Source: Curvibacter sp. PAE-UM (GTDB lineage: Bacteria; Pseudomonadota; Gammaproteobacteria; Burkholderiales; Burkholderiaceae_C). From it: DNA of 64,000 nt. The notes below the pieces were generated by a model. That model was not told the origin of the DNA, ran no database searches, and saw nothing but the letters and a program-made list of their open reading frames with translations. The stretch lies in the NCBI RefSeq assembly GCF_001432305.1, contig NZ_KQ483358.1:1544430-1608429 (forward strand), written 5' to 3'. Positions 1 to 64,000 of this stretch are shown here, in pieces (positions within the stretch are counted from its first letter, which is position 1; each line of letters opens with the position of its first letter). The translations under genes and the position numbers were made by a program.

Positions 1-333
1 GCGGTCGCCCTCCACCACCTCGATGGTCGGCCCCGGGCTCTGGCCGTTGTAGCCCCACAGGTGTGCCTTCATGCCCGGCGCGATCTCGCGCACCACGGGC
101 TCGGCCACCAGGTGGAATTCCTTGACGCCCTGGTTCATGCGCCAGGGCAGGGTCCAGCCGTTGAGCGTGACCACCGGGTTGTAGGGGCGGCCAGTCTGCG
201 GGACCAGCGGCGGCGCGGTGTCGGCTTTGTCCATCAGCACCGGTTCGGGCAGCGCGGCCATGGCTACCTTGCTGACCGAGGCCGCGGCCACGGCGGTGAG
301 GGCGGCGCCGCTGAAAAAATTGCGTCGGTTCAT
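1..333 (-). CDS. Multicopper oxidase, N-terminal part (runs off the window start)
   Basis: Only the first 111 residues are in the window; the gene continues past base 1. The N-terminus has a twin-arginine export signal (MNRRNFFSGAALTAVAAASV). The mature part contains a cupredoxin-like stretch with HLWGYNGQSPGPTIEV, typical of domain 1 of periplasmic multicopper oxidases that oxidise Cu(I) or other metals and phenols. It begins 2 nt after the stop of the TolC-like gene on the same strand, so it is the distal part of the same operon, which suggests copper or metal detoxification. The family is clear; the substrate cannot be told from this fragment. Confidence 0.8.
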   Translation of the reverse strand, partial: MNRRNFFSGAALTAVAAASVSKVAMAALPEPVLMDKADTAPPLVPQTGRPYNPVVTLNGWTLPWRMNQGVKEFHLVAEPVVREIAPGMKAHLWGYNGQSPGPTIEVVEGDR

Positions 334-335
334 TT

Positions 336-1754
336 TCAATGTCCTCCTGCGGCCGGGGCCGCAGCGCTGGTGCTTCCACGCAGCTGGGTGAGCGCCCCAG
401 GCGAGGTGGCGGTCAGGGTGAGTTGCAGGTCGGCGTCGGCCAGCCAGAAGTCGCGCTGGGCTTCCAGCGCCTGGTTCACGCTCAGGCTTTGCTGGCGGAT
501 CTCGCCCAGCAGGTCCCAGACGCTGGAGAGCATGCCGTTGTAGCGCAGCAGCATTTCATCACCGATGAAACGCCGCAGTGGCACCACTTCCTCGCGGTAA
601 TGACGTGCCAGGTCGTATGCCGTACGCCAGCCGAAGTAGGCTTCGCGGGCCTCGCTGCGCGCCAGCACGGCCACGTTGCGCACGCGCACAGCCGACTGCA
701 GGTAGAGCGCCTCGGCCCGGGCGTTGCGTGCGCTGCCCCCGTCGAAGATCGGCAGCGGCAGCTCCAGCTCCCAGCCATGCTTCTGTTCGCGCTCGCCGGC
801 GCCGTCCACGGTGCTGCTGTGCTTGTAGGCCAGCGTCATGCCGTCCAGGTACCCCGTGGCCTTCACCAGGCCCAGGGAGTCGGCGACCCAGCCGGTCTCG
901 GTGACGGCCAGGCGCACGTCCAGGCGCTCGCGCAACGCACGGGCTTCCACGTCGTTCTGCGCGGGGGGCCTGGCGGGCATGTCGGGCAGGCGGGGGCTGA
1001 GGGTGAACTGAGCCTGCACCCCCCACAGCCCCAGCAGGCGTGTGAGCTTCTCGCGCTCGCCGTGGGCGCGCTGCTGCGCGCGCGCCACCTGGGCCGCAGC
1101 GTCGGCCACCAACACCTGCTCGCGCGCCTGTTGCAGTTTGCTGAAGTTGCCCACGCGGGTCATGCGCCGGGCCAGCTCGGCGCCGGCTTCGGCAGCGTCC
1201 TGGACGTCGCGCAGATAACGCAGGCTCTGCTCGGCCGCCACGGCGTTGATCCAGGCCTTGCGTACCTCGGTGGCCAGGCGGGCGATGTCCTGGGCCGCCT
1301 GCAGCTTGGCCAGTTCGTGCTGGCGGCTCTGCCACTCGCTCTTCCAGGGCAGGAAGAGCAGGCCCACCAGATCGAAGCGCAGGGCGCGTTCGATCTCGCG
1401 CTTGTCGCCTTCGGCCAGCTCGGCGATGGAGAAATGCGGGTTGGGCAGCCGGCCGGCCTGTACGCGCAGCGCGTCGCTGAGGTCCAGCGTGACCAGCGCC
1501 TGCTGCACGGCCGGGCTGCCCAGCAGCGCGATGCGCACGGCGTTTTCGGCGCTGAGCGGCTGCCTGAGCAGTTCGGCGACCACGGCTTCGTGGTCCTTGC
1601 CGGGGCGTTGCAGCTCCACCGCCACACCGGCCGTGCGGCCCTCGGTGAGTTGCTGCACATCGGCCAGGTTCTTTTCGGGCGCCAGCGTGGCGCAGCCGGA
1701 CAGCAGCAAGGCGGCCAGGGCCAGGCTGCTGTGGTGCAAGGGGCGGCGTTTCAT
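336..1754 (-). CDS. TolC-family outer-membrane efflux lipoprotein
   Basis: This 472-residue protein starts with a lipoprotein signal (LALAALLLSGC). The long alpha-helical body rich in Ala, Arg and Gln has the two-fold repeated architecture of outer-membrane efflux channels such as CusC and CzcC. The start at 1754 was chosen because it directly precedes the signal peptide and overlaps the stop of the upstream small gene as ATGA; the frame is open further upstream, but that part looks like shadow. It lies between a small exported protein and a multicopper oxidase, a common order in copper-efflux operons. Channel function is known for the family; copper specificity is inferred from context. Confidence 0.85.
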   Translation of the reverse strand: MKRRPLHHSSLALAALLLSGCATLAPEKNLADVQQLTEGRTAGVAVELQRPGKDHEAVVAELLRQPLSAENAVRIALLGSPAVQQALVTLDLSDALRVQAGRLPNPHFSIAELAEGDKREIERALRFDLVGLLFLPWKSEWQSRQHELAKLQAAQDIARLATEVRKAWINAVAAEQSLRYLRDVQDAAEAGAELARRMTRVGNFSKLQQAREQVLVADAAAQVARAQQRAHGEREKLTRLLGLWGVQAQFTLSPRLPDMPARPPAQNDVEARALRERLDVRLAVTETGWVADSLGLVKATGYLDGMTLAYKHSSTVDGAGEREQKHGWELELPLPIFDGGSARNARAEALYLQSAVRVRNVAVLARSEAREAYFGWRTAYDLARHYREEVVPLRRFIGDEMLLRYNGMLSSVWDLLGEIRQQSLSVNQALEAQRDFWLADADLQLTLTATSPGALTQLRGSTSAAAPAAGGH

Positions 1755-2044
1755 CGCGGTGCCTCCGGTGGCGGCTTGGCTGCGGCAGGGGCCGGTGGCT
1801 GTGCCTTTTCCCACTTGACGATGTCCCTGTGACCGCGCGGGTACTGGCCGACCGCCGCATTGGCGGCCTTCCAGTCCTGCACCTCCTGGACCAGCGCGCT
1901 GGCACCCACGGGCGCCATGGGCTGGTAGCGCAGGGGGGATGCGCTGGCCTGCGGCCTGGCAGCCGCAGCCGCCTGCTGCGGCACGGTCTGCGCCGCACCC
2001 AGCAAGGGAGCGGACAGCGCCAGCAGCGCAAAAAAATGTTTCAT
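1751..2044 (-). CDS. Small exported protein of the metal-efflux operon
   Basis: This 97-residue protein has a clear Sec signal peptide (MKHFFALLALSAPLLGAAQ), an Ala/Pro/Gln-rich mature part and a proline-rich tail. It contains WKAANAAVGQYPRGHRDIVKWE, similar in style to small periplasmic proteins encoded just before TolC-type channels in copper operons. The ATG at 2044 is preferred over one 15 nt upstream because the signal peptide begins there. The stop overlaps the start of the TolC-like gene by 4 nt, so the two are translationally coupled. No biochemical function can be assigned. Confidence 0.7.
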   Translation of the reverse strand: MKHFFALLALSAPLLGAAQTVPQQAAAAARPQASASPLRYQPMAPVGASALVQEVQDWKAANAAVGQYPRGHRDIVKWEKAQPPAPAAAKPPPEAPR

Positions 2045-2132
2045 GAAAGTCTCCTGCACAGCCTGAAAAACAGGTCACGCGCACACAGCCACCGGCTTGC
2101 AGCCTGCTGCGGACGCACCTAGGGTGTCAGGG

Positions 2133-2516
2133 TCAGGAAATAGGCGGCTTGAAACCGGGCGCGCGTTCGGCGCTGGCGTGCAGGACCGCATGTGTGTGCG
2201 GTGCGACCGTGGGCAGTGCGGCTGCCGTGACCAAGGGGAGAAGACTGGTCAATGCCACCGAGTGGCAGATCTGGCAGACCGTGCAACTGGCGCAGTCGCC
2301 ACCGGCATGGCTGCTGTCGTCTACGCCAGTCGGGGCGGCGTGGGCGTCACCCGCATGTTCGTGACAAGGCTGCGCTTCATGCTGGCCTTGGTGCATGGAT
2401 TCAGCGGCATGCACGCTGCTCAGCGCTCCCGAAACCTTCTCCATCGCCATGACATCACCCACCCAGCCACGCAGGGGCAGCAGGGCGATCATGAGGGCGA
2501 GCAGCAGCATGCGCAT
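2133..2516 (-). CDS. Small Cys/His-rich exported protein, CzcI/CopL-like
   Basis: This protein of about 127 residues begins with a hydrophobic signal (MRMLLLALMIALLPLRGWVG). A His-rich segment follows (MHQGQHEAQPCHEHAGDAHA) and then a Cys cluster (CASCTVCQIC), the layout of small metal-sensing or metal-buffering proteins placed at the head of efflux operons. A similar arrangement is seen in the protein at 58778. It stops 88 nt before the next gene of the operon and is probably its first gene. The start at 2516 sits at the signal peptide; an upstream ATG at 2576 is less likely. Metal binding is inferred from composition. Confidence 0.65.
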   Translation of the reverse strand: MRMLLLALMIALLPLRGWVGDVMAMEKVSGALSSVHAAESMHQGQHEAQPCHEHAGDAHAAPTGVDDSSHAGGDCASCTVCQICHSVALTSLLPLVTAAALPTVAPHTHAVLHASAERAPGFKPPIS

Positions 2517-2747
2517 GGTCCGGATGATACGGCCTGGGGCTGGAAAGTTCCTGCCAGCGGCCCGCCAAGACCACAAATTGAACCTTGATTTGCATCAAGT
2601 ATTCATGTTCAAGCCAGCCTGGGTGTGGATTAGTTCATTGACGCCCCGGTGAATGGGCCTTACGCTGTCTTCATTGAGTCGACGCGGTTTCACCGTGCAT
2701 GTGAGTGCGATCAGGGAGTGGTCTGCCAGCTGGAGTTTCCATTTCCC

Positions 2748-4361
2748 ATGAACCATACAGAATCAAGCTCGTTTGCGAATTCGTCAGGCAGTTCGGCGCA
2801 AGCCCTGCTGGGCGACAAGATCATGTTGGCCGCCATCGGCCTGAGCGCCCTGGCCGCCGTGGTGCTGGGCGCGAGCTTCGTCGAATCAGGCATGGCCTGG
2901 ATTTCCTCAGTCGTCCTGGTGGCGGCCGCCCTGGGCGTGTACGCCACAGCCAAGGGCACGCTGACCTCGAGTCTGGCGCTGGCGGTCATCCAGTCGCTCT
3001 TCGTCGCGCTGCACATCGACCTGGCACGCGGCATGACCGAGCTGCACTTCGGTGTGTTCGTCACGCTGGCGCTGCTGCTGGTCTATCTGGACTGGCGCCC
3101 CATCGTGGTGTCGGCGCTGACCTTTGCCGTGCACCACGTCCTCTTCGACCGCCTGCAGGCGGCCGGTTTCGGCCTGTACTGCCTGACCGAACCCAATTTC
3201 GGGCTGGTGGTGATCCACGCCGTGTACGTGGTGATCCAGACGGCGCTGGAAGTGGTGCTGGCCGTCATGATGGGTCGCACGGCGCGCGAAGGTATCGAGC
3301 TGGGCCAGCTGGTGTCGGCGGTGGATCGTCCGGATGGCATTGCGCTGGACATCGTGGATCAGGTGCCAGTGACGACGCCGGCCGCCCAGACGCTCAAGTC
3401 CACGCTCCAGCGCATGCAAACCGCGGTATCAGCGGTGCGTTCCTCGGCCAGCAGCATGGACGTGGCCTGCGCCGAGATCGCTTCCGGCAACCACGACCTC
3501 TCGGCTCGTACGGAGAGCCAGGCCAGCGCGCTGCAGCAGACGGCGGCTTCCATGGAGCAACTGGGCGCCACCGTCAAACAGAACGCTGACAACGCCAAAC
3601 AGGCCAATCAGCTGGCGCAGAGCGCGAGCACGGTGGCCGTGAAGGGCGGCGAAGTGGTGACCCAGGTGGTGGACACCATGAAAGGCATCAATGATTCGAG
3701 CAGGAAGATTGCCGACATCATCAGCGTGATCGACGGCATCGCCTTCCAGACCAACATCCTGGCGCTCAACGCGGCCGTGGAAGCCGCGCGCGCGGGTGAG
3801 CAGGGCCGCGGTTTTGCCGTGGTGGCCTCAGAGGTGCGCTCGCTGGCCGGCCGCAGTGCCGAGGCCGCCAAGGAGATCAAGACCCTGATCAACGACAGCG
3901 TGGGCCGCGTCGCGCAGGGCACGGCGCTGGTGGACCAGGCCGGCGCCACCATGACCGAAGTGGTGGCCAGCATCCGCCGCGTGACCGACATCATGGGCGA
4001 GATCAGCGCTGCCAGCTCCGAGCAGACCACCGGCGTGGCGCAAGTGGGCGAGGCCGTGACGCAGATCGACCAGGCCACGCAGCAGAACGCCGCGCTGGTC
4101 GAGGAGATGGCGGCCGCGGCCAGCAGCCTGAAAAGCCAGGCCCAGGACCTGGTGCAGGCGGTCAGCGTCTTCAAGATGTCGCAGGGCCAGTCCTCCGGTG
4201 GCGCCCCGGCCCCGGCCCCGGCGCCGCGCTACAGCCCGCCTGCACCCCGTGCGGCTGCTGTGGCCCCGCGCCGTGTGGCCGCGACACCTGCACCGGCCGC
4301 ACGGCCTGCGCTGGCCCCGGCCAGCAAGGCGGGTGGTGGTGACGACTGGGAGAGTTTCTAG
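2748..4361 (+). CDS. Methyl-accepting chemotaxis protein
   Basis: A 537-residue chemoreceptor. Residues about 25-175 hold five or six hydrophobic segments with only short loops, so it has a membrane-embedded rather than a periplasmic sensor. The cytoplasmic coiled coil carries the invariant hairpin tip ([20 protein letters not shown], about residues 331-350) that contacts CheA and CheW. A Pro/Ala-rich linker leads to a C-terminal DDWESF, resembling the tethering pentapeptide for CheR and CheB. The start at 2748 precedes MNHTESS. The stop overlaps that of the convergent GGDEF-EAL gene. The ligand is unknown. Confidence 0.93.
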
Positions 4362-7126
4362 GCCACTGCCCTGAGCAGGCGCTCGATGTCCTGGGCAGGA
4401 ACCGGCCGCGAGTACAGGTAACCCTGGGCGGCATCGCAGCCAAAGGTCTGCAGGCGGCGGCGAATGTCGTCGGTTTCCACACCTTCGGCGATGGTCTTGA
4501 GGTTCAGGCTGCGTGCCATCTGGATGATGGCGCGCACGATGGCCTCGTCGTCCGGATCGGTGGCCAGGTCGCGCACGAAACTCTGGTCGATCTTGAGCTT
4601 GTCGATGTCCAGGCGCTTGAGGTAGGACAGGCTGGAGTAGCCGGTACCGAAATCGTCGATGGCCAGCTTCACGCCCATCTGCTTGAGCTGGCGCACGCTG
4701 GTGAGCACGCTCTCCACGTTCTGGAGCAGGATGGATTCGGTCAGCTCCAGCTCCAGCAGCTGCGGCGCCAGGCCGGATTCGGCCAGCGCGCGTGACACGG
4801 ACTGTTCCACATTGCCGCGCTTGAACTGGATGGCCGAGAGATTGACCGCCATGGTCAGCGCTGGCAGGCCTGCCCGTTGCCATGCCATGGCCTGCGCGCA
4901 GGCCTGGCGCAGCACCCAGTCGCCCATGGGAACGATCAGGCCGCTTTCCTCGGCCACGCCGATGAAGCGCCCCGGCGCCACCAGGCCAAGCTCGGGGTGC
5001 ATCCAGCGGATCAAGGCTTCCACCCCGGTCAGCGCGCCGCTGGTCAGCTCGTACTGGGGCTGGTAATGCAGCACGAACTCCTGACGTTCCAGGGCGTGGC
5101 GCAGACCGTTGCGCATGAGCAGGTGCTCGCCGGCCTCGGCATCCATGGTGGGGTCGAAGAAATGGTAGGTGTTGCGGCCGGACTCCTTGGAGCGGTACAT
5201 CGCGAGATCGGCCTTCTTGCGCAGGGTCTCGAAGTCGCGTCCGTCGTCCGGCGCGATGGCCACGCCCAGGGAAGCGGATGAGGCCAGATCCTGCGTGTCG
5301 ATCCGCAGGGGTTCCTGCAGCCGCTCCATGATCTTCATGACGATGGCCTGGACGACCTCGCTGTCGGGCAGGTCGCGCAGGACCAGCAGGAATTCGTCAC
5401 CGCCCTGGCGGCTGATGGTGTCACTGTCGCGCACGCAGCTGCGCAGGCGGCGTGCCACTTCCTTGAGGAATTCGTCGCCCGCCGCGTGGCCCAGGGTGTC
5501 GTTGATGGACTTGAAGTTGTCCAGGTCCAGGTAGACCAGTGCTACCTTGGTGTTGCTGCGTTCGGCCTGGGCCATGGCCTGCTCGAAGCGGTCCTGCACC
5601 AGGAGGCGGTTGGGCAGACCGGTCAGGGTGTCGTGGTAGGCCAGGTACTCGATGCGCTGCTCTGCACTTTTGCGGTCGGTGATGTCCGAGCCGATACCGC
5701 GGTAGCCGGTGAAGATGCCCTGTTCGTCGAACATGGGGACACCACTGATGGAGAAGGTCCGCAGTTCACCCTCCATGGTGCGGACCTGGTAGACGAAGTT
5801 GCGGAAGGGCTCGTGGCGGTCGAGCATGGCGCGATGCTCTGCCCATTGCTCATCACTGACGCCGACGATGGGCATTTCCCAGCGCGTCCAGCCCAGGTAG
5901 GTGTCCACTCCGGTCTTGTCCAGTCCCCGTGACATGAGGGTGAAACGGTAGCGGGTGTCCTGCTCCCAATACCAGTCGGTCGACATCTCGGCCAGGCTGC
6001 GAAAGCGCGTTTCGCTGTCCTGCAGGTGCTGGCGCTGCTCGTCCTGCGCTTGCACCATCCTGTTGAAGGTCTGGACCAGGGCGCCGATTTCGCCGCTGGC
6101 GGGCAGCCGGAGCTGACGGGCCTCGCCTTGCTTGTGCTGCAGTTCACGCACATGCTGCGTCAGCGCCCCCAGGGGTGCCAGCGCCTTGCGCATGACCAGC
6201 CAGATCAGCAGCACGACCACCGCCGTGCCCGCAGCAATGGCCAGCAACAGGAAGCTGCGAGCCTGCTGCAGCGGTTCGGTGGCCTCGCTGACGGGCAGGT
6301 TCATGCTGAGGATCCAGGGCACGGTGCTCAGGTGCTTGAAGCTGGTGATGACCTCGACATCGCGCGAATTGGTGACGGTGTCGCTGCCTTCGAAGCCCTC
6401 GATCGCACGGTCCACCAGCGGGTTGAGTCCTGGCAGGACGATGGGCTGGAGGATGCGCGTGGGATTGCGGTTGGAGATGAAGATCCGGTCCTTGGTGAAC
6501 AGCGAAACGTAGCCGGTCTGGCCGAGCTTGAAGTCATTGAGGTCGGAGAGGAAGTTGCGACCCAGCAGTTCGATGCTGCCATGCAGGCGGCCGACCATGG
6601 CGCCCTGGGCATTGAACAGCGGGATGGCCATGGTGATGACCGGCCGTCCCATGGCCCGGACCGAGGTGAAGGGCTTGGAGATATAGGGCTGGCGGGTTTC
6701 GGTCACTACCTTGAAGACCTCCAGGCCGGAAACATCCCGTCCGCGCCGACCGGGAATGTAGGGCGATTCGGCCACGACGCGCCCCTGCGCATCGATGAGC
6801 AGGATGCCATTGGTGAAGAACGCCTTCAGGCTGGTTTTCTGGTCCAGGAACTCCTGCGCCAGCTGCGGCTTGTGCAGTGCCTGCAGGGGCACTTGTGTGG
6901 CCACCTGGGCCAGCACGGCCTGGCTCTGGCGCAGCTTGTCGTCGATGGTGTCGGCCAGGGTGCTGGCCAGGACGAACTGCTCGTGGTACAGGTTCTGGCG
7001 AAAGCTCTGGTCGAAATGGCGCAGGACCAGCCAGGTCAACAGGCTGGCAAAGCCGATGAAGAGCAGGGCGACGGCAAGCACCACCCGGGTCTTGAGGCTG
7101 GACTGTCGAAACCAGGTCAGACGCAT
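4358..7126 (-). CDS. Diguanylate cyclase/phosphodiesterase with dCache, HAMP-like and PAS domains
   Basis: A 922-residue membrane protein. TM1 lies at about residues 15-36, a periplasmic Cache-type sensor at 40-290, TM2 near 295-315, then a HAMP-like linker and a PAS domain (about 375-495). GGDEF is intact at 574-578 with RQGGDEF, and EAL at 703-705 (GVEALIRW) is followed by the usual [14 protein letters not shown]. Both catalytic signatures look intact, so it could make or degrade cyclic di-GMP; which activity dominates cannot be read here. It is a single gene, convergent with and overlapping the chemoreceptor gene by 4 nt. Confidence 0.93.
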
Positions 7127-7160
7127 GGCCTATATATACCGCGATTCCGGCGTCCAGCAC

Positions 7161-7925
7161 TCAGGGTCTGACGCCGGGGGCCTCCAGGGGCAGGCCGCGG
7201 GCGCGAACTCCGAGGAAAAGTTCCAGTTCCACCAGTTCTCTTGCGCCCAGCGGCCAGGCTTGGGCGCGCACCCCGCTCAGGCAGTTGCGCAGGCGGCGCT
7301 GCAGCGAGCCCAGGCCCTGCCATTCGAGCCGGTACTGCGGGTAGCTGGTGGGATGGCCCTGCGGGATGGTGGTGCCGCCCAGGCGCTGGCCCCAGCGCTG
7401 GTCATGGCATTGTGCGCAGGAGAGGTCCAGCTGCCCCAGGCGTTGCGCATACAGCTGGCGGCCGCGTTCGAGGTGCGACTGCAGGCGCACATCCGCGGGC
7501 GGGGTGATGGGCAGGCCGCGCGACTGCAGCGCCACCAGGCTTTCCAGGGCCAGCAGTTCCTCGCTCTCCAGTTTCCAGGGGGCGGCCCGCTGCTGCGACT
7601 GCCGGCAGCGGTTGATGCGCTGCGCCAGGTTGACGGGGCCCTGCGTGGGCGTGTCGAAGGCTGGGTAACGCGTCGCTACACCGCGCAGGCTGCTCACGTC
7701 GCCATGGCAGCTGGCGCAGGATTTGCCGCTGGCCCCCGCGGCTTGCTGCCACAGCTGCGCGCCCTGCTGGACCCACAGCATGGCCGGGTTGCGTGCATCG
7801 TCGCGTTGCATGGCCTGCACGGCGGGCCCCATGAACTCGAAGTCGGAACGACGCTGGGCCTCGGGGATCTGCGCGTGCAGTGACGGCGCCAGCAGCACCA
7901 GCAGGAAACGGCAACGCCACCTCAT
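7161..7925 (-). CDS. soxA: Sulfur-oxidation c-type cytochrome SoxA (di-haem)
   Basis: This 254-residue exported cytochrome has two CxxCH haem sites (CASCH at 70-74 and CAQCH at 170-174). The late cysteine in RLRNCLSGVR (Cys215) matches the position of the SoxA active-site cysteine. SoxA pairs with SoxX to oxidatively attach thiosulfate sulfur to the SoxY carrier cysteine in the periplasm. It is the last gene of a six-gene operon; its start overlaps the soxZ stop as ATGA. No soxB or soxCD is seen in the window, so the pathway here is partial. Confidence 0.9.
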   Translation of the reverse strand: MRWRCRFLLVLLAPSLHAQIPEAQRRSDFEFMGPAVQAMQRDDARNPAMLWVQQGAQLWQQAAGASGKSCASCHGDVSSLRGVATRYPAFDTPTQGPVNLAQRINRCRQSQQRAAPWKLESEELLALESLVALQSRGLPITPPADVRLQSHLERGRQLYAQRLGQLDLSCAQCHDQRWGQRLGGTTIPQGHPTSYPQYRLEWQGLGSLQRRLRNCLSGVRAQAWPLGARELVELELFLGVRARGLPLEAPGVRP

Positions 7926-8245
7926 GCGACGCTGATCGCCACGCTCTCGCTGTGACGGAAACCCTGATCGCCTTCCCAGGTGAAGCGTAGCGTGCCGCTG
8001 GCCGTGGCCACGGTGTGAAAGGCGACCAGCGGGTTGGCGGCAATGGCAGCCGACAGCTCTGCGCTGAAGACCAGTTCCTCGTTGTAGTGACAGCTGAAGC
8101 GCTGGATGATGTTGCGCGCCAGCCGCTGGCCGTCGGCGCCGGGCCGAAAGCCCGACTCCATCGGGTGGCCGATGATGGTGCTGATCTCGATCACCTCGCC
8201 GCGGCGCGCGGTCTTGGGAACCTTGATGAGGGTGCGCACCGTCAT
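7922..8245 (-). CDS. soxZ: Sulfur carrier complex subunit SoxZ
   Basis: A 107-residue single-domain beta-sandwich protein with RTLIKVPKTARRGEVIEIST near the N-terminus and HPMESGFRPGADG, both characteristic of SoxZ, the partner that holds SoxY in the thiosulfate carrier complex. It has no signal peptide, as usual, because it is co-exported with Tat-dependent SoxY. The start at 8245 is preferred to an upstream ATG at 8263, since MTVRTLIK fits the family and gives ATGA overlap with soxY. Confidence 0.9.
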   Translation of the reverse strand: MTVRTLIKVPKTARRGEVIEISTIIGHPMESGFRPGADGQRLARNIIQRFSCHYNEELVFSAELSAAIAANPLVAFHTVATASGTLRFTWEGDQGFRHSESVAISVA

Positions 8246-8697
8246 TCGATCTCCTCCAGGCAAGCCGCCAGCGTGACGATCACCTCGATCGTGTGCTGCC
8301 AGTAGCTGCCGTCGCTCAAACGCGCCACCGCACTGAGTTTTTGCGTGGTGGCCAGGCGCATGCGCGTGGCGACGCTGGCGCGGCCGGCGCGCGGACCCAG
8401 CGTGAAACGCACCACATCGGGCTGCGGGTTGCGCTGGTTGAAGACGGCGATGGCCACCACATGGTCGGCTGCCGTCATGGGGCTGTCCACCTGCACGGCC
8501 AGCGGCACGGTGTTGCCGTTGTCCACCAGCGGGGCGATGTCGAGTTTCACCCGCCCGGTCTGCACCGCAGCGCCGCCGGTCCAGGCACGAATGGCCTCGT
8601 CCAGCTGGTCGGCGGCGTGGGCCGGGCGCAGCAGCAGCCAGCCGCCCAGGCCGGCGCCGGAATGCAGCAACTGGCGACGTGTGGTGGCAGGGTTCAT
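8242..8697 (-). CDS. soxY: SoxY-like sulfur carrier subunit with atypical C-terminus
   Basis: A 151-residue protein with a Tat signal (TRRQLLHSGAGLGGWLLL) followed by a SoxY-type domain. Canonical SoxY ends in GGCGG, whose cysteine carries the sulfur intermediates on a flexible arm. Here the protein ends TLAACLEEIE: one cysteine (Cys146) is kept, but the flanking glycines are Ala and Leu and five residues follow it. That could change arm flexibility or substrate. It sits 1 nt after soxX and overlaps soxZ. Identity as a SoxY homologue is secure; thiosulfate chemistry is not. Confidence 0.85.
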   Translation of the reverse strand: MNPATTRRQLLHSGAGLGGWLLLRPAHAADQLDEAIRAWTGGAAVQTGRVKLDIAPLVDNGNTVPLAVQVDSPMTAADHVVAIAVFNQRNPQPDVVRFTLGPRAGRASVATRMRLATTQKLSAVARLSDGSYWQHTIEVIVTLAACLEEIE

Positions 8698-8698
8698 T

Positions 8699-9127
8699 TC
8701 AATCCTTCAGCGTGGTGAGATAGGCCACCACGTCCTCGACCTGCTGGGCATTCAGGATGGGCCGGCCTTCCCAGGCGCGGCCCACGCGCGTGAGCCCTTC
8801 GGTCCGGTAGTAGGCCGGCATGATGCTGTCCGGGTTGAGGCGGCGCGGGTCGACCAGGCGCAGGCGCAGCTGCGCTGCGGTCCAGCGTTGGCCGGCGCCG
8901 GCCAGATCGGGCGCCAGATTGCCCTGGAAGCGTTCCTCGGGAATCGGACCTGCATGGCACAGCAGGCACAGGCCGGCCTGGCGGCTGGCGACGATGGTGC
9001 GCCCGCGCGCTGCATCGCCTGCCAGGCCTTCCAAAGCGGCTGGAATGCCGTCACCCACCACGGTCACGGCACCCGCCCCCAGGGGCAGGGCCAGGGCCGT
9101 GGCGGCCGCAAGCCGGCGCAGCATCAT
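8699..9127 (-). CDS. soxX: Sulfur-oxidation c-type cytochrome SoxX
   Basis: A 142-residue exported monohaem cytochrome with a signal peptide, CLLCH haem site at residues 54-58 and a distal Met in NPDSIMPAYY, as in SoxX. It accepts electrons from SoxA. The first of two adjacent ATGs (9127) was chosen because it gives ATGA overlap with the stop of the molybdoenzyme gene, showing coupling to that oxidoreductase. It ends 1 nt before soxY. Confidence 0.88.
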   Translation of the reverse strand: MMLRRLAAATALALPLGAGAVTVVGDGIPAALEGLAGDAARGRTIVASRQAGLCLLCHAGPIPEERFQGNLAPDLAGAGQRWTAAQLRLRLVDPRRLNPDSIMPAYYRTEGLTRVGRAWEGRPILNAQQVEDVVAYLTTLKD

Positions 9128-11325
9128 GCCCGCCGCAGGTCCTGGCTCTTGATCGGCAGCTCGCGGATGCGTTTGCCGGTCGCGGCAAAGATGGCGTTGA
9201 GCACGGCCGGTGCGGCCACCGCGATGGTGGGCTCGCCCACGCCGCCCCAGAAGCCGCCCGAGGGCAGCACGATGGTTTCCACCGGCGGCATCTCGGCCAG
9301 GCGCATCACGGGGTAGCTGTCGAAGTTCTTCTGCTCGACGGCACCGTCCTTGACGGTGATCTCGCCATACAGGGCGGCCGACAGGCCGTAGACGAAAGAG
9401 CCCTCCACCTGCGCCTCGATCTGCTGCGGGTTGACGGCGTGGCCCGGGTCGGTGGCCGCCACGATGCGGTGCACCTTGAGCTTGCCCTCGGCGCTGACCG
9501 AAACCTCGGCGCAGGCCGCCACGTAGCTGCCAAAGCCCATGGTCTGCGCCAGGCCGCGGAACACACCGGCCGGGGCCGGCTGGTCCCAGCCCACGCGCTG
9601 GGCCACGGCGTTGAGCACGGCCAGGTGCTTGGGGTGCTTGTCCATGAGCTTGCGGCGCAGGGCCAGCGGGTCCTGGCTGGTGGCATGCGCAATCTCGTCG
9701 AGGAAACACTCGAGGTAGATCGTGTTCTGGTTCAGGTTCACGCCGCGCCAGAAGCCGGCCGGCACATGCGGGTTGCGCATGGCGTGGTCGATCAGCAGGT
9801 TGGGGAAGCTGTAGCCGATGGAGGCCTCGGGGCCGGAGGGGTTGAGGCCCTGGTAGACCACCATGTCCTTGCCGTCGCGCATGGCTTGCGGCGCCACCGT
9901 GGCCAGGATGGACTGGCCCGAGATGCGCATGTGCAGTCCGCTGATGTTGCCCTGTGCATCCAGGCCGGCCGTCAGCCTGGCGCTGGTGATCGGGTGGTAG
10001 AAGCAGTGCTGCATGTCCTCCTCGCGCGACCAGATCAGCTTGATCGGCGTGCCCGGCATGGCCTTGGCCAGCTGCACCGCCTGCGTGACGAAGTCGCTGC
10101 GCCCGCGCCGCCCGAAGCCGCCGCCGAGGTAGAGCTTGTAGACCTCGCATTGCGCCGGCGGCAGGCCCGATGCCTCGGCCGCGGCGGCCAGGGCCGCCTC
10201 GCCGTTCTGCGTGGGCACCCAGACGTCGCAGTGCTCGGGCGTCCAGCGCGCCGTGGCGTTCATGGGCTCCATGGTCGCGTGGTTCTGGTAGGGATAGCTG
10301 TAGACGGCCTCGATCTTGCGCGGGGCACCCGCGATGGCTGCGGCGGCGTCCCCGTTGCTGTTGCCCACCGAGGTCGCAGCGACGGAGGGGTCGAGACCGG
10401 CCTTGAGCGTGGCGGCGATGTCGGCCTGCGAGATGGCCGCGTTGGGGCCGTAGTCCCATTCGATCGTCAGTGCGTCCAGCGCGGTCTTGGCGCGCCACCA
10501 GGTGTCGGCCACCACGGCCACGGCGCTGGGGCCGACCTGCACCACCTTCTTCACGCCGGCGCGCCGCATGATGGGCGCGGCGTTGAAGCTCTTCACCTTG
10601 CCACCGAAGACCGGGCAGTCCCGGATGGCGGCGTTGAGCATGCCCGGCAGGCGCAGGTCGATGCCGTAGTCCTGCGCCCCCGTGGTCTTCTTGAAGGTAT
10701 CGAGCCGCGCCATGCGCTGGCCGGCGATCTTCCAGTCCTTCGGGTCCTTGAGCGGCACGCTGGCCGGATCGGGCGGCGTGAGCTGCCCGGCGGCGGCGGC
10801 CACGCGGCCGTAGATGGTCTTGCGGCCCGTGGGCGTGTGCGTGATCACGCCGGCGGCGGCGCTGCATTCGGCGGCTGGCACGCCCCAGGCGTTGGCCGCG
10901 GCCTGCACCAGCATCACGCGCGCGATGGCGCCGCCCTTGCGCACGTAGTCATGCGACTCGCGGATGCCGCGGCTGCCGCCGGTGGCGAAGTTGCCCCAGA
11001 TGCGTTTGCGCGCCAGGTTCTGGCCCGGCGTGGGGTACTCGGTGGTCACGCGCGCCCAGCTGCATTCCAGTTCCTCGGCCACCAGCTGGGCCAGGCCGGT
11101 CAGCGTGCCCTGGCCCATCTCGGAACGTGCGATGCGGATGACCACGGTGTCGTCGGGCTTGACTACTACCCAGGCGTTGATCTCGGGCGCGTCGGCACGC
11201 ACCGCACTGGTCTGGGCCTGCGCCAGCGGTACATGGAAGCTCACCATCAGGCCGCCGGCGGCGCCGGCCGTGCCGGCCAGGAAACCACGGCGCGAGAGTT
11301 CGGGGTTCGGCAAAGAGGTGCTCAT
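9124..11325 (-). CDS. Xanthine-oxidase-family molybdopterin subunit (IorB-like), Tat-exported
   Basis: This 733-residue protein has a twin-arginine signal ([15 protein letters not shown]) and the architecture of periplasmic molybdenum hydroxylase large subunits such as isoquinoline 1-oxidoreductase beta. Molybdopterin-binding [12 protein letters not shown] is in the middle, and [17 protein letters not shown] near the C-terminus supplies the catalytic Glu. It pairs with the 2Fe-2S subunit encoded just upstream (4-nt overlap) and overlaps soxX downstream. Substrates in this family are usually aldehydes or N-heterocycles; operon placement with sox genes suggests electron delivery to a SoxX-type cytochrome or an unrecognised sulfur substrate, which is inference. 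Confidence 0.85.
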
Positions 11326-11825
11326 GTTGCGCTCCCTTCGGGGTGCTGGATGGCCAGCTCGGCCTTGCGGGTGCCGCCCCCGCGTGCTGCGGTGTGGATG
11401 GCGGCGCGCACGCGGTTGTAGGTGCCGCAGCGGCAGATGTTGGTGACGGCCGCGTCGATGTCGGCATCGCTGGGCTTCGGGTTGGTCTTGAGCAGGGCGG
11501 AGACCGCCATGATCATGCCGCTCTGGCAGAAGCCGCACTGCGGCACGTCCAGTGCCTGCCAGGCGCGCTGCACCGGGTGCGTGCCGTTGCGCGACAGGCC
11601 CTCGATGGTCACCACGGTCTGGCTGGCCTTGACGGCGCGCAGCGGCATCGCGCAGCTGCGTACCGCGTTGCCGTCGATGTGCACGGTGCAGGCGCCACAC
11701 TGCGCGATGCCGCAACCGTATTTGGTGCCCGTGAGGTTGAGCTGCTCGCGCAGCACCCACAGCAGGGGGGTATCGGGTGCCGCGTCGAATTCGCGGTCCT
11801 TGCCGTTGACGTTGAGTTTCGCCAT
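11322..11825 (-). CDS. (2Fe-2S)-binding subunit of molybdenum hydroxylase (IorA-like)
   Basis: A 167-residue protein with a plant-type ferredoxin cluster (Cys38, 43, 46 and 58 around [17 protein letters not shown]) and a second helical cluster (CGFC at 97-100 and CRC at 131-133). This is the standard small subunit of xanthine-oxidase-family enzymes. It transfers electrons from the Mo subunit and has no signal peptide, so it is probably exported with its Tat-bearing partner. The start at 11825 is followed by [14 protein letters not shown]; an upstream ATG is not supported. It is the first gene of the Mo-sox operon. Confidence 0.88.
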
Positions 11826-11935
11826 CGTATGTCTCCTCGAAGGTGTGGCGTGCTGGGCCGGATGATGCCGGCCCATGCTGTTTTATATGCCATTTCGCGC
11901 CGCCGTGCAGCGCGGCGAGGGAGACAGGACGGGAT

Positions 11936-12385
11936 TCAGACGGCCTTGATGGCCAGCGTGCGGCGGCGGGACTTGCTGGCTACGGGTTTACCCGGGATCA
12001 GATCGGCCAGGGTGTGACCATCCAGATGCGCCATGAAATCCTGGAGTGCGCCGCGGATCACCGCAGCGAGCCGACACCCGCGTGTGATGGTGCAGTCGTT
12101 GCCGGGACCGAAGCACTCGACCAGCTGGAAGTCGCTTTCCATGCTGCGCACCACCTTGCCCAGGTTGATGGCCTCGGGCGGTGCGCCCAGACGCATGCCG
12201 CCGCCCTTGCCGCGCACGGTCTCGATCCAGCCGGCCAGGGCCAGCTGGTGCGTGATCTTCATCAGATGCGCTTCGGAGATGCCGTGTACCGTGGCGATCT
12301 CGGCGATGGTGCACAGGCGGTCAGGCTGCTGCGCCAGGTACATCAGCAGGCGCAGCGCGTAATCGGTCATGCTGGTCAGGCGCAT
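11936..12385 (-). CDS. nsrR: Rrf2-family nitric-oxide-sensitive repressor NsrR
   Basis: This 149-residue Rrf2 regulator has an N-terminal winged helix (MRLTSMTDYALRLLMYLAQ, with recognition region ISEAHLMKITHQLA). Three cysteines (Cys91, Cys98, Cys104; CFGPGNDC then TRGC) have the spacing of the NsrR iron-sulfur ligands. NsrR loses DNA binding on reaction of its cluster with NO. It is downstream of nnrS and a truncated globin gene, which fits an NO-detoxification unit. An NsrR-type operator at 14141-14163 supports autoregulation if the three genes share a transcript. Confidence 0.88.
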   Translation of the reverse strand: MRLTSMTDYALRLLMYLAQQPDRLCTIAEIATVHGISEAHLMKITHQLALAGWIETVRGKGGGMRLGAPPEAINLGKVVRSMESDFQLVECFGPGNDCTITRGCRLAAVIRGALQDFMAHLDGHTLADLIPGKPVASKSRRRTLAIKAV

Positions 12386-12491
12386 GGAACTCAGTCTTTC
12401 CGGTTGTCGGCACGTTCGTCGAACGGGTTCATTCTATGGCCTGTGCCGTTCACCGACATCGGGCGGATGCAGGCTTCGGCAGCGACGCGGC

Positions 12492-13721
12492 TCACGTCCG
12501 CTGGCCCAGCGTGACGGTGGCCACTTGCGGCTTGTGGTCCGGCCGCGGGCGAATCATCCAGGGAAAGAAGCGCCAGAGATAGAGCGCGAGTGCGGCGATC
12601 CAGCACAGAGCCGCGCCCTGCAGGAGCAGCAGGACGGGGCCCGACGGGAACAGGCCGGCCAGGCGCAGCGCCACAGCGATGACCATCAGCCAGTAGCTGG
12701 CCACCATGCTGCGGTCCACCACCAGCGGTCGGCCCAGGTGGCCCAGCGCCGTGCGCGTGACCATGCCGATGATCATCAGCGTGAAGCCGCCCATGGCGAT
12801 CATGTGTACATGCACGGCATTGCGCAGCGGCGCACCGGCGGCCTGGGCCGCAGCCACGAGCAGGCCGGCGCCCAGTCCCGCATAGCCGGCGTACAGGATC
12901 CACAGCAGCGGCCGGCTGCGCACCGCCAGCGGTTTCCAGCCCAGCAGCTGCCACAGCGGAATGCTGCCGCACACCAGCAAGGCCAGCGCCAGCGGCCACT
13001 GCCACTGCAGCAGCACGAAGAGTACGGCCAGCGCACCTGCAGCGAGCTGCACCAGGCCGCTGCGCTCGTGCATGGGGATGGTCAGCCCCGGCACCGCACG
13101 CATGGCGAAAAAGGGGATGACGCGCCGCCCCACCAGCAGGGCGATGACGGCCATGCACAGCAGGCCGGCGTTGAAGCGCTGCATCAGCAGGGTGTGATCG
13201 CCGCCCAGCGCGGCCAGCAGGTAGAGCACGTCGGTGGTGCCCAGGGCCAGCAGCAGCAGCGGCACGGCGTAGTTGCGCCGGTTGCGCGTGCCGTAGACCG
13301 CGCGTGCCATGGCCGCTGCCGACAGCAGGAAGAACGCCGCCTCGGCGCCGAAACCCAGCCAGAAGAGTGCAGGGCTGGGCAACAGCAGGCCGATGCGTGC
13401 CAGCAGCCACAAGGCGCAGGCGGCCAGCAGCACGCCGGGCGGCGTGGGGTTCACACCGGTCCAGTTGGCACCGGCCGTCATCAGGAAACCCACCGCGATG
13501 GTGGCGACGAAGCCCCACATCATCTCGTGCGCGTGCCAGGCCACCCCGCCCAGCGGCCCCTGCAGCCACTGGGGCGCAAAGATCCACAGCGCCACCGCCA
13601 CCAGGGCCCAGCCGGTCCCGGCCAGGTAGAGCGGGCGAAAGCCCATTTCCAGGAAGGCCCGCAGCGTGGGCCGGGGCCGGGCCGATGCGGCCGGTTCGTC
13701 GATCTGCAGCAGCGTGCTCAT
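12492..13721 (-). CDS. nnrS: NnrS-family membrane protein
   Basis: This 409-residue polytopic membrane protein has about 12 hydrophobic segments and NnrS signatures such as FRPLYLAGTGW, WHAHEMMWGF and VHMIAMGGFTLMIIGM, whose histidines are thought to bind haem or metal. NnrS helps cells tolerate nitric oxide. The start at 13721 (MSTLLQIDEP) overlaps the globin stop as ATGA; a longer reading to 13787 is unlikely. It is flanked by globin upstream and nsrR downstream on the same strand. Confidence 0.92.
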   Translation of the reverse strand: MSTLLQIDEPAASARPRPTLRAFLEMGFRPLYLAGTGWALVAVALWIFAPQWLQGPLGGVAWHAHEMMWGFVATIAVGFLMTAGANWTGVNPTPPGVLLAACALWLLARIGLLLPSPALFWLGFGAEAAFFLLSAAAMARAVYGTRNRRNYAVPLLLLALGTTDVLYLLAALGGDHTLLMQRFNAGLLCMAVIALLVGRRVIPFFAMRAVPGLTIPMHERSGLVQLAAGALAVLFVLLQWQWPLALALLVCGSIPLWQLLGWKPLAVRSRPLLWILYAGYAGLGAGLLVAAAQAAGAPLRNAVHVHMIAMGGFTLMIIGMVTRTALGHLGRPLVVDRSMVASYWLMVIAVALRLAGLFPSGPVLLLLQGAALCWIAALALYLWRFFPWMIRPRPDHKPQVATVTLGQRT

Positions 13722-14128
13722 GGGGTCAGCTCCTGCAGCCCCGTGCTGGTCTCGGTGGCCGGGTTGGCCAGCTGGTAGCCGTACCACAGGCTGCCGGCGA
13801 TGCGGTGCGCCAGATGGCTCACCCGCTCCCGCAGGGCCGTGTTGGGCAGGGTGGCGGCCGTTTCATCGAAGAGCTGCAGCCAGTGGCTGAACAGCACGGC
13901 CGTCAGCCCGGGCAGGGCCGCGTGCAAGGGCATGGGCGTGCCGTGAAAGCGCCGAGTGCCGCGCAGCGCCGACGACCAGAAGTCGCACAGCTTGGCTTCG
14001 TGGGCGGGCCAGTCATGGATGCGGGCGTTGAAGATGGGGCCCAGCTGCTCGTCGCGGCGCACACGCGCATAGAAGCGCTGCACCAGCGTGGCGATCTCTT
14101 CTTCGCTGCACAGTTGCGGGTCGGGCAT
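13718..14128 (-). CDS. Group III truncated haemoglobin
   Basis: This 136-residue protein has the family III truncated globin pattern: FYARVRRDEQLGPIFNARI in the first helices, FWSSALRG, and the proximal-His segment PMPLHAALPGL (His69). Such globins bind O2 or NO and often belong to NO-stress regulons. It is the first gene of the globin-nnrS(-nsrR) cluster. An NsrR-like operator begins 13 nt upstream of its start codon, so de-repression by NO is likely. Confidence 0.88.
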   Translation of the reverse strand: MPDPQLCSEEEIATLVQRFYARVRRDEQLGPIFNARIHDWPAHEAKLCDFWSSALRGTRRFHGTPMPLHAALPGLTAVLFSHWLQLFDETAATLPNTALRERVSHLAHRIAGSLWYGYQLANPATETSTGLQELTP

Positions 14129-14140
14129 GGCGGTCTCATT

Positions 14141-14163
14141 AAGATATAAAACTTATATATCTT
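14141..14163. promoter_or_regulatory. NsrR operator upstream of globin-nnrS
   Basis: A 23-bp 11-1-11 inverted repeat: left half AAGATATAAAA, one C, right half TTATATATCTT. The two halves match at 10 of 11 positions when one is reverse-complemented. The known NsrR consensus has the same 11-1-11 form with AAGATG at the outside. It lies just before the globin start and upstream of nsrR, so autoregulation is probable. Confidence 0.8.
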
Positions 14164-14211
14164 AACGAAAAAATCCTTCCCCGTCGAACCCTGTCGGGCG
14201 CACGGCGTGGT

Positions 14212-14607
14212 TCATCGCTTGTAGCGGACCATGGTCCGGTTCAGGCCGGTGCGCGCGCATTCGTACTGTCCGGCTTCGCAGGGCGCACGGTAGTTCAGGC
14301 GGCCGGCGTGCAGCAGCCAGTGGGTGCCGAGCGTGCAGGCCAGCCCCAGCAGGGCCACGGCCAGCGCCTCCCCGGGGCGGCGCGTGAACAGGGCATAGGG
14401 CGCGCACAGGGCCAGGCTGAGGACGGCGGCGGCGATGAGCAGGGAACCCATGTCCGGGTTGCTGAAGTGTTTCCACTCGGCGAACAGCAGGTAGGCAGCA
14501 TCCGCCGCCGCGACCGGCACGATCAGGATGGCCAGGACGGTCTGCCAGATGGCGCCCGGCGCAGCTGTCCGGCTCTGGGTGTCACCCTTTTTCTTGTCTT
14601 TGCTCAA
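14212..14607 (-). CDS. Small membrane protein of unknown function
   Basis: A 131-residue protein with a charged N-terminus (MSKDKKKGDTQ) and three hydrophobic segments, then a soluble tail with two cysteines (APCEAGQYECARTG). The frame begins with TTG at 14605-14607 preceded by GAGGAC, so translation would start at a rare codon. It is monocistronic, between the globin operator and the Bug-protein gene. I do not recognise the family. Confidence 0.55.
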   Translation of the reverse strand: MSKDKKKGDTQSRTAAPGAIWQTVLAILIVPVAAADAAYLLFAEWKHFSNPDMGSLLIAAAVLSLALCAPYALFTRRPGEALAVALLGLACTLGTHWLLHAGRLNYRAPCEAGQYECARTGLNRTMVRYKR

Positions 14608-14666
14608 GCTTGTCCTCGGCAGGGGTTCGTCGGGTAATGCGGGTCGGTCGCTGCAGGCGGAAGTCT

Positions 14667-15629
14667 TCAGTCCAGCCTGGCGCCGGATTTCTGCACGGCG
14701 GCAGCCCAGCGCGGCAGCTCGGCGCCCAGGAACTTCGCGAAGTCGTCAGCGCCCAGGAAGGCCGGGTCGGCGCCCTGGCTGATCATGCGGCTGCGCAACT
14801 CGGGCTGGGTCATCACCTGGCGGAAGGCCTCGCTGAGTTTGGCCACCACGTCCCTGGGTGTGCCGGCGGGCGCCAGAAAACCGTAGAAGCCCACCACCTC
14901 GAAGCCCTTGAGGCCGCTTTCGATGACGGTCGGGATGTCGGGCAGGGCAGGGTTGCGCTCGCGGCTGGTCACGGCCAGCGCGCGCACCTTGCCCTGCTTG
15001 TGGTACGCCGCGGCCTGCGGAATGCTCTCGGCCATGAACTGCACCTGGCCGGCCATCAGGTCGGTGAAGGCCGGCGCGCTGCCGCGGTAGGGGATGTGCA
15101 CCATGAAGAGCCCGGTGGCGGTCTTGAACATCTCGGGCACCAGGTGGCTGATGCCGCCGTTGCCGGCCGAGCCGTAGTTGACCTGGCCGGGCCGCGAACG
15201 CGCGTAGTCCATGAACTCCTTGAGCGTGGTCACCGGCACCTTGGGGTTGACCAGCAGGGCCAGGGGCTGCATGGCGGTGCGGGCGATGGGGATGAAGTCC
15301 TTCAGCGTGCCGTAGGGCAGCTTGCTGTAGAGCGCGGGGTTGATGACCATGGTGCCGGTGTTGGCCAGCAGCAGGGTGTGGCCGTCAGGGGCGGACTTCA
15401 TGACCTCCTGCGCGCCCACCGTACCGCCGGCACCGGATTTGTAGTCGATCAGCACGGGCTGGCCCAGCACGGCCTGCAGCCGCTCGCTGAGCAGACGTGC
15501 GTGCTGGTCCAGCGGGCCGCCGGCCGGAAAGCCGATCACGATGCGCACGGGCTTGCTGGGAAAGGTCTGGGCCGCGGCCGTCAGTGAAAGCAGCAGGCCT
15601 GAGAGCAGGAGGCCGAGGGTCTTGCGCAT
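14667..15629 (-). CDS. Bug-family (TctC) tripartite tricarboxylate transporter solute-binding protein
   Basis: This 320-residue periplasmic binding protein has a signal peptide (LLLSGLLLSLTAAAQ). Typical Bug features are FPSKPVRIVIGFPAGGPLDQ, YKSGAGGTVGAQEVMKSAPDG, NPALYSKLPY and HIPYRGSAPAFTDLMAG. Bug proteins are massively expanded in Burkholderiales and bind carboxylates or other small acids; the ligand is not predictable. No TctA/TctB membrane genes are adjacent. The start at 15629 was chosen for the signal peptide. It is divergent from the acyl-CoA ligase gene across 211 nt. Confidence 0.9.
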   Translation of the reverse strand: MRKTLGLLLSGLLLSLTAAAQTFPSKPVRIVIGFPAGGPLDQHARLLSERLQAVLGQPVLIDYKSGAGGTVGAQEVMKSAPDGHTLLLANTGTMVINPALYSKLPYGTLKDFIPIARTAMQPLALLVNPKVPVTTLKEFMDYARSRPGQVNYGSAGNGGISHLVPEMFKTATGLFMVHIPYRGSAPAFTDLMAGQVQFMAESIPQAAAYHKQGKVRALAVTSRERNPALPDIPTVIESGLKGFEVVGFYGFLAPAGTPRDVVAKLSEAFRQVMTQPELRSRMISQGADPAFLGADDFAKFLGAELPRWAAAVQKSGARLD

Positions 15630-15840
15630 GGTGAACTCCGTCAGTGATGAATGGCCCGGGCGGGCAGGGGCGAGGCCCGCACCGTGGTGCATGGCCCTAT
15701 CGTAACGACCCGATCCGGGCAGCGACATCCGGGTAAGTCTTGAGGGCGTGGGGTCGCGTGCGCGACCGGGTATCGGGTGCGACCCGGATGCCGGATCGAT
15801 GTGCCCGCGTTAGGCTGCCAGCCTGGAGGTAGAGATTCCC

Positions 15841-17547
15841 ATGCGTTCCCACTACAAATTCTGGCCCCACCGTCTGCCGCATGCGATCACACCGCCGGCC
15901 ACCTCGCTGTGGGACAACCTGGCCGTGAGCGCATGGCGCTACCCGGACAAGCCTGCCCTTGTCTTCTTCGGTCGCGCCTGGTCCTACGCCGAGGTGCTGC
16001 AACAGGCCGAACGCCTGGCGGCCTTCCTGCATGGGCTGGGCGTCGGCAAGGGCGACCGTGTGGTGCTGAACCTGCAGAACTGCCCGCAGCTGGTCATTGC
16101 GCACTTCGCCATCCTGCGTGCCAATGCCGTGGTGGTGCCGGTCAACCCCATGAACCGCAGCGAGGAACTCAAGCACTACATCACCGATCCGCAGGCGAAA
16201 GTCGCCATCACCAGCGCGGACCTGGCCGCCGGCCTGGCGCGTGCCAGCGACGAGCTGCCGCCGGGCCAGGGCCTGGCGCACCTGGTGGTGACGCAGTTCA
16301 CCGAGGCCTTCGATCCGCAGCAGGCCGGCAAGGAGGCGCCCCCCGAGACCTGGCGCGACTGGCTGCTCACGCAGCACGCGCTGCCCGCGCTCCAGGGTGG
16401 GCAGGTGCATGCCTGGGCGCAGGCCCTGGCGTCGCCTGCGCCGCTGCCGGCTCTGCAGGTGGGACCGGGGGACCTGGCCCTGCTGCCCTACACCAGCGGC
16501 ACCACGGGCCTGCCCAAGGGCTGCATGCACACGCACGCCAGCATCATGCACAACGCCGTGGCCAGCGGCATCTGGGGCAATGGCACGGCCGAAAACGTGA
16601 CGCTGGCCGTGGTGCCCATGTTCCACATCACCGGCATGGTCAGCGTGATGCACGCGAGCCTCTACATCGGGGCCACGCTGGTCGTGATGCCGCGCTGGGA
16701 CCGCGACCTCGCGGGGCGGCTGATCTCGGTCCGTCGGGTGACGCACTGGACCAACATCCCGACCATGGTGATCGACCTGCTGGCCAGCCCGAACTTCGCG
16801 CAGTACGACCTCTCCAGCCTGGTCAACATCGGCGGCGGCGGCGCGGCCATGCCGCAGGCGGTGGCGCAGCGCCTGTACGAGCAGTTCGGCCTGCGTTACG
16901 TGGAAGGCTATGGCCTGACCGAAACCGCGGCGCCCTCGCACACCAACCCGCCGGACGCTCCCAAGCAGCAGTGCCTGGGCATTCCTTTCATGAGCACCGA
17001 TGCGCGCGTGATCGACCCCCTGACTCTGCAGGAGATGCCTCAGGGCGAGCAGGGCGAGATCATCATCCACGGCCCCGAGGTCTTCCAGGGCTACTGGCGC
17101 CAGCCCGAGGCCACGGCGCGGGCCTTCATCGAACTGGACGGCAAGCGCTTCTTCCGCAGCGGCGACATGGGCCGCATCGACGAGGACGGCTACTTCTTCA
17201 TGACCGACCGACTCAAGCGCATGATCAATGCCTCGGGTTTCAAGGTCTGGCCGGCCGAGGTGGAGGCGCTGATGTTCAGGCACCCGGCCATCCAGGAGGC
17301 CTGCATCATCGCCACGAAGGACAGCTACCGCGGCGAATCGGTCAAGGCCGTGGTGGTGCTGCGCGCCAGTCACCAGGGTCAGGTCAGCGGGCAGGACATC
17401 ATCGACTGGTGCCGCGAGCACATGGCCGTCTACAAGGTGCCGCGTGTGGTGCAGTTCGTCGACGCCCTGCCCAAGAGCGGCACCGGCAAGGTCATGTGGC
17501 GCGCGCTGCAGGAGGCCGAACAGGCACAATCGCCCCCATCTTCCTGA
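15841..17547 (+). CDS. Acyl-CoA synthetase (AMP-forming fatty/aryl acid-CoA ligase)
   Basis: A 568-residue member of the ANL adenylating enzymes. The P-loop-like motif is YTSGTTGLPKGCMHTH, the adenylate-binding motif GYGLTETAAPS, the hinge SGDMGRIDEDGYFFMTDRLK and the C-terminal catalytic lysine region KSGTGKVMWR. It should activate a carboxylic acid with ATP and CoA, most likely a medium or long chain fatty acid given the overall resemblance. Translation starts at MRSHYKFWPHR. The K+ channel gene follows after 15 nt, perhaps on the same transcript. Confidence 0.88.
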   Translation: MRSHYKFWPHRLPHAITPPATSLWDNLAVSAWRYPDKPALVFFGRAWSYAEVLQQAERLAAFLHGLGVGKGDRVVLNLQNCPQLVIAHFAILRANAVVVPVNPMNRSEELKHYITDPQAKVAITSADLAAGLARASDELPPGQGLAHLVVTQFTEAFDPQQAGKEAPPETWRDWLLTQHALPALQGGQVHAWAQALASPAPLPALQVGPGDLALLPYTSGTTGLPKGCMHTHASIMHNAVASGIWGNGTAENVTLAVVPMFHITGMVSVMHASLYIGATLVVMPRWDRDLAGRLISVRRVTHWTNIPTMVIDLLASPNFAQYDLSSLVNIGGGGAAMPQAVAQRLYEQFGLRYVEGYGLTETAAPSHTNPPDAPKQQCLGIPFMSTDARVIDPLTLQEMPQGEQGEIIIHGPEVFQGYWRQPEATARAFIELDGKRFFRSGDMGRIDEDGYFFMTDRLKRMINASGFKVWPAEVEALMFRHPAIQEACIIATKDSYRGESVKAVVVLRASHQGQVSGQDIIDWCREHMAVYKVPRVVQFVDALPKSGTGKVMWRALQEAEQAQSPPSS

Positions 17548-17562
17548 GCCGGCCCGACATCC

Positions 17563-18456
17563 ATGAGCACTGACACCCCTGCTGCCAGCAGCACGCATGA
17601 AAACGACGCAGGGCGTCCCCAGACCGGCTGGCGCCTCAGTCTTTACACCGTCATCTTCGAGTCCGACACCCGGGCCGGGCGCCTGTTCGACATCTGGCTC
17701 ATCGCCCTCATCCTGGCCAGCGTGCTGGTGGTGATGCTCGACAGCCTGCCCGGTCTGCCGCCCGTCTCGCAGCTGCTGTTCGACCGCCTGGAATGGGTCT
17801 TCACCTTGCTCTTCACCGTGGAGTACCTTGCGCGCCTGGCCTGCGTGCGTCACCCGCTGCGTTATGCGCTGAGCTTCTACGGCATCATCGACCTGCTGGC
17901 CCTGCTGCCCACCTGGCTGGCCCTGCTGGTGCCCGAGGTGCACGCGCTGGTCGACGTGCGCGTGCTGCGCCTGCTGCGTGTGTTTCGCATCTTCAAGCTC
18001 ACCGCCTACCTGGCCGAGTTCCAGGCCCTGGGCGCCGCGCTGCGCGCCAGCCGGCGAAAGGTACTGGTCTTCATCTCGGCCGTGCTGATGATCGTGGTGG
18101 TGATGGGCACGCTGATGTACGTGGTCGAGGGGCCGGCCAACGGTTTCACCAGCATCCCCACCGCCGTCTACTGGGCCATCACCACCATGACCACGGTGGG
18201 TTTCGGCGACATCACGCCCAAGACCGATCTGGGCCGTTTCATCGCCTCCTTCATGATGCTGCTGGGCTGGGGCACGCTGGCCGTGCCCACCGGCATCGTC
18301 ACCGCCGAGATGACGGCGCGCCGCATCGGCAGCCAGCCAGTCTCGCGCACCTGCCCCGAGTGCCTGAAAGAGGGGCATGCCCCCGAGGCGCACTACTGCC
18401 TGCTGTGCGGCACGGCCCTGCCGCAGCTCGTGCGGGACGGGGAGGGTGTCAAATAA
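17563..18456 (+). CDS. Voltage-gated-type potassium channel with C-terminal zinc ribbon
   Basis: A 297-residue six-TM channel. S4 carries regularly spaced arginines (VRVLRLLRVFRIFK, about 132-145), and the pore has the K+ selectivity filter TVGFGD at 211-216. After S6 there is a short tail with CPEC (264-267) and CLLC (279-282), a zinc-ribbon pair unusual for classic Kv channels though found in some bacterial homologues. It probably conducts K+ in response to voltage. The ribbon might bind metal or sense redox state, which is inference. Confidence 0.88.
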   Translation: MSTDTPAASSTHENDAGRPQTGWRLSLYTVIFESDTRAGRLFDIWLIALILASVLVVMLDSLPGLPPVSQLLFDRLEWVFTLLFTVEYLARLACVRHPLRYALSFYGIIDLLALLPTWLALLVPEVHALVDVRVLRLLRVFRIFKLTAYLAEFQALGAALRASRRKVLVFISAVLMIVVVMGTLMYVVEGPANGFTSIPTAVYWAITTMTTVGFGDITPKTDLGRFIASFMMLLGWGTLAVPTGIVTAEMTARRIGSQPVSRTCPECLKEGHAPEAHYCLLCGTALPQLVRDGEGVK

Positions 18457-18489
18457 GTCACGCCAGAGGCTGCTTTTTTGCTATCAAAT

Positions 18490-18519
18490 TTGCACTAACC
18501 AGCCTGGCTGGGGCACAAT
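18490..18519 (+). promoter_or_regulatory. Putative promoter of the pilin gene
   Basis: TTGCAC at 18490-18495 and CACAAT at 18514-18519 are separated by 18 nt and lie about 33 nt before the pilin start. CACAAT is a frequent -10-like hexamer in this window (also near 17525 and 19095). No sigma-54 site was seen although pilA genes often use one. Confidence 0.35.
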
Positions 18520-18551
18520 CCGGTCATCTTTCCCAGGAACACGGAGTCCCC

Positions 18552-19052
18552 ATGAAAAAGCTGCAAAAAGGTTTCACGCTGATCGAACTGGTCATCGTCA
18601 TCACCATCATCGGCATCCTCGCTGCCATCGCACTGCCGCGTTACATCGCGGCACAGCAGGATGCCCGTTTTGCCAAGATGCAGGCTTTGTACGGTTCGAT
18701 CCGTTCTGCGGCCGCTTTGGCCCGTGCGCGTTGCGAGCTGGATATTGCGGCCGGTATCACAACAACTTGCGCTACGGTGGCGATGGATGGCTTGACGATT
18801 ACCATGACTAACCGTTATCCGGCCGCTAACGTGAACGGCCCGGCGACACTCCCTACGGGCATCTTGGGTGCAGCTGGCATTACCCCTGGTGCCGCTGCTG
18901 GGGATGGCATTACTGCAGCCCTCGCCGGTACGACGCTGACGCTCACGGCTACGGGTGCCTCAGTACCTGCCAGCTGCATCATTAGCTACACCAGTGCTCT
19001 GGCAAATGCGGCGCCTGTCATCTCGCTGACGGCCTCCGCCGCCAACTGCTGA
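18552..19052 (+). CDS. pilA: Type IV pilin (PilA-like major pilin)
   Basis: A 166-residue pilin precursor. The class III leader MKKLQKG is followed by FTLIELVIVITIIGILAAIA, with the cleavage site before Phe and the conserved Glu5 of mature pilin. The globular part is rich in Ala, Thr and Gly, and the C-terminal Cys pair (PASC ... ANC) can form the D-loop disulfide. It stands alone, without other pil genes nearby, which is normal for pilA in this group. Base use in the globular half is less GC-biased than the neighbours, consistent with diversifying pilin sequence. Confidence 0.92.
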   Translation: MKKLQKGFTLIELVIVITIIGILAAIALPRYIAAQQDARFAKMQALYGSIRSAAALARARCELDIAAGITTTCATVAMDGLTITMTNRYPAANVNGPATLPTGILGAAGITPGAAAGDGITAALAGTTLTLTATGASVPASCIISYTSALANAAPVISLTASAANC

Positions 19053-19098
19053 TCCGGCACGTCCCGGCTCCTCCAGGGGGCTGGTCACGGCAGGCACA

Positions 19099-19857
19099 AT
19101 GCCTGTCATGACCAGCCCCTTGTTTTTGCCCCCCGTCATTTCGCCCGGCGCACTGGACGCCACCCTGCAGCGCCAGGGCCATGCCGTGCTCGACGCGGCC
19201 GGCGTCTGCGCCCTGAGCGCTTGCCGGCTGGAGGACTTGCTGGCCCTGCGCAGCCATTGGGATGACCTGCCCCCGGACAACTACCTGAAGGACGGCGGGC
19301 GTTACCGCCGCCGCCGCCATTCCTGCTTCGTGCTCGACGGTGAGCAGCTCACGCAGGTGCCGCACCGCGCCCACTGGCAGCCGCTGGAATACAACGCCCT
19401 GCACGGCGGCATGCAGCGCCTGTTCGAGCCCATGGCGCCGGCCATGCTGCAACAGCCGGCCTGGGCGCAGCTGCTGCGCTGGCTGGGGCGCGTGGCCTCG
19501 GCGCTCAAGGGGCAACGGCCCTGGTACATCGAGGCGCACCCTTTTCGCATCGACACCACCGACGGCATCGGCCGGCCCACGCCCGAAGGCGCGCACCGCG
19601 ACGGCGTGGACCTGGTGGCGGTGTTCCTGGTGGAGCGGCGCGGCGTGAAGGGCGGCGAGACCCGCGTGTTCGAGGCCGTTGGCCCCAACGGCCAGCGCTT
19701 CACGCTGAGCGAGCCCTGGTCCCTGCTGCTGCTGGACGACGCGCGGGTGGTCCACGAGACCACGCCCATCCAGCCGGTGGCGCAGCCGGCCTACCGTGAT
19801 ACGCTGGTCATCACGCTGCGCGCCGGCGCCTTCCAGGGCGAAGACACGGCCAGCTGA
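19099..19857 (+). CDS. 2OG-Fe(II) dioxygenase family protein
   Basis: A 252-residue protein with a double-stranded beta-helix metal triad: His166 and Asp168 (EGAHRDGVDLV) and His219 (ARVVHETTPI), with Arg233 placed to bind 2-oxoglutarate. It resembles the 2OG-Fe_dioxy family that includes free amino-acid hydroxylases. A second ATG at 19108 is equally plausible as the start. It is followed by a universal stress gene after 19 nt. Substrate unknown. Confidence 0.78.
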   Translation: MPVMTSPLFLPPVISPGALDATLQRQGHAVLDAAGVCALSACRLEDLLALRSHWDDLPPDNYLKDGGRYRRRRHSCFVLDGEQLTQVPHRAHWQPLEYNALHGGMQRLFEPMAPAMLQQPAWAQLLRWLGRVASALKGQRPWYIEAHPFRIDTTDGIGRPTPEGAHRDGVDLVAVFLVERRGVKGGETRVFEAVGPNGQRFTLSEPWSLLLLDDARVVHETTPIQPVAQPAYRDTLVITLRAGAFQGEDTAS

Positions 19858-19876
19858 TACACCACAAGGAGTCGCC

Positions 19877-20314
19877 ATGTTCAAGCACATCCTGGTTCCC
19901 GTCGACGGTTCGCCGACGGCACAGAAAGCGGTCGAGAAGGCCGCGGGCCTGGCCAAGGCCTTCGGCAGCCGGGTCACGGCCATCTACGTGATCGATCCCT
20001 ATCCCTTCACCGGCCTGGGCAGCGACTTCGCCTACGGCCAGGCCGAGTACCTGAGCGCGGCCACCGTCGAGGCCAAGGAGGCCACCGAGGCGGCGCAGGC
20101 CACCCTGGTCCAGGCCGGGGTGCCGGTCACCACGCAGGTGATCGAGGCGCATGCGCCCTGGCGCGGCATCCTGGACACGGCCAAGGCCGTGGGTGCCGAC
20201 CTCATCGTCATGGGCTCGCACGGGCGGCGCGGGCTGGAAAAGGTGGTGCTGGGCAGCGTGGCCCAGCGTGTGCTTTCGCACGCGCAGCTCTCGGTGTTCA
20301 TCGTGCGCGACTGA
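19877..20314 (+). CDS. Universal stress protein (UspA family)
   Basis: A 145-residue single UspA domain starting MFKHILVPVDGSPTAQKAVE. The ATP-binding signature GSHGRRGLEKVVLGSVAQRV lies near residues 116-135, ending in SVFIVRD. A good ribosome-binding site (AAGGAG) precedes the ATG at 19877. The family binds ATP and supports survival under stress; the specific role is not known. Its stop codon directly abuts the intergenic repeat at 20315. Confidence 0.92.
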   Translation: MFKHILVPVDGSPTAQKAVEKAAGLAKAFGSRVTAIYVIDPYPFTGLGSDFAYGQAEYLSAATVEAKEATEAAQATLVQAGVPVTTQVIEAHAPWRGILDTAKAVGADLIVMGSHGRRGLEKVVLGSVAQRVLSHAQLSVFIVRD

Positions 20315-20518
20315 GAACTTGTGAATAAATCTACTGCGCTTGCCCGTCGCCACGTTGGGCGGTGTTGGCTCCGGCCGCTGCGCTTAACTTTCGCAAGCGA
20401 AAGTTAGCCTGCGCCGCAACTGCGTTGTCGTCATCCTCACGTACCTGAAGTACGTTCCGGTGGCTGTGCTCCGTCCGCCTTGCGCTTGGGCCGCTCGCTA
20501 CGATTTCTTCACAAGTTC
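20315..20518. repeat. Intergenic repeat with GAACTTGTGAA terminal inverted repeats
   Basis: This 204-bp noncoding block begins GAACTTGTGAATAAATC and ends with the reverse complement of GAACTTGTGAAGAAATC. Within it are a perfect hairpin (TAACTTTCGC and GCGAAAGTTA) and ACGTAC...GTACGT palindromes. It fills the whole gap between two convergent genes. The layout is that of a non-autonomous palindromic element (MITE or REP-like); I recall similar blocks from Comamonadaceae genomes but could not check. Confidence 0.7.
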
Positions 20519-20528
20519 GGAGCCGCCT

Positions 20529-21068
20529 TCAGGCGCGCCGTCGCGCCTGCATCTCGGCGCCCATGGCGGCCTGCACGTCCGCGCTCATGGCAGCGCGGGC
20601 CGCGGGAAACACCAGGCCTTCCTCGGCTTCGATGTGGCCTGCGTAGATACCGCGAAAGCGGGCGATGGCCTGCAGGGTGTCGGCGGCGACGGTTTCCTGG
20701 CAAGCCGGTTCGCGCCAGCGCAGCAGCGCCTCGCGCACCCCGGCCCACAAGGCATCCATCTGCCGGTGGTCCGCCTGCAGGCGCTGCACCGTGGCGCGCA
20801 GCGCAACATCGTCTTGCGCCAGCAGCAGCGGGAAGACGTGTTGCTCTTCGTCCTGGTGGTGCAGCGGTGCGGCGAGGTCGAAATAACGCAGCACATCGGC
20901 CGCGGCCGAGCGCGTCTGGGCGTCATGGCCCTGGTCCCCGATGTAGTCGACCAGCCGGCCCAGCAGGTCCAGGCTGCGCTGCACCCGCTCGTGGCAGGCT
21001 TCCAGCATCTCGTAGGGCGCTTCGAAGCCCACGGCCGGGCTCTCGAAGCCGGGCAGGGCGGTGGCCAC
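20529..21068 (-). CDS. Hemerythrin HHE-domain protein
   Basis: A 179-residue four-helix protein with metal-binding patterns CHERVQRSLDLLGRL, LHHQDEEQHVFPLLL, DHRQMDALW and YAGHIEAEEGLVFPAAR. These histidines and glutamates form a di-iron site that can bind O2 or NO; relatives such as RIC/YtfE repair iron centres damaged by NO. The start is GTG at 21066-21068, 4 nt after the PAS gene stop, so the two genes form one operon. An NsrR-like box lies upstream of that operon. Confidence 0.82.
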   Translation of the reverse strand: MATALPGFESPAVGFEAPYEMLEACHERVQRSLDLLGRLVDYIGDQGHDAQTRSAAADVLRYFDLAAPLHHQDEEQHVFPLLLAQDDVALRATVQRLQADHRQMDALWAGVREALLRWREPACQETVAADTLQAIARFRGIYAGHIEAEEGLVFPAARAAMSADVQAAMGAEMQARRRA

Positions 21069-21072
21069 GGAC

Positions 21073-21519
21073 TCAGGCCGAAGGCTTGGGCGCCGTCAGG
21101 TCGGCCAACTGCTTGCGCAGGGCCTTTTCGTCGTTGAAGCGCTTGGTGGCGTCGCGTGCCACGGCCATGGAACCCAGCATCTTGCCGGCTTCGTCGCGCA
21201 CCATCTCGAAGCTCATGTCCACGTAGATGAACTCCTCGCTCTTGTGCAGCGAGCGCGTGATCATGGAGGTGCGCCCGGGCTTGACGCCGCCGCGCTCCAG
21301 CGCCTGGTTGAAACCGTCCCAGTGCGCCTTGCGCATGCGCTCGGGGATGATGAGATCCAGGCTCTGGCCCACGGCCTCGGCCGCGCTCCAGCCGAAAACC
21401 TTTTCGGCACCGCCGTTCCAGACACGGATGACGCCTTCGAGGTCGCAGAAGATCAGCGCCTCCGGCATGTTGCGCAGGATGTGGGCGGCGGTGGATTCAA
21501 GGGTGAGGGTTGAGGTCAT
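21073..21519 (-). CDS. PAS-domain protein
   Basis: A 148-residue stand-alone PAS domain (NMPEALIFCDLEGVIRVWN, GWSAAEAVGQSLDLIIPERM, SEEFIYVDMSFEMVRDEAGK) with a short C-terminal helix and no output domain. PAS domains bind haem, flavin or small ligands. The start at 21519 (MTSTLTLES) is preferred because the upstream extension to 21576 crosses the palindromic operator. Its pairing with a hemerythrin gene suggests a gas or redox sensing role. Confidence 0.78.
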   Translation of the reverse strand: MTSTLTLESTAAHILRNMPEALIFCDLEGVIRVWNGGAEKVFGWSAAEAVGQSLDLIIPERMRKAHWDGFNQALERGGVKPGRTSMITRSLHKSEEFIYVDMSFEMVRDEAGKMLGSMAVARDATKRFNDEKALRKQLADLTAPKPSA

Positions 21520-21529
21520 GGCTGTACTA

Positions 21530-21552
21530 AAGAAATATCTGAGGAATATCTT
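21530..21552. promoter_or_regulatory. Candidate NsrR-type operator upstream of PAS-hemerythrin
   Basis: An 11-1-11 imperfect inverted repeat: AAGAAATATCT, G, AGGAATATCTT. The halves agree at 8 of 11 positions and both start with AAGA from outside, as in NsrR sites. It begins 11 nt upstream of the PAS start codon. Together with the strong site at 14141-14163 it suggests a local NsrR regulon. Confidence 0.5.
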
Positions 21553-21588
21553 AAAGACAGCCATAGCGTAGCCCAAGCCGCGCCAACA

Positions 21589-21632
21589 GCCAATACTTCG
21601 GGAGAACTATGCTCCCGGCCAAGGCTATTGGC
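21589..21632 (-). terminator. Long hairpin downstream of the tannase-like gene
   Basis: GCCAATA at 21589-21595 pairs with TATTGGC at 21626-21632, and inside it CGGGAG pairs with CTCCCG around a 7-nt loop. It lies 27-70 nt past the tannase-like stop on that strand. There is no T-run, so it may be a Rho-linked or stabilising structure rather than a classic intrinsic terminator. Confidence 0.4.
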
Positions 21633-21658
21633 GCCGGCTGTCCCGGTCGCGGCCGGCT

Positions 21659-23491
21659 TCAGCGGCAGGCGTAGCTGCTGGCTTCCCGGGCGGGACCCGT
21701 GCCGTTCCAGCTGATCTTCTTCGGGTACACGCAGGCCGGGTAGCTGGTGCTCTTGTCGCGCGATTGAATCACGATGCTCTCCGGGGCGCTGCCGCGCTCC
21801 ACCCAATCCACCAGCGCGCTGAACAGGGTGTCCTGCTCGCGGGTGGGGTTCTGGTTGCTGTTGCCCGGCAGCTGGGGCATGGGCACGGTGTTGTTGACAT
21901 TGCCCACGGTCCACGCCCGGCCTTGCGAGCTGTGCGCCATGCCGGGCAGGTTGTACATGCGCAGGAACTGCTGCACCTGCGCCTCACCACCGGCCACAGC
22001 CTTGACGCGCTCGTAGTAGTGGATGGCGCCCTGGGCGGGAATCACGTCCTCGGCCAGGCCGTTCCACAGGATCATCTTGCGCTTCAGGCTGGCGAACTTC
22101 GCGGCCGCTGCGGCGTTGTCGGTCTGGTAGTCGCGCAGCAGGGGCTGGTCCAGGCCCTGTGTGAGGGCCTGCGCGTAGCTCGCATAAGTGAGGTCCAACC
22201 AGCGGTTGCGCACCGGGGTGGAGGCGTTGCGGGTGGCCATGCCCGAGACCACGGCTCCATCGGCTGCATAACGCACGTCGCGTTGGGCCAGGGCCAGCAT
22301 GTCGGTACTGGCGCGCGTGATCTGCCCGCCGAAATTGGAGCCACGCGTCAGGCTCCACCACAGCTGCTTGCTGCCGCGTACCTGGCCGCTGCGGCCAGCG
22401 TCGGTCTGCTGCGGGTCGTAGCTGCCGTCGGTGGTCGGGCCGTACCAGATCTTGTTGAGGGCCAGGGCCTCCTTGGCATTCATGCAGGTCGCGGCATCGG
22501 CATTGCTGCCCGTGACACCCTGCCCCACCACGCCCGTGCACAGCGCGGCCGCGTCACGCAGCGGGTCGTAGGCGCAGGCGTGGGGGTCGAGCAGGAAACC
22601 GAGTTTTTCCTTGTCGCAAGCGGCCACGGCGCGGGCGTTGACCGCCGCCACTTTGCGGGCGAAAGCGGCGGCCGCGTCCTTGTCCAGTGCGGTGAAACCC
22701 AGCTCGCTTTTCATCACCACCTGGGGGTAGAGGCTGGTCAGGCCGAAGCTCGGTGCGTTGATCGCCGGCTGGCCGATCAGGTAGCCGTCGTAGAGCTCGG
22801 GGTGCTTCTGCGCCATCTGCAGGCCCTGGCGACCGCCCTGCGAATGGCCGTCGTAATAGCTGTAGCGCGGCGCGCGGCCGTAGTACAGGTCCACCAGCGC
22901 GCGTGTCTTCAGCGCCTGCTGCAGGATGGAGCGGTAGCTCATGTCGTTCAGGCTGGGCTCGTTGACCTGGCCGTTGGAGAGGAAGGTGAAGGACGGGTCC
23001 TGGTAGGCCGGTTGGCCGCCGTCGTGGGTACCCGTGGCGTAACCCATATTGGCATTGACCAGGGCCGGCAGCTTGCTGCCGATCTTCTGCGGATCGCGGT
23101 GGCCGCCGCCGACCCAGCCGCCGCCGCCGTAGTTGCGGATGCGCTCGTTCCAGCTGGCGGGCGCGGGCAGCCAGATCTCCATGCCGATGCCCTCGGTGTA
23201 GGAGGGCGCGTTGCGGTCCTTCTCGACTTCGGACGAACCCGGGCCGACGAGTAGCTTGACCAGGCACATGTCCACCGCGGTCGTGACCGCCTGCGGCGAA
23301 TCCACGGCCACGATGGCCGTGCCCTTGGGGATGGCGCGCACCGAGACCACGCGGGTCTGGGCGTCGGGTTTGAAGGCGGCCTTGATGCCGTCGTCACAGG
23401 CCAGGGGCCGGGGTGCGGGGCTGAGGCCAGCGCAGCCGGCCAGGAGAGCGGCCACGGTCAGGCCGCCCAATGTGATGGGCATGGTATTCAT
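21659..23491 (-). CDS. Tannase/feruloyl esterase family hydrolase (exported lipoprotein)
   Basis: A 610-residue enzyme with a lipoprotein-type signal (LTVAALLAGC). The nucleophile elbow GHSQGGRQG lies near residue 215, followed by EL.DGYLIGQPAIN; paired cysteines and a lid (GGSNFGGQ-like SNFGGQITR) match the tannase family. These enzymes hydrolyse esters of gallate, ferulate or caffeate. It precedes no other hydrolase but closes a quinate/shikimate gene cluster on the same strand, so chlorogenate-type esters (caffeoyl-quinate) are an attractive substrate; that is inference. Confidence 0.82.
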   Translation of the reverse strand: MNTMPITLGGLTVAALLAGCAGLSPAPRPLACDDGIKAAFKPDAQTRVVSVRAIPKGTAIVAVDSPQAVTTAVDMCLVKLLVGPGSSEVEKDRNAPSYTEGIGMEIWLPAPASWNERIRNYGGGGWVGGGHRDPQKIGSKLPALVNANMGYATGTHDGGQPAYQDPSFTFLSNGQVNEPSLNDMSYRSILQQALKTRALVDLYYGRAPRYSYYDGHSQGGRQGLQMAQKHPELYDGYLIGQPAINAPSFGLTSLYPQVVMKSELGFTALDKDAAAAFARKVAAVNARAVAACDKEKLGFLLDPHACAYDPLRDAAALCTGVVGQGVTGSNADAATCMNAKEALALNKIWYGPTTDGSYDPQQTDAGRSGQVRGSKQLWWSLTRGSNFGGQITRASTDMLALAQRDVRYAADGAVVSGMATRNASTPVRNRWLDLTYASYAQALTQGLDQPLLRDYQTDNAAAAAKFASLKRKMILWNGLAEDVIPAQGAIHYYERVKAVAGGEAQVQQFLRMYNLPGMAHSSQGRAWTVGNVNNTVPMPQLPGNSNQNPTREQDTLFSALVDWVERGSAPESIVIQSRDKSTSYPACVYPKKISWNGTGPAREASSYACR

Positions 23492-23529
23492 CTCGTCTCC
23501 TCTTTGTTGTCGTCGAAAAACTGTACGTC

Positions 23530-24435
23530 TCAGCGCGCCCGCAGCCTGAGCTGATTCGGCAGCGGCAGCGAGCGGCGCAGGATGTCGTCGGCCAGCCAGA
23601 GCGCCGATTTGCGGGCGCGTTCGGCCACCATGGGCAGGGGCATCTGCACGAAGTCGTCGTTGAAGACCTCGAAGCTGTAGTCGCCGGCATAACCGAGCCG
23701 GTCGAGCTTCTGCACCAGGTCGATCAGTTCTTCGGTGTGCACGCCTTCGCGCGGAAACACGCGGTAGGTGCGCGCCGTCGCCATGCGCTCCTCGAAGGTG
23801 GGCGTTTCGCGCCACATGAAGTCGGAGAGCTGGACCAGGAAGATCTTGGCAGGGTCCAGGTCCAGGATGGCGTCCAGCGGGGTCTTGGCAGCCAGGATGT
23901 GGTACGAGTCGATGCACACGCCGAGGTTGGGCGCGTCGGCTCGGTTGACCACGTCCCAGGCCGTGGTGTATTCGTTGATGGTGCGGCCCCAGGACAGGCC
24001 TTCGTAGGCGATGCGGATGCCGAAGGGAATGGCCAGCATGGCCAGCTTGCGCAGGTCGCGCGCAATGTGGTCCAGGTCCTGCGAGGCGTGGGCCGAGGTG
24101 GAGGAGCAGGCCAGCAGCACGTCGCAGCCGAGTTCGGCGCACATCTCCAGCATGGTCTTGGCGATGTCGACCTTGTACTCGTGCAGGTGGCCGCTCAGGC
24201 CCTCGAAGTCGCGCAGCACCTGGAAGCCCGTGCCGCGCAGCCCGCTCTCACGCACTTCCTGTGCGGCAGCCTTCCAGCCGCCCGGGTGGCCCACGAGGTC
24301 GTTGGCCTTGAGCATGACCTGGCTGAAGCCGGCGTCTTTCATGGCCTGGAGCTTGGCCTGCAAGGGGCCGGCCAGGGTGATGGTGTCCATCCCGAAACCG
24401 CGGATGGCCTCTTCCATGCTGCGCCGGTCGTTCAT
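23530..24435 (-). CDS. 3-dehydroshikimate dehydratase-like sugar phosphate isomerase/epimerase
   Basis: A 301-residue TIM barrel. Likely metal ligands are Glu145 (IAYEGLSWGR), Asp176 (CIDSYH), Gln202 (FLVQLSD) and Glu256 (SFEVFNDD), all matching the N-terminal domain of bacterial 3-dehydroshikimate dehydratases (QuiC/AsbF type), which make protocatechuate. In Pseudomonas QuiC this domain is fused to an HPPD-like domain; here that part is a separate gene overlapping the start by 4 nt. Neighbouring dehydroquinase, shikimate dehydrogenase and TRAP genes support the assignment. Confidence 0.82.
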   Translation of the reverse strand: MNDRRSMEEAIRGFGMDTITLAGPLQAKLQAMKDAGFSQVMLKANDLVGHPGGWKAAAQEVRESGLRGTGFQVLRDFEGLSGHLHEYKVDIAKTMLEMCAELGCDVLLACSSTSAHASQDLDHIARDLRKLAMLAIPFGIRIAYEGLSWGRTINEYTTAWDVVNRADAPNLGVCIDSYHILAAKTPLDAILDLDPAKIFLVQLSDFMWRETPTFEERMATARTYRVFPREGVHTEELIDLVQKLDRLGYAGDYSFEVFNDDFVQMPLPMVAERARKSALWLADDILRRSLPLPNQLRLRAR

Positions 24436-25352
24436 GCCGGCTCCGCTGCAGCGTGCACGAGTTCGAACACCACGCTGCCCAGATAGGTCTTGCTGATCGC
24501 GCCGCGTTGCCCGCTGTGGGTCGCCGGGCTTTCGACGAACTCGACGCCCTGGGCACGCAGGGCCTGCACCGCGGCCAGCACGTCCGGCACGCCCAGGCCG
24601 ATGCGCTGCAGCTGTTCACGCGGATCGGGCGCGTCCACCGCCGGCTCCACCAGCTGGATCATGAAGGACTGGCCGGTGTGCAGCGCGGGCGTGCGCATGA
24701 GCTTGCCCGCCGGCATGATGCCGAAGCGCTGCTCGTCGGGGATCAGCGTGGCACCCAGCAGGGTCTGGTAGAACTCGATCCAGTCGTAGCTGCGGCCGAT
24801 GCCGATGTACTGGACGATGCCGAAGAAATTCAGGCCGGCCAGCACGGGCGGCTGGGCCGTCGCGCCGGGGATGGTGATGAAGTCGACGTCGTAGATCGAG
24901 AAGTCCTGGTAGCGGTCGATCAGGTAGATGCGGCTGCCGCCCACGCCGTGGATGGCGGGGATGTTGAGTTCCATCGCGTCCGGATGGCTGGGCACTTCCC
25001 AGCCGCCGCGTTCCAGCACGTAATCGCGCGCAGCGCGCGCACTGCGCACCCGCAGCGCCATGGCGCTGATGCTGGGGTGGTCGGTGCCATGGCTGGCGCC
25101 CAGCGCGTCCAGCGGGTGGGCGTTGACCACGATGTTCAGCGTGCCCTGGCGGTAGAGCGTGACTTCGCGCGAGCGGTGGCGCGCCACGGGCCGAAAGCCC
25201 ATCATCTCCAGCACCTGGCCCAGGGCCTGGGGCTTGAGCGTGGCGTACTCGATGAATTCGATGCCGTCCAGCCCGATGGGGTTGGAGACATCGCTGAAAG
25301 AATCCTGCAGCGGTTCGCGCGCATGTTCGGGTTGTAGCAACAGGTCGCTCAT
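24432..25352 (-). CDS. VOC/HPPD-like protein (stand-alone QuiC C-terminal domain)
   Basis: A 306-residue protein of two vicinal-oxygen-chelate halves (GIEFIEYATLKPQALGQVLEMM and FFGIVQYIGIGRSYDWIEFYQTLLG) ending in VVFELVHAA, like 4-hydroxyphenylpyruvate dioxygenase. The second half lacks the usual His in the first metal-ligand position (FGIVQYIG), although the late Glu (FELV) is kept, so classic HPPD catalysis is doubtful. It overlaps the dehydratase gene by 4 nt and probably acts with it as a two-subunit QuiC. Confidence 0.75.
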   Translation of the reverse strand: MSDLLLQPEHAREPLQDSFSDVSNPIGLDGIEFIEYATLKPQALGQVLEMMGFRPVARHRSREVTLYRQGTLNIVVNAHPLDALGASHGTDHPSISAMALRVRSARAARDYVLERGGWEVPSHPDAMELNIPAIHGVGGSRIYLIDRYQDFSIYDVDFITIPGATAQPPVLAGLNFFGIVQYIGIGRSYDWIEFYQTLLGATLIPDEQRFGIMPAGKLMRTPALHTGQSFMIQLVEPAVDAPDPREQLQRIGLGVPDVLAAVQALRAQGVEFVESPATHSGQRGAISKTYLGSVVFELVHAAAEPA

Positions 25353-25373
25353 GGGCGGTCTCCAGCAGGGGTG

Positions 25374-26234
25374 TCAGTTGTTCAGGCGGGCCACGGTGCG
25401 CAGCTGGTCGGCTGTCGCGGTGGGGTAGCCGAAAAACTCCAGATAGGCCGGGATCATCTCGAACAACATGTCCGAACCCACCTGGATGCGGCAGCCGCGC
25501 GCCTGCGCGGCGGCCAGAAAGGCGGTCATCTCGGTGCGCATGACGACTTCGCCGACAAAGGTCTTCGGGGACAGGCGTTCGACGTCGACCGGCAGCGGGT
25601 CCCCGGGGTTCATGCCCAGGGGCGTGCCGTTGACGACCAGGTCCATGTCGGCCGGGTCCCGGCTGCCGGTCGACACGCCGAGCAGCGGGTATTCGGTGCG
25701 CAATCGGCCGGCCAGTGCCTCGGCCGAGGCCGCCTGCACATCAAACAAGGCCAGGTGGGCCACACCGGCAGCGGCCAGCGAGGCCGCAATGGCCGAACCC
25801 ACGCCGCCGCAGCCCACCACCAGGGCCCGCGTGCCTTCCAGCACCAGGCCCTTGCGACGCACGCCGCGCACAAAACCTTCGCCGTCGAACATGTCACCGA
25901 CCAGGCGGCCGTCCGGCAGGCGCTTGACGGCATTGCAGGCGCCGGCCACGCGCGCGGTGCGCGTGACTTCGTCGAGCAGGCCCACGGTGCTCACCTTGTG
26001 CGGCATCGTGATCAGCGCGCCCCGGATGTTCTCCAGGCGGAACAGGTTGCGCAGCACCTCGGCAAACGCGTCGGGCTTGCAGCCCATGGGCACCACCACC
26101 GCATTCACCCCGACCGACTCGAAGTAGGGGTTGTAGATCAAGGGGGCCTTGAAGCTGTGCGTGGGAAAACCCAGATGGGCGATCATCTCCGTATCGCCGT
26201 TGATCAGGGTGCCCTGGAAGGCTCGTGCGTTCAT
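25374..26234 (-). CDS. Shikimate (or quinate/shikimate) dehydrogenase
   Basis: A 286-residue AroE-family enzyme. Substrate-binding elements are HSFKAPLIYN, the catalytic Lys80 (ITMPHK), Asn101 and Asp117 (FDGEGFVRG). The dinucleotide-binding loop VVGCGGVGSAIAASL follows. The usual SxS carboxylate-binding pair is altered (SFKAP), which may reflect a catabolic rather than biosynthetic substrate. It is the gene before the dehydratase pair and after the TRAP genes on the same strand, so it likely oxidises shikimate or quinate for catabolism. Confidence 0.85.
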   Translation of the reverse strand: MNARAFQGTLINGDTEMIAHLGFPTHSFKAPLIYNPYFESVGVNAVVVPMGCKPDAFAEVLRNLFRLENIRGALITMPHKVSTVGLLDEVTRTARVAGACNAVKRLPDGRLVGDMFDGEGFVRGVRRKGLVLEGTRALVVGCGGVGSAIAASLAAAGVAHLALFDVQAASAEALAGRLRTEYPLLGVSTGSRDPADMDLVVNGTPLGMNPGDPLPVDVERLSPKTFVGEVVMRTEMTAFLAAAQARGCRIQVGSDMLFEMIPAYLEFFGYPTATADQLRTVARLNN

Positions 26235-26253
26235 CGCGGTGCTGCGCTTCTCT

Positions 26254-27252
26254 TTACTTGCGGATGCGGGCCAGCTCGGCCATCATCGCGTTCACGGTGG
26301 CCTCACCCACGGTGGCGGAGTGCTTGGCAATCACCGGCTTCATCTTCTCGCGCAGCTTGGCCACTTCGGCCGCCGGCAGTTCGGTGACCTGCATGCCGTT
26401 CTTCTTGAGTGTGTCCAGCAGGCTGCTGGCCAGGGCGCGCGACTGCTGGCGCTGGAACTTGATGGACTCGTTCACGGCGTCCTGCACGACCTTCTTCTCG
26501 TCGGCCGACAGACCGTCCCAGACCTTCTTGCTGATCACGATGGATTGCGGGTTGTACTGGTGGCTGGTCAGGGCCAGGTGCTTCTGCACTTCAAAGAGCT
26601 TGGCGCCGTTGATGGTGGCGACCGGGTTTTCCTGGCCGTCGACAGCCTTCTGCTCCAGCGCAGCGTAGAGCTCGGGGAAGGGCAGGGGCGTGGGGTTGGC
26701 GCCCAGGGCGGAGACCCAGTCCACGTTGATCGGGTTGGGGATCACGCGCAGCTTCAGGCCGGCCAGGTCTTCCACCTTGTTGATGGGGCGCTTGCTGTTG
26801 CTGATGTGGCGGAAGCCCAGCTCGTAATAACCCAGGCCGACCAGGCCCTTCTCTTCGAGTTTGGCGTGCAGGCTCTTGCCGAAAGAACCGTCGACCACGG
26901 CGTCCGCTTCAGCCGGGTTGGCGAACAGGAAGGGGAAATCATAGATGGCGAAATCCTTCACCAGGCTGGCGAAGATGCCGGAGTTCATGGAGGCCATCTC
27001 CAGCGTGCCGCCCTGCAGCGCGGACACATTGGCCTGGTCGCTGCCCAGGGCGCCGCCGGGATAGACGGTGACCTTGAGCTTGCCGCCGGACTTGGCTTCG
27101 ACGATTTCGGCAAACTTGTCCATGCCCAGGACGATGGGGTGGCCCTTGGCGTTCTGGTTGACGAACTTGAGGGTCTTGGTCTGGGCCTGGGCCAGGCCGA
27201 AGGCCGTGACGCAGATGGCGGCGACCAGGGTCTTGAGGACGAGTCGTTTCAT
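26254..27252 (-). CDS. dctP: TRAP transporter solute-binding protein DctP (first of two)
   Basis: A 332-residue periplasmic binding protein with a signal peptide (TLVAAICVTAFGLAQAQ). DctP signatures include GHPIVLGMDKFAEIVEAKSGGKLKV, the ligand-carboxylate Arg region LKLRVIPNP, and YAALEQKAVDGQENPVATI. It delivers a carboxylate to the DctQM permease encoded immediately upstream. The cluster suggests quinate or shikimate as ligand. It resembles the second DctP at 30496 closely enough by eye to be a paralogue. Confidence 0.92.
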   Translation of the reverse strand: MKRLVLKTLVAAICVTAFGLAQAQTKTLKFVNQNAKGHPIVLGMDKFAEIVEAKSGGKLKVTVYPGGALGSDQANVSALQGGTLEMASMNSGIFASLVKDFAIYDFPFLFANPAEADAVVDGSFGKSLHAKLEEKGLVGLGYYELGFRHISNSKRPINKVEDLAGLKLRVIPNPINVDWVSALGANPTPLPFPELYAALEQKAVDGQENPVATINGAKLFEVQKHLALTSHQYNPQSIVISKKVWDGLSADEKKVVQDAVNESIKFQRQQSRALASSLLDTLKKNGMQVTELPAAEVAKLREKMKPVIAKHSATVGEATVNAMMAELARIRK

Positions 27253-27335
27253 GGTTTGTCTCCGTGGATATGTGCGGGACGCCTGTGAAGAGGACAACTG
27301 CGGTGGCGTACCCTGGTGCCGCAGCCGTTTGGAAA

Positions 27336-28613
27336 TCAGTAGAACCAGCGCGCCGGCACCATCACCAGGGCCGGGAACAGCACCAGCAGGAACATCAGCG
27401 CGAACTGCGCCAGCATGAAGGGCCACACGCCCTTGGTCACCTCGTCCATGCTCAGCTTGCCCACGCCGGCCACGGTGCTCAGCACGGTGCCTACCGGCGG
27501 GGTGATCAGCCCGATCGCGTTGTTGATCATGAAGATCACGCCGAAGTACACGGGGTCGATGCCCGCGGCCTTGACCAGGGGCATGAAGACCGGCGTGAGG
27601 ATGACGATGGTGGGTGTCATGTCCATGGCCGTGCCCACCAGCATGGTGATGAGCATCATCACGATCAGCAGCAGGGTGGGCCGGTCCAGCAGGGGTTGCA
27701 GCAGCGAGATCAGCTCGCCGGGCAGGTTGGCCACCGTGATCAGCCAGGCCACGACCATGGCGGCGGCCACCAGGAACATGATCACGGCCGTGGTCTGGGC
27801 CGCCGACAGGAACAGGCCGAAGAGCTGGTTGAGCTTGAGTTCCTTGTAGACCAGTGTGGAGATCAGCAGCGCGTAGACGGCGGCGACCACCGCGGCCTCG
27901 GTGGGCGTGAAGACGCCGAACTTCAGCCCCACGATCACGATGACCGGCAGGCCCAGGGCGAGGGTGGCGTCCTTCAGGGCGCTCAGCACCTCGGCGCGCG
28001 TGGCGCGCGGTGTGAGCGCGACATCGCTCTTGCGTGACAGCAGCCACCAGGTGATGGCCAGGGTGAGGCCCAGCATGAGGCCCGGCACGATGCCCGCCAG
28101 GAAGAGCTTGGAGATCGAGACATTGGCGGTCACCCCGAAGATGACGAAGCCGATGCTGGGCGGGATGATGGGCGCGATGATGCTGCCCGCGGCGATCAGG
28201 CCGGCCGAGCGCGCGCGGTCATAACCGGCCCGGTTCATGACGGGCAAGAGCAGTGCGGCCAGGGCGGCGGCATCGGCCACGGCGGACCCCGAGAGCGCGC
28301 CCATGATGACGGCGGCCATGATGCCCACGTAGCCCAGGCCGCCGCGCAGGTGGCCCACCAGGGTGGTGGCGAAGGCGACGATGCGCTTGGACAGGCCACC
28401 GGCGTTCATGATCTCGCCGGCCAGCATGAAAAAGGGCACGGCCAGCAGGGGGAAGCTGTTGGCCCCTTCGATCATGTTCTGGGCCAGGATCTGCGCGTCG
28501 AACATGTTGAGGTGCCACATCAGCGCGGCACCGGTGACCAGCAGGGAGAAGGCGATGGGCACACCCAGGGCCATGGCGCCCAGCAGGACGGCGAGAAAGA
28601 TGGTGATGGTCAT
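27336..28613 (-). CDS. dctM: TRAP transporter large permease DctM
   Basis: A 425-residue integral membrane protein with about 12 TM segments. Family motifs include FFMLAGEIMNAGGLSKRIV, GALSGSAVADAAALAALLLP, AAGSIIAPIIPPSIGFVIFG and ITPPVGTVLSTVAG. It performs Na+-driven transport with DctQ and DctP. The start at 28613 overlaps the dctQ stop as ATGA. Confidence 0.95.
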   Translation of the reverse strand: MTITIFLAVLLGAMALGVPIAFSLLVTGAALMWHLNMFDAQILAQNMIEGANSFPLLAVPFFMLAGEIMNAGGLSKRIVAFATTLVGHLRGGLGYVGIMAAVIMGALSGSAVADAAALAALLLPVMNRAGYDRARSAGLIAAGSIIAPIIPPSIGFVIFGVTANVSISKLFLAGIVPGLMLGLTLAITWWLLSRKSDVALTPRATRAEVLSALKDATLALGLPVIVIVGLKFGVFTPTEAAVVAAVYALLISTLVYKELKLNQLFGLFLSAAQTTAVIMFLVAAAMVVAWLITVANLPGELISLLQPLLDRPTLLLIVMMLITMLVGTAMDMTPTIVILTPVFMPLVKAAGIDPVYFGVIFMINNAIGLITPPVGTVLSTVAGVGKLSMDEVTKGVWPFMLAQFALMFLLVLFPALVMVPARWFY

Positions 28614-29173
28614 GCGCGCTCCTGCGGCTGTGTGGAGGCTGCGCCCGGGGCGATGCCATGGGGCATGTCGTCGGAAGTGGCGATGCCTATCAGTTCGGTG
28701 TCCGGCAGGCGGCCGCTGAGGAACTTCCAGAGCTCGAAGGCGATGATCAGCGCGGCCAGTACGGAAAACACCAGGCCGGCACCGTAGAGCCAGGCCATCG
28801 AGACCTCCATGACGGCGCTGGTGGACTGCAGGTTGATGAGGGCCTGCTGGCGCGCACCGTCGAACATGAACCAGCACATGGCCAGCATCAGCCCGTGCGC
28901 CAGCACGAAGCAGACCTTGCGGCCCCTGGCGGGCAGGCGCGAGAGCAGGGCGTCCGTGCCCAGGTGGGCGTGCTGGATCAGGCCGACCACGGCCCCCAGG
29001 AAGGTCATCCAGACGAAGAGCCAGCGCGACAGCTCTTCCGACATGGTGATGCTGGAATTGAAGCCGTAGCGTAGCACCACGTTGCCGAAGACCATGACGA
29101 CCATCAGGCCCAGGCAGGCAACCATGAGCAGGCCGAAGGCCCGGCCGATGAGGTTGATGAATTTCTGTATCAC
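28610..29173 (-). CDS. dctQ: TRAP transporter small permease DctQ
   Basis: A 187-residue four-TM protein with the DctQ signature (MSEELSRWLFVWMTFLGA). It begins with GTG at 29171-29173, supported by GGAGAC a few bases upstream; there is no nearby in-frame ATG. It is the first gene of the Q-M-P-shikimate dehydrogenase-VOC-dehydratase-esterase run on this strand, and a palindromic operator candidate lies just upstream. Confidence 0.9.
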   Translation of the reverse strand: MIQKFINLIGRAFGLLMVACLGLMVVMVFGNVVLRYGFNSSITMSEELSRWLFVWMTFLGAVVGLIQHAHLGTDALLSRLPARGRKVCFVLAHGLMLAMCWFMFDGARQQALINLQSTSAVMEVSMAWLYGAGLVFSVLAALIIAFELWKFLSGRLPDTELIGIATSDDMPHGIAPGAASTQPQERA

Positions 29174-29201
29174 GGGAATGTCTCCATGGATCTTATTTTG
29201 T

Positions 29202-29215
29202 ACGAACTGGTTAGT
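29202..29215. promoter_or_regulatory. Candidate operator upstream of the TRAP operon
   Basis: ACGAAC-TG-GTTAGT is a 14-bp inverted repeat (5 of 6 positions paired) 29 nt upstream of the dctQ start and downstream of the TetR-type gene. Part of it (ACTGGTT) recurs at 29943-29949, at the start of that regulator gene, so it may be the regulator's binding site. Confidence 0.35.
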
Positions 29216-29265
29216 TTTTATTTAAGGGAAAACCCTGACATTTCGGCCGCCGGGGCCTTGTCTGC

Positions 29266-29955
29266 TCAGATCTTGCGCACGAAACGCACGATCATTTCCA
29301 CCACGTTCTCGCGCCGCTGGGTGATGTAGGCGCGCGACGTCATGTCCAGCTTGAAGATGATGCCGAAGGTGTGCCGGTTGGACACATTGAAGAAGCTCAA
29401 AGCCGAGATCGAGGCATGGATATCGACCGCATCCAGGCCCTTGCGGAACTGGCCGGCCTTGACGCCGCGCTCGTAGAGATTGCGGATCGCGGCAATCGCC
29501 GGCACGTTGAGTTCCTGGATGCGCTGGCTCTGCGCCAGGTACTGCCCGCGGTGGATGTTCTCGGACATCACCAGGCGGATATAGCTCTCGTGGTGCAGGT
29601 GGTGGTCGAAGGTGAAGGCCACCAGGCGGCGCAGGCCTTCTTCGGGTTCCAGGTCCTGCAGCTTCAGTTCGGACTCGACGTCGCGCACCCGGCGGTAGGC
29701 TTCCTCCAGCACGGCCAGGTACAGGCCTTCCTTGCTGCCGAAGTAGTAATAGATCATGCGCTTGCTGGTGCGCGTGGCCTCGGCGATCTCGTCGATGCGC
29801 GCACCCGCCAGGCCCTTTTCGCCGAACTCGGTCTCGGCCACCTGCAGGATGTTGGCCCGGGTGCGCTCGGGGTCGTTGGTGCGGCTGGGCGCCTTGCGCG
29901 CCGGGGCCGCGGCGCGGGTCGTTCGGGTCCGGTTTTTTTGTACTGGTTCGTTCAT
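29266..29955 (-). CDS. TetR/AcrR-family transcriptional regulator
   Basis: A 229-residue repressor. The N-terminal HTH is RANILQVAETEFGEKG ... IAEATRTSKRMIYYYFGSKE (residues about 35-85), then a mostly helical ligand domain. The very basic N-terminal extension (KNRTRTTRAAAPARKAPSR) is unusual and may help bind DNA. The start at 29955 is preferred to an upstream ATG at 29991. Placement directly upstream of dctQMP suggests that it controls quinate/shikimate uptake. Confidence 0.88.
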   Translation of the reverse strand: MNEPVQKNRTRTTRAAAPARKAPSRTNDPERTRANILQVAETEFGEKGLAGARIDEIAEATRTSKRMIYYYFGSKEGLYLAVLEEAYRRVRDVESELKLQDLEPEEGLRRLVAFTFDHHLHHESYIRLVMSENIHRGQYLAQSQRIQELNVPAIAAIRNLYERGVKAGQFRKGLDAVDIHASISALSFFNVSNRHTFGIIFKLDMTSRAYITQRRENVVEMIVRFVRKI

Positions 29956-30034
29956 TCGCGAAGTATAGGCCGGCCCCGGGCCCGGCGGCAATGCCCGGTG
30001 TCGGCCCTGGCCTGCGGCGCATGAGCGGCCCGTT

Positions 30035-30499
30035 TCAGGCGCGCGGCGCCTGGGCTTCCCGCACGGTCTCCACCAGTGCCCGCAAGGCCGCCGTGTACGA
30101 GCGCCAGCCCAGGCCCTGCACCGTGGCCTTGACGGCCGGGCTGATGATGGAGTGGCTGCGCCAGGGCTCGCGCGCGGCGATATTGCTCATGTGCACCTCG
30201 ACCACCGGGAAGGGCATGGCCTTGATCGCATCGTGCAGCGACACACCGTGCTGCGTGAGCCCGGCGGGGTTGAGCAGCGCACCGGCAGCGGTGTCGATGA
30301 CCTCGTGCAGCTTGTCGACCAGGGCCCCTTCATGGTTGGACTGGAAAGTCACGAGCTGCACGCCCAGCTCGGCGGCGAGTGCGCCCAGGTACTCGTTGAT
30401 CTGCGCCAGCGTGGTCGTGCCGTAGATGTGCGGCTCGCGCCGGCCGAAGAGGTTCAGGTTGGGGCCGTGCAGCACCAGGAAGGTCGGCTGTGCGGTCAT
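30035..30499 (-). CDS. aroQ: Type II 3-dehydroquinate dehydratase
   Basis: A 154-residue dodecameric-type dehydroquinase. Motifs: GPNLNLFGRREPHIYG with catalytic Tyr and Arg, FQSNHEGALVD, NPAGLTQHGVSLHDAI and VEVHMSNIAAREPWR. It converts 3-dehydroquinate to 3-dehydroshikimate, the substrate of the dehydratase encoded at 23530. Its start overlaps the stop of the upstream DctP gene as ATGA, so it belongs to a transport-linked catabolic operon rather than to aromatic biosynthesis. Confidence 0.93.
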   Translation of the reverse strand: MTAQPTFLVLHGPNLNLFGRREPHIYGTTTLAQINEYLGALAAELGVQLVTFQSNHEGALVDKLHEVIDTAAGALLNPAGLTQHGVSLHDAIKAMPFPVVEVHMSNIAAREPWRSHSIISPAVKATVQGLGWRSYTAALRALVETVREAQAPRA

Positions 30500-31503
30500 T
30501 TGCTCACCCTGGCCAGTTCGTCGCGGTACAGCTTCACGATGGCGGGGTCGTAGCTGGCCGCAAATTTCTCGGCCACCGGCGCCGCGACGGTGCGCATGCG
30601 CGCCTGCTCGGCGGGGCTGAGCTCGTTGTACGACATGCCCTTGGCCTGCAGCTCGGCCACGGCTTTCTGTGCCGCGGCGCGGCTGACCTGCCGCTGGTAG
30701 GCGCGGGATTCGTTGGCCGCGTCGTTCATGATCTTCTGCTCGACCGGCGAAAGGCGGTCCCAGAAACGCTTGCTCACCAGCATGATGTTGGCCGCGTAGA
30801 CGTGGTTGGTCGCGCTGACGTACTTGTTCACTTCGAAAAACTTGTTCGACAGGATCACGGCAAAGGGATTCTCCTGGCCGTCCACCGCCTTGGCTTCCAG
30901 CGCACCGTAGAGCTCGGCAAAGGGCATGGGCACGGGGTTGGCCTTGAAGGCCTTGAAGGTTTCCAGGAACACCGGGTTGGGGATCACGCGCAGCTTCAGG
31001 CCGTCCAGGTCTTCCGGTTTGGTGATGGGGCGCTTGCTGTTGGTCACGTTGCGGAAACCCAGGTCCCAGTAGCCCAGGGCCACCAGGCCTTTTTCCGGCA
31101 GCCGGGCCAGCAAGGCCTGGCCGAAGGGGCCGTCGAGCAGGGCGTCGGCCTGGGCAAAGTTGCTGACGGCAAAGGGAAAGTCGACCAGACCGAACTCCTT
31201 GACGATGCCGGCCAGCGAGGTGGTGGCTGGGGCCGACATCTCCTGCACGCCGCCTTGCAGGGCGGACTGCTGCTGCATCTCGTTGCCCAGCTGCGAGGCC
31301 GGAAATTCCTGGACCTTGAGCTTGCCGCCGCTCTTGGCCGCCAGCAGCTCGGCGAAGCGTTTCACGCCCAGGCTGACCGGGTGATCGGCATTGTTCAGGT
31401 GGCCGAACTTGATCACGCGGTCCTGGATGTCTTGTGCCGAAGTGGTCGCTGCAGCCAGTGTGAGCGCGACGCCGATCAGGCCGGTCATGAGTTTCTGTTT
31501 CAC
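30496..31503 (-). CDS. dctP: TRAP transporter solute-binding protein DctP (second)
   Basis: A 335-residue periplasmic binding protein. The GTG at 31501-31503 is taken as the start because AGGAGA sits about 6 nt before it and it yields a proper signal (MKQKLMTGLIGVALTLAAA); the next ATG would shorten the basic N-region. Motifs parallel the first DctP: HPVSLGVKRFAELLAAKSGGKLKV, LKLRVIPNPVF and YGALEAKAVDGQENPFAV. With only one DctQM pair visible, the two binding proteins may share a permease or bind quinate and shikimate separately. Confidence 0.9.
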   Translation of the reverse strand: MKQKLMTGLIGVALTLAAATTSAQDIQDRVIKFGHLNNADHPVSLGVKRFAELLAAKSGGKLKVQEFPASQLGNEMQQQSALQGGVQEMSAPATTSLAGIVKEFGLVDFPFAVSNFAQADALLDGPFGQALLARLPEKGLVALGYWDLGFRNVTNSKRPITKPEDLDGLKLRVIPNPVFLETFKAFKANPVPMPFAELYGALEAKAVDGQENPFAVILSNKFFEVNKYVSATNHVYAANIMLVSKRFWDRLSPVEQKIMNDAANESRAYQRQVSRAAAQKAVAELQAKGMSYNELSPAEQARMRTVAAPVAEKFAASYDPAIVKLYRDELARVSK

Positions 31504-31566
31504 GTGTGTCTCCTGTAGGAATGGGGCCACCCGTCGCTGCGGGTGTGTCGCCATGGTAGAAAGCCG

Positions 31567-31585
31567 TTTTGAATCCCGTTCCAAA
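31567..31585. promoter_or_regulatory. Candidate IclR operator in the divergent region
   Basis: TTTTGAA and TTCCAAA form a 7-5-7 imperfect inverted repeat (6 of 7 pairs) 18 nt upstream of the IclR-type start codon and 64 nt upstream of the divergent dctP. IclR regulators of aromatic catabolism often bind such sites between themselves and their targets. Confidence 0.35.
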
Positions 31586-31603
31586 GAGGAATCCTGTTTC
31601 ACC

Positions 31604-32413
31604 ATGTCAAATGACACCGGGCGCTTGGCCGTCGGCGCGGTCGACCGCGCCCTGCTCATCCTGGAAACCCTGGCCGCCCAGCCCGAGGGTCTGGCCCTGG
31701 CCGCGCTGGCCGACGACCTGGCCCTGCCGCGCAGCGCCTGCCATCGCCTGCTGCAGGAGCTGGTGCGTTGCGGTTATGTGCGGCAGCTGCGCGAGCAGGG
31801 TGAGTACGCGCTGACGACCAAGCTGCCGGCCCTGGGCTTGAGCTTCCTGGGCAGTTCGGGCATCGTCGACCTGGCCCAGCCCGTCATCGACCGGCTGGCC
31901 GCCACCTCGGGTGAACTGGTGCGCCTGGCCCTGGTGGACGGCGACCGGCTCACCTTCGTGGCCAAGGCCCAGGGCGCGCGTTCGGGCCTGCGCTACGACC
32001 CGGACATGGGCATGGCCGTGCCCTTGTCCTGCAGCGCGGGCGGACACGCCTGGCTCATGACCCAAAGCGAGGAGCGCGCCACGGCCTTGGTGGCGGCGCA
32101 AGGCTTCGCCAATCCCAAGCAGTACGGCCCGAAGGCGCCCACCACCTACAAGGCCCTGATGAAGATCCTGGACGAGGACCGGCGCCGTGGTTACAGCCTG
32201 ATCGTCGAGTCCTACGCGCCAGGCATGACGGCCATGGCTGCGCCCATCCTGCGCCGCGGCGCACAGGCCGTGGGGGTCATCACCATCGCCGGGCCTTTGC
32301 AGCGGCTCACGCTGCAGCGCATGCAGGAACTGGGCCGCCCGCTGCTGGAAGCGGCGGGTGACCTGGCGCTGGTCAGCGCGTCCTCGCCGCTGTTTGCGCG
32401 GAGCGGGCGCTAG
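31604..32413 (+). CDS. IclR-family transcriptional regulator
   Basis: A 269-residue regulator with an N-terminal winged helix (GAVDRALLILETLAAQPEGL, LPRSACHRLLQELVRCGYV) and a C-terminal effector domain (RLALVDGDRLTFVAKAQG, PLSCSAGGHAWL, APILRRGAQAVGVITIAGP). The start at 31604 follows AGAGGA. It is divergent from dctP-aroQ, the standard layout for IclR regulators that respond to the catabolised aromatic or hydroaromatic acid, so quinate, shikimate or protocatechuate is a likely effector. Confidence 0.9.
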   Translation: MSNDTGRLAVGAVDRALLILETLAAQPEGLALAALADDLALPRSACHRLLQELVRCGYVRQLREQGEYALTTKLPALGLSFLGSSGIVDLAQPVIDRLAATSGELVRLALVDGDRLTFVAKAQGARSGLRYDPDMGMAVPLSCSAGGHAWLMTQSEERATALVAAQGFANPKQYGPKAPTTYKALMKILDEDRRRGYSLIVESYAPGMTAMAAPILRRGAQAVGVITIAGPLQRLTLQRMQELGRPLLEAAGDLALVSASSPLFARSGR

Positions 32414-32626
32414 CTGGCCCCTTGGGTCCGCACCGCCCTGATAGACCAGGCACGAGCCATGGTCGATCGTTGGCAATCAGAACAACTGTGCAGCGACGAC
32501 TACATCGCGCGCTGGCGTTCCTGGCTGAGCATGCCGCCGGCCGATCTGGCAAAAGCCATGACGAGCTCGGATGACGTGTGGGCCACGCCCATGCGCCAGA
32601 ACTCGCCTTTCATCCTGCCAGCATGA
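32414..32626 (+). pseudogene. Remnant of an accessory gene (C-terminal piece)
   Basis: After the IclR stop the same frame stays open for 70 codons. From the ATG at 32459 it reads a compact acidic/aromatic protein piece (DYIARWRSWLSMPPADLAKA ... WATPMRQNSPFIL) ending at 32626. It looks like the tail of a protein whose front is missing. Its neighbour downstream is a broken nucleotidyltransferase, so both are probably relics of one two-gene unit. Family identity is from memory and uncertain. Confidence 0.4.
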
Positions 32627-32684
32627 GCGCCGCCCGGCCGCCAGCAGGCGCTCGCACCGCAGTGCGCAGCACGGAGGTCACCCG

Positions 32685-33091
32685 ATGAGGCTCGCATCCT
32701 TGCTCAGCCTGCTCTCGCAGGCCAGAACCTCCTCAGGGCATGCCGAATTTGTCGTGATTGGCAGTCTGTCGATCCTTGGGATGGAGCCCACGGCAGAGAT
32801 CCCGCCTGGCATGTCCATGTCTATCGACGTGGGTGCCTACACCAGGGCCGACCCCGAGCGCATCTTCGACCTTCTGCCGGAACTGGGCGAAGACAGTCCA
32901 TTCCATCGCGCCCATGGCATTTATCTCGACGGCGTGACGCCAGCCCAACGATCTGCGCTGGGTCCAGGAGGGTGTGCGCTGCGGACTGGTGTCTGCGCCG
33001 CTGGTGCGAGCAAGATTCGCTACGACCCGGTTCCTCGATGGCGAAGAAGAACAGCGGGCCAGGCACGGGCTGGAACAGGCAACGGGCTGAC
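32685..33091 (+). pseudogene. Degenerate nucleotidyltransferase-like gene (DUF6036-like)
   Basis: The start (MRLASLLSLLSQARTSSGHA, then EFVVIGSLSILGM) and RIFDLLPELGEDSPFHRAHG look like a nucleotidyltransferase-fold protein. After about residue 86 the matching continuation (DLRWVQEGVRCGLVSAPLVR, then RFLDGEEEQRARHGLEQ) is in another frame and the central part is missing. An internal deletion with a frameshift explains this. The conserved ends are still legible, so decay is recent. Confidence 0.5.
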
Positions 33092-33309
33092 AGGGCAGAA
33101 GCGACTCCCTGCTGTGCAACAAATCGTAAAAGACTGCAACACCAGCCTGGCTGCCCATGGGGGTAACGGTTTACATACGCCCTATGGGTAGTGTGGAAAA
33201 CCTTGCCATGACGACACAATGGTTTTTGTGTCGCTTGCTGCCAGTGCGGACGGGGGGGCTGCGGGCTTCATCTTTCATCTTCAGACCAATCAACAAACAA
33301 GGAGAAAAG

Positions 33310-34194
33310 ATGCTGAAAAGTAGCAAATGGATGCTGGCCGTCCTGGCGCTGGCGCTGGGCGCCACCGCCTGGGGCGCGGAGGGCGAGAGCACCCGGGAAC
33401 AGCGGCGGGCCGCGGTCCAGGCCCTCAAGTGGCAGGAGGGGCCCGCCACGGCGGCCTTGGGCGGCAACGCCACCCTCAAGCTGCCGGCCGGGGCCCGTTT
33501 CCTCGATGAGACCGAAGGCGCCAAATTTCTCAAGCTCACCGGCAACCTGCCGTCGGCCAACAGCATTCTGGTCGGCGACAACTGGTGGGCGGCTTTCTCG
33601 TTCAGCTCAGTGGGTTACGTCAAGGACGACGAGAAGATCGACGCCGATGCCCTGCTCAAGAGCATGAAAGAAGAAGATGGCCCGGCCAACGAGGAGCGCC
33701 GCAAACTGGGCATGGGCGAACTCCACACCGACGGCTGGCACATCGCGCCGCACTACGACTCGGCCACCAAGCACCTGGAGTGGGCGCTCAGGTTGCGCGC
33801 GCCGGGCAGCAACACCCCCACGATCAACTACACCGTGCGACTGCTGGGGCGCAGTGGCTATGAAAGCGCCACCCTGGTCTCCGATCCGTCGACCCTGGAC
33901 GCGGATGTGAAGGCGTTCAAGGCCGTGCTGAAGGACTTCGACTTCAAGTCCGGCGAGAAGTACAGCGAGTTCAAGCAGGGTGACCGCGTTGCCGAATTCG
34001 GCCTCATGGCCCTGGTGGCCGGCGGCGCCGCCGCCGTGGCCACCAAGACCGGCTTCTGGAAGGTGATCGTCGGCTTCTTCGCCGCCTTCTGGAAACTCAT
34101 CCTCGCGGGCGTCGTGGCCGTGTTCTGGGGCATCGCCAAGCTGTTCGGCAAAAAGAAAGAGCAGAACGCGCCGCAAGACCCGCAAGACAAGTGA
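33310..34194 (+). CDS. DUF2167-family membrane protein
   Basis: A 294-residue exported protein with a signal peptide (WMLAVLALALGATAWGAE), a soluble domain containing GARFLDETEGAKFLKLTGN, DNWWAAFSFSSVGYVKDDEK and HWxxxPHYD-like HIAPHYDSATKHLEWAL, and C-terminal TM helices (FFAAFWKLILAGVVAVFWG). These are hallmarks of DUF2167 proteins, whose role is unknown. AAGGAGAAAAG precedes the ATG at 33310. It is the first of four genes that overlap end to start, which suggests a shared membrane process. Confidence 0.82.
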   Translation: MLKSSKWMLAVLALALGATAWGAEGESTREQRRAAVQALKWQEGPATAALGGNATLKLPAGARFLDETEGAKFLKLTGNLPSANSILVGDNWWAAFSFSSVGYVKDDEKIDADALLKSMKEEDGPANEERRKLGMGELHTDGWHIAPHYDSATKHLEWALRLRAPGSNTPTINYTVRLLGRSGYESATLVSDPSTLDADVKAFKAVLKDFDFKSGEKYSEFKQGDRVAEFGLMALVAGGAAAVATKTGFWKVIVGFFAAFWKLILAGVVAVFWGIAKLFGKKKEQNAPQDPQDK

Positions 34195-34919
34195 GGCTCT
34201 CGTCCGAGGCTGTGCTGATGCTGCTGGCATCGGCGCTCTATGTCTATGACGCTCTGATCCTGCTGGCCAGCAACGAGGCAGTGCTGGTGCGGCAGGGGCG
34301 GGGCTGGCGCGCCGTGTTCGGTTCCTTCCGCTGGCGTCTGGCCGGCAAGGAGCCCTGCGCTCCCGGCCTGCTGGCGCCGCACCGGCCCATCATCCGGCTG
34401 GCCTGGCAGTTTGCCGGCCAGCCGGCCGCCGTCGTGCCAGGCCAGCGCGTGCCGTTGCCGGTCGGCCTGGGCGGCCTGGCGCTGTGCGCCTGGCTCTCGG
34501 GCCTGACCCTGTTCGTGTTGCTGCCCACCAGCCTGTTCCTGGGTCTGGGCTCCTGGGTCACGCTGGGCGTGATCAGTCTGCTCTACGCTGTCAATCTCAC
34601 CGCGCTGGTGCTGCTCTACCGCATCCACCGGCGCCTGCAGGTGCCTGCGGGCAAGTACTGGTCGGTCGCCTTCGAGTGTCTGGTCTGCCCGCCTTTCTGT
34701 ATCAACCTCGTGCGCCGCGCCTGCGAATGGCAGGGCGTGAGGGACGATTTTCTCCAGGCCTGCCAGGCTTTGCTGCCGCCCGAGGCCCTGGCCGAAGTGC
34801 ACGCGCAATGCCTGCTGCGCATCGACGAGCAGATCGCCTTCGAGGACGAGCAGAGCAGCCGCATGGCCGCGCTGCAGCGTGCGCGCGAGCGTTTCCTGCC
34901 CCAGGGACCCCAGCCATGA
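34191..34919 (+). CDS. Membrane protein of unknown function in the DUF2167 operon
   Basis: A 242-residue protein starting with GTG at 34191, overlapping the DUF2167 stop (GTGA). It has an N-terminal hydrophobic helix, two strong TM helices in the middle (GLGGLALCAWLSGLTLFVLL and VTLGVISLLYAVNLTALVLL) and a soluble helical C-terminus with several cysteines (CLVCPPFC). I do not recognise the family. The ATGA overlap with the next gene shows tight coupling. Confidence 0.65.
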   Translation: MRLSSEAVLMLLASALYVYDALILLASNEAVLVRQGRGWRAVFGSFRWRLAGKEPCAPGLLAPHRPIIRLAWQFAGQPAAVVPGQRVPLPVGLGGLALCAWLSGLTLFVLLPTSLFLGLGSWVTLGVISLLYAVNLTALVLLYRIHRRLQVPAGKYWSVAFECLVCPPFCINLVRRACEWQGVRDDFLQACQALLPPEALAEVHAQCLLRIDEQIAFEDEQSSRMAALQRARERFLPQGPQP

Positions 34920-35263
34920 CAGCGACTGAAATCGGCGTGACGGCCGTGGGCCTCCTGCTGGGCTACTGGCTGGTGTCCTTCTTCCTGAAATCGGGCCGCC
35001 CGCCGCCGCGTGCGGACGCGCCGGCGACGCCACCGCCGACCGAGCCGATGGCCGGCCCCGCGCCCTGGCATACGGTGCTGCAGCTCGCACCCGAGGCCAC
35101 GACGCAGGATATCCGCGCGGCCTACTTCCGGCTCGCCGAGCAGTACCGGCCCGACAAGGCGCAGGCGCTGGGCCCCGAGATCCGGGCGCTGGCGGCGCAG
35201 CGGCTGGCGGAAATCGAAACCGCCTACCAGGACGCCCTGCGCAGCGTCGGGGGCCAGGCATGA
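34916..35263 (+). CDS. Membrane-anchored J-domain-like protein with RPD instead of HPD
   Basis: A 115-residue protein: an N-terminal TM helix (VGLLLGYWLVSFFL), a Pro-rich linker, then a J-domain (WHTVLQLAPEATTQDIRAAY, FRLAEQYRPDKA, IETAYQDALRSV). The HPD tripeptide that stimulates Hsp70 is replaced by Arg78-Pro79-Asp80, so it is probably unable to activate DnaK or uses another partner. It sits between a TM protein and a site-2 protease gene, overlapping both by 4 nt. Confidence 0.75.
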   Translation: MTATEIGVTAVGLLLGYWLVSFFLKSGRPPPRADAPATPPPTEPMAGPAPWHTVLQLAPEATTQDIRAAYFRLAEQYRPDKAQALGPEIRALAAQRLAEIETAYQDALRSVGGQA

Positions 35264-35955
35264 AGACCCTGCTCGCACTGCTGATGGCCGGCAAGCTCGG
35301 CAAGGTGCTGCTGTCCGGCGGCACCATGTTGCTGTCGATCTTCGTCTACGCCATCAGCTTCGGCTGGGCCTATGCGGTGGGGGTGGTGGCCATGCTCTTC
35401 CTGCACGAGATGGGCCATTTCGTGGCCGCGCGCAACCGCGGGCTGGACGTCGGCGCGCCGGTGTTCATCCCTTTCGTCGGCGCCTGGGTCGCGCTCAAGA
35501 CCACGGAACTGGACCCCGAGACCGAGGCCTATGTCGGTCTGGGCGGCCCGCTGCTGGGCACGGCGGCGGCCTTCCTGTGCTACCTCTACGGGCTGGAAAG
35601 CGGCGAGCGGCTCTGGCTCGCGGTGGCCTACACCGGCTTCATGCTCAACGTCTTCAACCTCATCCCGCTCTCGCCGCTGGACGGGGGCCGGATCGTGCGC
35701 GTCATCTCGCCGAAGATCTGGTTTCTGGGCGTGCCCATCCTGATCGGCGCGTTTCTCTGGAAACCCAGCCCGCTGCTCCTGCTCATCGCCATCCTGGCGG
35801 CGCCCCAACTGTGGGCGGCGTGGAAGGGCGAGGACGCGGCGGTGCACCGCATCACGGCCACGCGCGTGAAGTGGGCCTACGGCGCCCAGTACCTGGTCCT
35901 GCTGGCGACACTGGCCCTGCTGGCCTTCGAGGTGCATGAGCGGCTCGGCGCATGA
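35260..35955 (+). CDS. Site-2-protease-type M50 metallopeptidase
   Basis: A 231-residue polytopic protein with the zinc motif HEMGH (His49, Glu50, His53) in one TM helix and NLIPLSPLDGGR (Asp141 as third ligand) in another, as in intramembrane site-2 proteases. It lacks PDZ or CBS domains. It is the last gene of the DUF2167 operon; a substrate among its operon partners is an inference. Confidence 0.85.
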   Translation: MKTLLALLMAGKLGKVLLSGGTMLLSIFVYAISFGWAYAVGVVAMLFLHEMGHFVAARNRGLDVGAPVFIPFVGAWVALKTTELDPETEAYVGLGGPLLGTAAAFLCYLYGLESGERLWLAVAYTGFMLNVFNLIPLSPLDGGRIVRVISPKIWFLGVPILIGAFLWKPSPLLLLIAILAAPQLWAAWKGEDAAVHRITATRVKWAYGAQYLVLLATLALLAFEVHERLGA

Positions 35956-35976
35956 GCCGGCGCACGCTGCGCCGGC
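35956..35976 (+). terminator. Hairpin directly after the M50 gene
   Basis: GCCGGCGCA at 35956-35964 pairs perfectly with TGCGCCGGC at 35968-35976 around a 3-nt loop, starting on the base after the stop codon. No T-run follows, so it may slow decay or act with Rho. Confidence 0.5.
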
Positions 35977-36403
35977 GGCCCCTCACGCCGGTGTGGGGTA
36001 AATCTTCAGTTGCAGTCTAGTTCTCATATAAATCAACGACTTGCAAAACAACCAGACAGTTCTCGATGAGACTCATTTGCTGTTAACGGTAAGACTTTCG
36101 GGTACGGTTTACCTTAGCGATGAGCTTTATCAGCAGCCATCGAGCAATTGAGCCCAAACTTCCTGCAATGTATTGATTTGACTGAGGTTTTTGAATGGAG
36201 AAATGCAATTTTTGAGAAATCCGTGACTCGAATCGTAATGAACAAGATCCGGTCTTAGTTAAGCTAATCAAGCTTGAGGTCTGCGGCATTCTGGAAATTG
36301 ACTTGGCGATTCAGTGCATAAACCGTCGAATAGGACACTCGCGGGATGCACTTCAGGCTGACTGCAATGGCTTGCGGTGGTCTCGTTAAGTGTCGGCTTC
36401 CGA
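35977..36403. other. Low-GC noncoding stretch at the left edge of the island
   Basis: About 430 bases with clearly lower GC than the core genes on the left. Short frames on the minus strand are present, but none has a convincing start, ribosome-binding site or protein-like composition. This marks the switch from core-like to acquired DNA. Confidence 0.6.
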
Positions 36404-36452
36404 TGAAGCAGTCACTTGACCGGGGATTCTGAGCGTCATCTCTTGGCCGATA
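36404..36452 (+). repeat. 49-bp inverted repeat, left copy
   Basis: The 49 bases starting TGAAGCAGTCACTTGACC and ending CTCTTGGCCGATA recur exactly, inverted, at 40583-40631. It ends 59 nt before the HTH gene start. Confidence 0.9.
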
Positions 36453-36511
36453 ACAGCCCTCCCATATGTTGATTTGTAAGATAGCTGGGCACTCCATCCG
36501 CAAAGACCGAC

Positions 36512-36940
36512 ATGGCCAACATTGCAAACCTCCTCAAATCAGAAATCACCCGCATCGCACGCAAAGAGATCCGAGCCGAAATCCAGACCCTCAAGAAAGC
36601 TTCGGCTCAGTACCGTAGCGACATCGCTGCCCTTAAGCGGCGCCTGGCCGAGCAGGATCGTCTGATTGCCAAACTCCGCAAGAACAGGCCGGCTGCCGCT
36701 GCTGATGGCAAGGCGGAAGAAGCCTCACAACTGCGCTTCCGTGCGGATGGCTTTGCCAGCCTGCGCAAGAAGCTGAGCCTGTCGGCCGCCGAAATGGGCA
36801 AACTGCTCGGCGTTTCGCTGCAGACGATCTACCACTGGGAAAAGGGGCAATCCAAGCCCCGGGCGAACCAGCTGCAGGGCATCGCCGAAGTGCGCAAGCT
36901 CGGCAAGCGTGGTGCTGCGGCTCGTCTGGCTGAAGCCTAA
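36512..36940 (+). CDS. HTH-domain protein (copy 1 of a duplicated family)
   Basis: A 142-residue protein: a basic amphipathic N-terminal half (ITRIARKEIRAEIQTLKKAS, coiled-coil-like to about residue 60) and a C-terminal Cro/CI-type helix-turn-helix (LSAAEMGKLLGVSLQTIYHW followed by EKGQSKPR). It is closely related to the protein at 43291. Each copy stands at the head of a block of acquired genes, so it may be a regulator or recombination-associated DNA binder of those blocks. No ligand domain is present. Function unknown. Confidence 0.75.
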   Translation: MANIANLLKSEITRIARKEIRAEIQTLKKASAQYRSDIAALKRRLAEQDRLIAKLRKNRPAAAADGKAEEASQLRFRADGFASLRKKLSLSAAEMGKLLGVSLQTIYHWEKGQSKPRANQLQGIAEVRKLGKRGAAARLAEA

Positions 36941-36972
36941 TCACCAGCCGAGTGCCCAAAACGTAGTGACGC

Positions 36973-37461
36973 ATGCGCGCAATTCTTCTACTGGCATTCG
37001 CGCTTCTCGCTTCGTCAGTCCAAGCAAGGTTAGTCAGTGGGCGTGTGGTTCGTGTCGCGGATGGCGACACGATTACGGTCCTCGATGCCAGCAAGGTCCA
37101 ACACAAGATACGTCTTGCAGGGATTGACGCTCCGGAAAAGGCCCAGGCTTACGGGCAGCGCTCGCGAGAGTCTCTTGATGAGCTCGTTGCGGGCCGGACT
37201 GTCATTGTCGAAACAACCAAGAAGGACCGTTACGGGCGATTTGTTGGAAAAGTCCTAGTCAATGGCCGTGACATCAATATCGAGCAGATTCGACGTGGGA
37301 TGGCCTGGTTCTATAGGCATTACGAGAAAGAACTGACGGATTCCGATCGGCAGAGTTACGACCGCGCTGAAGTGGAGGCCAAGGACTACCAAAGAGGGTT
37401 GTGGGCCGACAGGAGTCCAACTCCGCCATGGGAATTCAGGCAGACGAAGCGAGGTCAATAA
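36973..37461 (+). CDS. Exported thermonuclease (SNase-like)
   Basis: A 162-residue nuclease with a signal peptide (ILLLAFALLASSVQA) and the staphylococcal-nuclease OB-fold: VVRVADGDTITVLD, IRLAGIDAPEKAQAYG, TTKKDRYGRFVGKVLVNG and GMAWFYRHY. Catalytic Arg and Glu candidates (RLAGIDAPE, and DRYGR) are present. It cleaves DNA or RNA with Ca2+. It lies 32 nt after the HTH gene within the repeat-bounded segment. Confidence 0.9.
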   Translation: MRAILLLAFALLASSVQARLVSGRVVRVADGDTITVLDASKVQHKIRLAGIDAPEKAQAYGQRSRESLDELVAGRTVIVETTKKDRYGRFVGKVLVNGRDINIEQIRRGMAWFYRHYEKELTDSDRQSYDRAEVEAKDYQRGLWADRSPTPPWEFRQTKRGQ

Positions 37462-37702
37462 CCAATTTAAGTCTGTCTGAACGAAATTGGCCAAGAAGGG
37501 GCAGCGGTCGGCGCCATGATCGAAACCGGACGGTCTATACGCCGATAGGCTGATTGTTGCCAAGCCACAAATACGCGCCCATGAGGCCAGCACCGTCATG
37601 CTTATCCCGAGAGCACCGTTCGTCCTATAGGGACCTAGCTAGACCTGCTTATCTTTCTTATATATCGGACAAAAGCTTAGTTTTGCCTAATATGTTGGAA
37701 AA

Positions 37703-38385
37703 ATGAGCACCCCCGGAATCACCTCCGTCCTGGATCTCCATCTGCTGCATCAGTTGGGAGACCGACTGCAACGCCTGCGCAAGCAGCGAGGGCTGGGGAC
37801 GGTAGAGTTGGCGAAGCAGGTGGGTATTTCGCGCTCGACGCTTCATGCGGTGGAGTCAGGCGACCCTAGCACGGGCATTGGGACTTATCTGCGGGTGATG
37901 TCTGCTCTTGGGATCGGCGGTGAGCTGGCCATGTTGGCAAGCGACGCAATCCAGCCGGCGCCGCCGTACTCTGCGGTCGCAAGATCTCGCAGACCCCGTC
38001 CCTCGGACCAGGTAGCGGTCTCGGCCGACACGATGGAGCATCAAGTGCAAGACCTGCAAAGCCTGGCGATGCATGCGGCGGCCGTTCGACTGATCAAGGA
38101 CAACGACGAGCTGCGTAGGCGTGCCCGCGCGACGCTGGAGAGCTGGCTGCAGAAAGACCCGCAATCCCGCTCTGCGCGCCTATGGAAGGAGTGGGGGCTG
38201 TGATCCTGTCTAAAGGGACCTATCGCCTGGCGCTAAGTCGTTCTGCGCACGCCCAGCAGCTGCGACAGGCCTCACCACTGCCGACCATTCTTCCTACGGA
38301 GGTTCGCAGTTCTTTGCTGGAGGATGTGCGCAAGCTCAAGTCCGGGGTGATTCTGGGCGATCCGCCGAAGGCGATTGACGCATGA
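37703..38385 (+). pseudogene. XRE-family antitoxin-like regulator, split by a frameshift
   Basis: The first 166 codons (37703-38203) encode an N-terminal XRE helix-turn-helix (GDRLQRLRKQRGLGTVELAK, VGISRSTLHAVESG) and a helical region ending LWKEWGL. The next frame (38200-38385) continues with ILSKGTYRLALSRSAHAQQL, then RQASPLPTILPTEVRSSLL and LKSGVILGD, which I recall as the normal tail of this regulator family. One extra G in the run GGGGG at 38193-38197 would rejoin the two frames. Either a single-base loss inactivated or shortened the gene, or the two parts are translated separately through the GTGA overlap. Confidence 0.55.
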
Positions 38386-38561
38386 AGCACTAGGACCGGG
38401 GGCGCATCATCCGCCTATGCAGCTTGGACCGCAACGGCGTGCGGAGCTCGAAGAGAAGGTCGACGAGCTGTTCCGGTATGGTTCCAGCGACATGTGTCTC
38501 CATGACTTCGCTTGTTTTGAGCCAATATTCTCAACAGCACGTCCACTCTGATATTGCTTGA

Positions 38562-38614
38562 TTAACCTGCATGTTAAATTTAATATGCAGGTTAATTAAA
38601 ACACGCAGGTTAAA
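38562..38614. promoter_or_regulatory. Palindromic operator ahead of the AbiEi-like gene
   Basis: TTAACCTGCAT at 38562-38572, its inverse ATGCAGGTTAA at 38585-38595, and a third half-site CGCAGGTTAAA at 38604-38614, all within 53 nt before the start at 38617. Such repeats are typical of antitoxin autoregulation. Confidence 0.65.
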
Positions 38615-38616
38615 AG

Positions 38617-39666
38617 ATGGCAAAAACATCCGAAACCAGACCGCTTTCCACCTGGCAGCAGACTATCCCTGCAGGTCGTCTCAATCTCGAGGTCGCCCAG
38701 GGCATTTCCACCGCGCGCGACCTGCGCACGCTACTGCTCGATGCGGCCTACTCACTGCCTGCCACCTCATCTGAGGGCTTCCTCATCCCTGAGGGCTTCC
38801 TCATCCTCCTCTACAAGAGCTTGCTGAGCAAGGGGCGTCTGGCCGACGAGATGGCGGCCTTTCGGTCCATTGTTCGACCCGACATCGCGCATCGGGTCGA
38901 TGTGCGAGCGATGGCCAGCCTGGAGGAGCTGGCGCAGCTGGAATTCATGGGGTTGGACATTGCCCAGCTGCGCGAGCGTGTGCGAGAGGAACTGTCCATG
39001 AAGCCGAGGTCGGCAAGTCGTGAGGTGGTCGTGGGCATGCTGCTGCACCGCTGGCTGAGCTTGGAAGATCCGATCAGGTTGCCAGAGTTGGCCGCGGCCG
39101 CCGGCGCCAGCCTGCCCACGGTCTACAAGGCCATCGAGTCCATTCGGCCAGAGTGCTTGATGCGCGCCGATGGCAAGCGCGTCGGGATCTCCCGCTTCGC
39201 AGCCGAGGACTGGAAGCAATGGCTCGATGCGGTGTCCGGTGGCCCCAAGGCGAGGTATGTGGATCGGTCCGGGTCTCCCAGGTCGCCAGAGAAGCTCGCG
39301 CGCAAGCTGTTCGATCAGGGGCGCAAGGACGTGGCTGTTGGCGGCGTGCTGGGCGCGCGACACATCCTTCCCGCTCTGGACCTGGTCTCTGCCCCCCATC
39401 TCGACATCCTTGTGCATGGCGGGCCCAACACTGATCTGTCGTTTGTGCAAGACCTCGACCCCGGGCTCGTGCGCGACGATACGCAGACGAGCCGCCCCCA
39501 CGTCGTGGTGCACTACATCAACCGACCCGTGAACCTATTCCGTTTGGAGGGCCCTGCGGTATGGGGTGACCTCCTCGACTGCATGGCCAACCTGTGGGCC
39601 GCGGGACTGACGCACCAGGTTGAGGACATCATCAAGAGCGTCGCTCCGGGAGGAATGCATGAGTGA
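38617..39666 (+). CDS. AbiEi-like antitoxin/transcriptional regulator
   Basis: A 349-residue protein with a central winged helix (LPELAAAAGASLPTVYKAIESI) and a C-terminal domain (GVLGARHILPALDLVSAPHL, DDTQTSRPHVVVHYINRPVN, WGDLLDCMANLWAAGL) resembling antitoxins of AbiE-type type IV systems. A small nucleotidyltransferase-like gene overlaps its stop by 8 nt. The protein contains an in-frame 18-bp tandem duplication (EGFLIP then EGFLIL, 38773-38808). Operator-like repeats precede the gene. The assignment is by pattern and context, not by search. Confidence 0.6.
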   Translation: MAKTSETRPLSTWQQTIPAGRLNLEVAQGISTARDLRTLLLDAAYSLPATSSEGFLIPEGFLILLYKSLLSKGRLADEMAAFRSIVRPDIAHRVDVRAMASLEELAQLEFMGLDIAQLRERVREELSMKPRSASREVVVGMLLHRWLSLEDPIRLPELAAAAGASLPTVYKAIESIRPECLMRADGKRVGISRFAAEDWKQWLDAVSGGPKARYVDRSGSPRSPEKLARKLFDQGRKDVAVGGVLGARHILPALDLVSAPHLDILVHGGPNTDLSFVQDLDPGLVRDDTQTSRPHVVVHYINRPVNLFRLEGPAVWGDLLDCMANLWAAGLTHQVEDIIKSVAPGGMHE

Positions 39667-39844
39667 GCCGATCACGCCCCGCGACGTGCTCCAGAGTGTG
39701 GCCAGCGCCATACCGCAGGATCTGCGCGGAGACATCATCATCGTGGGCAGCCTGGCCGCCGCCTACCAATTGCTGCGAGACCAAGCCCAGACCATGCGTG
39801 TCGTTGGAAGCATAGCTGTGCCGGTTGAAGCAGAAGGAACCTAG
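39659..39844 (+). pseudogene. Truncated nucleotidyltransferase toxin-like gene
   Basis: The first 48 codons read MSEPITPRDVLQSVASAIPQ, then DIIIVGSLAAAYQLLRDQ, like the start of an AbiEii-type nucleotidyltransferase with its GS motif. From about 39803 the sequence changes to insertion-sequence-like DNA and the frame stops at 39844. It overlaps the antitoxin-like gene by 8 nt, so it was the toxin of that pair. Without its catalytic Asp region it should be inactive. Confidence 0.55.
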
Positions 39845-40066
39845 GTGTGGGAGGTTATGGCCAAAAGAGGACAGTAATCGACCGGGGGAACGGGCGCGCA
39901 ACGAGGCTGTCCATTAACCCCAATTTCACGGGGTCGCCCTTGCCCCTGCACACCTCGCGGGGTCAGGATTGTCTTGATCGTGCAGTTCACAGTTTGGAGG
40001 AGCTTCACGTCGCCATTGTGCCCGTGATGCGGCGTTTCGGGGCCTCTTGGGGCTGCGCGTTTGCCC

Positions 40067-40303
40067 TTATTGCCGCCACCCGCTGTTGGCCAGTTTCTCG
40101 ATGTCGTGCACCATGTAGTACAGCTGCCACTGCGAGTTGACCTTCTCGCGCCCACGCAGATTGAACCGCGTGAGGTGTTTGTTGTGCTGGATGTTGCCAA
40201 ACACCGGCTCGACCGTGCCCAAGCGCTGGCTGTACAGCTTGCGGCCTTTGTCCGAGTCGATGGCCAGGCGCATACGCTCGCTGGCCTCGCTCCTCCAATT
40301 CTC
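40067..40303 (-). mobile_element. IS1182-family transposase, C-terminal fragment
   Basis: The minus strand reads WRSEASERMRLAIDSDKGRK, then YSQRLGTVEPVFGNIQHNK, LTRFNLRGREKVNSQWQLYY and MVHDIEKLANSG, the end of an IS1182-type DDE transposase including the E of the DDE triad (TVEPVFG). The N-terminal two thirds are absent. The element end probably extends to about 39803, where it interrupts the nucleotidyltransferase gene. Confidence 0.75.
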
Positions 40304-40447
40304 ATCACTGAAGGCATTGAGTCGATCTTCATCGGCACCAACGAGTTCTCGTTTACAGGACATTCTTACCACGTCCCCAACGGCATCATCGCTGACGACA
40401 TCGTCGAGGCTGCGGATTGGCGACGCCTCCCGACAGGTACTATTTGA
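40304..40447 (+). pseudogene. Gene tail after the IS1182 fragment
   Basis: Frame reading IESIFIGTNEFSFTGHSYHV, then PNGIIADDIVEAADWRRLPT and a stop at 40447. It has protein-like composition but no start. It could be the far end of the interrupted nucleotidyltransferase gene, with the middle lost; that cannot be shown here. Confidence 0.35.
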
Positions 40448-40582
40448 TTCGCCGGCTGAAGGACCTCTAGTGGGCATGAAATGATGGGCTCGACGAGGAA
40501 ACTTCGAGACAATGTGTTGGCCGCATTGTCGAAGGGAGAACGACCGCAATGGGGTGAGTCCTGTCCTAGTCGAATTGGTCAA

Positions 40583-40631
40583 TATCGGCCAAGAGATGAC
40601 GCTCAGAATCCCCGGTCAAGTGACTGCTTCA
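40583..40631 (-). repeat. 49-bp inverted repeat, right copy
   Basis: Exact reverse complement of 36404-36452. Its outer end overlaps the last codons of the integrase-like remnant on the minus strand (the repeat contains ...EAVT and stop). Confidence 0.9.
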
Positions 40632-40870
40632 GGCTGGTTGCCGTCAATTGGTTTCGGAGCGCCAATGACTGCTGCCATCGCTACCAGTCGTTGAGCAACT
40701 CGCCGGCTGGCTGCCCGCTTCAGAGCGCCAAGCCGTCGTTCCAGGCGATGGTGTCGCTGACGGCCCAACTTGGACCCGCGGGTGTCCTTGGGCTTGAACG
40801 GCGCCTTCTGCCCAACGATCTTGCCCTTGTTCCACGGCTCGCGATGAGTGGTATTTCCTACTGCTTCCAT
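40616..40870 (-). pseudogene. Integrase N-terminal remnant
   Basis: The minus-strand frame starts MEAVGNTTHREPWNKGKIVG, then QKAPFKPKD. The WNKGK..GQKAPxKPK pattern is the N-terminus of a common tyrosine recombinase family. After this the sequence no longer fits and the frame ends in basic low-quality residues, so only about 30 codons survive. It supports past integrase-mediated insertion here. Confidence 0.45.
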
Positions 40871-41052
40871 GAAGGTCTCCCGTCGAGTTGAGGGGCATGT
40901 AGGATGCGCTTCGGAGTCGCCGCAGTGCTACTATCTTTTGACACCAGCGCTCACTTCTGAGCGGCGCTAACCTATTGCTCCAGGCGGACGCTTTGCCGGA
41001 GAGCCGGCTTCGCGTCTCTGAGCAAGTGAGGTAGGTGGGAAAGGAGGATCGC

Positions 41053-41820
41053 ATGAAACTCTGTGTCAGTGTCGTCGCGGCGCTTTCACTGTCACTGGCT
41101 TTACCAGTGGTGGCCCAATCCGATCTAGACAAGGCCAAGAACCTGGTGTCGTGCCTAGAAGGCAGGCACCCTGCCCTGTGCAAGCGCAGTTGGCTTACTC
41201 CTCAGGAGCAGCAAAAGGTGGACGTCGCCGAGCGGCGGGAGAAACTAAAGGTTTGCCTCAACGGCAGATATCCGACACTGTGCAAGAAGGATCGGCTCTC
41301 GCCAGAGGAGTTGAAGCAGGTCCAACTGGCAGAACGGCGCGAAAATCTTAGGACTTGCATTTCTGGGCGATACAAAAACTTGTGCAAGAAGAACCTCCTG
41401 ACCGAACCGGAGCTAAAGCAAGTACTCGCGGCAGAGGCTGCCGAGAACTTGAAAACTTGCCTGACTGGTAGATTTCCTTCGCTCTGCAATCACTCCCTCC
41501 TGACACCTCCACAGTTCGCCCAAACTCAGGCGGCCGAGAAGAATGATGCAGCCGCGAAGCAGCAATACTCTCGGCGGCCGGCGCCAAGACTTGCTGGACG
41601 AGGTGGTGGGGCTAGTGGCTGCGAGGACGGGCATTGGATTGAATCTGTTTCGAGCGATGGAAGCATCGTCAAACTCGAAGACGGTTCCGTCTGGGAGGTA
41701 GATGCAGGAGACGCTGTGGACTCCGCTCTCTGGCTTCCTGTGTCAGACATCGTGGCGTGCGACGACAAGCTAATAAACACCGATGACAACGAGTACGTGT
41801 CAGCGACGAGAATTCGATGA
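41053..41820 (+). CDS. Exported protein with four tandem 34-residue Cys repeats
   Basis: A 255-residue protein with a Sec signal (MKLCVSVVAALSLSLALPVVAQ). Residues about 29-164 hold four tandem copies of a 34-residue unit of the type NLxxCLxGRxPxLCKxxxLT followed by PxELxQVxxAERR; each has two Cys nine residues apart. A Ser/Arg-rich linker leads to a small beta-rich C-terminal domain (GHWIESVSSDGSIVKLEDGS, VWEVDAGDAVDSALWLPVSD). AAGGAGG precedes the ATG at 41053. I do not know the family; the repeats suggest a disulfide-stabilised helical-hairpin array in the periplasm or outside the cell. Confidence 0.75.
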   Translation: MKLCVSVVAALSLSLALPVVAQSDLDKAKNLVSCLEGRHPALCKRSWLTPQEQQKVDVAERREKLKVCLNGRYPTLCKKDRLSPEELKQVQLAERRENLRTCISGRYKNLCKKNLLTEPELKQVLAAEAAENLKTCLTGRFPSLCNHSLLTPPQFAQTQAAEKNDAAAKQQYSRRPAPRLAGRGGGASGCEDGHWIESVSSDGSIVKLEDGSVWEVDAGDAVDSALWLPVSDIVACDDKLINTDDNEYVSATRIR

Positions 41821-42214
41821 CGCGTGCTCCGGCAGTCGAGACCTGACTCTACGTTGAGCGTCTGCGTTCTCTACTTGGCTACGTCGGCAGCGGGTCGAAC
41901 AGCCCCAATGACGCGTGGGACGTCGCCAATATCGGCTGTACATCTGAAACCTGCCGTCGGGCTGGAGAAGGTGCTGGCTCCCGGGTGAAGGCTGCGGAGC
42001 AGAAACCGTAAGGTCACGATGCGACCACAGCCGACCGCAATCGCTGCAATCCGGCCCTTGACCTGTGGGTTGTTGGGGTGCAGCAACTAAGGCAAATGAA
42101 CACCAGAGGCCGTTAGCGCCGATGACGCTCAACCAAGCTCGGAGCCAAAGTCTGTCGTTCCATGCCGCATTTGGAGAATATCCCCCTAGGCTGAAGATTG
42201 AAGGCCAGTTGTTG
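41821..42214. other. 394-base gap with no convincing gene
   Basis: Between the Cys-repeat gene and the convergent phosphoesterase gene. Short frames occur on both strands but none has a ribosome-binding site or recognisable content. No repeats or strong hairpins were noticed. Confidence 0.5.
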
Positions 42215-43024
42215 CTAGATCACGACCAGGTAGCTGGCCTGATAACCAGGATTCTCCAATTGAAGCGACTCGCGCCCTGAGAACCTGCCGCGGGGACTCA
42301 GCGAATAGCCAGCCGGGTTCGAGACCACCCTGCATCGCCCCACCTGATAGTCGAAACTGTCATGCGCATGCCCATGGATCCAGAGATCCGTCCGATACAT
42401 CAGCTCCGATAGGTCGGAGGCAAAAGCGGGTGTCAATGGATGGCCAACGTACTTGCGGTGCACGCTCAGGCGATGGGGTGCATGATGGCTGATCACCACC
42501 GTCTTTCCGACGAATTCATGTCCTAGTTCGCCTTCGAGCCAGGTACGGGATGCCAGGTGATCCGCCAGCATCAGGGCTGGCGTGATCAGCTCCGTGGGGG
42601 CCTCGGCTGATCGGGTACGGATCTCGAAGAAGTCCTTCAGATACGTCCCCGCCAACTCCATGGCGCTGGGTGCCGGACGCGCCCTATCGATGGCGAAGTC
42701 GGTCCAGAGGGTCGTTCCAAGAAAGCGGACACCGCCGATAACGCAGGCGTCGTTGTCCAGGACCTGGATGAGCGTGCCGGAAGTCGCCTCCCGCAAACTC
42801 TCCCGGACATCTTCCCAGGTCTGTCCATAGAACTCATGGTTTCCCGGGACATAGAGTACGGGGACAGGCCAGTTGCGGAAATGCCGTATGGCCTCAACGC
42901 CGGTATGGATGTCTCCTGCCAAGATCAGTAGCTCGGCGTCCGGGTGGGGGTCGACCAGGAGCTCTACCCTCAGATCCTCAGGCAGAAGTTCCAAATGCAG
43001 GTCAGAGGCGACTTGGATTCTCAA
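42215..43024 (-). CDS. Calcineurin-like metallophosphoesterase
   Basis: A 269-residue enzyme carrying the full metallophosphoesterase motif set: SDLHLE near the start, LILAGDIHTG, YVPGNHEFYG, VISHHAPH and WIHGHAHDSFDY. These bind a dinuclear metal centre and hydrolyse phosphoesters; the substrate is unknown. It is monocistronic between two unrelated accessory genes, with no membrane or signal segment, so it is cytoplasmic. Confidence 0.9.
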   Translation of the reverse strand: MRIQVASDLHLELLPEDLRVELLVDPHPDAELLILAGDIHTGVEAIRHFRNWPVPVLYVPGNHEFYGQTWEDVRESLREATSGTLIQVLDNDACVIGGVRFLGTTLWTDFAIDRARPAPSAMELAGTYLKDFFEIRTRSAEAPTELITPALMLADHLASRTWLEGELGHEFVGKTVVISHHAPHRLSVHRKYVGHPLTPAFASDLSELMYRTDLWIHGHAHDSFDYQVGRCRVVSNPAGYSLSPRGRFSGRESLQLENPGYQASYLVVI

Positions 43025-43290
43025 GCGTGTTCAACCAATGTAAGGATTGGTACTCCAGCCCTATCTCCCAATATAAGAGCTTCATGCATGTGCCAGCTGC
43101 ACTGTGCTTTCCGGGTTGACAAGGTCATTCTCCCCTAAAGAGGGGCTTGATGCTCGACGTGTTCTTGCTCCGGAGCTCCGCCTCACCAATTCTGTAGTAC
43201 AGCTGAGGAATGTGCATTGTGTCGCACGCAGCAACAAATGCCATCCTGCACTCGTTCAGATGGGGCACTCGATAGCACTCAGAGAATGAA

Positions 43291-43737
43291 ATGGCCAACT
43301 TTGCCAGCCAGCTTAAGGCAGAGATCTCCCGTATTGCCCGTAAAGAGATCCGCGCCGGAACCCAAGCCTTGAAGAAGGCGTCAGCCCAGTACCGCACTGA
43401 TATTGCGGCACTCAGGCGGTGCAGTGCCGAGCAGGATCGCGTGATCGCCAGGCTGCGTAAAGGTAAGCCTGTGGTCGAGACCAGCAGGACGTCGGAGGAA
43501 GGCCTGCGGCTACGTTTCCGCGCAGATGGCTTTGCCAACCTGCGCAAGAAGCTGGGCCTGTCGGCGGCCGATATGGGCAAGCTGCTGGGGGTGTCGCTAC
43601 AGACCGTCTACCACTGGGAAAAGGGGCAGTCCAAGCCCAGAGCCGGCCAGATGCAGCGTATCGCCGATGTTCGCAAGCTCGGCAAACGTGGCGCGGCAGT
43701 GCATCTGGCTAGCTCCACAGCGCCCAAACTCACTTGA
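43291..43737 (+). CDS. HTH-domain protein (copy 2 of a duplicated family)
   Basis: A 148-residue paralogue of the protein at 36512, with the same basic coiled N-terminus (ISRIARKEIRAGTQALKKAS) and nearly identical C-terminal HTH (LSAADMGKLLGVSLQTVYHW followed by EKGQSKPR). It ends 168 nt before the Gabija-type operon on the same strand and might regulate it, although the first copy stands before unrelated genes. Short upstream bases are also alike (GGGCACTC in both), consistent with duplication of a small unit. Confidence 0.75.
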   Translation: MANFASQLKAEISRIARKEIRAGTQALKKASAQYRTDIAALRRCSAEQDRVIARLRKGKPVVETSRTSEEGLRLRFRADGFANLRKKLGLSAADMGKLLGVSLQTVYHWEKGQSKPRAGQMQRIADVRKLGKRGAAVHLASSTAPKLT

Positions 43738-43905
43738 ACATCGTCTTCAGGCTGGAAGCGGAAGCTGAACAAGGTCCGCTTTTCGACGTTGCGGCGTTTG
43801 CAAGGTGTCTAATGGGCTACGGCATGAATATCTAGTCAGTCCGGCTGACCGCCATATGGGAAGGTGCTGAGATACTTCCGGAATAGAAGTACATCAGGAG
43901 GAGCC

Positions 43906-45633
43906 ATGGGGAAGATTTGCCAACTCGAGATCCAAAATTTCCGATCGATAAAGGAGATGTCCTGGGCGCCGTCTGCCGGTATCAACTGCTTGGTCGGCCC
44001 GGGTGACAGTGGGAAGTCGACCATCCTTGACGCGATAGACCTGTGTCTTGGCGCGCGTCGCAGCGTAGCTTTCGGCGACACAGATTTCCACGACCTGGAC
44101 GTCACCCGACCCATCGTCATCTCGGCCACGCTAGACGGTTTGCCTGATGAGTTGCTGAACCTTGATTCCTACGGCGACTTTCTCCGCGGCTTCGACCCAG
44201 CGACGAGCCGAGTCGAAGACGAGCCCCGTGAAGGTATTCCCACCGTCCTGACGCTACGCCTCCGGGTCGCGGCCGACCTCGAACCCGTTTGGGCCCTGTA
44301 TTCAGAACGCGCTGAGCGTGATGGTCTTGAGCGCGGCTTGGCATGGAAGGAACGCGCGCTACTGGCGCCGGCTCGCATCGGAAGTTTCGCGAACAGTAAC
44401 TTGTCGTGGTCGCGTAACTCAGTGCTGAACCGCCTAACGGAAGACCGGGCTGACCTCGGCGCGCAGCTTGCGGCGGCTGCGCGGCAAGCCCGTGCCAACT
44501 TTGGCGACCAGGCTGATGCTCAGCTAGCTGACACATTGGCAACCGTGACGCAGGTTGCCAACCGCTTAGGCGTTTCGGTCGGCATATCCGCCAAAGCACT
44601 ACTTGATGCACATTCGGTGTCCATCGGGGATGGCGCGATAGCGCTGCACAACGAGGACGGGATCCCCTTGCGCTCGCTCGGTACCGGGTCGTCTCGACTG
44701 CTCGTTGCTGGTTTGCAGCGCGAGGCGGCAGATTCGGCGTGCATTGCCCTTGTCGATGAAGTCGAGTACGGCTTGGAGCCACACCGCTTGGCACGGCTGC
44801 TGGACTCGCTCGGCGCGAAGGAAGGAGCGCCAACCCTGCAGGTCTTCATGACAAGCCATTCGCCGGTGGCCTTACGGGAGCTGGCCGCTGATCAGGTTTT
44901 CATCGTACGGTCGCGGCGCGGCCGTCATTGCGCGCAGCGAGTCGGGTCGGTAGACGGCATTCAGGGAATGCTGCGCAAGGATGCAGAAGCGTTCCTGGCC
45001 AAGTCAGTGGTCGTATGCGAGGGGGCATCAGAGGTTGGGTTTGGACGTGGCCTGGACCAGTTTTGGGTCGGGGAGGGCCATACCTCATTCTTCGCGCTGG
45101 GTGGCGCCTATGTGGACACCGGCGGCAGCGAGCCGGACCGCTGCTTCGAGCGAGGTAGCGCACTTCTGAAGCTAGGGTACCGGGTGCTGGTGCTGGCAGA
45201 TTCGGACAAGCCCCCGACTCCCGCCGTGGTAAAGGGGTTTCACGATGCTGGCGGTGAATCGGTCGTCTGGCGACCCGCGCGTGCCCTCGAAGATGAACTG
45301 TTCCATAGCCTGTCGGACGAGGCTATCGATGCGTTACTCACCAAGGCGGCGGCAAACCTCGGGCGGGATTTGGTCAACGAGCACATCAAATCGAAGTCGG
45401 ACGGTAAAGTGGATCTAAGCGCTGTCGAGCTCGAGCGGATTCTTGACGGGTTCTCGGTCGAGACGAAGACCCTGCTCGGAATTGCGTCCAGAACGAAAGG
45501 CAACGGCTGGTTTAAGTCGGTGACCGCGTTCCAGGAGGTTGCGAAGGAGGTTGTTGGGCCGCACCTGGCTACCGCTGACGCCGACTTCCAAGCACTCATC
45601 AACAAGCTCCGTGCCTGGATTCATGCCGCCTGA
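43906..45633 (+). CDS. gajA: GajA-like OLD-family ATPase-nuclease (Gabija system)
   Basis: A 575-residue OLD-family protein. The ABC-type ATPase half has Walker A GPGDSGKST at residues 31-39 and a Walker-B-like CIALVDEVEYGLEP with signature LRSLGTGSSRLLVAGL. The C-terminal TOPRIM half has VVCEGASEVGFG (about 369-380) and VLADSDK (about 428-434) for metal-dependent DNA cleavage. Length and pairing with a UvrD-like helicase gene, overlapped by 11 nt, match GajA of Gabija, which nicks phage DNA when nucleotides fall. CAGGAGGA precedes the ATG at 43906. Confidence 0.85.
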   Translation: MGKICQLEIQNFRSIKEMSWAPSAGINCLVGPGDSGKSTILDAIDLCLGARRSVAFGDTDFHDLDVTRPIVISATLDGLPDELLNLDSYGDFLRGFDPATSRVEDEPREGIPTVLTLRLRVAADLEPVWALYSERAERDGLERGLAWKERALLAPARIGSFANSNLSWSRNSVLNRLTEDRADLGAQLAAAARQARANFGDQADAQLADTLATVTQVANRLGVSVGISAKALLDAHSVSIGDGAIALHNEDGIPLRSLGTGSSRLLVAGLQREAADSACIALVDEVEYGLEPHRLARLLDSLGAKEGAPTLQVFMTSHSPVALRELAADQVFIVRSRRGRHCAQRVGSVDGIQGMLRKDAEAFLAKSVVVCEGASEVGFGRGLDQFWVGEGHTSFFALGGAYVDTGGSEPDRCFERGSALLKLGYRVLVLADSDKPPTPAVVKGFHDAGGESVVWRPARALEDELFHSLSDEAIDALLTKAAANLGRDLVNEHIKSKSDGKVDLSAVELERILDGFSVETKTLLGIASRTKGNGWFKSVTAFQEVAKEVVGPHLATADADFQALINKLRAWIHAA

Positions 45634-47035
45634 ACTCGACCTCCTTGCGGTTGACCGCGGCTCGGTAACCGCACCTGCTGGATGCGGCAAGACTCATCTC
45701 ATCGCCGACACGTTGGCGCTACACGTCGGGCCGAAGCGCGTCCTGGTCTTGACCCACACCAACGCTGGCGCCGCTGCGCTGCGCCAGCGCCTGAAGAAGG
45801 CCGGCGTCGGGTCAGCCGCCTTTCGGGTGTCGACGATTGATGGCTTCGTCATGCGCCTCATCGCGATGTTTCCGATGCGCAGCGCCATCGACCCACGTAT
45901 TCTTGAAATCAGCAACCCGGGCCACGACTACCCCGCGATTCGTGATGCCGCCCTTGGTCTCTTACAGGCCGGTCACCTTTCCACGGCGTTGCATGCGACG
46001 TATGGGCGAGTCATCGTCGACGAATATCAGGACTGCAACCTCGTCCAACATAGCATTGTCGACGCACTCGCCGCTGAACTGCCAACGGTTGTCCTTGGCG
46101 ACCCCATGCAGGCCATCTTCGGCTTTGCGGGCAATCGACTGGTCAGCTGGGGCAGGGATGTCGTGCCTCGATTCCCGCCCATCGGCGAACTTGCGACGCC
46201 ATGGCGATGGATAAACGCAGGCACGGAAGAGCTTGGGCGATGGTTGCTTTATGCCCGTGCCGAGTTGGAAGCTGGCCGCGCTGTCGACCTGCGAGCAGCC
46301 CCGACTGGATTGCAGTGGGTTCAGCTCGACGCTGCAAACCGGGAAAACGGTCGGCGAACCGCTGCGCACACGCGCCTTCAGGATGGCGAGGAGACTGTCC
46401 TCATCATCGGCGACGCTCGCAACACAAGGGGGCGGCATCAGCTAACCAGCCAGACGCGCGGAGCTACGTCCGTCGAGACGGCGGACCTGGGCGACCTGAC
46501 CAGCTTCGCGCGTCGCTTTGACTTGGCCCGGGCTGACGCACTTGAGCACTTGGTCAACTTCGCGGGCGACGTCATGACCGGCGTCGGCGCGGCAGCTTTC
46601 CTTGGTCGGATCAAGACCCTCCAGGGCGGTCGAGCCAAAAATCCAGCCACCCAGGCTGAAGCGGCAGCACTGGCGTTCGCCGCGCGTCCAGAGCTAAGCG
46701 CGGCCTTGCATCTGCTTCAACAGCTGGAGGGCCAGGAAGGCACGCGGGTTTACAGGCCGGTGATGCTGCACTGCTGCCGGTCGGCCATGCGTGCCGTCTC
46801 CGTGGACCGCACCTTCTTGGAAGCGGTGCTACAGACCCGTGAGAGGAATCGACATCACGGCCGTCCAGTCTCGCGCAGGGCGGTTGGAAGTACCCTCCTT
46901 TTGAAAGGGTTGGAAGCTGACGTTGCGGTCATCCTGCAGCCAGAGCAGATGGACGCATGCAACCTTTACGTCGCGCTGACACGCGGCGCCAAGCGCGTTC
47001 TGATCTGCTCAGAGAGCAACGTGCTGAGGCCTTGA
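45623..47035 (+). CDS. gajB: GajB-like UvrD/PcrA-type helicase (Gabija system)
   Basis: A 470-residue superfamily 1 helicase. Walker A is TAPAGCGKTHL (about 16-26), Walker B VIVDEYQDCN (about 130-139), then VVLGDPMQAIFGF and, near the C-terminus, STLLLKGLEADVAVIL and NLYVALTRGAKRVLI (motifs V and VI). Short accessory domains are typical of GajB, the helicase partner that senses DNA ends. The start at 45623 overlaps the gajA stop by 11 nt. It is convergent with tniQ, so the system lies as cargo next to a Tn7-like module. Confidence 0.85.
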   Translation: MPPELDLLAVDRGSVTAPAGCGKTHLIADTLALHVGPKRVLVLTHTNAGAAALRQRLKKAGVGSAAFRVSTIDGFVMRLIAMFPMRSAIDPRILEISNPGHDYPAIRDAALGLLQAGHLSTALHATYGRVIVDEYQDCNLVQHSIVDALAAELPTVVLGDPMQAIFGFAGNRLVSWGRDVVPRFPPIGELATPWRWINAGTEELGRWLLYARAELEAGRAVDLRAAPTGLQWVQLDAANRENGRRTAAHTRLQDGEETVLIIGDARNTRGRHQLTSQTRGATSVETADLGDLTSFARRFDLARADALEHLVNFAGDVMTGVGAAAFLGRIKTLQGGRAKNPATQAEAAALAFAARPELSAALHLLQQLEGQEGTRVYRPVMLHCCRSAMRAVSVDRTFLEAVLQTRERNRHHGRPVSRRAVGSTLLLKGLEADVAVILQPEQMDACNLYVALTRGAKRVLICSESNVLRP

Positions 47036-47285
47036 CGTCCGGGCTGTCGGCGACTACTTCTTGGCTTTTGATGCTGAGGGCTTGTTGTCCCGGTTGGCGC
47101 CGACGAGGATGATGTCTGGGTTGTCCGCATTGGGGCTGCGGCTTTTTCCGATCGACTGACTGCTCTCGCAGTCGGAAGCGGACAAAGGTGAATGGGTGAT
47201 ATCGACCAGAATCAGAATTGCGCTGGATGGGAAACGGATGCGTAGTTTTGAGCTACGAGGCAATGTTTGGATTGCCCGTGGCTGT
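47036..47285. other. Gap between gajB and tniQ
   Basis: 250 bases between convergent genes. A minus-strand frame ending at 47054 reads a hydrophilic tail (LVDITHSPLSASDCESSQSI, then GKSRSPNADNPDIILVGANR) that looks protein-like but overlaps the end of tniQ in another frame and has no clear start. It might be the end of a small gene. No terminator was identified with confidence. Confidence 0.4.
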
Positions 47286-48926
47286 TCAGCCGATTGAATG
47301 GGTAGACATATGCTGCAATGTTGTCCGCGCGTTCGCATTCTCTGGCTTGTGTTGGCGCCCTTGGTGGGGCGGGCTGCGCCTGATTGCCGCTTGGTTGATC
47401 AATTTCTGATCGCGTAGGCAGTCGAGATCAGATTTTTTTATCAGAATCGAGGAGATACGGTCGTCGTGACGCCCGAGAGGATGTACCTCCCCGGTAAGGA
47501 TTGCCGCCAGGAGCTGCCCTTTGATGGTTTTGTCCCTAGGGTGTGAGAGCTTCAAGAACCGACCTAGAACCAAGACGGACTCGGGAGCCGGAAATGTGCC
47601 AGTCGAAATCAGTTGCGCCTTGTCGAGGAGCTGCTGTCGGACCCTTTCCAGATCTAACCGAAAATACCCGCGCCGCTGCAGCCTGGGATCACGGGCGCCC
47701 AAAAGGCAGTTCTCTTTGAGAAACTGCAGCGCGCTGACAGGAATCCCCAGATAGGCGGCCGCGGCCCGGGTCTCCAGGATATCAACGGTGCCTTCTGAAT
47801 TGGCTGCGGCTTTCAAATTGTCCGAGTCGAAGCCGTAGCGTCTGGATCCCGTGCGGACATACATCGTCTCGTCGATCATGCCAGCGCGCATCCATTTACT
47901 TAGCGTGCCGGCGCTGACCCCCAGGACGCTGGCTAGTTCATGCCGGTTGAGTCGCTTCTTCTTCTCCTCAGTCTGGGCCACAAGGCGCGCATCGACAGCT
48001 GCTCCATTCCACTCCCTGACGCCAAAGTCCAGGAACGCTTGACGTATCCAGGGAAGCTCTTGGCCTGAGCGCCTGCGGCCTGATTTGACGAATTGCTGAT
48101 AGAAGCGGTTATAGAATTTCAAGAAACTGGTCTCATCAGGATTGCGCTTGGCCATCTCGCCGCGCAAAAAAGTGGACAGACCATTGGGCCAGTCCGACAG
48201 CAGATTGGCCACCGCGAGGACGGAGTCTTGCGCCGGGACCTTCCCATAGGGCTCGTTGAGTACAAATGCTCCCAGGCGGAACAAATGCACCATCAGTGAT
48301 CGCAATGGAAGCTCCAGCAGGTGATCGATAGGCAGGCCAGTAGTCGTGTTCTCCAGGATTGTGCGTTCGTCATGCAGACGCGCGTACAGAACTTTCATCA
48401 AATCCACCTCGCCGGCACTGGCTGCTTCCATAGGGGCGCTGGCGAGGTCCGTTCCGCATTTGCAAATAAGCGGTGCCGGTCTGAACTGCCGCAGGGGAGA
48501 TAGGCATGTGGGGCACTGCATCAATGCTTGGCAACCATGAAATGGGCAGGCCGTGGCGATGCGTAGGTCCCAGAATACGTCGACATAGCCTGACTCCTGC
48601 GCGCACAAGGGGCATAGCCCTTGCTGCGCCAGGCGGAATGGACGTGTCATCAGACCGCTTCCAAGGTCGTGCCCCGCAATCTGGTAGGTGGTGTCGCCTT
48701 CGTCGCTTGTGCGTGTATAGGACATCGCTTCAATTCGGGCGACGTCCTGCCCCAGTACACCTGCCAGCTTGTGTGCGGACAGGCAGGCCGTGTTCATTTC
48801 GCCCTGCTCCAGGCCCGCATGGCGATAGATGTGCCAAGGCGAATCGTAGCCATTGGCCTCGGTGATTCTCAGCATATAGCCGAGCAGGCCTTCGCGAGGT
48901 TTGGGTTCGGGTGTGACGACCAACAT
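47286..48926 (-). CDS. tniQ: TniQ-family transposition targeting protein
   Basis: A 546-residue protein. The N-terminus reads MLVVTPEPKPREGLLGYMLR, as in TniQ/TnsD. Zinc-finger cysteines and histidine follow (CPLCAQESG, ACPFHGCQALMQCPTC, ICKCG; about residues 100-165). The C-terminal half contains HTH-like units (NRHELASVLGVSAGTLSKWM and a second one near AAAYLGIPVSALQFLKE). TniQ/TnsD proteins choose the insertion site for Tn7-like elements. The start is 1 nt past the tniB stop. Confidence 0.85.
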   Translation of the reverse strand: MLVVTPEPKPREGLLGYMLRITEANGYDSPWHIYRHAGLEQGEMNTACLSAHKLAGVLGQDVARIEAMSYTRTSDEGDTTYQIAGHDLGSGLMTRPFRLAQQGLCPLCAQESGYVDVFWDLRIATACPFHGCQALMQCPTCLSPLRQFRPAPLICKCGTDLASAPMEAASAGEVDLMKVLYARLHDERTILENTTTGLPIDHLLELPLRSLMVHLFRLGAFVLNEPYGKVPAQDSVLAVANLLSDWPNGLSTFLRGEMAKRNPDETSFLKFYNRFYQQFVKSGRRRSGQELPWIRQAFLDFGVREWNGAAVDARLVAQTEEKKKRLNRHELASVLGVSAGTLSKWMRAGMIDETMYVRTGSRRYGFDSDNLKAAANSEGTVDILETRAAAAYLGIPVSALQFLKENCLLGARDPRLQRRGYFRLDLERVRQQLLDKAQLISTGTFPAPESVLVLGRFLKLSHPRDKTIKGQLLAAILTGEVHPLGRHDDRISSILIKKSDLDCLRDQKLINQAAIRRSPPHQGRQHKPENANARTTLQHMSTHSIG

Positions 48927-48927
48927 G

Positions 48928-49962
48928 TCAGGCTCCAAAGGCGTCGTTGTAGCCGCCGCGCGCGCTTCGCTTTCCAGCGCGCTTGGTTGCCTTTGGCGGA
49001 CGCGGCGCTGGGCGGCCGACGCTCTGGGCCCACAGAAGAAGTTCATCCCGTTTGTATTGCTTCAAGAAATCCTGTGCAAAGGGGTTAGGCATGACCGGGG
49101 TGGATTGGCCCGTGGCTGGGGTATCCCTTTGGATAGACCAGATCGATTGGGTATGCGCTTCCTGCAGATCTTTCAGCGTCAGGGCCTTGCGGTCGGCGGT
49201 CGAGGCGTTCCAGACCAGTTGGCGCAGGAACTTGGACAGGATGCCAATCAGCCCGCCGCAGGTGCAAAAGCAGCGAAACGCCATCTCCTCGGCCGCCAGA
49301 GCGGGGCAGTCCAGGACGCCGGCTATCACCTCGTCAAAAGCCTGCAGGATTGCCAAGAACTCCTGCCGCTCTACTTCGACTGTCCAGTTAAGGCGCGGCA
49401 TGATGACGGGTGCTGCGAAGCGGCCGGCCAGCTGCTCATTCTGGTCAATGACTGCCCTGCAGGTCGGTAATCCCGCCACCACAAGCGCGCAGCGGGTTTC
49501 GTCGGCCAAGATCTTCAGCCAATCGGCCACCTGATGCATGACCATCTGGGAGCCTTTGTCAAAAAAATGCTGAAACTCGTCGAGAACCACCATATAGGTG
49601 CCGACCTTTTGCATCAGGTGCTTCAGACGCATCGTCTTGGCGTTCTCCGTACCCGTCGTGAACCGCGGGTCGCCTATGGCTCCCAGTAGCAGTTCCACCA
49701 GTCCTTTGACAGTGGGGTATGAAGGCGTCTTGACGCGCAAGATCGGAATCGAGAGACCTTGCTCCAGACGCGTTGGAGGATGGCGGTGGCAAAACTCTTC
49801 GATAACCCGACTCTTGCCGGTTCTTGACTCACCGATTAGCGCTATGCAAACGGGTTCGCTGGCGCCTGGGGCGTAGGCGTAGCACTGCTCCAGCTTGTCG
49901 ATCGCGTGATCGAAAGCCGAATGAGGAACGAGAATGCTGTCAATGATGTATTTAATGTCCAT
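48928..49962 (-). CDS. tniB: TniB/TnsC-type AAA+ transposition ATPase
   Basis: A 344-residue AAA+ ATPase with Walker A GESRTGKS at 44-51, Walker B YMVVLDEFQHFFDKG (about 123-137) and sensor region ALVVAGLPTCRAV. It links target recognition by TniQ to the transposase, as TnsC does in Tn7. The C-terminus is a basic Pro/Lys/Arg tail, likely contacting DNA or transposase. No Shine-Dalgarno is visible: ten 9-bp repeats run up to the base after the start codon. Confidence 0.88.
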   Translation of the reverse strand: MDIKYIIDSILVPHSAFDHAIDKLEQCYAYAPGASEPVCIALIGESRTGKSRVIEEFCHRHPPTRLEQGLSIPILRVKTPSYPTVKGLVELLLGAIGDPRFTTGTENAKTMRLKHLMQKVGTYMVVLDEFQHFFDKGSQMVMHQVADWLKILADETRCALVVAGLPTCRAVIDQNEQLAGRFAAPVIMPRLNWTVEVERQEFLAILQAFDEVIAGVLDCPALAAEEMAFRCFCTCGGLIGILSKFLRQLVWNASTADRKALTLKDLQEAHTQSIWSIQRDTPATGQSTPVMPNPFAQDFLKQYKRDELLLWAQSVGRPAPRPPKATKRAGKRSARGGYNDAFGA

Positions 49963-49963
49963 G

Positions 49964-50053
49964 GGCTGAAATGGCTGAAATGGCTGAAATGGCTGAAATG
50001 GCTGAAGTGGCTGAAGTGGCTGAAGTGGCTGAAGTGGCTGAAGTGGCTGAAGT
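49964..50053. repeat. 9-bp minisatellite, ten units, abutting the tniB start
   Basis: Four copies of GGCTGAAAT followed by six of GGCTGAAGT, with no interruptions, ending 1 nt before the tniB start codon (tniB is on the minus strand). The whole 5' leader next to the start is made of the repeat. The 9-bp unit keeps any reading frame, so copy-number change would alter spacing or structure rather than frame. Confidence 0.95.
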
Positions 50054-50105
50054 GTGGAATTGCAGATGGGGTTGTGGCTGGTGATCCCATGAAGACAAGC
50101 CCGGC

Positions 50106-50137
50106 AAAAAGAAAGAACCCCTGAAGCGCGTTCTTTC
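50106..50137 (-). terminator. Terminator-like hairpin between tniA and tniB
   Basis: On the minus strand GAAAGAAC pairs with GTTCTTTC (8 bp; 50111-50118 and 50130-50137) followed by a run of five T (50106-50110). It lies 38 nt past the tniA stop and could end most tniA transcripts. A competing fold pairs CCCCTGAAGCG with CGCTTCATGGGG just upstream. Confidence 0.6.
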
Positions 50138-50174
50138 TCGGTCCGGACCGCTTCATGGGGATGAGGGCGTTCTG

Positions 50175-52226
50175 TCAGGGCGAAGCACGCCGGTCCCGCA
50201 GCAGCGGCCCAAACTGCTTGGACGCGGAAAACTGCGGTAAGTCGACGTTCGCTTCGACATCCGTGGGTTTCAAAGCCGGCTGCTGCGTCGAGTCCGACTC
50301 CTGGGTCACAGCAGGGGCGGACGTCGGCCGTACGGCCTTATGCTCGACGCCTTTGGGAGAACGCGGGCGTGCTTGGGGGGGCGAGGTTTCGCGAGTCGGA
50401 ATCTCCTTGTCGCCCGCATGGAGGAAGCGAGCGCCCCGACTCATCGTCTTGCGCGACTTGCCCAAGCCAAGCCGTTTGAGAACGATCTCGCTGATCTGGT
50501 GCTTCGCTTCGCGCCAACCCGTATCGTCGTACTGTCCCAGGATGCGGGCCGCGTAGCGCCGGATGATCTTGTGCTGCCAGCGGGTCAGGCCCTTGGTGTA
50601 GTCACTGTTGAGCGCGGGGACCTCGTAGATTTCGCCATCCGAGCCTATGACATGAAGACTGCCGATATCCGAGTCGTTGACACGGATGTCCACTTCAAGC
50701 TGCGCGCCAAAGCGTCGACGCAGGTCGGTCATCTCCGGCGAGTTGTAGAACAGGGAGTCGAATTCAATCCCTTGGTGGCTCAGCTTCCTAGTGTAGGGGC
50801 GGCCAAGCAGCGCGTCCAGACGCTTGGGGTCGTCGGGCAGGGGAATTTCGTCGATGGCGATCGAATTCTTCCATGCCGCGGCAGGCGCCGTTTTAAGCCC
50901 ACGGTGCGGACGCTGGTGGTAAACGTCGACGATCCAGTGGTGGATAACCTCCTTCATGACACTCAGACTCACGACGGCGTGGCGCGCGGGGTTGTAGTCT
51001 TCTCGCGCAAGGATGTTCTCGAAGGTCGTGCCCGGCGCGATGTGGGCTACTTCCCGGTTCAGCGTACCCTGGAAGCGTTCGATCTTGCCTTTGAGCCAAG
51101 GTGTCTTGCGCGGCGTGTAGTGGATTTCGACGCCAAACGCTTCGCAGGCGAGTTCCAGTGCGCTGCTGTGGAATTCAGGACCGTTGTCCACAACCAGGGT
51201 GGCCATCACCCCGTGTGCTTCCCATGCATTGCGGATCTCTGGGTAGCACTGCGCGAGGTCCGTCTTAGGCAAAAAGGCGTGACGCAGACACTTGGCGACA
51301 GAAAGATAGCTCGGAGGCTCGAAACCGATGTAAATCCCCAGGATGCAACGGGTGTGGCAGTCGATGCAGACCGTGAGGTAGGGACGTCCCAGAGGCAAGC
51401 CGCTCTGGTCATCCACCACGATCAGATTGAGGATCGTGTGGTCGATTTCCACCCGCTCCAATGGCGCCAGCGTCGCATGATGATTCAGTACGGCCCGAAA
51501 CTTGCGTTTGGCATAAGTGTCGCCGTGGCGGGCCGCGCAACGGTCGTACGCAGGGATGGCTTCGATGAGGCGTCGCAACAGGCGCCGTGTCGGGCGGGGG
51601 AGCTGCAGCTGTTGTGGGCGCAGTTGGTTTTCCTTGTCGACGGCGACGATGGCGTGGTTCAGGGTCTCCTCGATGGTGATCCGCTCTGGCTTCAAATAGA
51701 AATCGTCGATGACCTGATCAATCAGGTTCAAGACTTCCTGCGGATACCTCGGTTTGCGGTGAGTGCCTTTGAGAAATCCCGGTGCTAGGCTATGGATGTC
51801 TTCTCCGCAAGCGAAGTAGCGGTCGTGCCAACGCAAAACCGAACTCGTGCTCGGTTTTGGAGTGGAGACATTCAGCAACTTGTGGACGTGTGCTATGGCG
51901 TTGGCGATGACCTGCCGGGTGCGTGCAAGTCCTTTGACGGCTAACACGTAGGCGCGGCGTGTCTTGGCAATGAGCCAGTCTGCATCGCTCATGGTGACCG
52001 GCGCTTTGACCCGTTTGAAGGTCCTGACGGCCTGGTCATAGTCCGACAGAAAAATCAGACGACCTTGCATGTACAGCGCCTGCAGTTCTACTTGGGACAG
52101 CTCGGAGATGCGCCGTGTCGTGAACTCCTCGATCTGCCAGATACTGTCGCTGACCTTGCGAACCAGATGGTGTTCACGGTCGTCGATTCGGATGCGCGCG
52201 TTGGCGCTGAAGGTATGCTTGCCCAT
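50175..52226 (-). CDS. tniA: TniA/TnsB-type DDE transposase
   Basis: A 683-residue Mu/TniA-family transposase. The DDE triad is Asp262 (EIDHTILNLIVVDD), Asp347 (LVVDNGPEFHS) and Glu383 (WLKGKIERFQGTLN). An N-terminal HTH region and a C-terminal Mu-type beta-barrel (SHQGIEFDSLFYNSPEM) surround it, and a disordered basic tail follows residue 600. The start at 52226 shares one base with the tnsA stop. It makes the strand-transfer cuts for a Tn7-like element. Confidence 0.9.
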   Translation of the reverse strand: MGKHTFSANARIRIDDREHHLVRKVSDSIWQIEEFTTRRISELSQVELQALYMQGRLIFLSDYDQAVRTFKRVKAPVTMSDADWLIAKTRRAYVLAVKGLARTRQVIANAIAHVHKLLNVSTPKPSTSSVLRWHDRYFACGEDIHSLAPGFLKGTHRKPRYPQEVLNLIDQVIDDFYLKPERITIEETLNHAIVAVDKENQLRPQQLQLPRPTRRLLRRLIEAIPAYDRCAARHGDTYAKRKFRAVLNHHATLAPLERVEIDHTILNLIVVDDQSGLPLGRPYLTVCIDCHTRCILGIYIGFEPPSYLSVAKCLRHAFLPKTDLAQCYPEIRNAWEAHGVMATLVVDNGPEFHSSALELACEAFGVEIHYTPRKTPWLKGKIERFQGTLNREVAHIAPGTTFENILAREDYNPARHAVVSLSVMKEVIHHWIVDVYHQRPHRGLKTAPAAAWKNSIAIDEIPLPDDPKRLDALLGRPYTRKLSHQGIEFDSLFYNSPEMTDLRRRFGAQLEVDIRVNDSDIGSLHVIGSDGEIYEVPALNSDYTKGLTRWQHKIIRRYAARILGQYDDTGWREAKHQISEIVLKRLGLGKSRKTMSRGARFLHAGDKEIPTRETSPPQARPRSPKGVEHKAVRPTSAPAVTQESDSTQQPALKPTDVEANVDLPQFSASKQFGPLLRDRRASP

Positions 52227-52897
52227 TACCGGCTTCCCTTCGAATCCGCGGACCAATGTAAAACCGTCGAAGCGCCCAGTTCTTTGTCCAAGTCGAGGGT
52301 CACACTGCCCTCCAGCACTAGTCGACAGGCCAGAGCCACTCCCCTGGCACCCAGAGCACCCCCCTGAATGTCGTTCCAGCACAGGTGGCCCTCTTGGGCA
52401 AACATGCGTCTTGCCCACTCTCGGGCATGGGCGTGGATCGGTTGCCGACCGTAGCGCGCCAGATACGAGCAGGTTTTCAACCGGGGTTGGAGGGCCAGGT
52501 CTTCCGCCAGGAGCAGCCGGTATCGGTAACCAAAGCGCGGCAGCTCCTCTTCCATGAGCGCTGTGCGTACTTGAACTTCAGGGTCCTGGGCTTGCTTGGC
52601 AGGCTTGATTTCCAGAAACTCTTGGTGACTTTCATACTGGACCCACACGTCAGGGAAATGCCGAAAGCTGCGGCCCGCGACCTCATATTGAATGACCGCG
52701 GGCTGCTCTTTGTAAGTGCGTACCCGCGTATCGCAATCGAGCAGGACGAAGGCATTGCGCTCATTCAGCGATTCCCACTGCGTCATGCGGCCAGTCTTCC
52801 AGCTCGGCCATTTGCCAGTGCAGAAGGACTTGGAACGGGTTACAACCTTGCGGGCGAGTATGTCCGTCGGCGCTAGGGTGACAGATTGGATGTGCAT
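52226..52897 (-). CDS. tnsA: TnsA-like heteromeric transposase endonuclease
   Basis: A 223-residue restriction-endonuclease-fold protein. Candidate catalytic residues are Glu42 or Glu46 (WESLNERNAF), Asp83 (RHFPDVWVQYES) and Lys98 (FLEIKPAK), matching TnsA. TnsA cuts the 5' ends so that the element moves by cut-and-paste. A DNA-binding C-terminal half follows. The start at 52897 gives MHIQSVTLAP; it is the first gene of the transposition operon, with a 7-bp perfect hairpin (GCTGGGC/GCCCAGC) at 52920-52936 in its leader. Confidence 0.8.
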   Translation of the reverse strand: MHIQSVTLAPTDILARKVVTRSKSFCTGKWPSWKTGRMTQWESLNERNAFVLLDCDTRVRTYKEQPAVIQYEVAGRSFRHFPDVWVQYESHQEFLEIKPAKQAQDPEVQVRTALMEEELPRFGYRYRLLLAEDLALQPRLKTCSYLARYGRQPIHAHAREWARRMFAQEGHLCWNDIQGGALGARGVALACRLVLEGSVTLDLDKELGASTVLHWSADSKGSR

Positions 52898-53160
52898 ATG
52901 CGAAATCCAGGTTAGGTGAGCTGGGCATAGCCCAGCGAGATCAGGCGTAGGGTGCTGCCTGGACGTTCCGTCATCGCCATCTAGGCAGGATGAACGCGGA
53001 GGTCTTGGCAGTGGGCGGTAGCCAGGGCGGCCATGGGCCGGTCCCGCAGAAGACGCCGCAGCGTGCTTGGCCATCAAGCGGCGCGCGGCGTGCCGGCATC
53101 GTCCGATGCGGTAGTGATGCTTTCAGGCGGCACGTCTCCCTCATCGGTACTTTTGGACCG

Positions 53161-53189
53161 TTGACAGAGAAGCAAACCTGGGGGATACT
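53161..53189 (+). promoter_or_regulatory. Strong sigma-70-like promoter facing away from tnsA
   Basis: TTGACA at 53161-53166, exactly 17 nt, then GATACT at 53184-53189. The -35 is a perfect consensus match and the spacing is ideal. No protein gene starts downstream on this strand before 53781, but a structured noncoding stretch with a terminator follows at once. Confidence 0.7.
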
Positions 53190-53269
53190 GTGGGCACCAA
53201 GTCGTTCTTCAACACTTGTGTGCCCACGGCCCGATTCTGCGTCAACAGCTTCGGGCCGTTTTCTTTTTC
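53190..53269 (+). ncRNA. Candidate small RNA with intrinsic terminator
   Basis: Directly after the promoter, GTGGGCAC (53190-53197) can pair with GTGCCCAC (53219-53226), followed by a second hairpin with ACGGCCCGA (53226-53234) and TCGGGCCGT (53251-53259), then a T-rich run to 53269. No ribosome-binding site or ORF of note is inside. Transcription would start near 53195 and give an RNA of about 75 nt. It lies between tnsA and a convergent hypothetical gene. No known RNA family was recognised. Confidence 0.55.
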
Positions 53270-53418
53270 CCCACGCTGGGCAGCTATGAGCTATTGAGCA
53301 TTGCGGCTCCTTTCATGATTTGACTAAACACGGAAGTGGGCGGTTGAGTTCTTGCCCTGTCGGTCGCGGGTACAAGCGGAGGACTGGCAAGCCACTGGGT
53401 AGGGGCGTCCCGCAGCCC

Positions 53419-53742
53419 TCACCCTTGGAACAATCCCGATTCGACCAGCAACTTAGCGACGTCCTGGGTCGCCGCGACCCTGCGACGTCCAATGGTGACC
53501 AGCTTGAGATCCAGGCGATTGCCGTCGACGGCTCGGCGCAGCGCCGTCGAGCTGGGATATTTCAAGAGGGGAGCCAGCTCCTTGAGCTCGACGAGCTCGC
53601 CATAGCGCTCGAGCAGGCGGGAGAACAGATCGGTCGTTTGGGGCACTTTTGATGACGATTCGGGCAGTTGAATGATTTCCGCGGAATGTGCATGAAAACG
53701 ACCTGAACTGGAAGGGTTAAATTTGGTGTCAAATTTGTCCAA
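53419..53742 (-). CDS. Small hypothetical DNA-binding-like protein
   Basis: A 107-residue frame with a hydrophilic N-terminus and a C-terminal half (ELVELKELAPLLKYPSSTAL, then RRAVDGNRLDLKLVTIGRRR) that resembles a MerR/excisionase-like winged helix. The only in-frame start is TTG at 53740-53742 with no good ribosome-binding site, so the start is uncertain. It is divergent from the gene at 53781 by about 38 nt and may regulate it. Lower GC than the core genes. Confidence 0.5.
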   Translation of the reverse strand: MDKFDTKFNPSSSGRFHAHSAEIIQLPESSSKVPQTTDLFSRLLERYGELVELKELAPLLKYPSSTALRRAVDGNRLDLKLVTIGRRRVAATQDVAKLLVESGLFQG

Positions 53743-53780
53743 ATCACGAATCGCGCCTCTCTCACCGCACCCCCTCAGGC

Positions 53781-54560
53781 ATGGCGAACCGCAAGACCAC
53801 AGAACTCGACCGACTCAGAGCCCAGACCTGGGTCCGGAATCTCTTCCTGGTTGCCGGCGTGAGAGGGCGAAAAAATCTGGAGGAGAAACTCTACGAGCGC
53901 GCCGGGCTGCAACGATTCGAGGCGAGCAATCGGCTGGACCGCTATTACCGAGGGAAGCACAGTGTCCAGATTCCGCGGCGGCCTGGCGGTCGCGGGGATT
54001 GGGTTGAATATGGAGAGCTTGCCTATCCAGGATCTGCAGCCTGGTTTGATACGCCGGTCTGGTACCTGCTGGAACCCGGTCCGTTCTACGCGCAGGAGGT
54101 ACTGGAGTGCGTGAGGCTGCTTCCCCCGCAGTACCTTGAGATCATGCTCAATATAGACATCCCAGGCCCCTCCGCAGGACTTGTGCTCCAGGACCTGTGG
54201 GAAGACCGGATATACGAGTTGGCGTCCAGGCCATCGGTCTGGTCGCTTGGGGCGCTGGCTTGCGCCCTTCGGCGGGCCGAGTTTGCGGGCCAAGCCGCAG
54301 TGTTCCGATTCGCGGTGATCGGCATCTTGTGGACACTGGATCAACTGATTGCGTCAGAGCCTGAGTTGCTGCAGGAGCCGCTGGTCAGATTTCGTCAGCT
54401 CGCGGCGGACTATTTCGCGACGTTATTGGTTCCACTAAGCGGCACCTACCGGATCGGGATCTCGGCGAGGGACTTCGAGAGATTTTCTGACTCTGTTAAC
54501 AAATTTCTCCTGCGGGAGGCGGAGATCGAAATGGAGACATGGAATCTCGTCAATGGCTAA
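53781..54560 (+). CDS. Conserved-looking hypothetical protein of the island
   Basis: A 259-residue soluble protein without signal peptide. The N-terminus is basic (RLRAQTWVRNLFLVAGVRGR), then RLDRYYRGKHSVQIPRRPGG, and an alpha-helical C-terminal half (PSVWSLGALACALRRAEFAG, FAVIGILWTLDQLIA). Protein-like codon use and length make it real. I do not recognise the family. It is divergently paired with the small DNA-binding-like gene, an arrangement common in integrated elements. Confidence 0.6.
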   Translation: MANRKTTELDRLRAQTWVRNLFLVAGVRGRKNLEEKLYERAGLQRFEASNRLDRYYRGKHSVQIPRRPGGRGDWVEYGELAYPGSAAWFDTPVWYLLEPGPFYAQEVLECVRLLPPQYLEIMLNIDIPGPSAGLVLQDLWEDRIYELASRPSVWSLGALACALRRAEFAGQAAVFRFAVIGILWTLDQLIASEPELLQEPLVRFRQLAADYFATLLVPLSGTYRIGISARDFERFSDSVNKFLLREAEIEMETWNLVNG

Positions 54561-54794
54561 TCACGCGAGTAAAAGAGGTTTCTGGTATTCCGTGCAACTA
54601 AAGTCAAAAAACACGGACCGTGCATCCATGCGGCTTACAACCTAGAGAATCAGAGCACCGTAAACCGCAAAGTAATAAACAGAAAGAATCGCTGTGGCTG
54701 CCCATACCCTGGTTGTTGACGCCTAAGGTGGCGGCCCCGCCGAAGACGCTGGCTGTACACAGGGCGCTGTCCGTTGCTTGCAACAGGTCTTCAG
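54561..54794. other. Gap between the island gene and cadR
   Basis: 234 bases. A minus-strand frame (54604-54798) of 64 codons rich in Cys and Ser overlaps the end of the MerR-type gene; nothing supports it as a gene. The stretch is likely the seam between the acquired island and the metal-resistance genes. Confidence 0.35.
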
Positions 54795-55262
54795 TCAAAG
54801 TTTTCGTGCCACATATACGTGAGATTTATGGACGTGACTATGTGGGAAGACTTTTGTATCTGTATCGCTTGTCGGTCGAGACAGCTCACCAAGAATCCCG
54901 CAGTTGGCAGCCGGCTGGGCCTCGCGGCAACGCTTACGCAGACTCTTGAGCTGCCTCTCAAGCGCCCGCAGTTCCCGGATCCGGTCGGCCACATGGCCGA
55001 TATGCGCATCCAGAAGTGCATTTACGTCGCCACAGTCCGATGCAGGGTCGTCCTTGAAGCGCAGCAACTGCCGGATTTCATCCAGGGTCATGTCTAGACT
55101 GCGGCAGTGACGGATGAACGCCAGCCGCTCGGCATGGGCCTCCCGATAGATCCTGTAGTTGCCTTCGGTACGACTGGGCTCGGGCAGCAGGCCCTCGCGC
55201 TCGTAGTAGCGGATGGTCTCGACCTGGGTTTGCGTCAATTTCGACAGATCACCGATCTTCAT
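54795..55262 (-). CDS. cadR: MerR-family Cd/Pb-responsive regulator (CadR/PbrR)
   Basis: A 155-residue MerR regulator: MKIGDLSKLTQTQVETIRYY is the winged helix, then a long dimerisation helix. Metal-sensing cysteines are in DCGDVNALLDAHIGHV, RKRCREAQPAANCGIL, the spacing used by CadR and PbrR, and the C-terminus has a His-containing tail (HSHVHKSHVYV) seen in CadR. It is divergent from the P-type ATPase gene, with a MerR-type promoter between them. Cd(II), Pb(II) or Zn(II) is the likely inducer. Confidence 0.88.
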   Translation of the reverse strand: MKIGDLSKLTQTQVETIRYYEREGLLPEPSRTEGNYRIYREAHAERLAFIRHCRSLDMTLDEIRQLLRFKDDPASDCGDVNALLDAHIGHVADRIRELRALERQLKSLRKRCREAQPAANCGILGELSRPTSDTDTKVFPHSHVHKSHVYVARKL

Positions 55263-55318
55263 GCTTGATCTCCGCTGCAGGTGAGGGACGAGTCTCAACT
55301 CCCACAAAGTATAGGTGC

Positions 55319-55349
55319 TTGACTCTATAGCCGCTACAGGGTTTCTAAT
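55319..55349 (+). promoter_or_regulatory. MerR-type promoter/operator of the P-type ATPase gene
   Basis: TTGACT at 55319-55324 and TCTAAT at 55344-55349 are 19 bp apart, the stretched spacing typical of MerR-controlled promoters. Between them CTATAG...CTACAGGG forms an imperfect palindrome. Binding of the CadR-like protein would realign the two hexamers on metal addition. Confidence 0.7.
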
Positions 55350-55370
55350 TAAATCCAACAAGGAATGGAA

Positions 55371-57578
55371 ATGCAAGGACAGAACACCTTAGAACAGGAC
55401 AAAACCCCTGGATGCGCTTGCGACAGCGCCTGCAGCGTCACGCCCTTACCCGTCCGCGTCGAAACCGAACAAACCGGGGCATCAGGCGCGGTTTTCCGCA
55501 TCCCGAGTATGGATTGCGCTTCTGAAGAAGGTGAGATCCGGCAAGCGCTGGCTGGTATCCCGGGAATTCAGGGACTGAACTTCCAGCTGTCTACGCGCAC
55601 CCTGTGCATCGATGCCCCCGCCGAAGTCCTGCCGCGCGCCCTGGACGCCATCCGCCAGGCCGGCTTTGATCCCCAGCCCGTGGCACCGCTGGAACAGGGT
55701 GATCAGCACGCCCCCATGTCCGAGGGGCTATGGCGTTTGGGCGCGTCCCTGCTTCTGGCGATCGCGGCCGAATTGCTGGACTTCTTTGCGCCTGAGACAG
55801 CTGCCTACAAGGGTGCGGGCATGGCCGTGGCGGCGGCGGCCATCTGGCTGGCTGGCTTCTCAACCTATCGCAAGGGCTTTACCGCTCTGAGGCAGGGGCG
55901 GCTGAACATCAGCGCCTTGATGACGGTGGCCGTCACCGGCGCCTTCCTGATTGGTCAATGGCCAGAGGCGGCGATGGTGATGGCGCTCTACGCCATCGCT
56001 GAGGTCATCGAAGCGCGGGCCGTGGACCGGGCACGCAATGCCATCAAGAGCTTGCTGGACCTCACGCCTGACACGGCCGAAGTCCGGCAGCCTGATGGCG
56101 AATGGAAGGAGCTTGCCGCGGCCGACGTTGCGCTGGAAGCGATCTTCCGGGTCAAGCCTGGAGCTTGCATTCCGCTCGATGGTGTGGTCATGGCGGGCAA
56201 CAGTGCGGTCAACCAGGCCCCGGTAACGGGCGAGAGCATGCCGGTGGACAAGGATGCAGGCGATCCGGTATTTGCAGGCACCATCAACGGCACCGGCGCA
56301 CTTGAAGTGCGTGTGACCGCTGCCGCCAGCAACACCACGCTGGCCCGCATCATCCAAGCCGTCGAGCAGGCCCAGGGCAGCCGGGCGCCGACACAGCAGT
56401 TCGTTGATAAATTCGCAGCCATCTACACCCCAGCAGTGTTCGCGCTCGCCGTGGCCGTGGCGCTGTTGACGCCCTGGCTCATGGACCTGAGCTGGATGGA
56501 GGCCCTGTATAAGGCCCTGGTCCTGCTCGTCATAGCCTGCCCCTGTGCACTGGTGATTGCCACGCCCGTCACGGTGGTCAGCGGACTGGCCTCGGCCGCT
56601 CGCCGTGGCATTCTCATCAAGGGTGGGGTCTACCTCGAAGGCGCCCACAAGATCAGGGTCATTGCGCTGGACAAGACCGGTACCATCACCGAAGGTAAGC
56701 CCGTGCTGGTTGCCACCGAGGTGCTGCCCTCGCCGATCCCGGAAGCACAGGTGCTGCGCTGGGCGGGCGATCTGGCGGGCCACTCAGACCACCCGGTGTC
56801 CAATGCCATCGCCCAGGGACTGGATCGCAGCAATGGGCAGCTGGAGAAGTTCACGGCTCTGCCTGGCCGGGGTATTCAGGCCCGCACGGATGGCCAGACG
56901 CTGATTCTGGGCAACCACCGCATGATCGAGGAGCGGGGCCTGTGCAGCCCAGCCATCGAGGCACGGCTGGCCGAACACGAGGCACAGGGGCGCACGGTGA
57001 CGCTGCTGGCCATGGACAGCCAGGTGCTGGCCATCTTTGCCGTGGCCGACACCATCAAGGAGAGCTCTCGTGAGGCTTTGGCCGAACTGCACGCCCTGGG
57101 AGTGCGCTCGGTCATGCTGACGGGTGACAACCCAGCAACCGCGCAGACCATCGCCCGACAAGCCGGCATCGACGATGCCCGGGGCAATCTACTGCCCGAC
57201 GACAAGTTGTCAGCCATCGAGGACCTGCAGACGCGTTACGGTACCACTGCAATGACTGGCGACGGTATCAACGATGCGCCAGCCCTGGCGCGCTCCGACA
57301 TCGGCATCGCCATGGGCGCCGCAGGTACGGACACGGCGATGGAGGCAGCCGACGTGGTCATCATGAACGACGACCTGCGCCGCATTCCCGAGCTGATCCG
57401 ACTCTCTCGCCGCACCCGGGCCGTGCTCTGGCAGAACATCTTGCTTGCCTTGGGCATCAAGTCGGTCTTTCTGGTGCTGTCGATCCTGGGCAGCGCCACC
57501 ATGTGGATGGCCGTGTTCGCCGATATGGGTGCCAGCCTGATCGTGGTGTTCAACGGCTTGAGGCTGTTACGCAAATGA
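55371..57578 (+). CDS. pbrA: P1B-type heavy-metal ATPase (PbrA/CadA/ZntA type)
   Basis: A protein of about 735 residues. A Cys-rich N-terminus (CACDSAC) and an HMA domain with MDCASEE precede eight TM helices. The metal-gate motif is CPC (VIACPCALVIATP), phosphorylation site DKTGTITEGK, HP motif HSDHPVSNA and hinge TGDGINDAPALA. It exports Cd(II), Zn(II) or Pb(II) using ATP. The ATG at 55371 is preferred over 55365 since AAGGA lies 6 nt before it. It overlaps the downstream lspA-like gene. Confidence 0.9.
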   Translation: MQGQNTLEQDKTPGCACDSACSVTPLPVRVETEQTGASGAVFRIPSMDCASEEGEIRQALAGIPGIQGLNFQLSTRTLCIDAPAEVLPRALDAIRQAGFDPQPVAPLEQGDQHAPMSEGLWRLGASLLLAIAAELLDFFAPETAAYKGAGMAVAAAAIWLAGFSTYRKGFTALRQGRLNISALMTVAVTGAFLIGQWPEAAMVMALYAIAEVIEARAVDRARNAIKSLLDLTPDTAEVRQPDGEWKELAAADVALEAIFRVKPGACIPLDGVVMAGNSAVNQAPVTGESMPVDKDAGDPVFAGTINGTGALEVRVTAAASNTTLARIIQAVEQAQGSRAPTQQFVDKFAAIYTPAVFALAVAVALLTPWLMDLSWMEALYKALVLLVIACPCALVIATPVTVVSGLASAARRGILIKGGVYLEGAHKIRVIALDKTGTITEGKPVLVATEVLPSPIPEAQVLRWAGDLAGHSDHPVSNAIAQGLDRSNGQLEKFTALPGRGIQARTDGQTLILGNHRMIEERGLCSPAIEARLAEHEAQGRTVTLLAMDSQVLAIFAVADTIKESSREALAELHALGVRSVMLTGDNPATAQTIARQAGIDDARGNLLPDDKLSAIEDLQTRYGTTAMTGDGINDAPALARSDIGIAMGAAGTDTAMEAADVVIMNDDLRRIPELIRLSRRTRAVLWQNILLALGIKSVFLVLSILGSATMWMAVFADMGASLIVVFNGLRLLRK

Positions 57579-58096
57579 ACTTCATGCCGATTTCAAACTG
57601 TCGCTGGCATGGCCTGGCCTTGGTTGCTGCGATGCTGGATCAGGCGAGCAAAAGCTTGATCACCAAGATCCTTGCTCTTGGAGAGCAAGTCCCTGTCACC
57701 ACTTATTTCAATCTGGTTTATGTACTGAATCCTGGCGCTGCCTTCAGCTTTTTGGCTGACGCGGGTGGCTGGCAGCGCTATTTCTTTATCGTGCTGACGC
57801 TACTTGTATCTGCATGTCTGGCGCACATGCTGCGAACACAGCGCCCGCGCTGCGAGTCGCTGGGCTTGAGCCTGATACTTGGCGGGGCCGTTGGTAATGT
57901 CCTCGACCGCATTACAAGGGGAAAGGTCGTGGACTTTCTTGATTTTTATTGGAATGAAATGCATTGGCCCGCATTCAATCTCGCCGATGTCTTCATCAGC
58001 ATGGGCGTGTGGGCGCTGATCTGGGCATCCTTTCGAGAGAAACAATCAAAAACCACACCGGACCGTGAAGCTCAGACCAGCCCTCATGGTTCATGA
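57575..58096 (+). CDS. pbrC: Signal peptidase II homologue of the pbr operon (PbrC/LspA)
   Basis: A 173-residue four-TM protein. LspA motifs are ALVAAMLDQASKSLI, YVLNPGAAFSFLAD, GGAVGNVLDRITRGKVVDFL and AFNLADVFISMG; the catalytic Asp pair is in NVLDR and NLADV. In pbr operons a dedicated signal peptidase II accompanies the Pb ATPase, sometimes fused to a phosphatase (PbrB), which is absent here. It starts within the ATPase stop (ATGA). It could also be a second general LspA. Confidence 0.85.
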   Translation: MNFMPISNCRWHGLALVAAMLDQASKSLITKILALGEQVPVTTYFNLVYVLNPGAAFSFLADAGGWQRYFFIVLTLLVSACLAHMLRTQRPRCESLGLSLILGGAVGNVLDRITRGKVVDFLDFYWNEMHWPAFNLADVFISMGVWALIWASFREKQSKTTPDREAQTSPHGS

Positions 58097-58210
58097 ATTT
58101 CAAGATTGACAAGAGTCCCCGCTGCGCCTGGGCAGCTGGCTGTGCGTTGACGAATATTGGTCATCGGAGTAGTGTCATTTCCCCATTAGGGTTTTCAAGG
58201 AGATTGCAAA

Positions 58211-58702
58211 ATGAAACTAGCAACACTGACAGGGGCCTTGGTCTTGGGACTCATGGTTGGGGCCCCCGCACATGCACAGCCATCCGGCAACGCCGACAAG
58301 AACGCGCAAGCGCAGTCCAAAGCGCCCAATCTCACAGACTTTGACAAGCAGACGGCACAAGTCCAGGAAAACATCCAGAAGATGCAGGAGCAGATGGACA
58401 GGATTCGTCAGACACAAGACCCCCAAGAAAGGCAAAAATTGCTCCAGGAGCACTGGGCGACGATGCAAAACAGCATGGGGATGATGCAAGGCATGTGGGG
58501 GCCTGGTGGGATGATGGGCGGCCATATGAGAGGAGGTCCGATGATGGGTTGGCGTGGAATGGAAGGCTACTATTCCAGGCTCACCCCGGAGCAGATGAAG
58601 CAACGTCAGTACATGACGGATCAATACATGGTGATGCAGCAGCAGATGATGAATCACATGATGATGCATCAGAACTATATGTGGAGACAACCATCCAAGT
58701 AA
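58211..58702 (+). CDS. Met/His-rich periplasmic metal-binding protein
   Basis: A 163-residue exported protein: signal peptide (LTGALVLGLMVGAPAHAQ), a Gln-rich coiled middle (QENIQKMQEQMDRIRQTQD) and a Met-rich end (MGMMQGMWGPGGMMGGHMRG, MVMQQQMMNHMMMHQNYMW). Such proteins buffer Cu(I) or Ag(I) in the periplasm. AAGGAGA precedes the ATG. It lies between the pbr-like genes and the czc-like operon and may have its own promoter. Confidence 0.7.
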   Translation: MKLATLTGALVLGLMVGAPAHAQPSGNADKNAQAQSKAPNLTDFDKQTAQVQENIQKMQEQMDRIRQTQDPQERQKLLQEHWATMQNSMGMMQGMWGPGGMMGGHMRGGPMMGWRGMEGYYSRLTPEQMKQRQYMTDQYMVMQQQMMNHMMMHQNYMWRQPSK

Positions 58703-58777
58703 GCGCATGCCGGCGCATGTGGCAGTGATTGCATTGACCGTCAATCTTTCAAATACTCTTCGGCTAGAATCGCCCTC

Positions 58778-59131
58778 ATGCGCCGCTGGTTCTTCATCTT
58801 TCTGCTGGCCCTGCTCCCGCTGCAACTCAGCTGGGCGGCAGTGAGCGTGTATTGCCAGCACGAAACCGGCGCGGCGGCCCAGCACTTCGGTCATCATGAG
58901 CATCAGCACCATACCGATGAGAAGGCCAAGGACGACAACGGCCCCAAGGCCCTGAGTGCCGTTGATACCGATTGCCCGGTCTGCCACGCAGGCTGTGCCA
59001 CCGCCCTGCATGCGTCCCCTGCCATGCCCGTGATGTACTCGGCCTCCGATGTGCACATTGGCCCGCAATTCCCGCTCTCTTCGCCTCATCCCACTCTGCC
59101 TGAACGGCCCAACTGGGCCCGCCTCGCCTGA
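58778..59131 (+). CDS. czcI: CzcI-family protein, head of the czc-like operon
   Basis: A 117-residue exported protein starting MRRWFFIFLLALLPLQLSWA, with YCQHETGAAAQHFGHHEHQH and DTDCPVCHAGC. This matches CzcI, a small periplasmic protein encoded first in czcICBA operons and thought to modulate their regulation. The next gene (channel) starts 129 nt later. Metal binding is likely from its His and Cys content. Confidence 0.82.
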   Translation: MRRWFFIFLLALLPLQLSWAAVSVYCQHETGAAAQHFGHHEHQHHTDEKAKDDNGPKALSAVDTDCPVCHAGCATALHASPAMPVMYSASDVHIGPQFPLSSPHPTLPERPNWARLA

Positions 59132-59260
59132 TCGGCGAGGTAGGCATCCCTGCCCACTTCTGTGACTTGGCGCATCGCTGATGCGTTTGGTACACCTGTA
59201 GCGATCACCTGATCGCGCCTCGCCGATTCCCCAAATGTTTCCCCCACATTGGAGAATCGC

Positions 59261-60631
59261 ATGCCGCGAATCGAACGAAATTTATGCATCGCACTGGCCG
59301 TGCTGGGCTGGAGCTTCGGCGGTGCCTGGGCCCAGCTCAAGCCGCCTCAAGCCGCTCCTGGCCCTGCTCATGCCCTCAACTTGGCACCAGCGCTTCAACC
59401 CGGGCTTCATCTGGCGCCACCACCGACATCGGCGAACACCCCGGTCCTCACACTGACCGAAGTTTTCGATGCCGCCTGGCAGCGCCAGCCTGAAGCCAGG
59501 TCACTGCAGGCCCGTCAGGAAGCAGCCGCAGCGCGCAAGGAAGCGGCTGCCAGCTGGACGGCGGAGCCCGTAGCCCTGGAGTTGTCAGGCCAGACCGATC
59601 AGATGAACAACAACCTGGGCCGCCGTGAATACACGGCGGGCGTGGCTGTCCCGCTTTGGCTGCCGAACGAGCGGGCTCGCAGCATGGCCGTCGCGGAGGC
59701 CGAACAACGGGCGACCGCAAGCAGCACCCTGCTGGCGCAACTGCAAACGGCTGCCGAGGTGCGTGAAGCCTACTGGTCGTGGCAATCGGCCCGTATCGGC
59801 TTTGTATTGGCGCGCGAGCGCCTGCTGAATGCCCAGCAGCTCACGGCCGATGTCAGCCGGCGTGTACGTGCCGGTGATCTGGCCCGTGCCGATCAACATC
59901 AGGCCGAAGGCGCACAGGCCGGTGCCGAGGCCGAACTGGCCGAGGCCTCCAGCGCCCTCGCGGCCGCAGCTCAGCGCCTGCGTGCATTAAGTGGCCTGAC
60001 CTTGCCCGCCGATATCACGGCGCAGTCCGAAGCCTTGCCGGCCGAGCCTGCGCCGGAGCGGGTGCAGGACGCGGCGGCCCTGGGTGACCGGCACCCTGCG
60101 GTGATTGAGTGGCTCAACCGCGCGGAGATCGCTCGTAAAGCCGCAGAACTGGCACAAGCCAGGACGCGGGCCACGCCTGAGCTGATACTGGCCACGAGCC
60201 GAGATCGCGGGGCGTTCGGTGAAAACTACCAGCAAAGCGTCACGGTTGGTGTGCGTTTTCCTTTCGGCTCGGACAGTCGCAATCGCGCCAGCATTGCGTC
60301 CGCCCAGGCCCAGGCCATCGAAGCCGAAACGCAACTCACCCTGGAACGAGACCGCATCCAGGCCGCGCTGGACAGCGCCCAGGTCCGCCTGGAATCGGCC
60401 CGCACACAGCTGACAGCCGCCGAACGACGGGCCCAGCTGGCCCGCGAGTCTCGCGCTTTCTTCGAAAAGTCCTTCCGCGCCGGTGAGACCGATCTGCCCA
60501 CCCGATTGCGCATCGAGCTGGAAGCCATTGCTGCCGAACGGCAGGCCGCCCGCTCCCGTGTCGAACTCGCCACCGCCATTTCGGCCCTGCGTCAGGCCCA
60601 GGGCCTGCTGCCCCAGCAAAGCCCCCAGTGA
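59261..60631 (+). CDS. czcC: CzcC-type outer-membrane efflux channel
   Basis: A 456-residue exported TolC-family protein. The signal peptide is followed by a Pro-rich start, then the duplicated helical architecture (VFDAAWQRQPEARSLQARQE, AQLQTAAEVREAYWSWQSAR, DLARADQHQAEGAQAGAEAE, and FRAGETDLPTRLRIELEAIA). GGAG at 59251 supports the ATG at 59261 over one 12 nt upstream. It forms the outer-membrane exit of the CzcCBA tripartite pump. Confidence 0.88.
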   Translation: MPRIERNLCIALAVLGWSFGGAWAQLKPPQAAPGPAHALNLAPALQPGLHLAPPPTSANTPVLTLTEVFDAAWQRQPEARSLQARQEAAAARKEAAASWTAEPVALELSGQTDQMNNNLGRREYTAGVAVPLWLPNERARSMAVAEAEQRATASSTLLAQLQTAAEVREAYWSWQSARIGFVLARERLLNAQQLTADVSRRVRAGDLARADQHQAEGAQAGAEAELAEASSALAAAAQRLRALSGLTLPADITAQSEALPAEPAPERVQDAAALGDRHPAVIEWLNRAEIARKAAELAQARTRATPELILATSRDRGAFGENYQQSVTVGVRFPFGSDSRNRASIASAQAQAIEAETQLTLERDRIQAALDSAQVRLESARTQLTAAERRAQLARESRAFFEKSFRAGETDLPTRLRIELEAIAAERQAARSRVELATAISALRQAQGLLPQQSPQ

Positions 60632-60644
60632 AACGGAAACAACC

Positions 60645-61196
60645 ATGAAACGACTCCAACAACTTCTTGCCCTGGGCCTCACGGTCCTCACCCTGGGCAT
60701 CACCCCGTCCAGCTGGGCGGGCCCCGGCCATGACCATGGCGATGCACCCCTCGCGTCAGAAGGAGCTGCCTCCCCGCGTTTTGCTGCGATGTCCGAGAGC
60801 TTCGAGCTGGTCGGCATCCTGCAGGGCAAGCAGCTCACGCTGTACCTGGACCGCAGTGCCGACAACAGCCCCGTGCCCGACGCACGTCTGGAACTTGAAC
60901 TGGCCGGGCAGAAGATTCCCGTCCAGGCCCAGGGCATCGGCGAGTTTGTCGCCACCCTGGCGCAGGAACTCCCACCTGGACAGCATGCCGTCATGGCCAC
61001 GGTGGTCACCACCCGTGAAACCGATCTGCTGGCGGGCGAGCTGGATCTGCATGAGGAGGAACACGACCATGCGCAAACCGGTTTGCACGCCTGGCTGCTT
61101 TATGCCGGCCTGGCTCTTGTGGTTTTGGTCCTGCTCGTCTGGGGCCTACGTCGCCGATTTGGCCGTCGTCCTTCTTTCCTGGGAGGTGCAGCATGA
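60645..61196 (+). CDS. His-rich membrane-anchored protein between czcC and czcB
   Basis: A 183-residue protein with a signal peptide, HDHGD near the mature N-terminus (GPGHDHGDAPL), a beta-rich domain (SFELVGILQGKQLTLYLDRS, LELELAGQKIPVQAQGIG), then EEEHDHAQTG and a C-terminal TM helix (LYAGLALVVLVLLVWGLRRR). The GHDHGD motif is also present at the start of the CzcB-like protein. It overlaps czcB by 4 nt and probably buffers metal or assists the adaptor. Function unknown. Confidence 0.75.
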   Translation: MKRLQQLLALGLTVLTLGITPSSWAGPGHDHGDAPLASEGAASPRFAAMSESFELVGILQGKQLTLYLDRSADNSPVPDARLELELAGQKIPVQAQGIGEFVATLAQELPPGQHAVMATVVTTRETDLLAGELDLHEEEHDHAQTGLHAWLLYAGLALVVLVLLVWGLRRRFGRRPSFLGGAA

Positions 61197-62314
61197 ACAC
61201 CCGATACCTGAAACACATTCCGTCCTTTGCCGCAGCACTGCTGCTGGCGCTTGGTCTGCCCCTGGCCTGGGCTGGCGAAGGACACGACCATGGGGATGCC
61301 CCCGCAGCCGTCAACGGCAACGGCCCCAAGCGGCTGCCGGATGGCAGCGTCTTCCTGCCTAAACCAGCCCAAAGGCAGTTGAACGTGCGCACCACCACCG
61401 TCAGTCTCGCCGAGCTGCCCCGCTCGATCGAGCTGGCTGGCAAGGTGGTCATGGATCCCAATGCTGGCGGCAAGGTCCAGGCCATGGTTGCGGGCCGTAT
61501 CGAGCCTGGAACGCGCGGGCTTCCCAATGTGGGGCAAAGCGTGCGCAAAGGCCAGGTGCTGGCATACGTGATCCCTTCGACTGGACAGATCGAACGCTCC
61601 AATCAGACAGCCCAGTTGGCCGAGTTGCGCGCGGCCAAGAGCTTGGCAGAAAAACGCTTGGCACGCCTGCAGGAGCTTGCGGACACCGTGCCGCGCAAGG
61701 AGCTGGAAGCCGCAGAGAGTGAAGTCATCAGCCTGGGTGAGCGGGTGGCCGCCGTTGGTGCGGGCCTAAGCAATCGCGATGCCCTGGTGGCCCCGGTGTC
61801 CGGCGTGATCGCCTCCAGCCATGTGGTTGGTGGCCAGGTCGTGGATGCTCGTGAACTGGTTTTCGAGGTCATCAATCCAGCGCGCCTGCGCATTGAGGCC
61901 CTGGCCTATGACGCTGAAGTGGCCCGCAATGTGGCCGGCGCCACCTTGGCCATCGGGACGCAGTCCATCCGTCTGAACTTTGTCGGTGCAGCCCGCAGCC
62001 TGCGCGAGCAGGCCTTGCCCATGCTGTTCCAGGGCGAAGGCGCAGCACTTTCCAGTCTGGCCGTGGGCCAGCCTGTGAAGGTCTACGTCCAGACCACGAC
62101 GCGCGTGAACGGCCTGCGTGTCCCTGCAGCCTCCCTCATGAAAAACCCTGCCAACCAGTCCGTGGTCTGGGTCAAGAAGGCTCCGGAGCAGTTCGAGCCG
62201 CGTGTGGTGACGGTTGAACCGCTGGATGGCGCCTCTGTGGCGGTCACGTCCGGCCTGCAGGCTGGCGACCGGGTGGCCACCCAGGCTGCAGCCCTGATCA
62301 ACCAGATACGCTGA
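61193..62314 (+). CDS. czcB: CzcB-type periplasmic adaptor (membrane fusion protein)
   Basis: A 373-residue membrane-fusion protein with a signal peptide and His-rich start (GEGHDHGDAPAA). The lipoyl/hairpin region (VQAMVAGRIEPGTRGLPNVG, LAYVIPSTGQIERSNQTAQL, VAPVSGVIASSHVVGGQVVD) and beta-barrel (AASLMKNPANQSVVWVKK) follow the standard order. It connects the CzcA pump to the CzcC channel. ATGA overlap with the gene before shows coupling. Confidence 0.9.
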   Translation: MNTRYLKHIPSFAAALLLALGLPLAWAGEGHDHGDAPAAVNGNGPKRLPDGSVFLPKPAQRQLNVRTTTVSLAELPRSIELAGKVVMDPNAGGKVQAMVAGRIEPGTRGLPNVGQSVRKGQVLAYVIPSTGQIERSNQTAQLAELRAAKSLAEKRLARLQELADTVPRKELEAAESEVISLGERVAAVGAGLSNRDALVAPVSGVIASSHVVGGQVVDARELVFEVINPARLRIEALAYDAEVARNVAGATLAIGTQSIRLNFVGAARSLREQALPMLFQGEGAALSSLAVGQPVKVYVQTTTRVNGLRVPAASLMKNPANQSVVWVKKAPEQFEPRVVTVEPLDGASVAVTSGLQAGDRVATQAAALINQIR

Positions 62315-62330
62315 CCGGGAGCCCCGCATC

Positions 62331-64000
62331 ATGTTCAAGTGGCTACTCGATAACAGTCTGGGCAACCGGCTGCTGGTGATCATCGCCAGCCTGGTCCTCA
62401 TGGCCTATGGCGCGTTCACACTCTCACGCACCCCCGTGGATGTGTTCCCCGACCTCAACAAACCCACGGTCACCATCATGACCGAGGCTGGCGGCATGGC
62501 CGCAGAGGAGGTGGAACAGCTCCTCACCTTCCCCCTGGAGACGACCATGAACGGTCTGCCAGGTGTGGAGAGCGTGCGGTCCGTCTCCAGCGCGGGCCTG
62601 TCCTTCATCTACGTCACCTTCGACTGGAGCACGGAAATCTTCCGGGCTCGGCAGATGGTGTCGGAGCGGCTTTCGGCCATGGAGGAAGGCCTGCCGCCGG
62701 GCGTGACCCCGCGCATGGGCCCCATCAGCTCGATCATGGGCGAGATCATGCAGATTGCGATTCCGATCGACACCAGCAAGATCTCACCCATGCAGGTGCG
62801 CGAGTACGCCGACTGGGTGCTGCGCCCCCGCCTCATGGCCATTCCCGGGGTGGCGCAAGTCATCCCCATCGGGGGTGAGGTGCGCCAGTTCCAGGTCCAG
62901 CCCAACACTAGCCGCATGGGGGAGCTGGGCATCACGCACGAACAGCTGGAGACCGCGCTCAAGGGTTACTCCTCCAACACCTCGGGCGGTTTCCTGGAAC
63001 TCAATGGCCGCGAATATTTGATCCGCAACCTGGGCCGCACCTCGCGCCTGGACGACCTGAAGAATCTCGCGCTCACAGCCCGCAACGGCCAGCCTATCCT
63101 GCTGCGCCAGCTGGCCGACGTGACCTTCGCCCCAGCCCTCAAACGCGGTGATGCGGGCTTTGAAGGCAAGCCCGCTGTGATCTTGGGAGTGCAGAAGCAG
63201 CCGGCCGCGGACACCATCCACCTGACCCGCTCTATTGAGTCGGCACTGGAAACCATGCGGCGCTCCCTGCCAGCCGGCATGGACAGCCCGAAAGTGACCT
63301 TCCGGCAGGCCAGTTTCATCGAGGCCTCCATCACCACGCTCCAGGGCAAGTTGATCGGTGCTTCTATTTTTGTAGCACTTATTCTTTTCTTCTTTCTGGG
63401 AACGCTGCGACCGACCCTCATCGCCTTGACCGCCATCCCGGTGTCGATCTTCATCACCGCTCTGGTGTTCCGATACTTCGGTCTGTCCATCAACACCATG
63501 ACACTGGGCGGCCTGGCTATTGCCATCGGGGGCCTGGTGGACGATGCCGTGGTGGGCGTGGAGAACGTGTTGCGCCGCCTCAAGGTGGATCGCGCACAAC
63601 ACCCTGAGCGTCGCTTGCACCCCCTGGAACTCGTGGGGGCAGCCACCATGGAGGTACGTTCGGCAATTCTCTACGCCACCGTCATCATCGTGCTGGTCTT
63701 CCTGCCGCTGTTTGCACTGCCGGGCATGGAAGGGCGCCTGTTTGTGCCGCTGGGCATCGCCTTCATCGTTTCCACGCTGGCCTCGTTGGTTGTCTCGGTG
63801 ACGGTCACGCCGGTGATGTCCTTCTACCTGCTTCCGCGCATGAAGTCTCTGGACCATGGAGACACCCGCCTGCTGGCCTGGCTCAAGCGCAAGTACCAGA
63901 CCAGCCTGCAGACCGTTCTGAACCGGCCGCGCGTGGTGCTGGCAACTGCCGCGGTCGCAGTGTTGGTGTCTCTGCTGGCGGTGCCATTCTTTCCCAAGAC
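62331..64000 (+). CDS. czcA: CzcA-type heavy-metal RND efflux pump (truncated by window end)
   Basis: The first 556 codons of an RND transporter: MFKWLLDNSLGNRLLVIIAS is the first TM helix, then FPDLNKPTVTIMTEAGGMAA, EEVEQLLTFPLETTMNGLPG and a porter domain. TM helices include LALFF-type segments and GGLVDDAVVGVENVLRRLKV near residue 400, carrying the acidic proton-relay residues. Cation-proton antiport exports Co, Zn, Cd or Cu/Ag; the exact metal needs the missing part. An AT-rich codon patch lies at 63358-63400. Confidence 0.9.
   Translation, partial: MFKWLLDNSLGNRLLVIIASLVLMAYGAFTLSRTPVDVFPDLNKPTVTIMTEAGGMAAEEVEQLLTFPLETTMNGLPGVESVRSVSSAGLSFIYVTFDWSTEIFRARQMVSERLSAMEEGLPPGVTPRMGPISSIMGEIMQIAIPIDTSKISPMQVREYADWVLRPRLMAIPGVAQVIPIGGEVRQFQVQPNTSRMGELGITHEQLETALKGYSSNTSGGFLELNGREYLIRNLGRTSRLDDLKNLALTARNGQPILLRQLADVTFAPALKRGDAGFEGKPAVILGVQKQPAADTIHLTRSIESALETMRRSLPAGMDSPKVTFRQASFIEASITTLQGKLIGASIFVALILFFFLGTLRPTLIALTAIPVSIFITALVFRYFGLSINTMTLGGLAIAIGGLVDDAVVGVENVLRRLKVDRAQHPERRLHPLELVGAATMEVRSAILYATVIIVLVFLPLFALPGMEGRLFVPLGIAFIVSTLASLVVSVTVTPVMSFYLLPRMKSLDHGDTRLLAWLKRKYQTSLQTVLNRPRVVLATAAVAVLVSLLAVPFFPK

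Follow-up and report, generated by a model that had tools for sequence, protein, structure and literature searches.

Among the closest known relatives of the locus reported here is the canonical Sox system (SoxXA-YZ-B-CD), in which the thiosulfate-oxidising SoxY carries a GGCGG arm. We have analysed a six-gene operon in a 64,000-nucleotide stretch of DNA (the window) from Curvibacter sp. PAE-UM. It resembles that system in SoxX and SoxA, which are full equivalogs and keep the active-site cysteine, and in SoxY and SoxZ, which fall in the same Pfam families. There are nevertheless three differences: the unit is without SoxB and SoxCD, the sequence AACLE replaces GGCGG on the SoxY arm, and an XDH-family molybdenum (Mo) hydroxylase is encoded in the operon. 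The window SoxY belongs to TIGR04487, a family named for its arm alone, and in this operon that arm accompanies a Mo hydroxylase.

A Sox-type carrier beside a periplasmic dehydrogenase has a precedent in the quinoprotein dehydrogenase-associated SoxYZ-like carrier TIGR04557 (PP_2677 in the ped cluster of Pseudomonas putida), although the enzyme there is of another cofactor class. That carrier is a single fused protein accompanied by a SoxH-like hydrolase and PQQ enzymes, whereas in the window SoxY and SoxZ are encoded by two genes and accompanied by SoxXA and a Mo enzyme, and the window proteins fall far outside the family (50.7 and 34.4 bits against a cut-off of 140). In SAR324 bins, flavocytochrome c lies next to soxYZ in a partial Sox set with only SoxYZ; SoxYZ is thus linked to a sulfide dehydrogenase, as at some of the loci below, but the available part of that report mentions no Mo hydroxylase in the cluster (PMC4782131). 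Among the titles and abstract openings of the literature matches listed, in which subscription journals are thinly covered, no description of a Mo hydroxylase with SoxYZ was found.

Composition of the operon

A preliminary description of this DNA placed genes for a 2Fe-2S (FeS) subunit, a Mo subunit, SoxX, SoxY, SoxZ and SoxA on one strand, and all six are indeed present on the minus strand, running from 11825 to 7161 (Table 1). Read from the DNA, four of their junctions overlap by 4 nt and one leaves a gap of 1 nt. Such overlaps suggest that the six genes are co-transcribed and coupled, although the earlier wording that they must be co-translated was too strong. A promoter and terminator scan gave nothing useful. 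As reported, the unit includes neither soxB nor soxCD, and no true SoxB or SoxC over cut-off lies in the window.

Table 1. Genes, junctions and marker codons of the operon (positions in the window)
Feature	Position	Strand	Details
2Fe-2S subunit of Mo hydroxylase, IorA-like	11322..11825	(-)	167 aa from ATG at 11825; PF00111 + PF01799
Mo-binding subunit, IorB-like	9124..11325	(-)	733 aa; PF02738 + PF20256; nearest solved structure 8gy3_C
soxX, mono-haem c-type cytochrome	8699..9127	(-)	TIGR04485; aligned to 2c1d_B + 1h31_B
soxY variant	8242..8697	(-)	C-terminus VTLAACLEEIE replaces GGCGG; TIGR04487
soxZ	7922..8245	(-)	PF08770
soxA, di-haem	7161..7925	(-)	TIGR04484; Cys aligned to RFRGCIRD of 1h31_A
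FeS/Mo junction	11325-11322	(-)	ATGA overlap
Mo/SoxX junction	9127-9124	(-)	ATGA overlap
SoxX/SoxY junction		(-)	1-nt gap
SoxY/SoxZ junction	8245-8242	(-)	4-nt overlap
SoxZ/SoxA junction	7925-7922	(-)	4-nt overlap
Cys146 codon, carrier cysteine on altered SoxY arm	8260..8262	(-)	invariant in 24/24 + 53/53 rows (two alignments)
Trp693 codon, clade marker	9247..9249	(-)	five residues before conserved Glu
Glu698 codon	9232..9234	(-)	aligned with Glu of GVGEL (PaoC) + GLGEP (8gy3_C)

The FeS subunit comprises the Pfam domains Fer2 and Fer2_2 and the Mo subunit two MoCoBD domains, which is the IorAB-type layout of the XDH family (two 2Fe-2S and two Mo-binding domains), with no FAD subunit among the six operon genes. 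The domain search found no cytochrome domain fused to the Mo subunit, and its N-terminus has a Tat-type twin-arginine motif (SRRGFLAG, picked out by eye). Throughout its length it shares the fold of the membrane-bound aldehyde dehydrogenase of Gluconobacter oxydans (8gy3 chain C; TM-score 0.80, 27% identity), and the fold models agree with the expected folds. None of the NCBIfam equivalogs accepts it, the best score being 158 bits against a cut-off of 780.

SoxX and SoxA exceed the cut-offs of their families (83 bits against 61 for TIGR04485 and 220 against 110 for TIGR04484). As in thiosulfate-oxidising Sox, the haem sites and the active-site cysteine of SoxA are present and align with those of solved SoxXA; the cysteine is kept in at least 98% of 143 SoxA sequences. 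SoxZ is clearly above the PF08770 cut-off and just under that of TIGR04490 (73 bits against 76).

Altered carrier arm and Mo active-site loop

The window SoxY scores 207 bits against TIGR04487 ('SoxY-related AACIE arm protein', SoxY_para_1; cut-off 172) but only 88 bits, below the cut-off of 125, against TIGR04488, the true GGCGG SoxY. In the fold model the core folds, and the arm, which has low pLDDT, is probably mobile. On the SoxY tree the altered-arm proteins form one side of a branch (114 rows against 36 others, SH-aLRT 96, with L278, L284 and L286, which have GGCGG or GCGM arms and no Mo gene, placed among the non-altered rows), which gives a count of one change. A Mo gene lies near 105 of the 114 and is lacking near nine. 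Other arms (SAC, ACFD, ACGG and GCG) occur in related Mo-linked SoxY, and some Mo-linked SoxY at family level score below the TIGR04487 cut-off. Neither the altered arm nor the TIGR04487 match featured in the preliminary description.

Phylogenetic clustering of the IorB-like subunit, which that description had proposed as a check, yields a single clade (SH-aLRT 100 in a quick tree without bootstrap) of 73 SoxYZ-linked and 5 unlinked rows, with 33 unlinked rows outside it. The tree excludes the named loci L127-L206 as well as Mo hits that were split or short, such as L293, and thinning of similar sequences took its rows from 138 to 113. The position of Trp693 is tryptophan in 78/78 clade rows and, outside the clade, proline in 30/32 and leucine in 2/32, a comparison made without L281, L326 and the second Mo row of L111. 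The single SoxYZ-linked Mo subunit outside the clade is that of L281, which is without the tryptophan. Among linked Mo subunits scoring more than 800 bits, a set in which named and other loci come partly from identical genomes, the tryptophan is found in 170 of 175; the remaining five misfit the motif pattern and were left unread. Glu698, the conserved catalytic glutamate of the XDH family, is invariant in 25/25 rows of the Mo alignment. It is aligned with that of 8gy3_C, but the motif is preceded by FWGG in the window enzyme and by KPTG in 8gy3_C. Judged from the sequence, the marker residues would lie near the Mo. The changed loop had gone unnoticed in the earlier account.

Recurrence of the Mo-Sox linkage

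The preliminary description allowed that this gene order might be confined to one strain, and a strain-specific oddity can be rejected, as the unit recurs widely in named, family-level and order-level loci. Mo, X, Y, Z and A occur together at 77/80 named loci, the remainder being cut by contig ends, and 68/80 have the FeS gene as well, in the order FeS-Mo-X-Y-Z-A. The corresponding figures for the five genes are 43/50 at family level (50 of 51 matched places fetched) and 29/60 at order level (60 of 64 fetched). A further 20/60 order-level loci (order Burkholderiales) have Mo-SoxY-SoxZ without SoxX or SoxA nearby, with the proviso that SoxA cannot be judged in L255 and L271, whose contigs run out less than 0.6 kb past SoxY; the constant pair is thus the Mo enzyme and SoxYZ. 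Mo-FeS may also lie on the opposite strand from soxXYZA (L279, L280, L282, L290, L328, L329, L330, L332, L335 and L337), and in G949, G829 and G792 both Mo and soxXYZA are kept although apart in the genome.

Over 299 genomes of the family, 49 have both the Mo gene and the altered SoxY, 8 Mo only, 2 SoxY only and 240 neither (by Fisher's test p = 3.8e-45, without a kinship correction). Five of the 8 Mo-only genomes have a more diverged SoxY beside the clade Mo gene. The Mo-positive set consists of 56 genomes above 700 bits and G373, where the frame is split; G664, G634, G560, G646 and G400 (570 to 640 bits) were left out, and the first three of these have the marker tryptophan with SoxYZ not nearby. 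No altered SoxY was found for the clade Mo genes of G549, G385, G526 and G664, and G634 and G560 probably belong with them. Conversely, G442 has soxXYZA with the altered arm, the 5.6 kb upstream contain no Mo gene, and its genome gives no match to Mo at E 1e-170.

Taken with the conserved order and the single clades of Mo enzyme and carrier, this co-occurrence favours the joint functional unit of Mo enzyme and Sox proteins proposed in the preliminary description, which sequence comparison supports well. The suggestion that electrons flow to SoxX fared less well as the core of the unit, and SoxX as an essential link is weakened, because it is absent from the Mo-SoxY-SoxZ form. The companion suggestion, in which SoxYZ would hand the Mo enzyme its substrate, is in better agreement with these loci and is helped by the altered arm and Mo loop. 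SoxA above cut-off is encoded elsewhere in 17 of the 18 Mo-SoxY-SoxZ genomes examined. The other, G563, is a one-contig genome with FeS-Mo-SoxYZ and no SoxA anywhere, so that loading by SoxXA cannot be universal.

A sulfide dehydrogenase gene was matched directly within 6 kb at 25/75 named Mo-linked loci and adjoins 4/97 loci of the remaining genomes; over all loci it occupies four different positions.

Canonical sox genes in the same genomes

Whether genomes with the unit keep a separate complete sox locus had been put forward as a check, and the answer is divided: the window genome has one, but true SoxB is missing from 14/51 carrier genomes. In the window genome, true SoxB and SoxC over cut-off each occur once, in a canonical locus about 245 kb away that also has SoxYZ and SoxAX, and a second soxX-A-Z-Y copy is found near 725-728 kb. 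Thirteen of the 14 SoxB-less carriers are also without SoxC over cut-off and eight are without canonical SoxY over cut-off. SoxB is nonetheless commoner in carriers (37/51, one of the 37, G657, being a partial match in an incomplete genome) than in other genomes (126/248; p = 0.005, weak and not corrected for kinship), so that the unit may have a link to canonical Sox.

Possible roles of the unit

We propose, with a little less than even confidence, that the operon encodes a dedicated periplasmic oxidation module in which SoxXA loads a sulfur compound on the altered SoxY and the Mo hydroxylase oxidises the adduct. Its loading, docking, reaction, acceptor and substrate we infer as follows. SoxXA, whether encoded in the operon or elsewhere in the genome, would attach the compound to the arm cysteine, an organic thiol or sulfide being the likeliest candidate. 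SoxYZ would swing the adduct into the Mo hydroxylase, which would oxidise it by adding a water-derived hydroxyl group. Electrons would pass along the pair of 2Fe-2S clusters and on to a c-type cytochrome, for example SoxX. The SoxB step would be unnecessary, and the product would therefore not be freed by a thiosulfohydrolase. Were the substrate an organic thiol bound as SoxY-S-S-R, hydroxylation beside the sulfur would free an aldehyde or acid, and SoxY would be left as a persulfide; its sulfur could be handled by a flavocytochrome c sulfide dehydrogenase, whose gene adjoins the unit in some lineages.

More tentatively, and as something we think unlikely rather than likely, SoxXA could couple an organic thiol to the remodelled arm and the Mo hydroxylase oxidise the tethered carbon, freeing an aldehyde or acid while the sulfur stays on the carrier. 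The organic-thiol scheme would entail periplasmic catalysis by a Mo hydroxylase on a tethered substrate, with no need of SoxB or SoxCD, which is equally doubtful. Several observations count against the proposed module. XDH-family enzymes normally hydroxylate carbon, mostly in aldehydes and N-heteroaromatics, and a protein-bound substrate would be unusual for them; the solved structure closest to the Mo subunit is that of an ordinary aldehyde dehydrogenase; there are both clade Mo genes without an altered SoxY and, in G442, an altered SoxY without Mo; and the exceptions L281 and G563, the higher frequency of SoxB in carriers and the scarcity of sulfide dehydrogenase neighbours outside the named loci point the same way.

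The constancy of the Mo-SoxYZ pair, with SoxXA optional, could instead mean that SoxYZ serves an ordinary aldehyde oxidase, supplying sulfane sulfur so that the sulfido ligand of its Mo centre is maintained or rebuilt in the periplasm, or shielding the cofactor from stray sulfur compounds, as the relationship to an aldehyde dehydrogenase structure would allow. We consider this unlikely. The Mo-sulfido ligand is presumably inserted in the cytoplasm, ahead of Tat export, and the clade linked to SoxYZ is set apart by its active-site loop. Furthermore, none of the 32 IorB relatives outside the clade in the same genomes lies beside such a SoxY, by eye and among the matches listed (the closest, L303 in G550, being about 15 kb away), around most of which only about 3 kb of DNA was fetched; SoxYZ as a general aid to Mo hydroxylases is weakened to that extent. 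A cofactor-protection or disulfide role has, however, been proposed for the SoxYZ-like carrier beside PQQ dehydrogenases, in the part of that report available (PMC12997753).

An aldehyde relay, similar to the one implied by the names of the SoxYZ-like carrier and the SoxH-like hydrolase that adjoin PQQ alcohol dehydrogenases, would have the arm cysteine bind an aldehyde as a thiohemiacetal, which the Mo enzyme converts to a thioester for hydrolysis. Loading without SoxXA would fit G563, the carrier adjoins a dehydrogenase as in TIGR04557, and the nearest structure is again that of an aldehyde dehydrogenase. Such a relay seems quite unlikely to us, given that SoxX and SoxA, the S-S bond makers of Sox, are in the operon at 77/80, 43/50 and 29/60 loci with the SoxA active-site cysteine conserved, that no SoxH-like hydrolase is found among 20 annotated neighbour-cluster representatives, and that the sulfide dehydrogenase neighbours point to sulfur.

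Those neighbours, and the carrier genomes without SoxB or SoxC, would also suit an inorganic route in which the Mo hydroxylase stands in for SoxCD, which likewise pairs a Mo enzyme with a cytochrome and works on sulfur bound to SoxY. Sulfane sulfur on the carrier, derived from sulfide or thiosulfate, would then be oxidised by the hydroxylase and released without SoxB. However, SoxC is of the sulfite oxidase family, unlike the XDH family in fold and chemistry, and the window genome, with SoxC, SoxYZ, SoxAX and SoxB in its canonical locus, has no evident need of a replacement; we regard this route as improbable. An operon of mere convenience, with the c-type cytochrome SoxX as electron acceptor for a Mo subunit that has no fused cytochrome domain and SoxYZ and SoxA carried along with no joint role, is very improbable, as SoxYZ rather than SoxX stays with the Mo gene (20/60 order-level loci), Mo and soxXYZA persist together even where apart (G949, G829, G792), and both the arm and the loop have changed.

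Returning to the module in which the Mo hydroxylase oxidises a SoxY-bound adduct, the unit would represent a variant of Sox-type carrier chemistry in many Burkholderiales, pointing to an uncharacterised oxidation pathway that can dispense with SoxB. If this is correct, Sox carrier chemistry reaches beyond inorganic sulfur, Mo hydroxylases can act on carrier-held substrates, and TIGR04487, named in NCBIfam by its arm alone, gains a function. Genes for SoxXYZA in Burkholderiales would then not be proof of thiosulfate oxidation, in keeping with the lack of a canonical SoxY over cut-off in 8/14 SoxB-less carriers. Should the substrate be an organic thiol, organosulfur breakdown would be linked to respiration across the order.

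Neighbouring genes

No neighbour proved to be a regular part of the unit in Pfam searches of 20 cluster representatives and of ten neighbours of L239, L258 and L284, which returned TctC, AMP-binding, transglycosylase, shikimate dehydrogenase and similar proteins. An upstream Rrf2/NsrR-like regulator was rejected as a component, being near the operon in the window alone. In loci L067, L075 and L078, from the same genus, a GGDEF/EAL gene closely follows the operon on its strand; elsewhere it is no regular companion.

Results

Profile searches over the window (positions 1544430–1608429 on contig 1; genome size 3.63 Mb) found all six genes that the preliminary description had placed on one strand, and the tight junctions described there are also borne out, as four 4-nt overlaps and one 1-nt gap. 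A Cache-HAMP-GGDEF-EAL gene (window 4358–7126) starts 34 nt past soxA on the same strand, and adjoins the operon also in the same-genus loci L067, L075 and L078. Upstream lie genes for NnrS (12495–13787) and an Rrf2-type regulator whose nearest models are NsrR (11936–12385), a pairing with a nitric-oxide theme; among the loci compared for neighbours, such a regulator stood near the operon in the window only.

Genes of the molybdenum hydroxylase–Sox operon in the window
Gene	Position	Strand	Remarks
2Fe-2S subunit (FeS)	11825–11322	minus	named by profile search
Mo subunit (Mo)	11325–9124	minus	named by profile search; twin-arginine motif at N-terminus, seen in sequence
soxX	9127–8699	minus	named by profile search
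soxY	8697–8242	minus	named by profile search
soxZ	8245–7922	minus	named by profile search
soxA	7925–7161	minus	named by profile search

The SoxY of this operon ends in VTLAACLEEIE, not GGCGG. It scores 207 bits against TIGR04487, a family already named in NCBIfam as the SoxY-related AACIE arm protein (curated cut-off 172), and 88 bits against TIGR04488, the true GGCGG SoxY, below the cut-off of 125. Cys146 and Glu148 are invariant in both alignments of relatives (24/24 and 53/53), and in wider SoxY relatives the arm acid may be replaced by Asp or absent. The predicted structure has a confident core and a low-confidence arm (final two block means 64 and 47). A SoxY tree places the altered-arm rows on one side of a branch (114 vs 36 others, SH-aLRT 96), the comparison rows being drawn from matches of the same profiles, so that the set is not a full sample of SoxY; a Mo gene lies near 105 of the 114. 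At one FeS-Mo-SoxYZ locus (L237, G746:C42) the SoxY arm reads TITGCG and the protein scores 135.8 bits against TIGR04488, which is over the cut-off of 125, so that automatic annotation would say thiosulfate oxidation.

The Mo subunit phylogeny called for in the preliminary description was built as a quick maximum-likelihood tree, whose 113 subunits come from the window and from the survey genomes outside the named set (the best 80 relatives). One clade (SH-aLRT 100) holds 78 of them, of which 73 adjoin SoxYZ; the other five come from G949, G829 and G792, where Mo and Sox genes are both present but apart, with soxXYZA elsewhere in the genome, and from G666 and G812, which have another, linked copy. 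Outside the clade fall 33 unlinked rows, the second Mo gene of L111, whose label is an artefact of distance, and L281 (G803:C51). At the last, the neighbour of SoxYZ with the arm ESACLDGG is a Mo subunit that belongs to a different clade and lacks the marker Trp described below, apparently a second recruitment.

In alignments, Glu698 of the window's Mo subunit matches the Glu found in GVGEL of E. coli PaoC and in GLGEP of 8gy3_C. Five residues ahead of it, Trp693 is present in 78/78 clade rows, the outside rows having Pro (30) or Leu (2; n = 32), and in 170 of the 175 SoxYZ-linked Mo subunits over 800 bits across all loci read, the other five being unreadable by pattern. Because clade members without SoxYZ also carry it, Trp693 marks the clade rather than the SoxYZ link. 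Also specific to the clade are Arg119, within TGGSR, and Glu376, three positions beyond Gln373, which we take to be the Mo-facing Gln. SoxA keeps its haem motifs and the Cys that lines up with RFRGCIRD in SoxA proteins of known structure. With these residues kept, SoxXA and the Mo enzyme both seem competent.

Across 299 genomes of the family, 49 carry both the clade Mo and a TIGR04487-type SoxY, 8 the Mo alone, 2 the SoxY alone and 240 neither (Fisher p 3.8e-45, kinship ignored). On inspection, the clade Mo gene of five of the eight Mo-only genomes adjoins a diverged SoxXYZA whose arms are of the ACFD type; that of G385, G526 and G549 does not. As for the SoxY-only genomes, the locus of G451 is on a 4.3 kb contig, and that of G442 has room upstream, yet no Mo. 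The FeS-Mo pair of L293, in G664 of the same genus, is an orphan; it contains a proline-rich insert and has VSEP replacing VGEP, and an altered-arm SoxY was not found in that genome at E 1e-25.

TIGR04487 matches at E 1e-25 or better occur in 51/299 family genomes (39 over the cut-off), spread over 36 of 141 genera, and the arm alignment matches 58 of 300 order genomes at E 1e-20, a few of which (L278, L284, L286) have GGCGG or another arm and no Mo gene. A class survey took in 369 genomes, three of them from the window's family; among the matches listed, that of the window's genome alone exceeded the TIGR04487 cut-off. The best 80 of 447 relatives, kept from a scan of named genomes, bear mostly Burkholderiales names (e.g. 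Curvibacter, Hylemonella, Polaromonas, Noviherbaspirillum, Massilia, Duganella, Rhizobacter; the laboratory strain Polaromonas sp. JS666 has the unit at L148), together with Rhodocyclaceae (L171, L203) and rhizobial (L196, L201) labels and some bins labelled merely Betaproteobacteria, Proteobacteria or uncultured bacterium. The gene-order search proposed earlier found FeS-Mo-X-Y-Z-A in 68 of these 80 loci, the other 12 contigs ending on the missing-gene side; in 77 loci the set of Mo, SoxX, SoxY, SoxZ and SoxA is complete, the remaining three being cut by contig ends.

At family level, where 50 of 51 places were fetched (G657 was left out), all five genes are present in 43 loci. The exceptions hold Mo-Y-Z only (L080, L111), Mo-X-Y-Z (L106), soxXYZA with 5.6 kb of upstream sequence and no Mo (L085), neither SoxX nor Mo on a short contig (L109), or gene sets cut by contig ends (L097, L112). 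At order level (60 of 64 places fetched as new stretches), 29 loci have all five genes. In another 20, Mo-Y-Z stands without X or A, although the contigs of L255 and L271 end too early for a verdict on A. Eight show X-Y-Z-A and no Mo inside 7 kb (two GGCGG, one cut by a contig end), and three are other cases. The Mo/SoxYZ pair is kept, in opposite orientation, in other layouts.

The window's genome also has a canonical set (L065, G000:C1:1293855–1300439) that comprises soxC, then a gene that encodes a c-type haem motif and takes the place of soxD, then soxY, soxZ, soxA, soxX and soxB. The group soxX-A-Z-Y occurs once more near 725–728 kb (L066). In this genome the unit is therefore an addition to a Sox system. 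The separate complete sox locus that the preliminary description proposed to look for is thus found here, but not throughout. As regards INDEPENDENCE from canonical Sox, true SoxB, the thiosulfohydrolase, is absent in 14 of the 51 carrier genomes. Of these 14, 13 lack a SoxC over the cut-off (G486 has one) and eight a canonical SoxY over the cut-off (G398, G486, G522, G563, G570, G578, G584, G648); a flavocytochrome c sulfide dehydrogenase is encoded at some place in all 14, as it is in the window's genome. SoxB is nevertheless commoner in carriers (37/51) than in non-carriers (126/248), which counts against independence from canonical Sox.

Discussion

In the known Sox system, sulfur nucleophiles are joined to SoxY by SoxXA. 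PMC11582611 describes how SoxXAB couples thiosulfate. The simplest interpretation of the present unit would have the Mo hydroxylase act on cargo of the SoxY arm, because SoxXA is mostly kept, SoxB is missing, Mo is tied to SoxYZ and both active ends are changed. Enzymes of this family hydroxylate carbon, and for that reason an organic thiol is our first guess at the substrate. Loading of the arm cannot always need SoxXA, since G563 (L080; one contig, 6.6 Mb, 99% complete) has FeS-Mo-SoxYZ while a SoxA match, a SoxC match and true SoxB are all absent from the genome, which makes it a natural case for testing how the carrier is loaded.

The strongest alternative is that SoxYZ tends the Mo cofactor; a related idea has been published for a SoxYZ-like carrier beside PQQ enzymes (PMC12997753). 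Among the open-access literature matches listed, no paper describes a Mo link of altered-arm SoxY.

Neighbouring genes bear on the kind of cargo that the Mo hydroxylase might act upon. In 25/75 named Mo-linked loci vs 4/97 loci outside the named set, a sulfide dehydrogenase is encoded no more than 6 kb away; the two sets overlap, the named one being rich in a few genera. The identity of the dehydrogenase was confirmed by Pfam in six examples, and it takes four positions: after soxA, before FeS on the same strand, before FeS on the other strand, and between Mo and soxX. These neighbours favour sulfur chemistry, mainly in the lineages that have them. L121 and L284 have no Mo gene; there, SoxYZ with the arm ASGCGM follows a gene for flavocytochrome c sulfide dehydrogenase.
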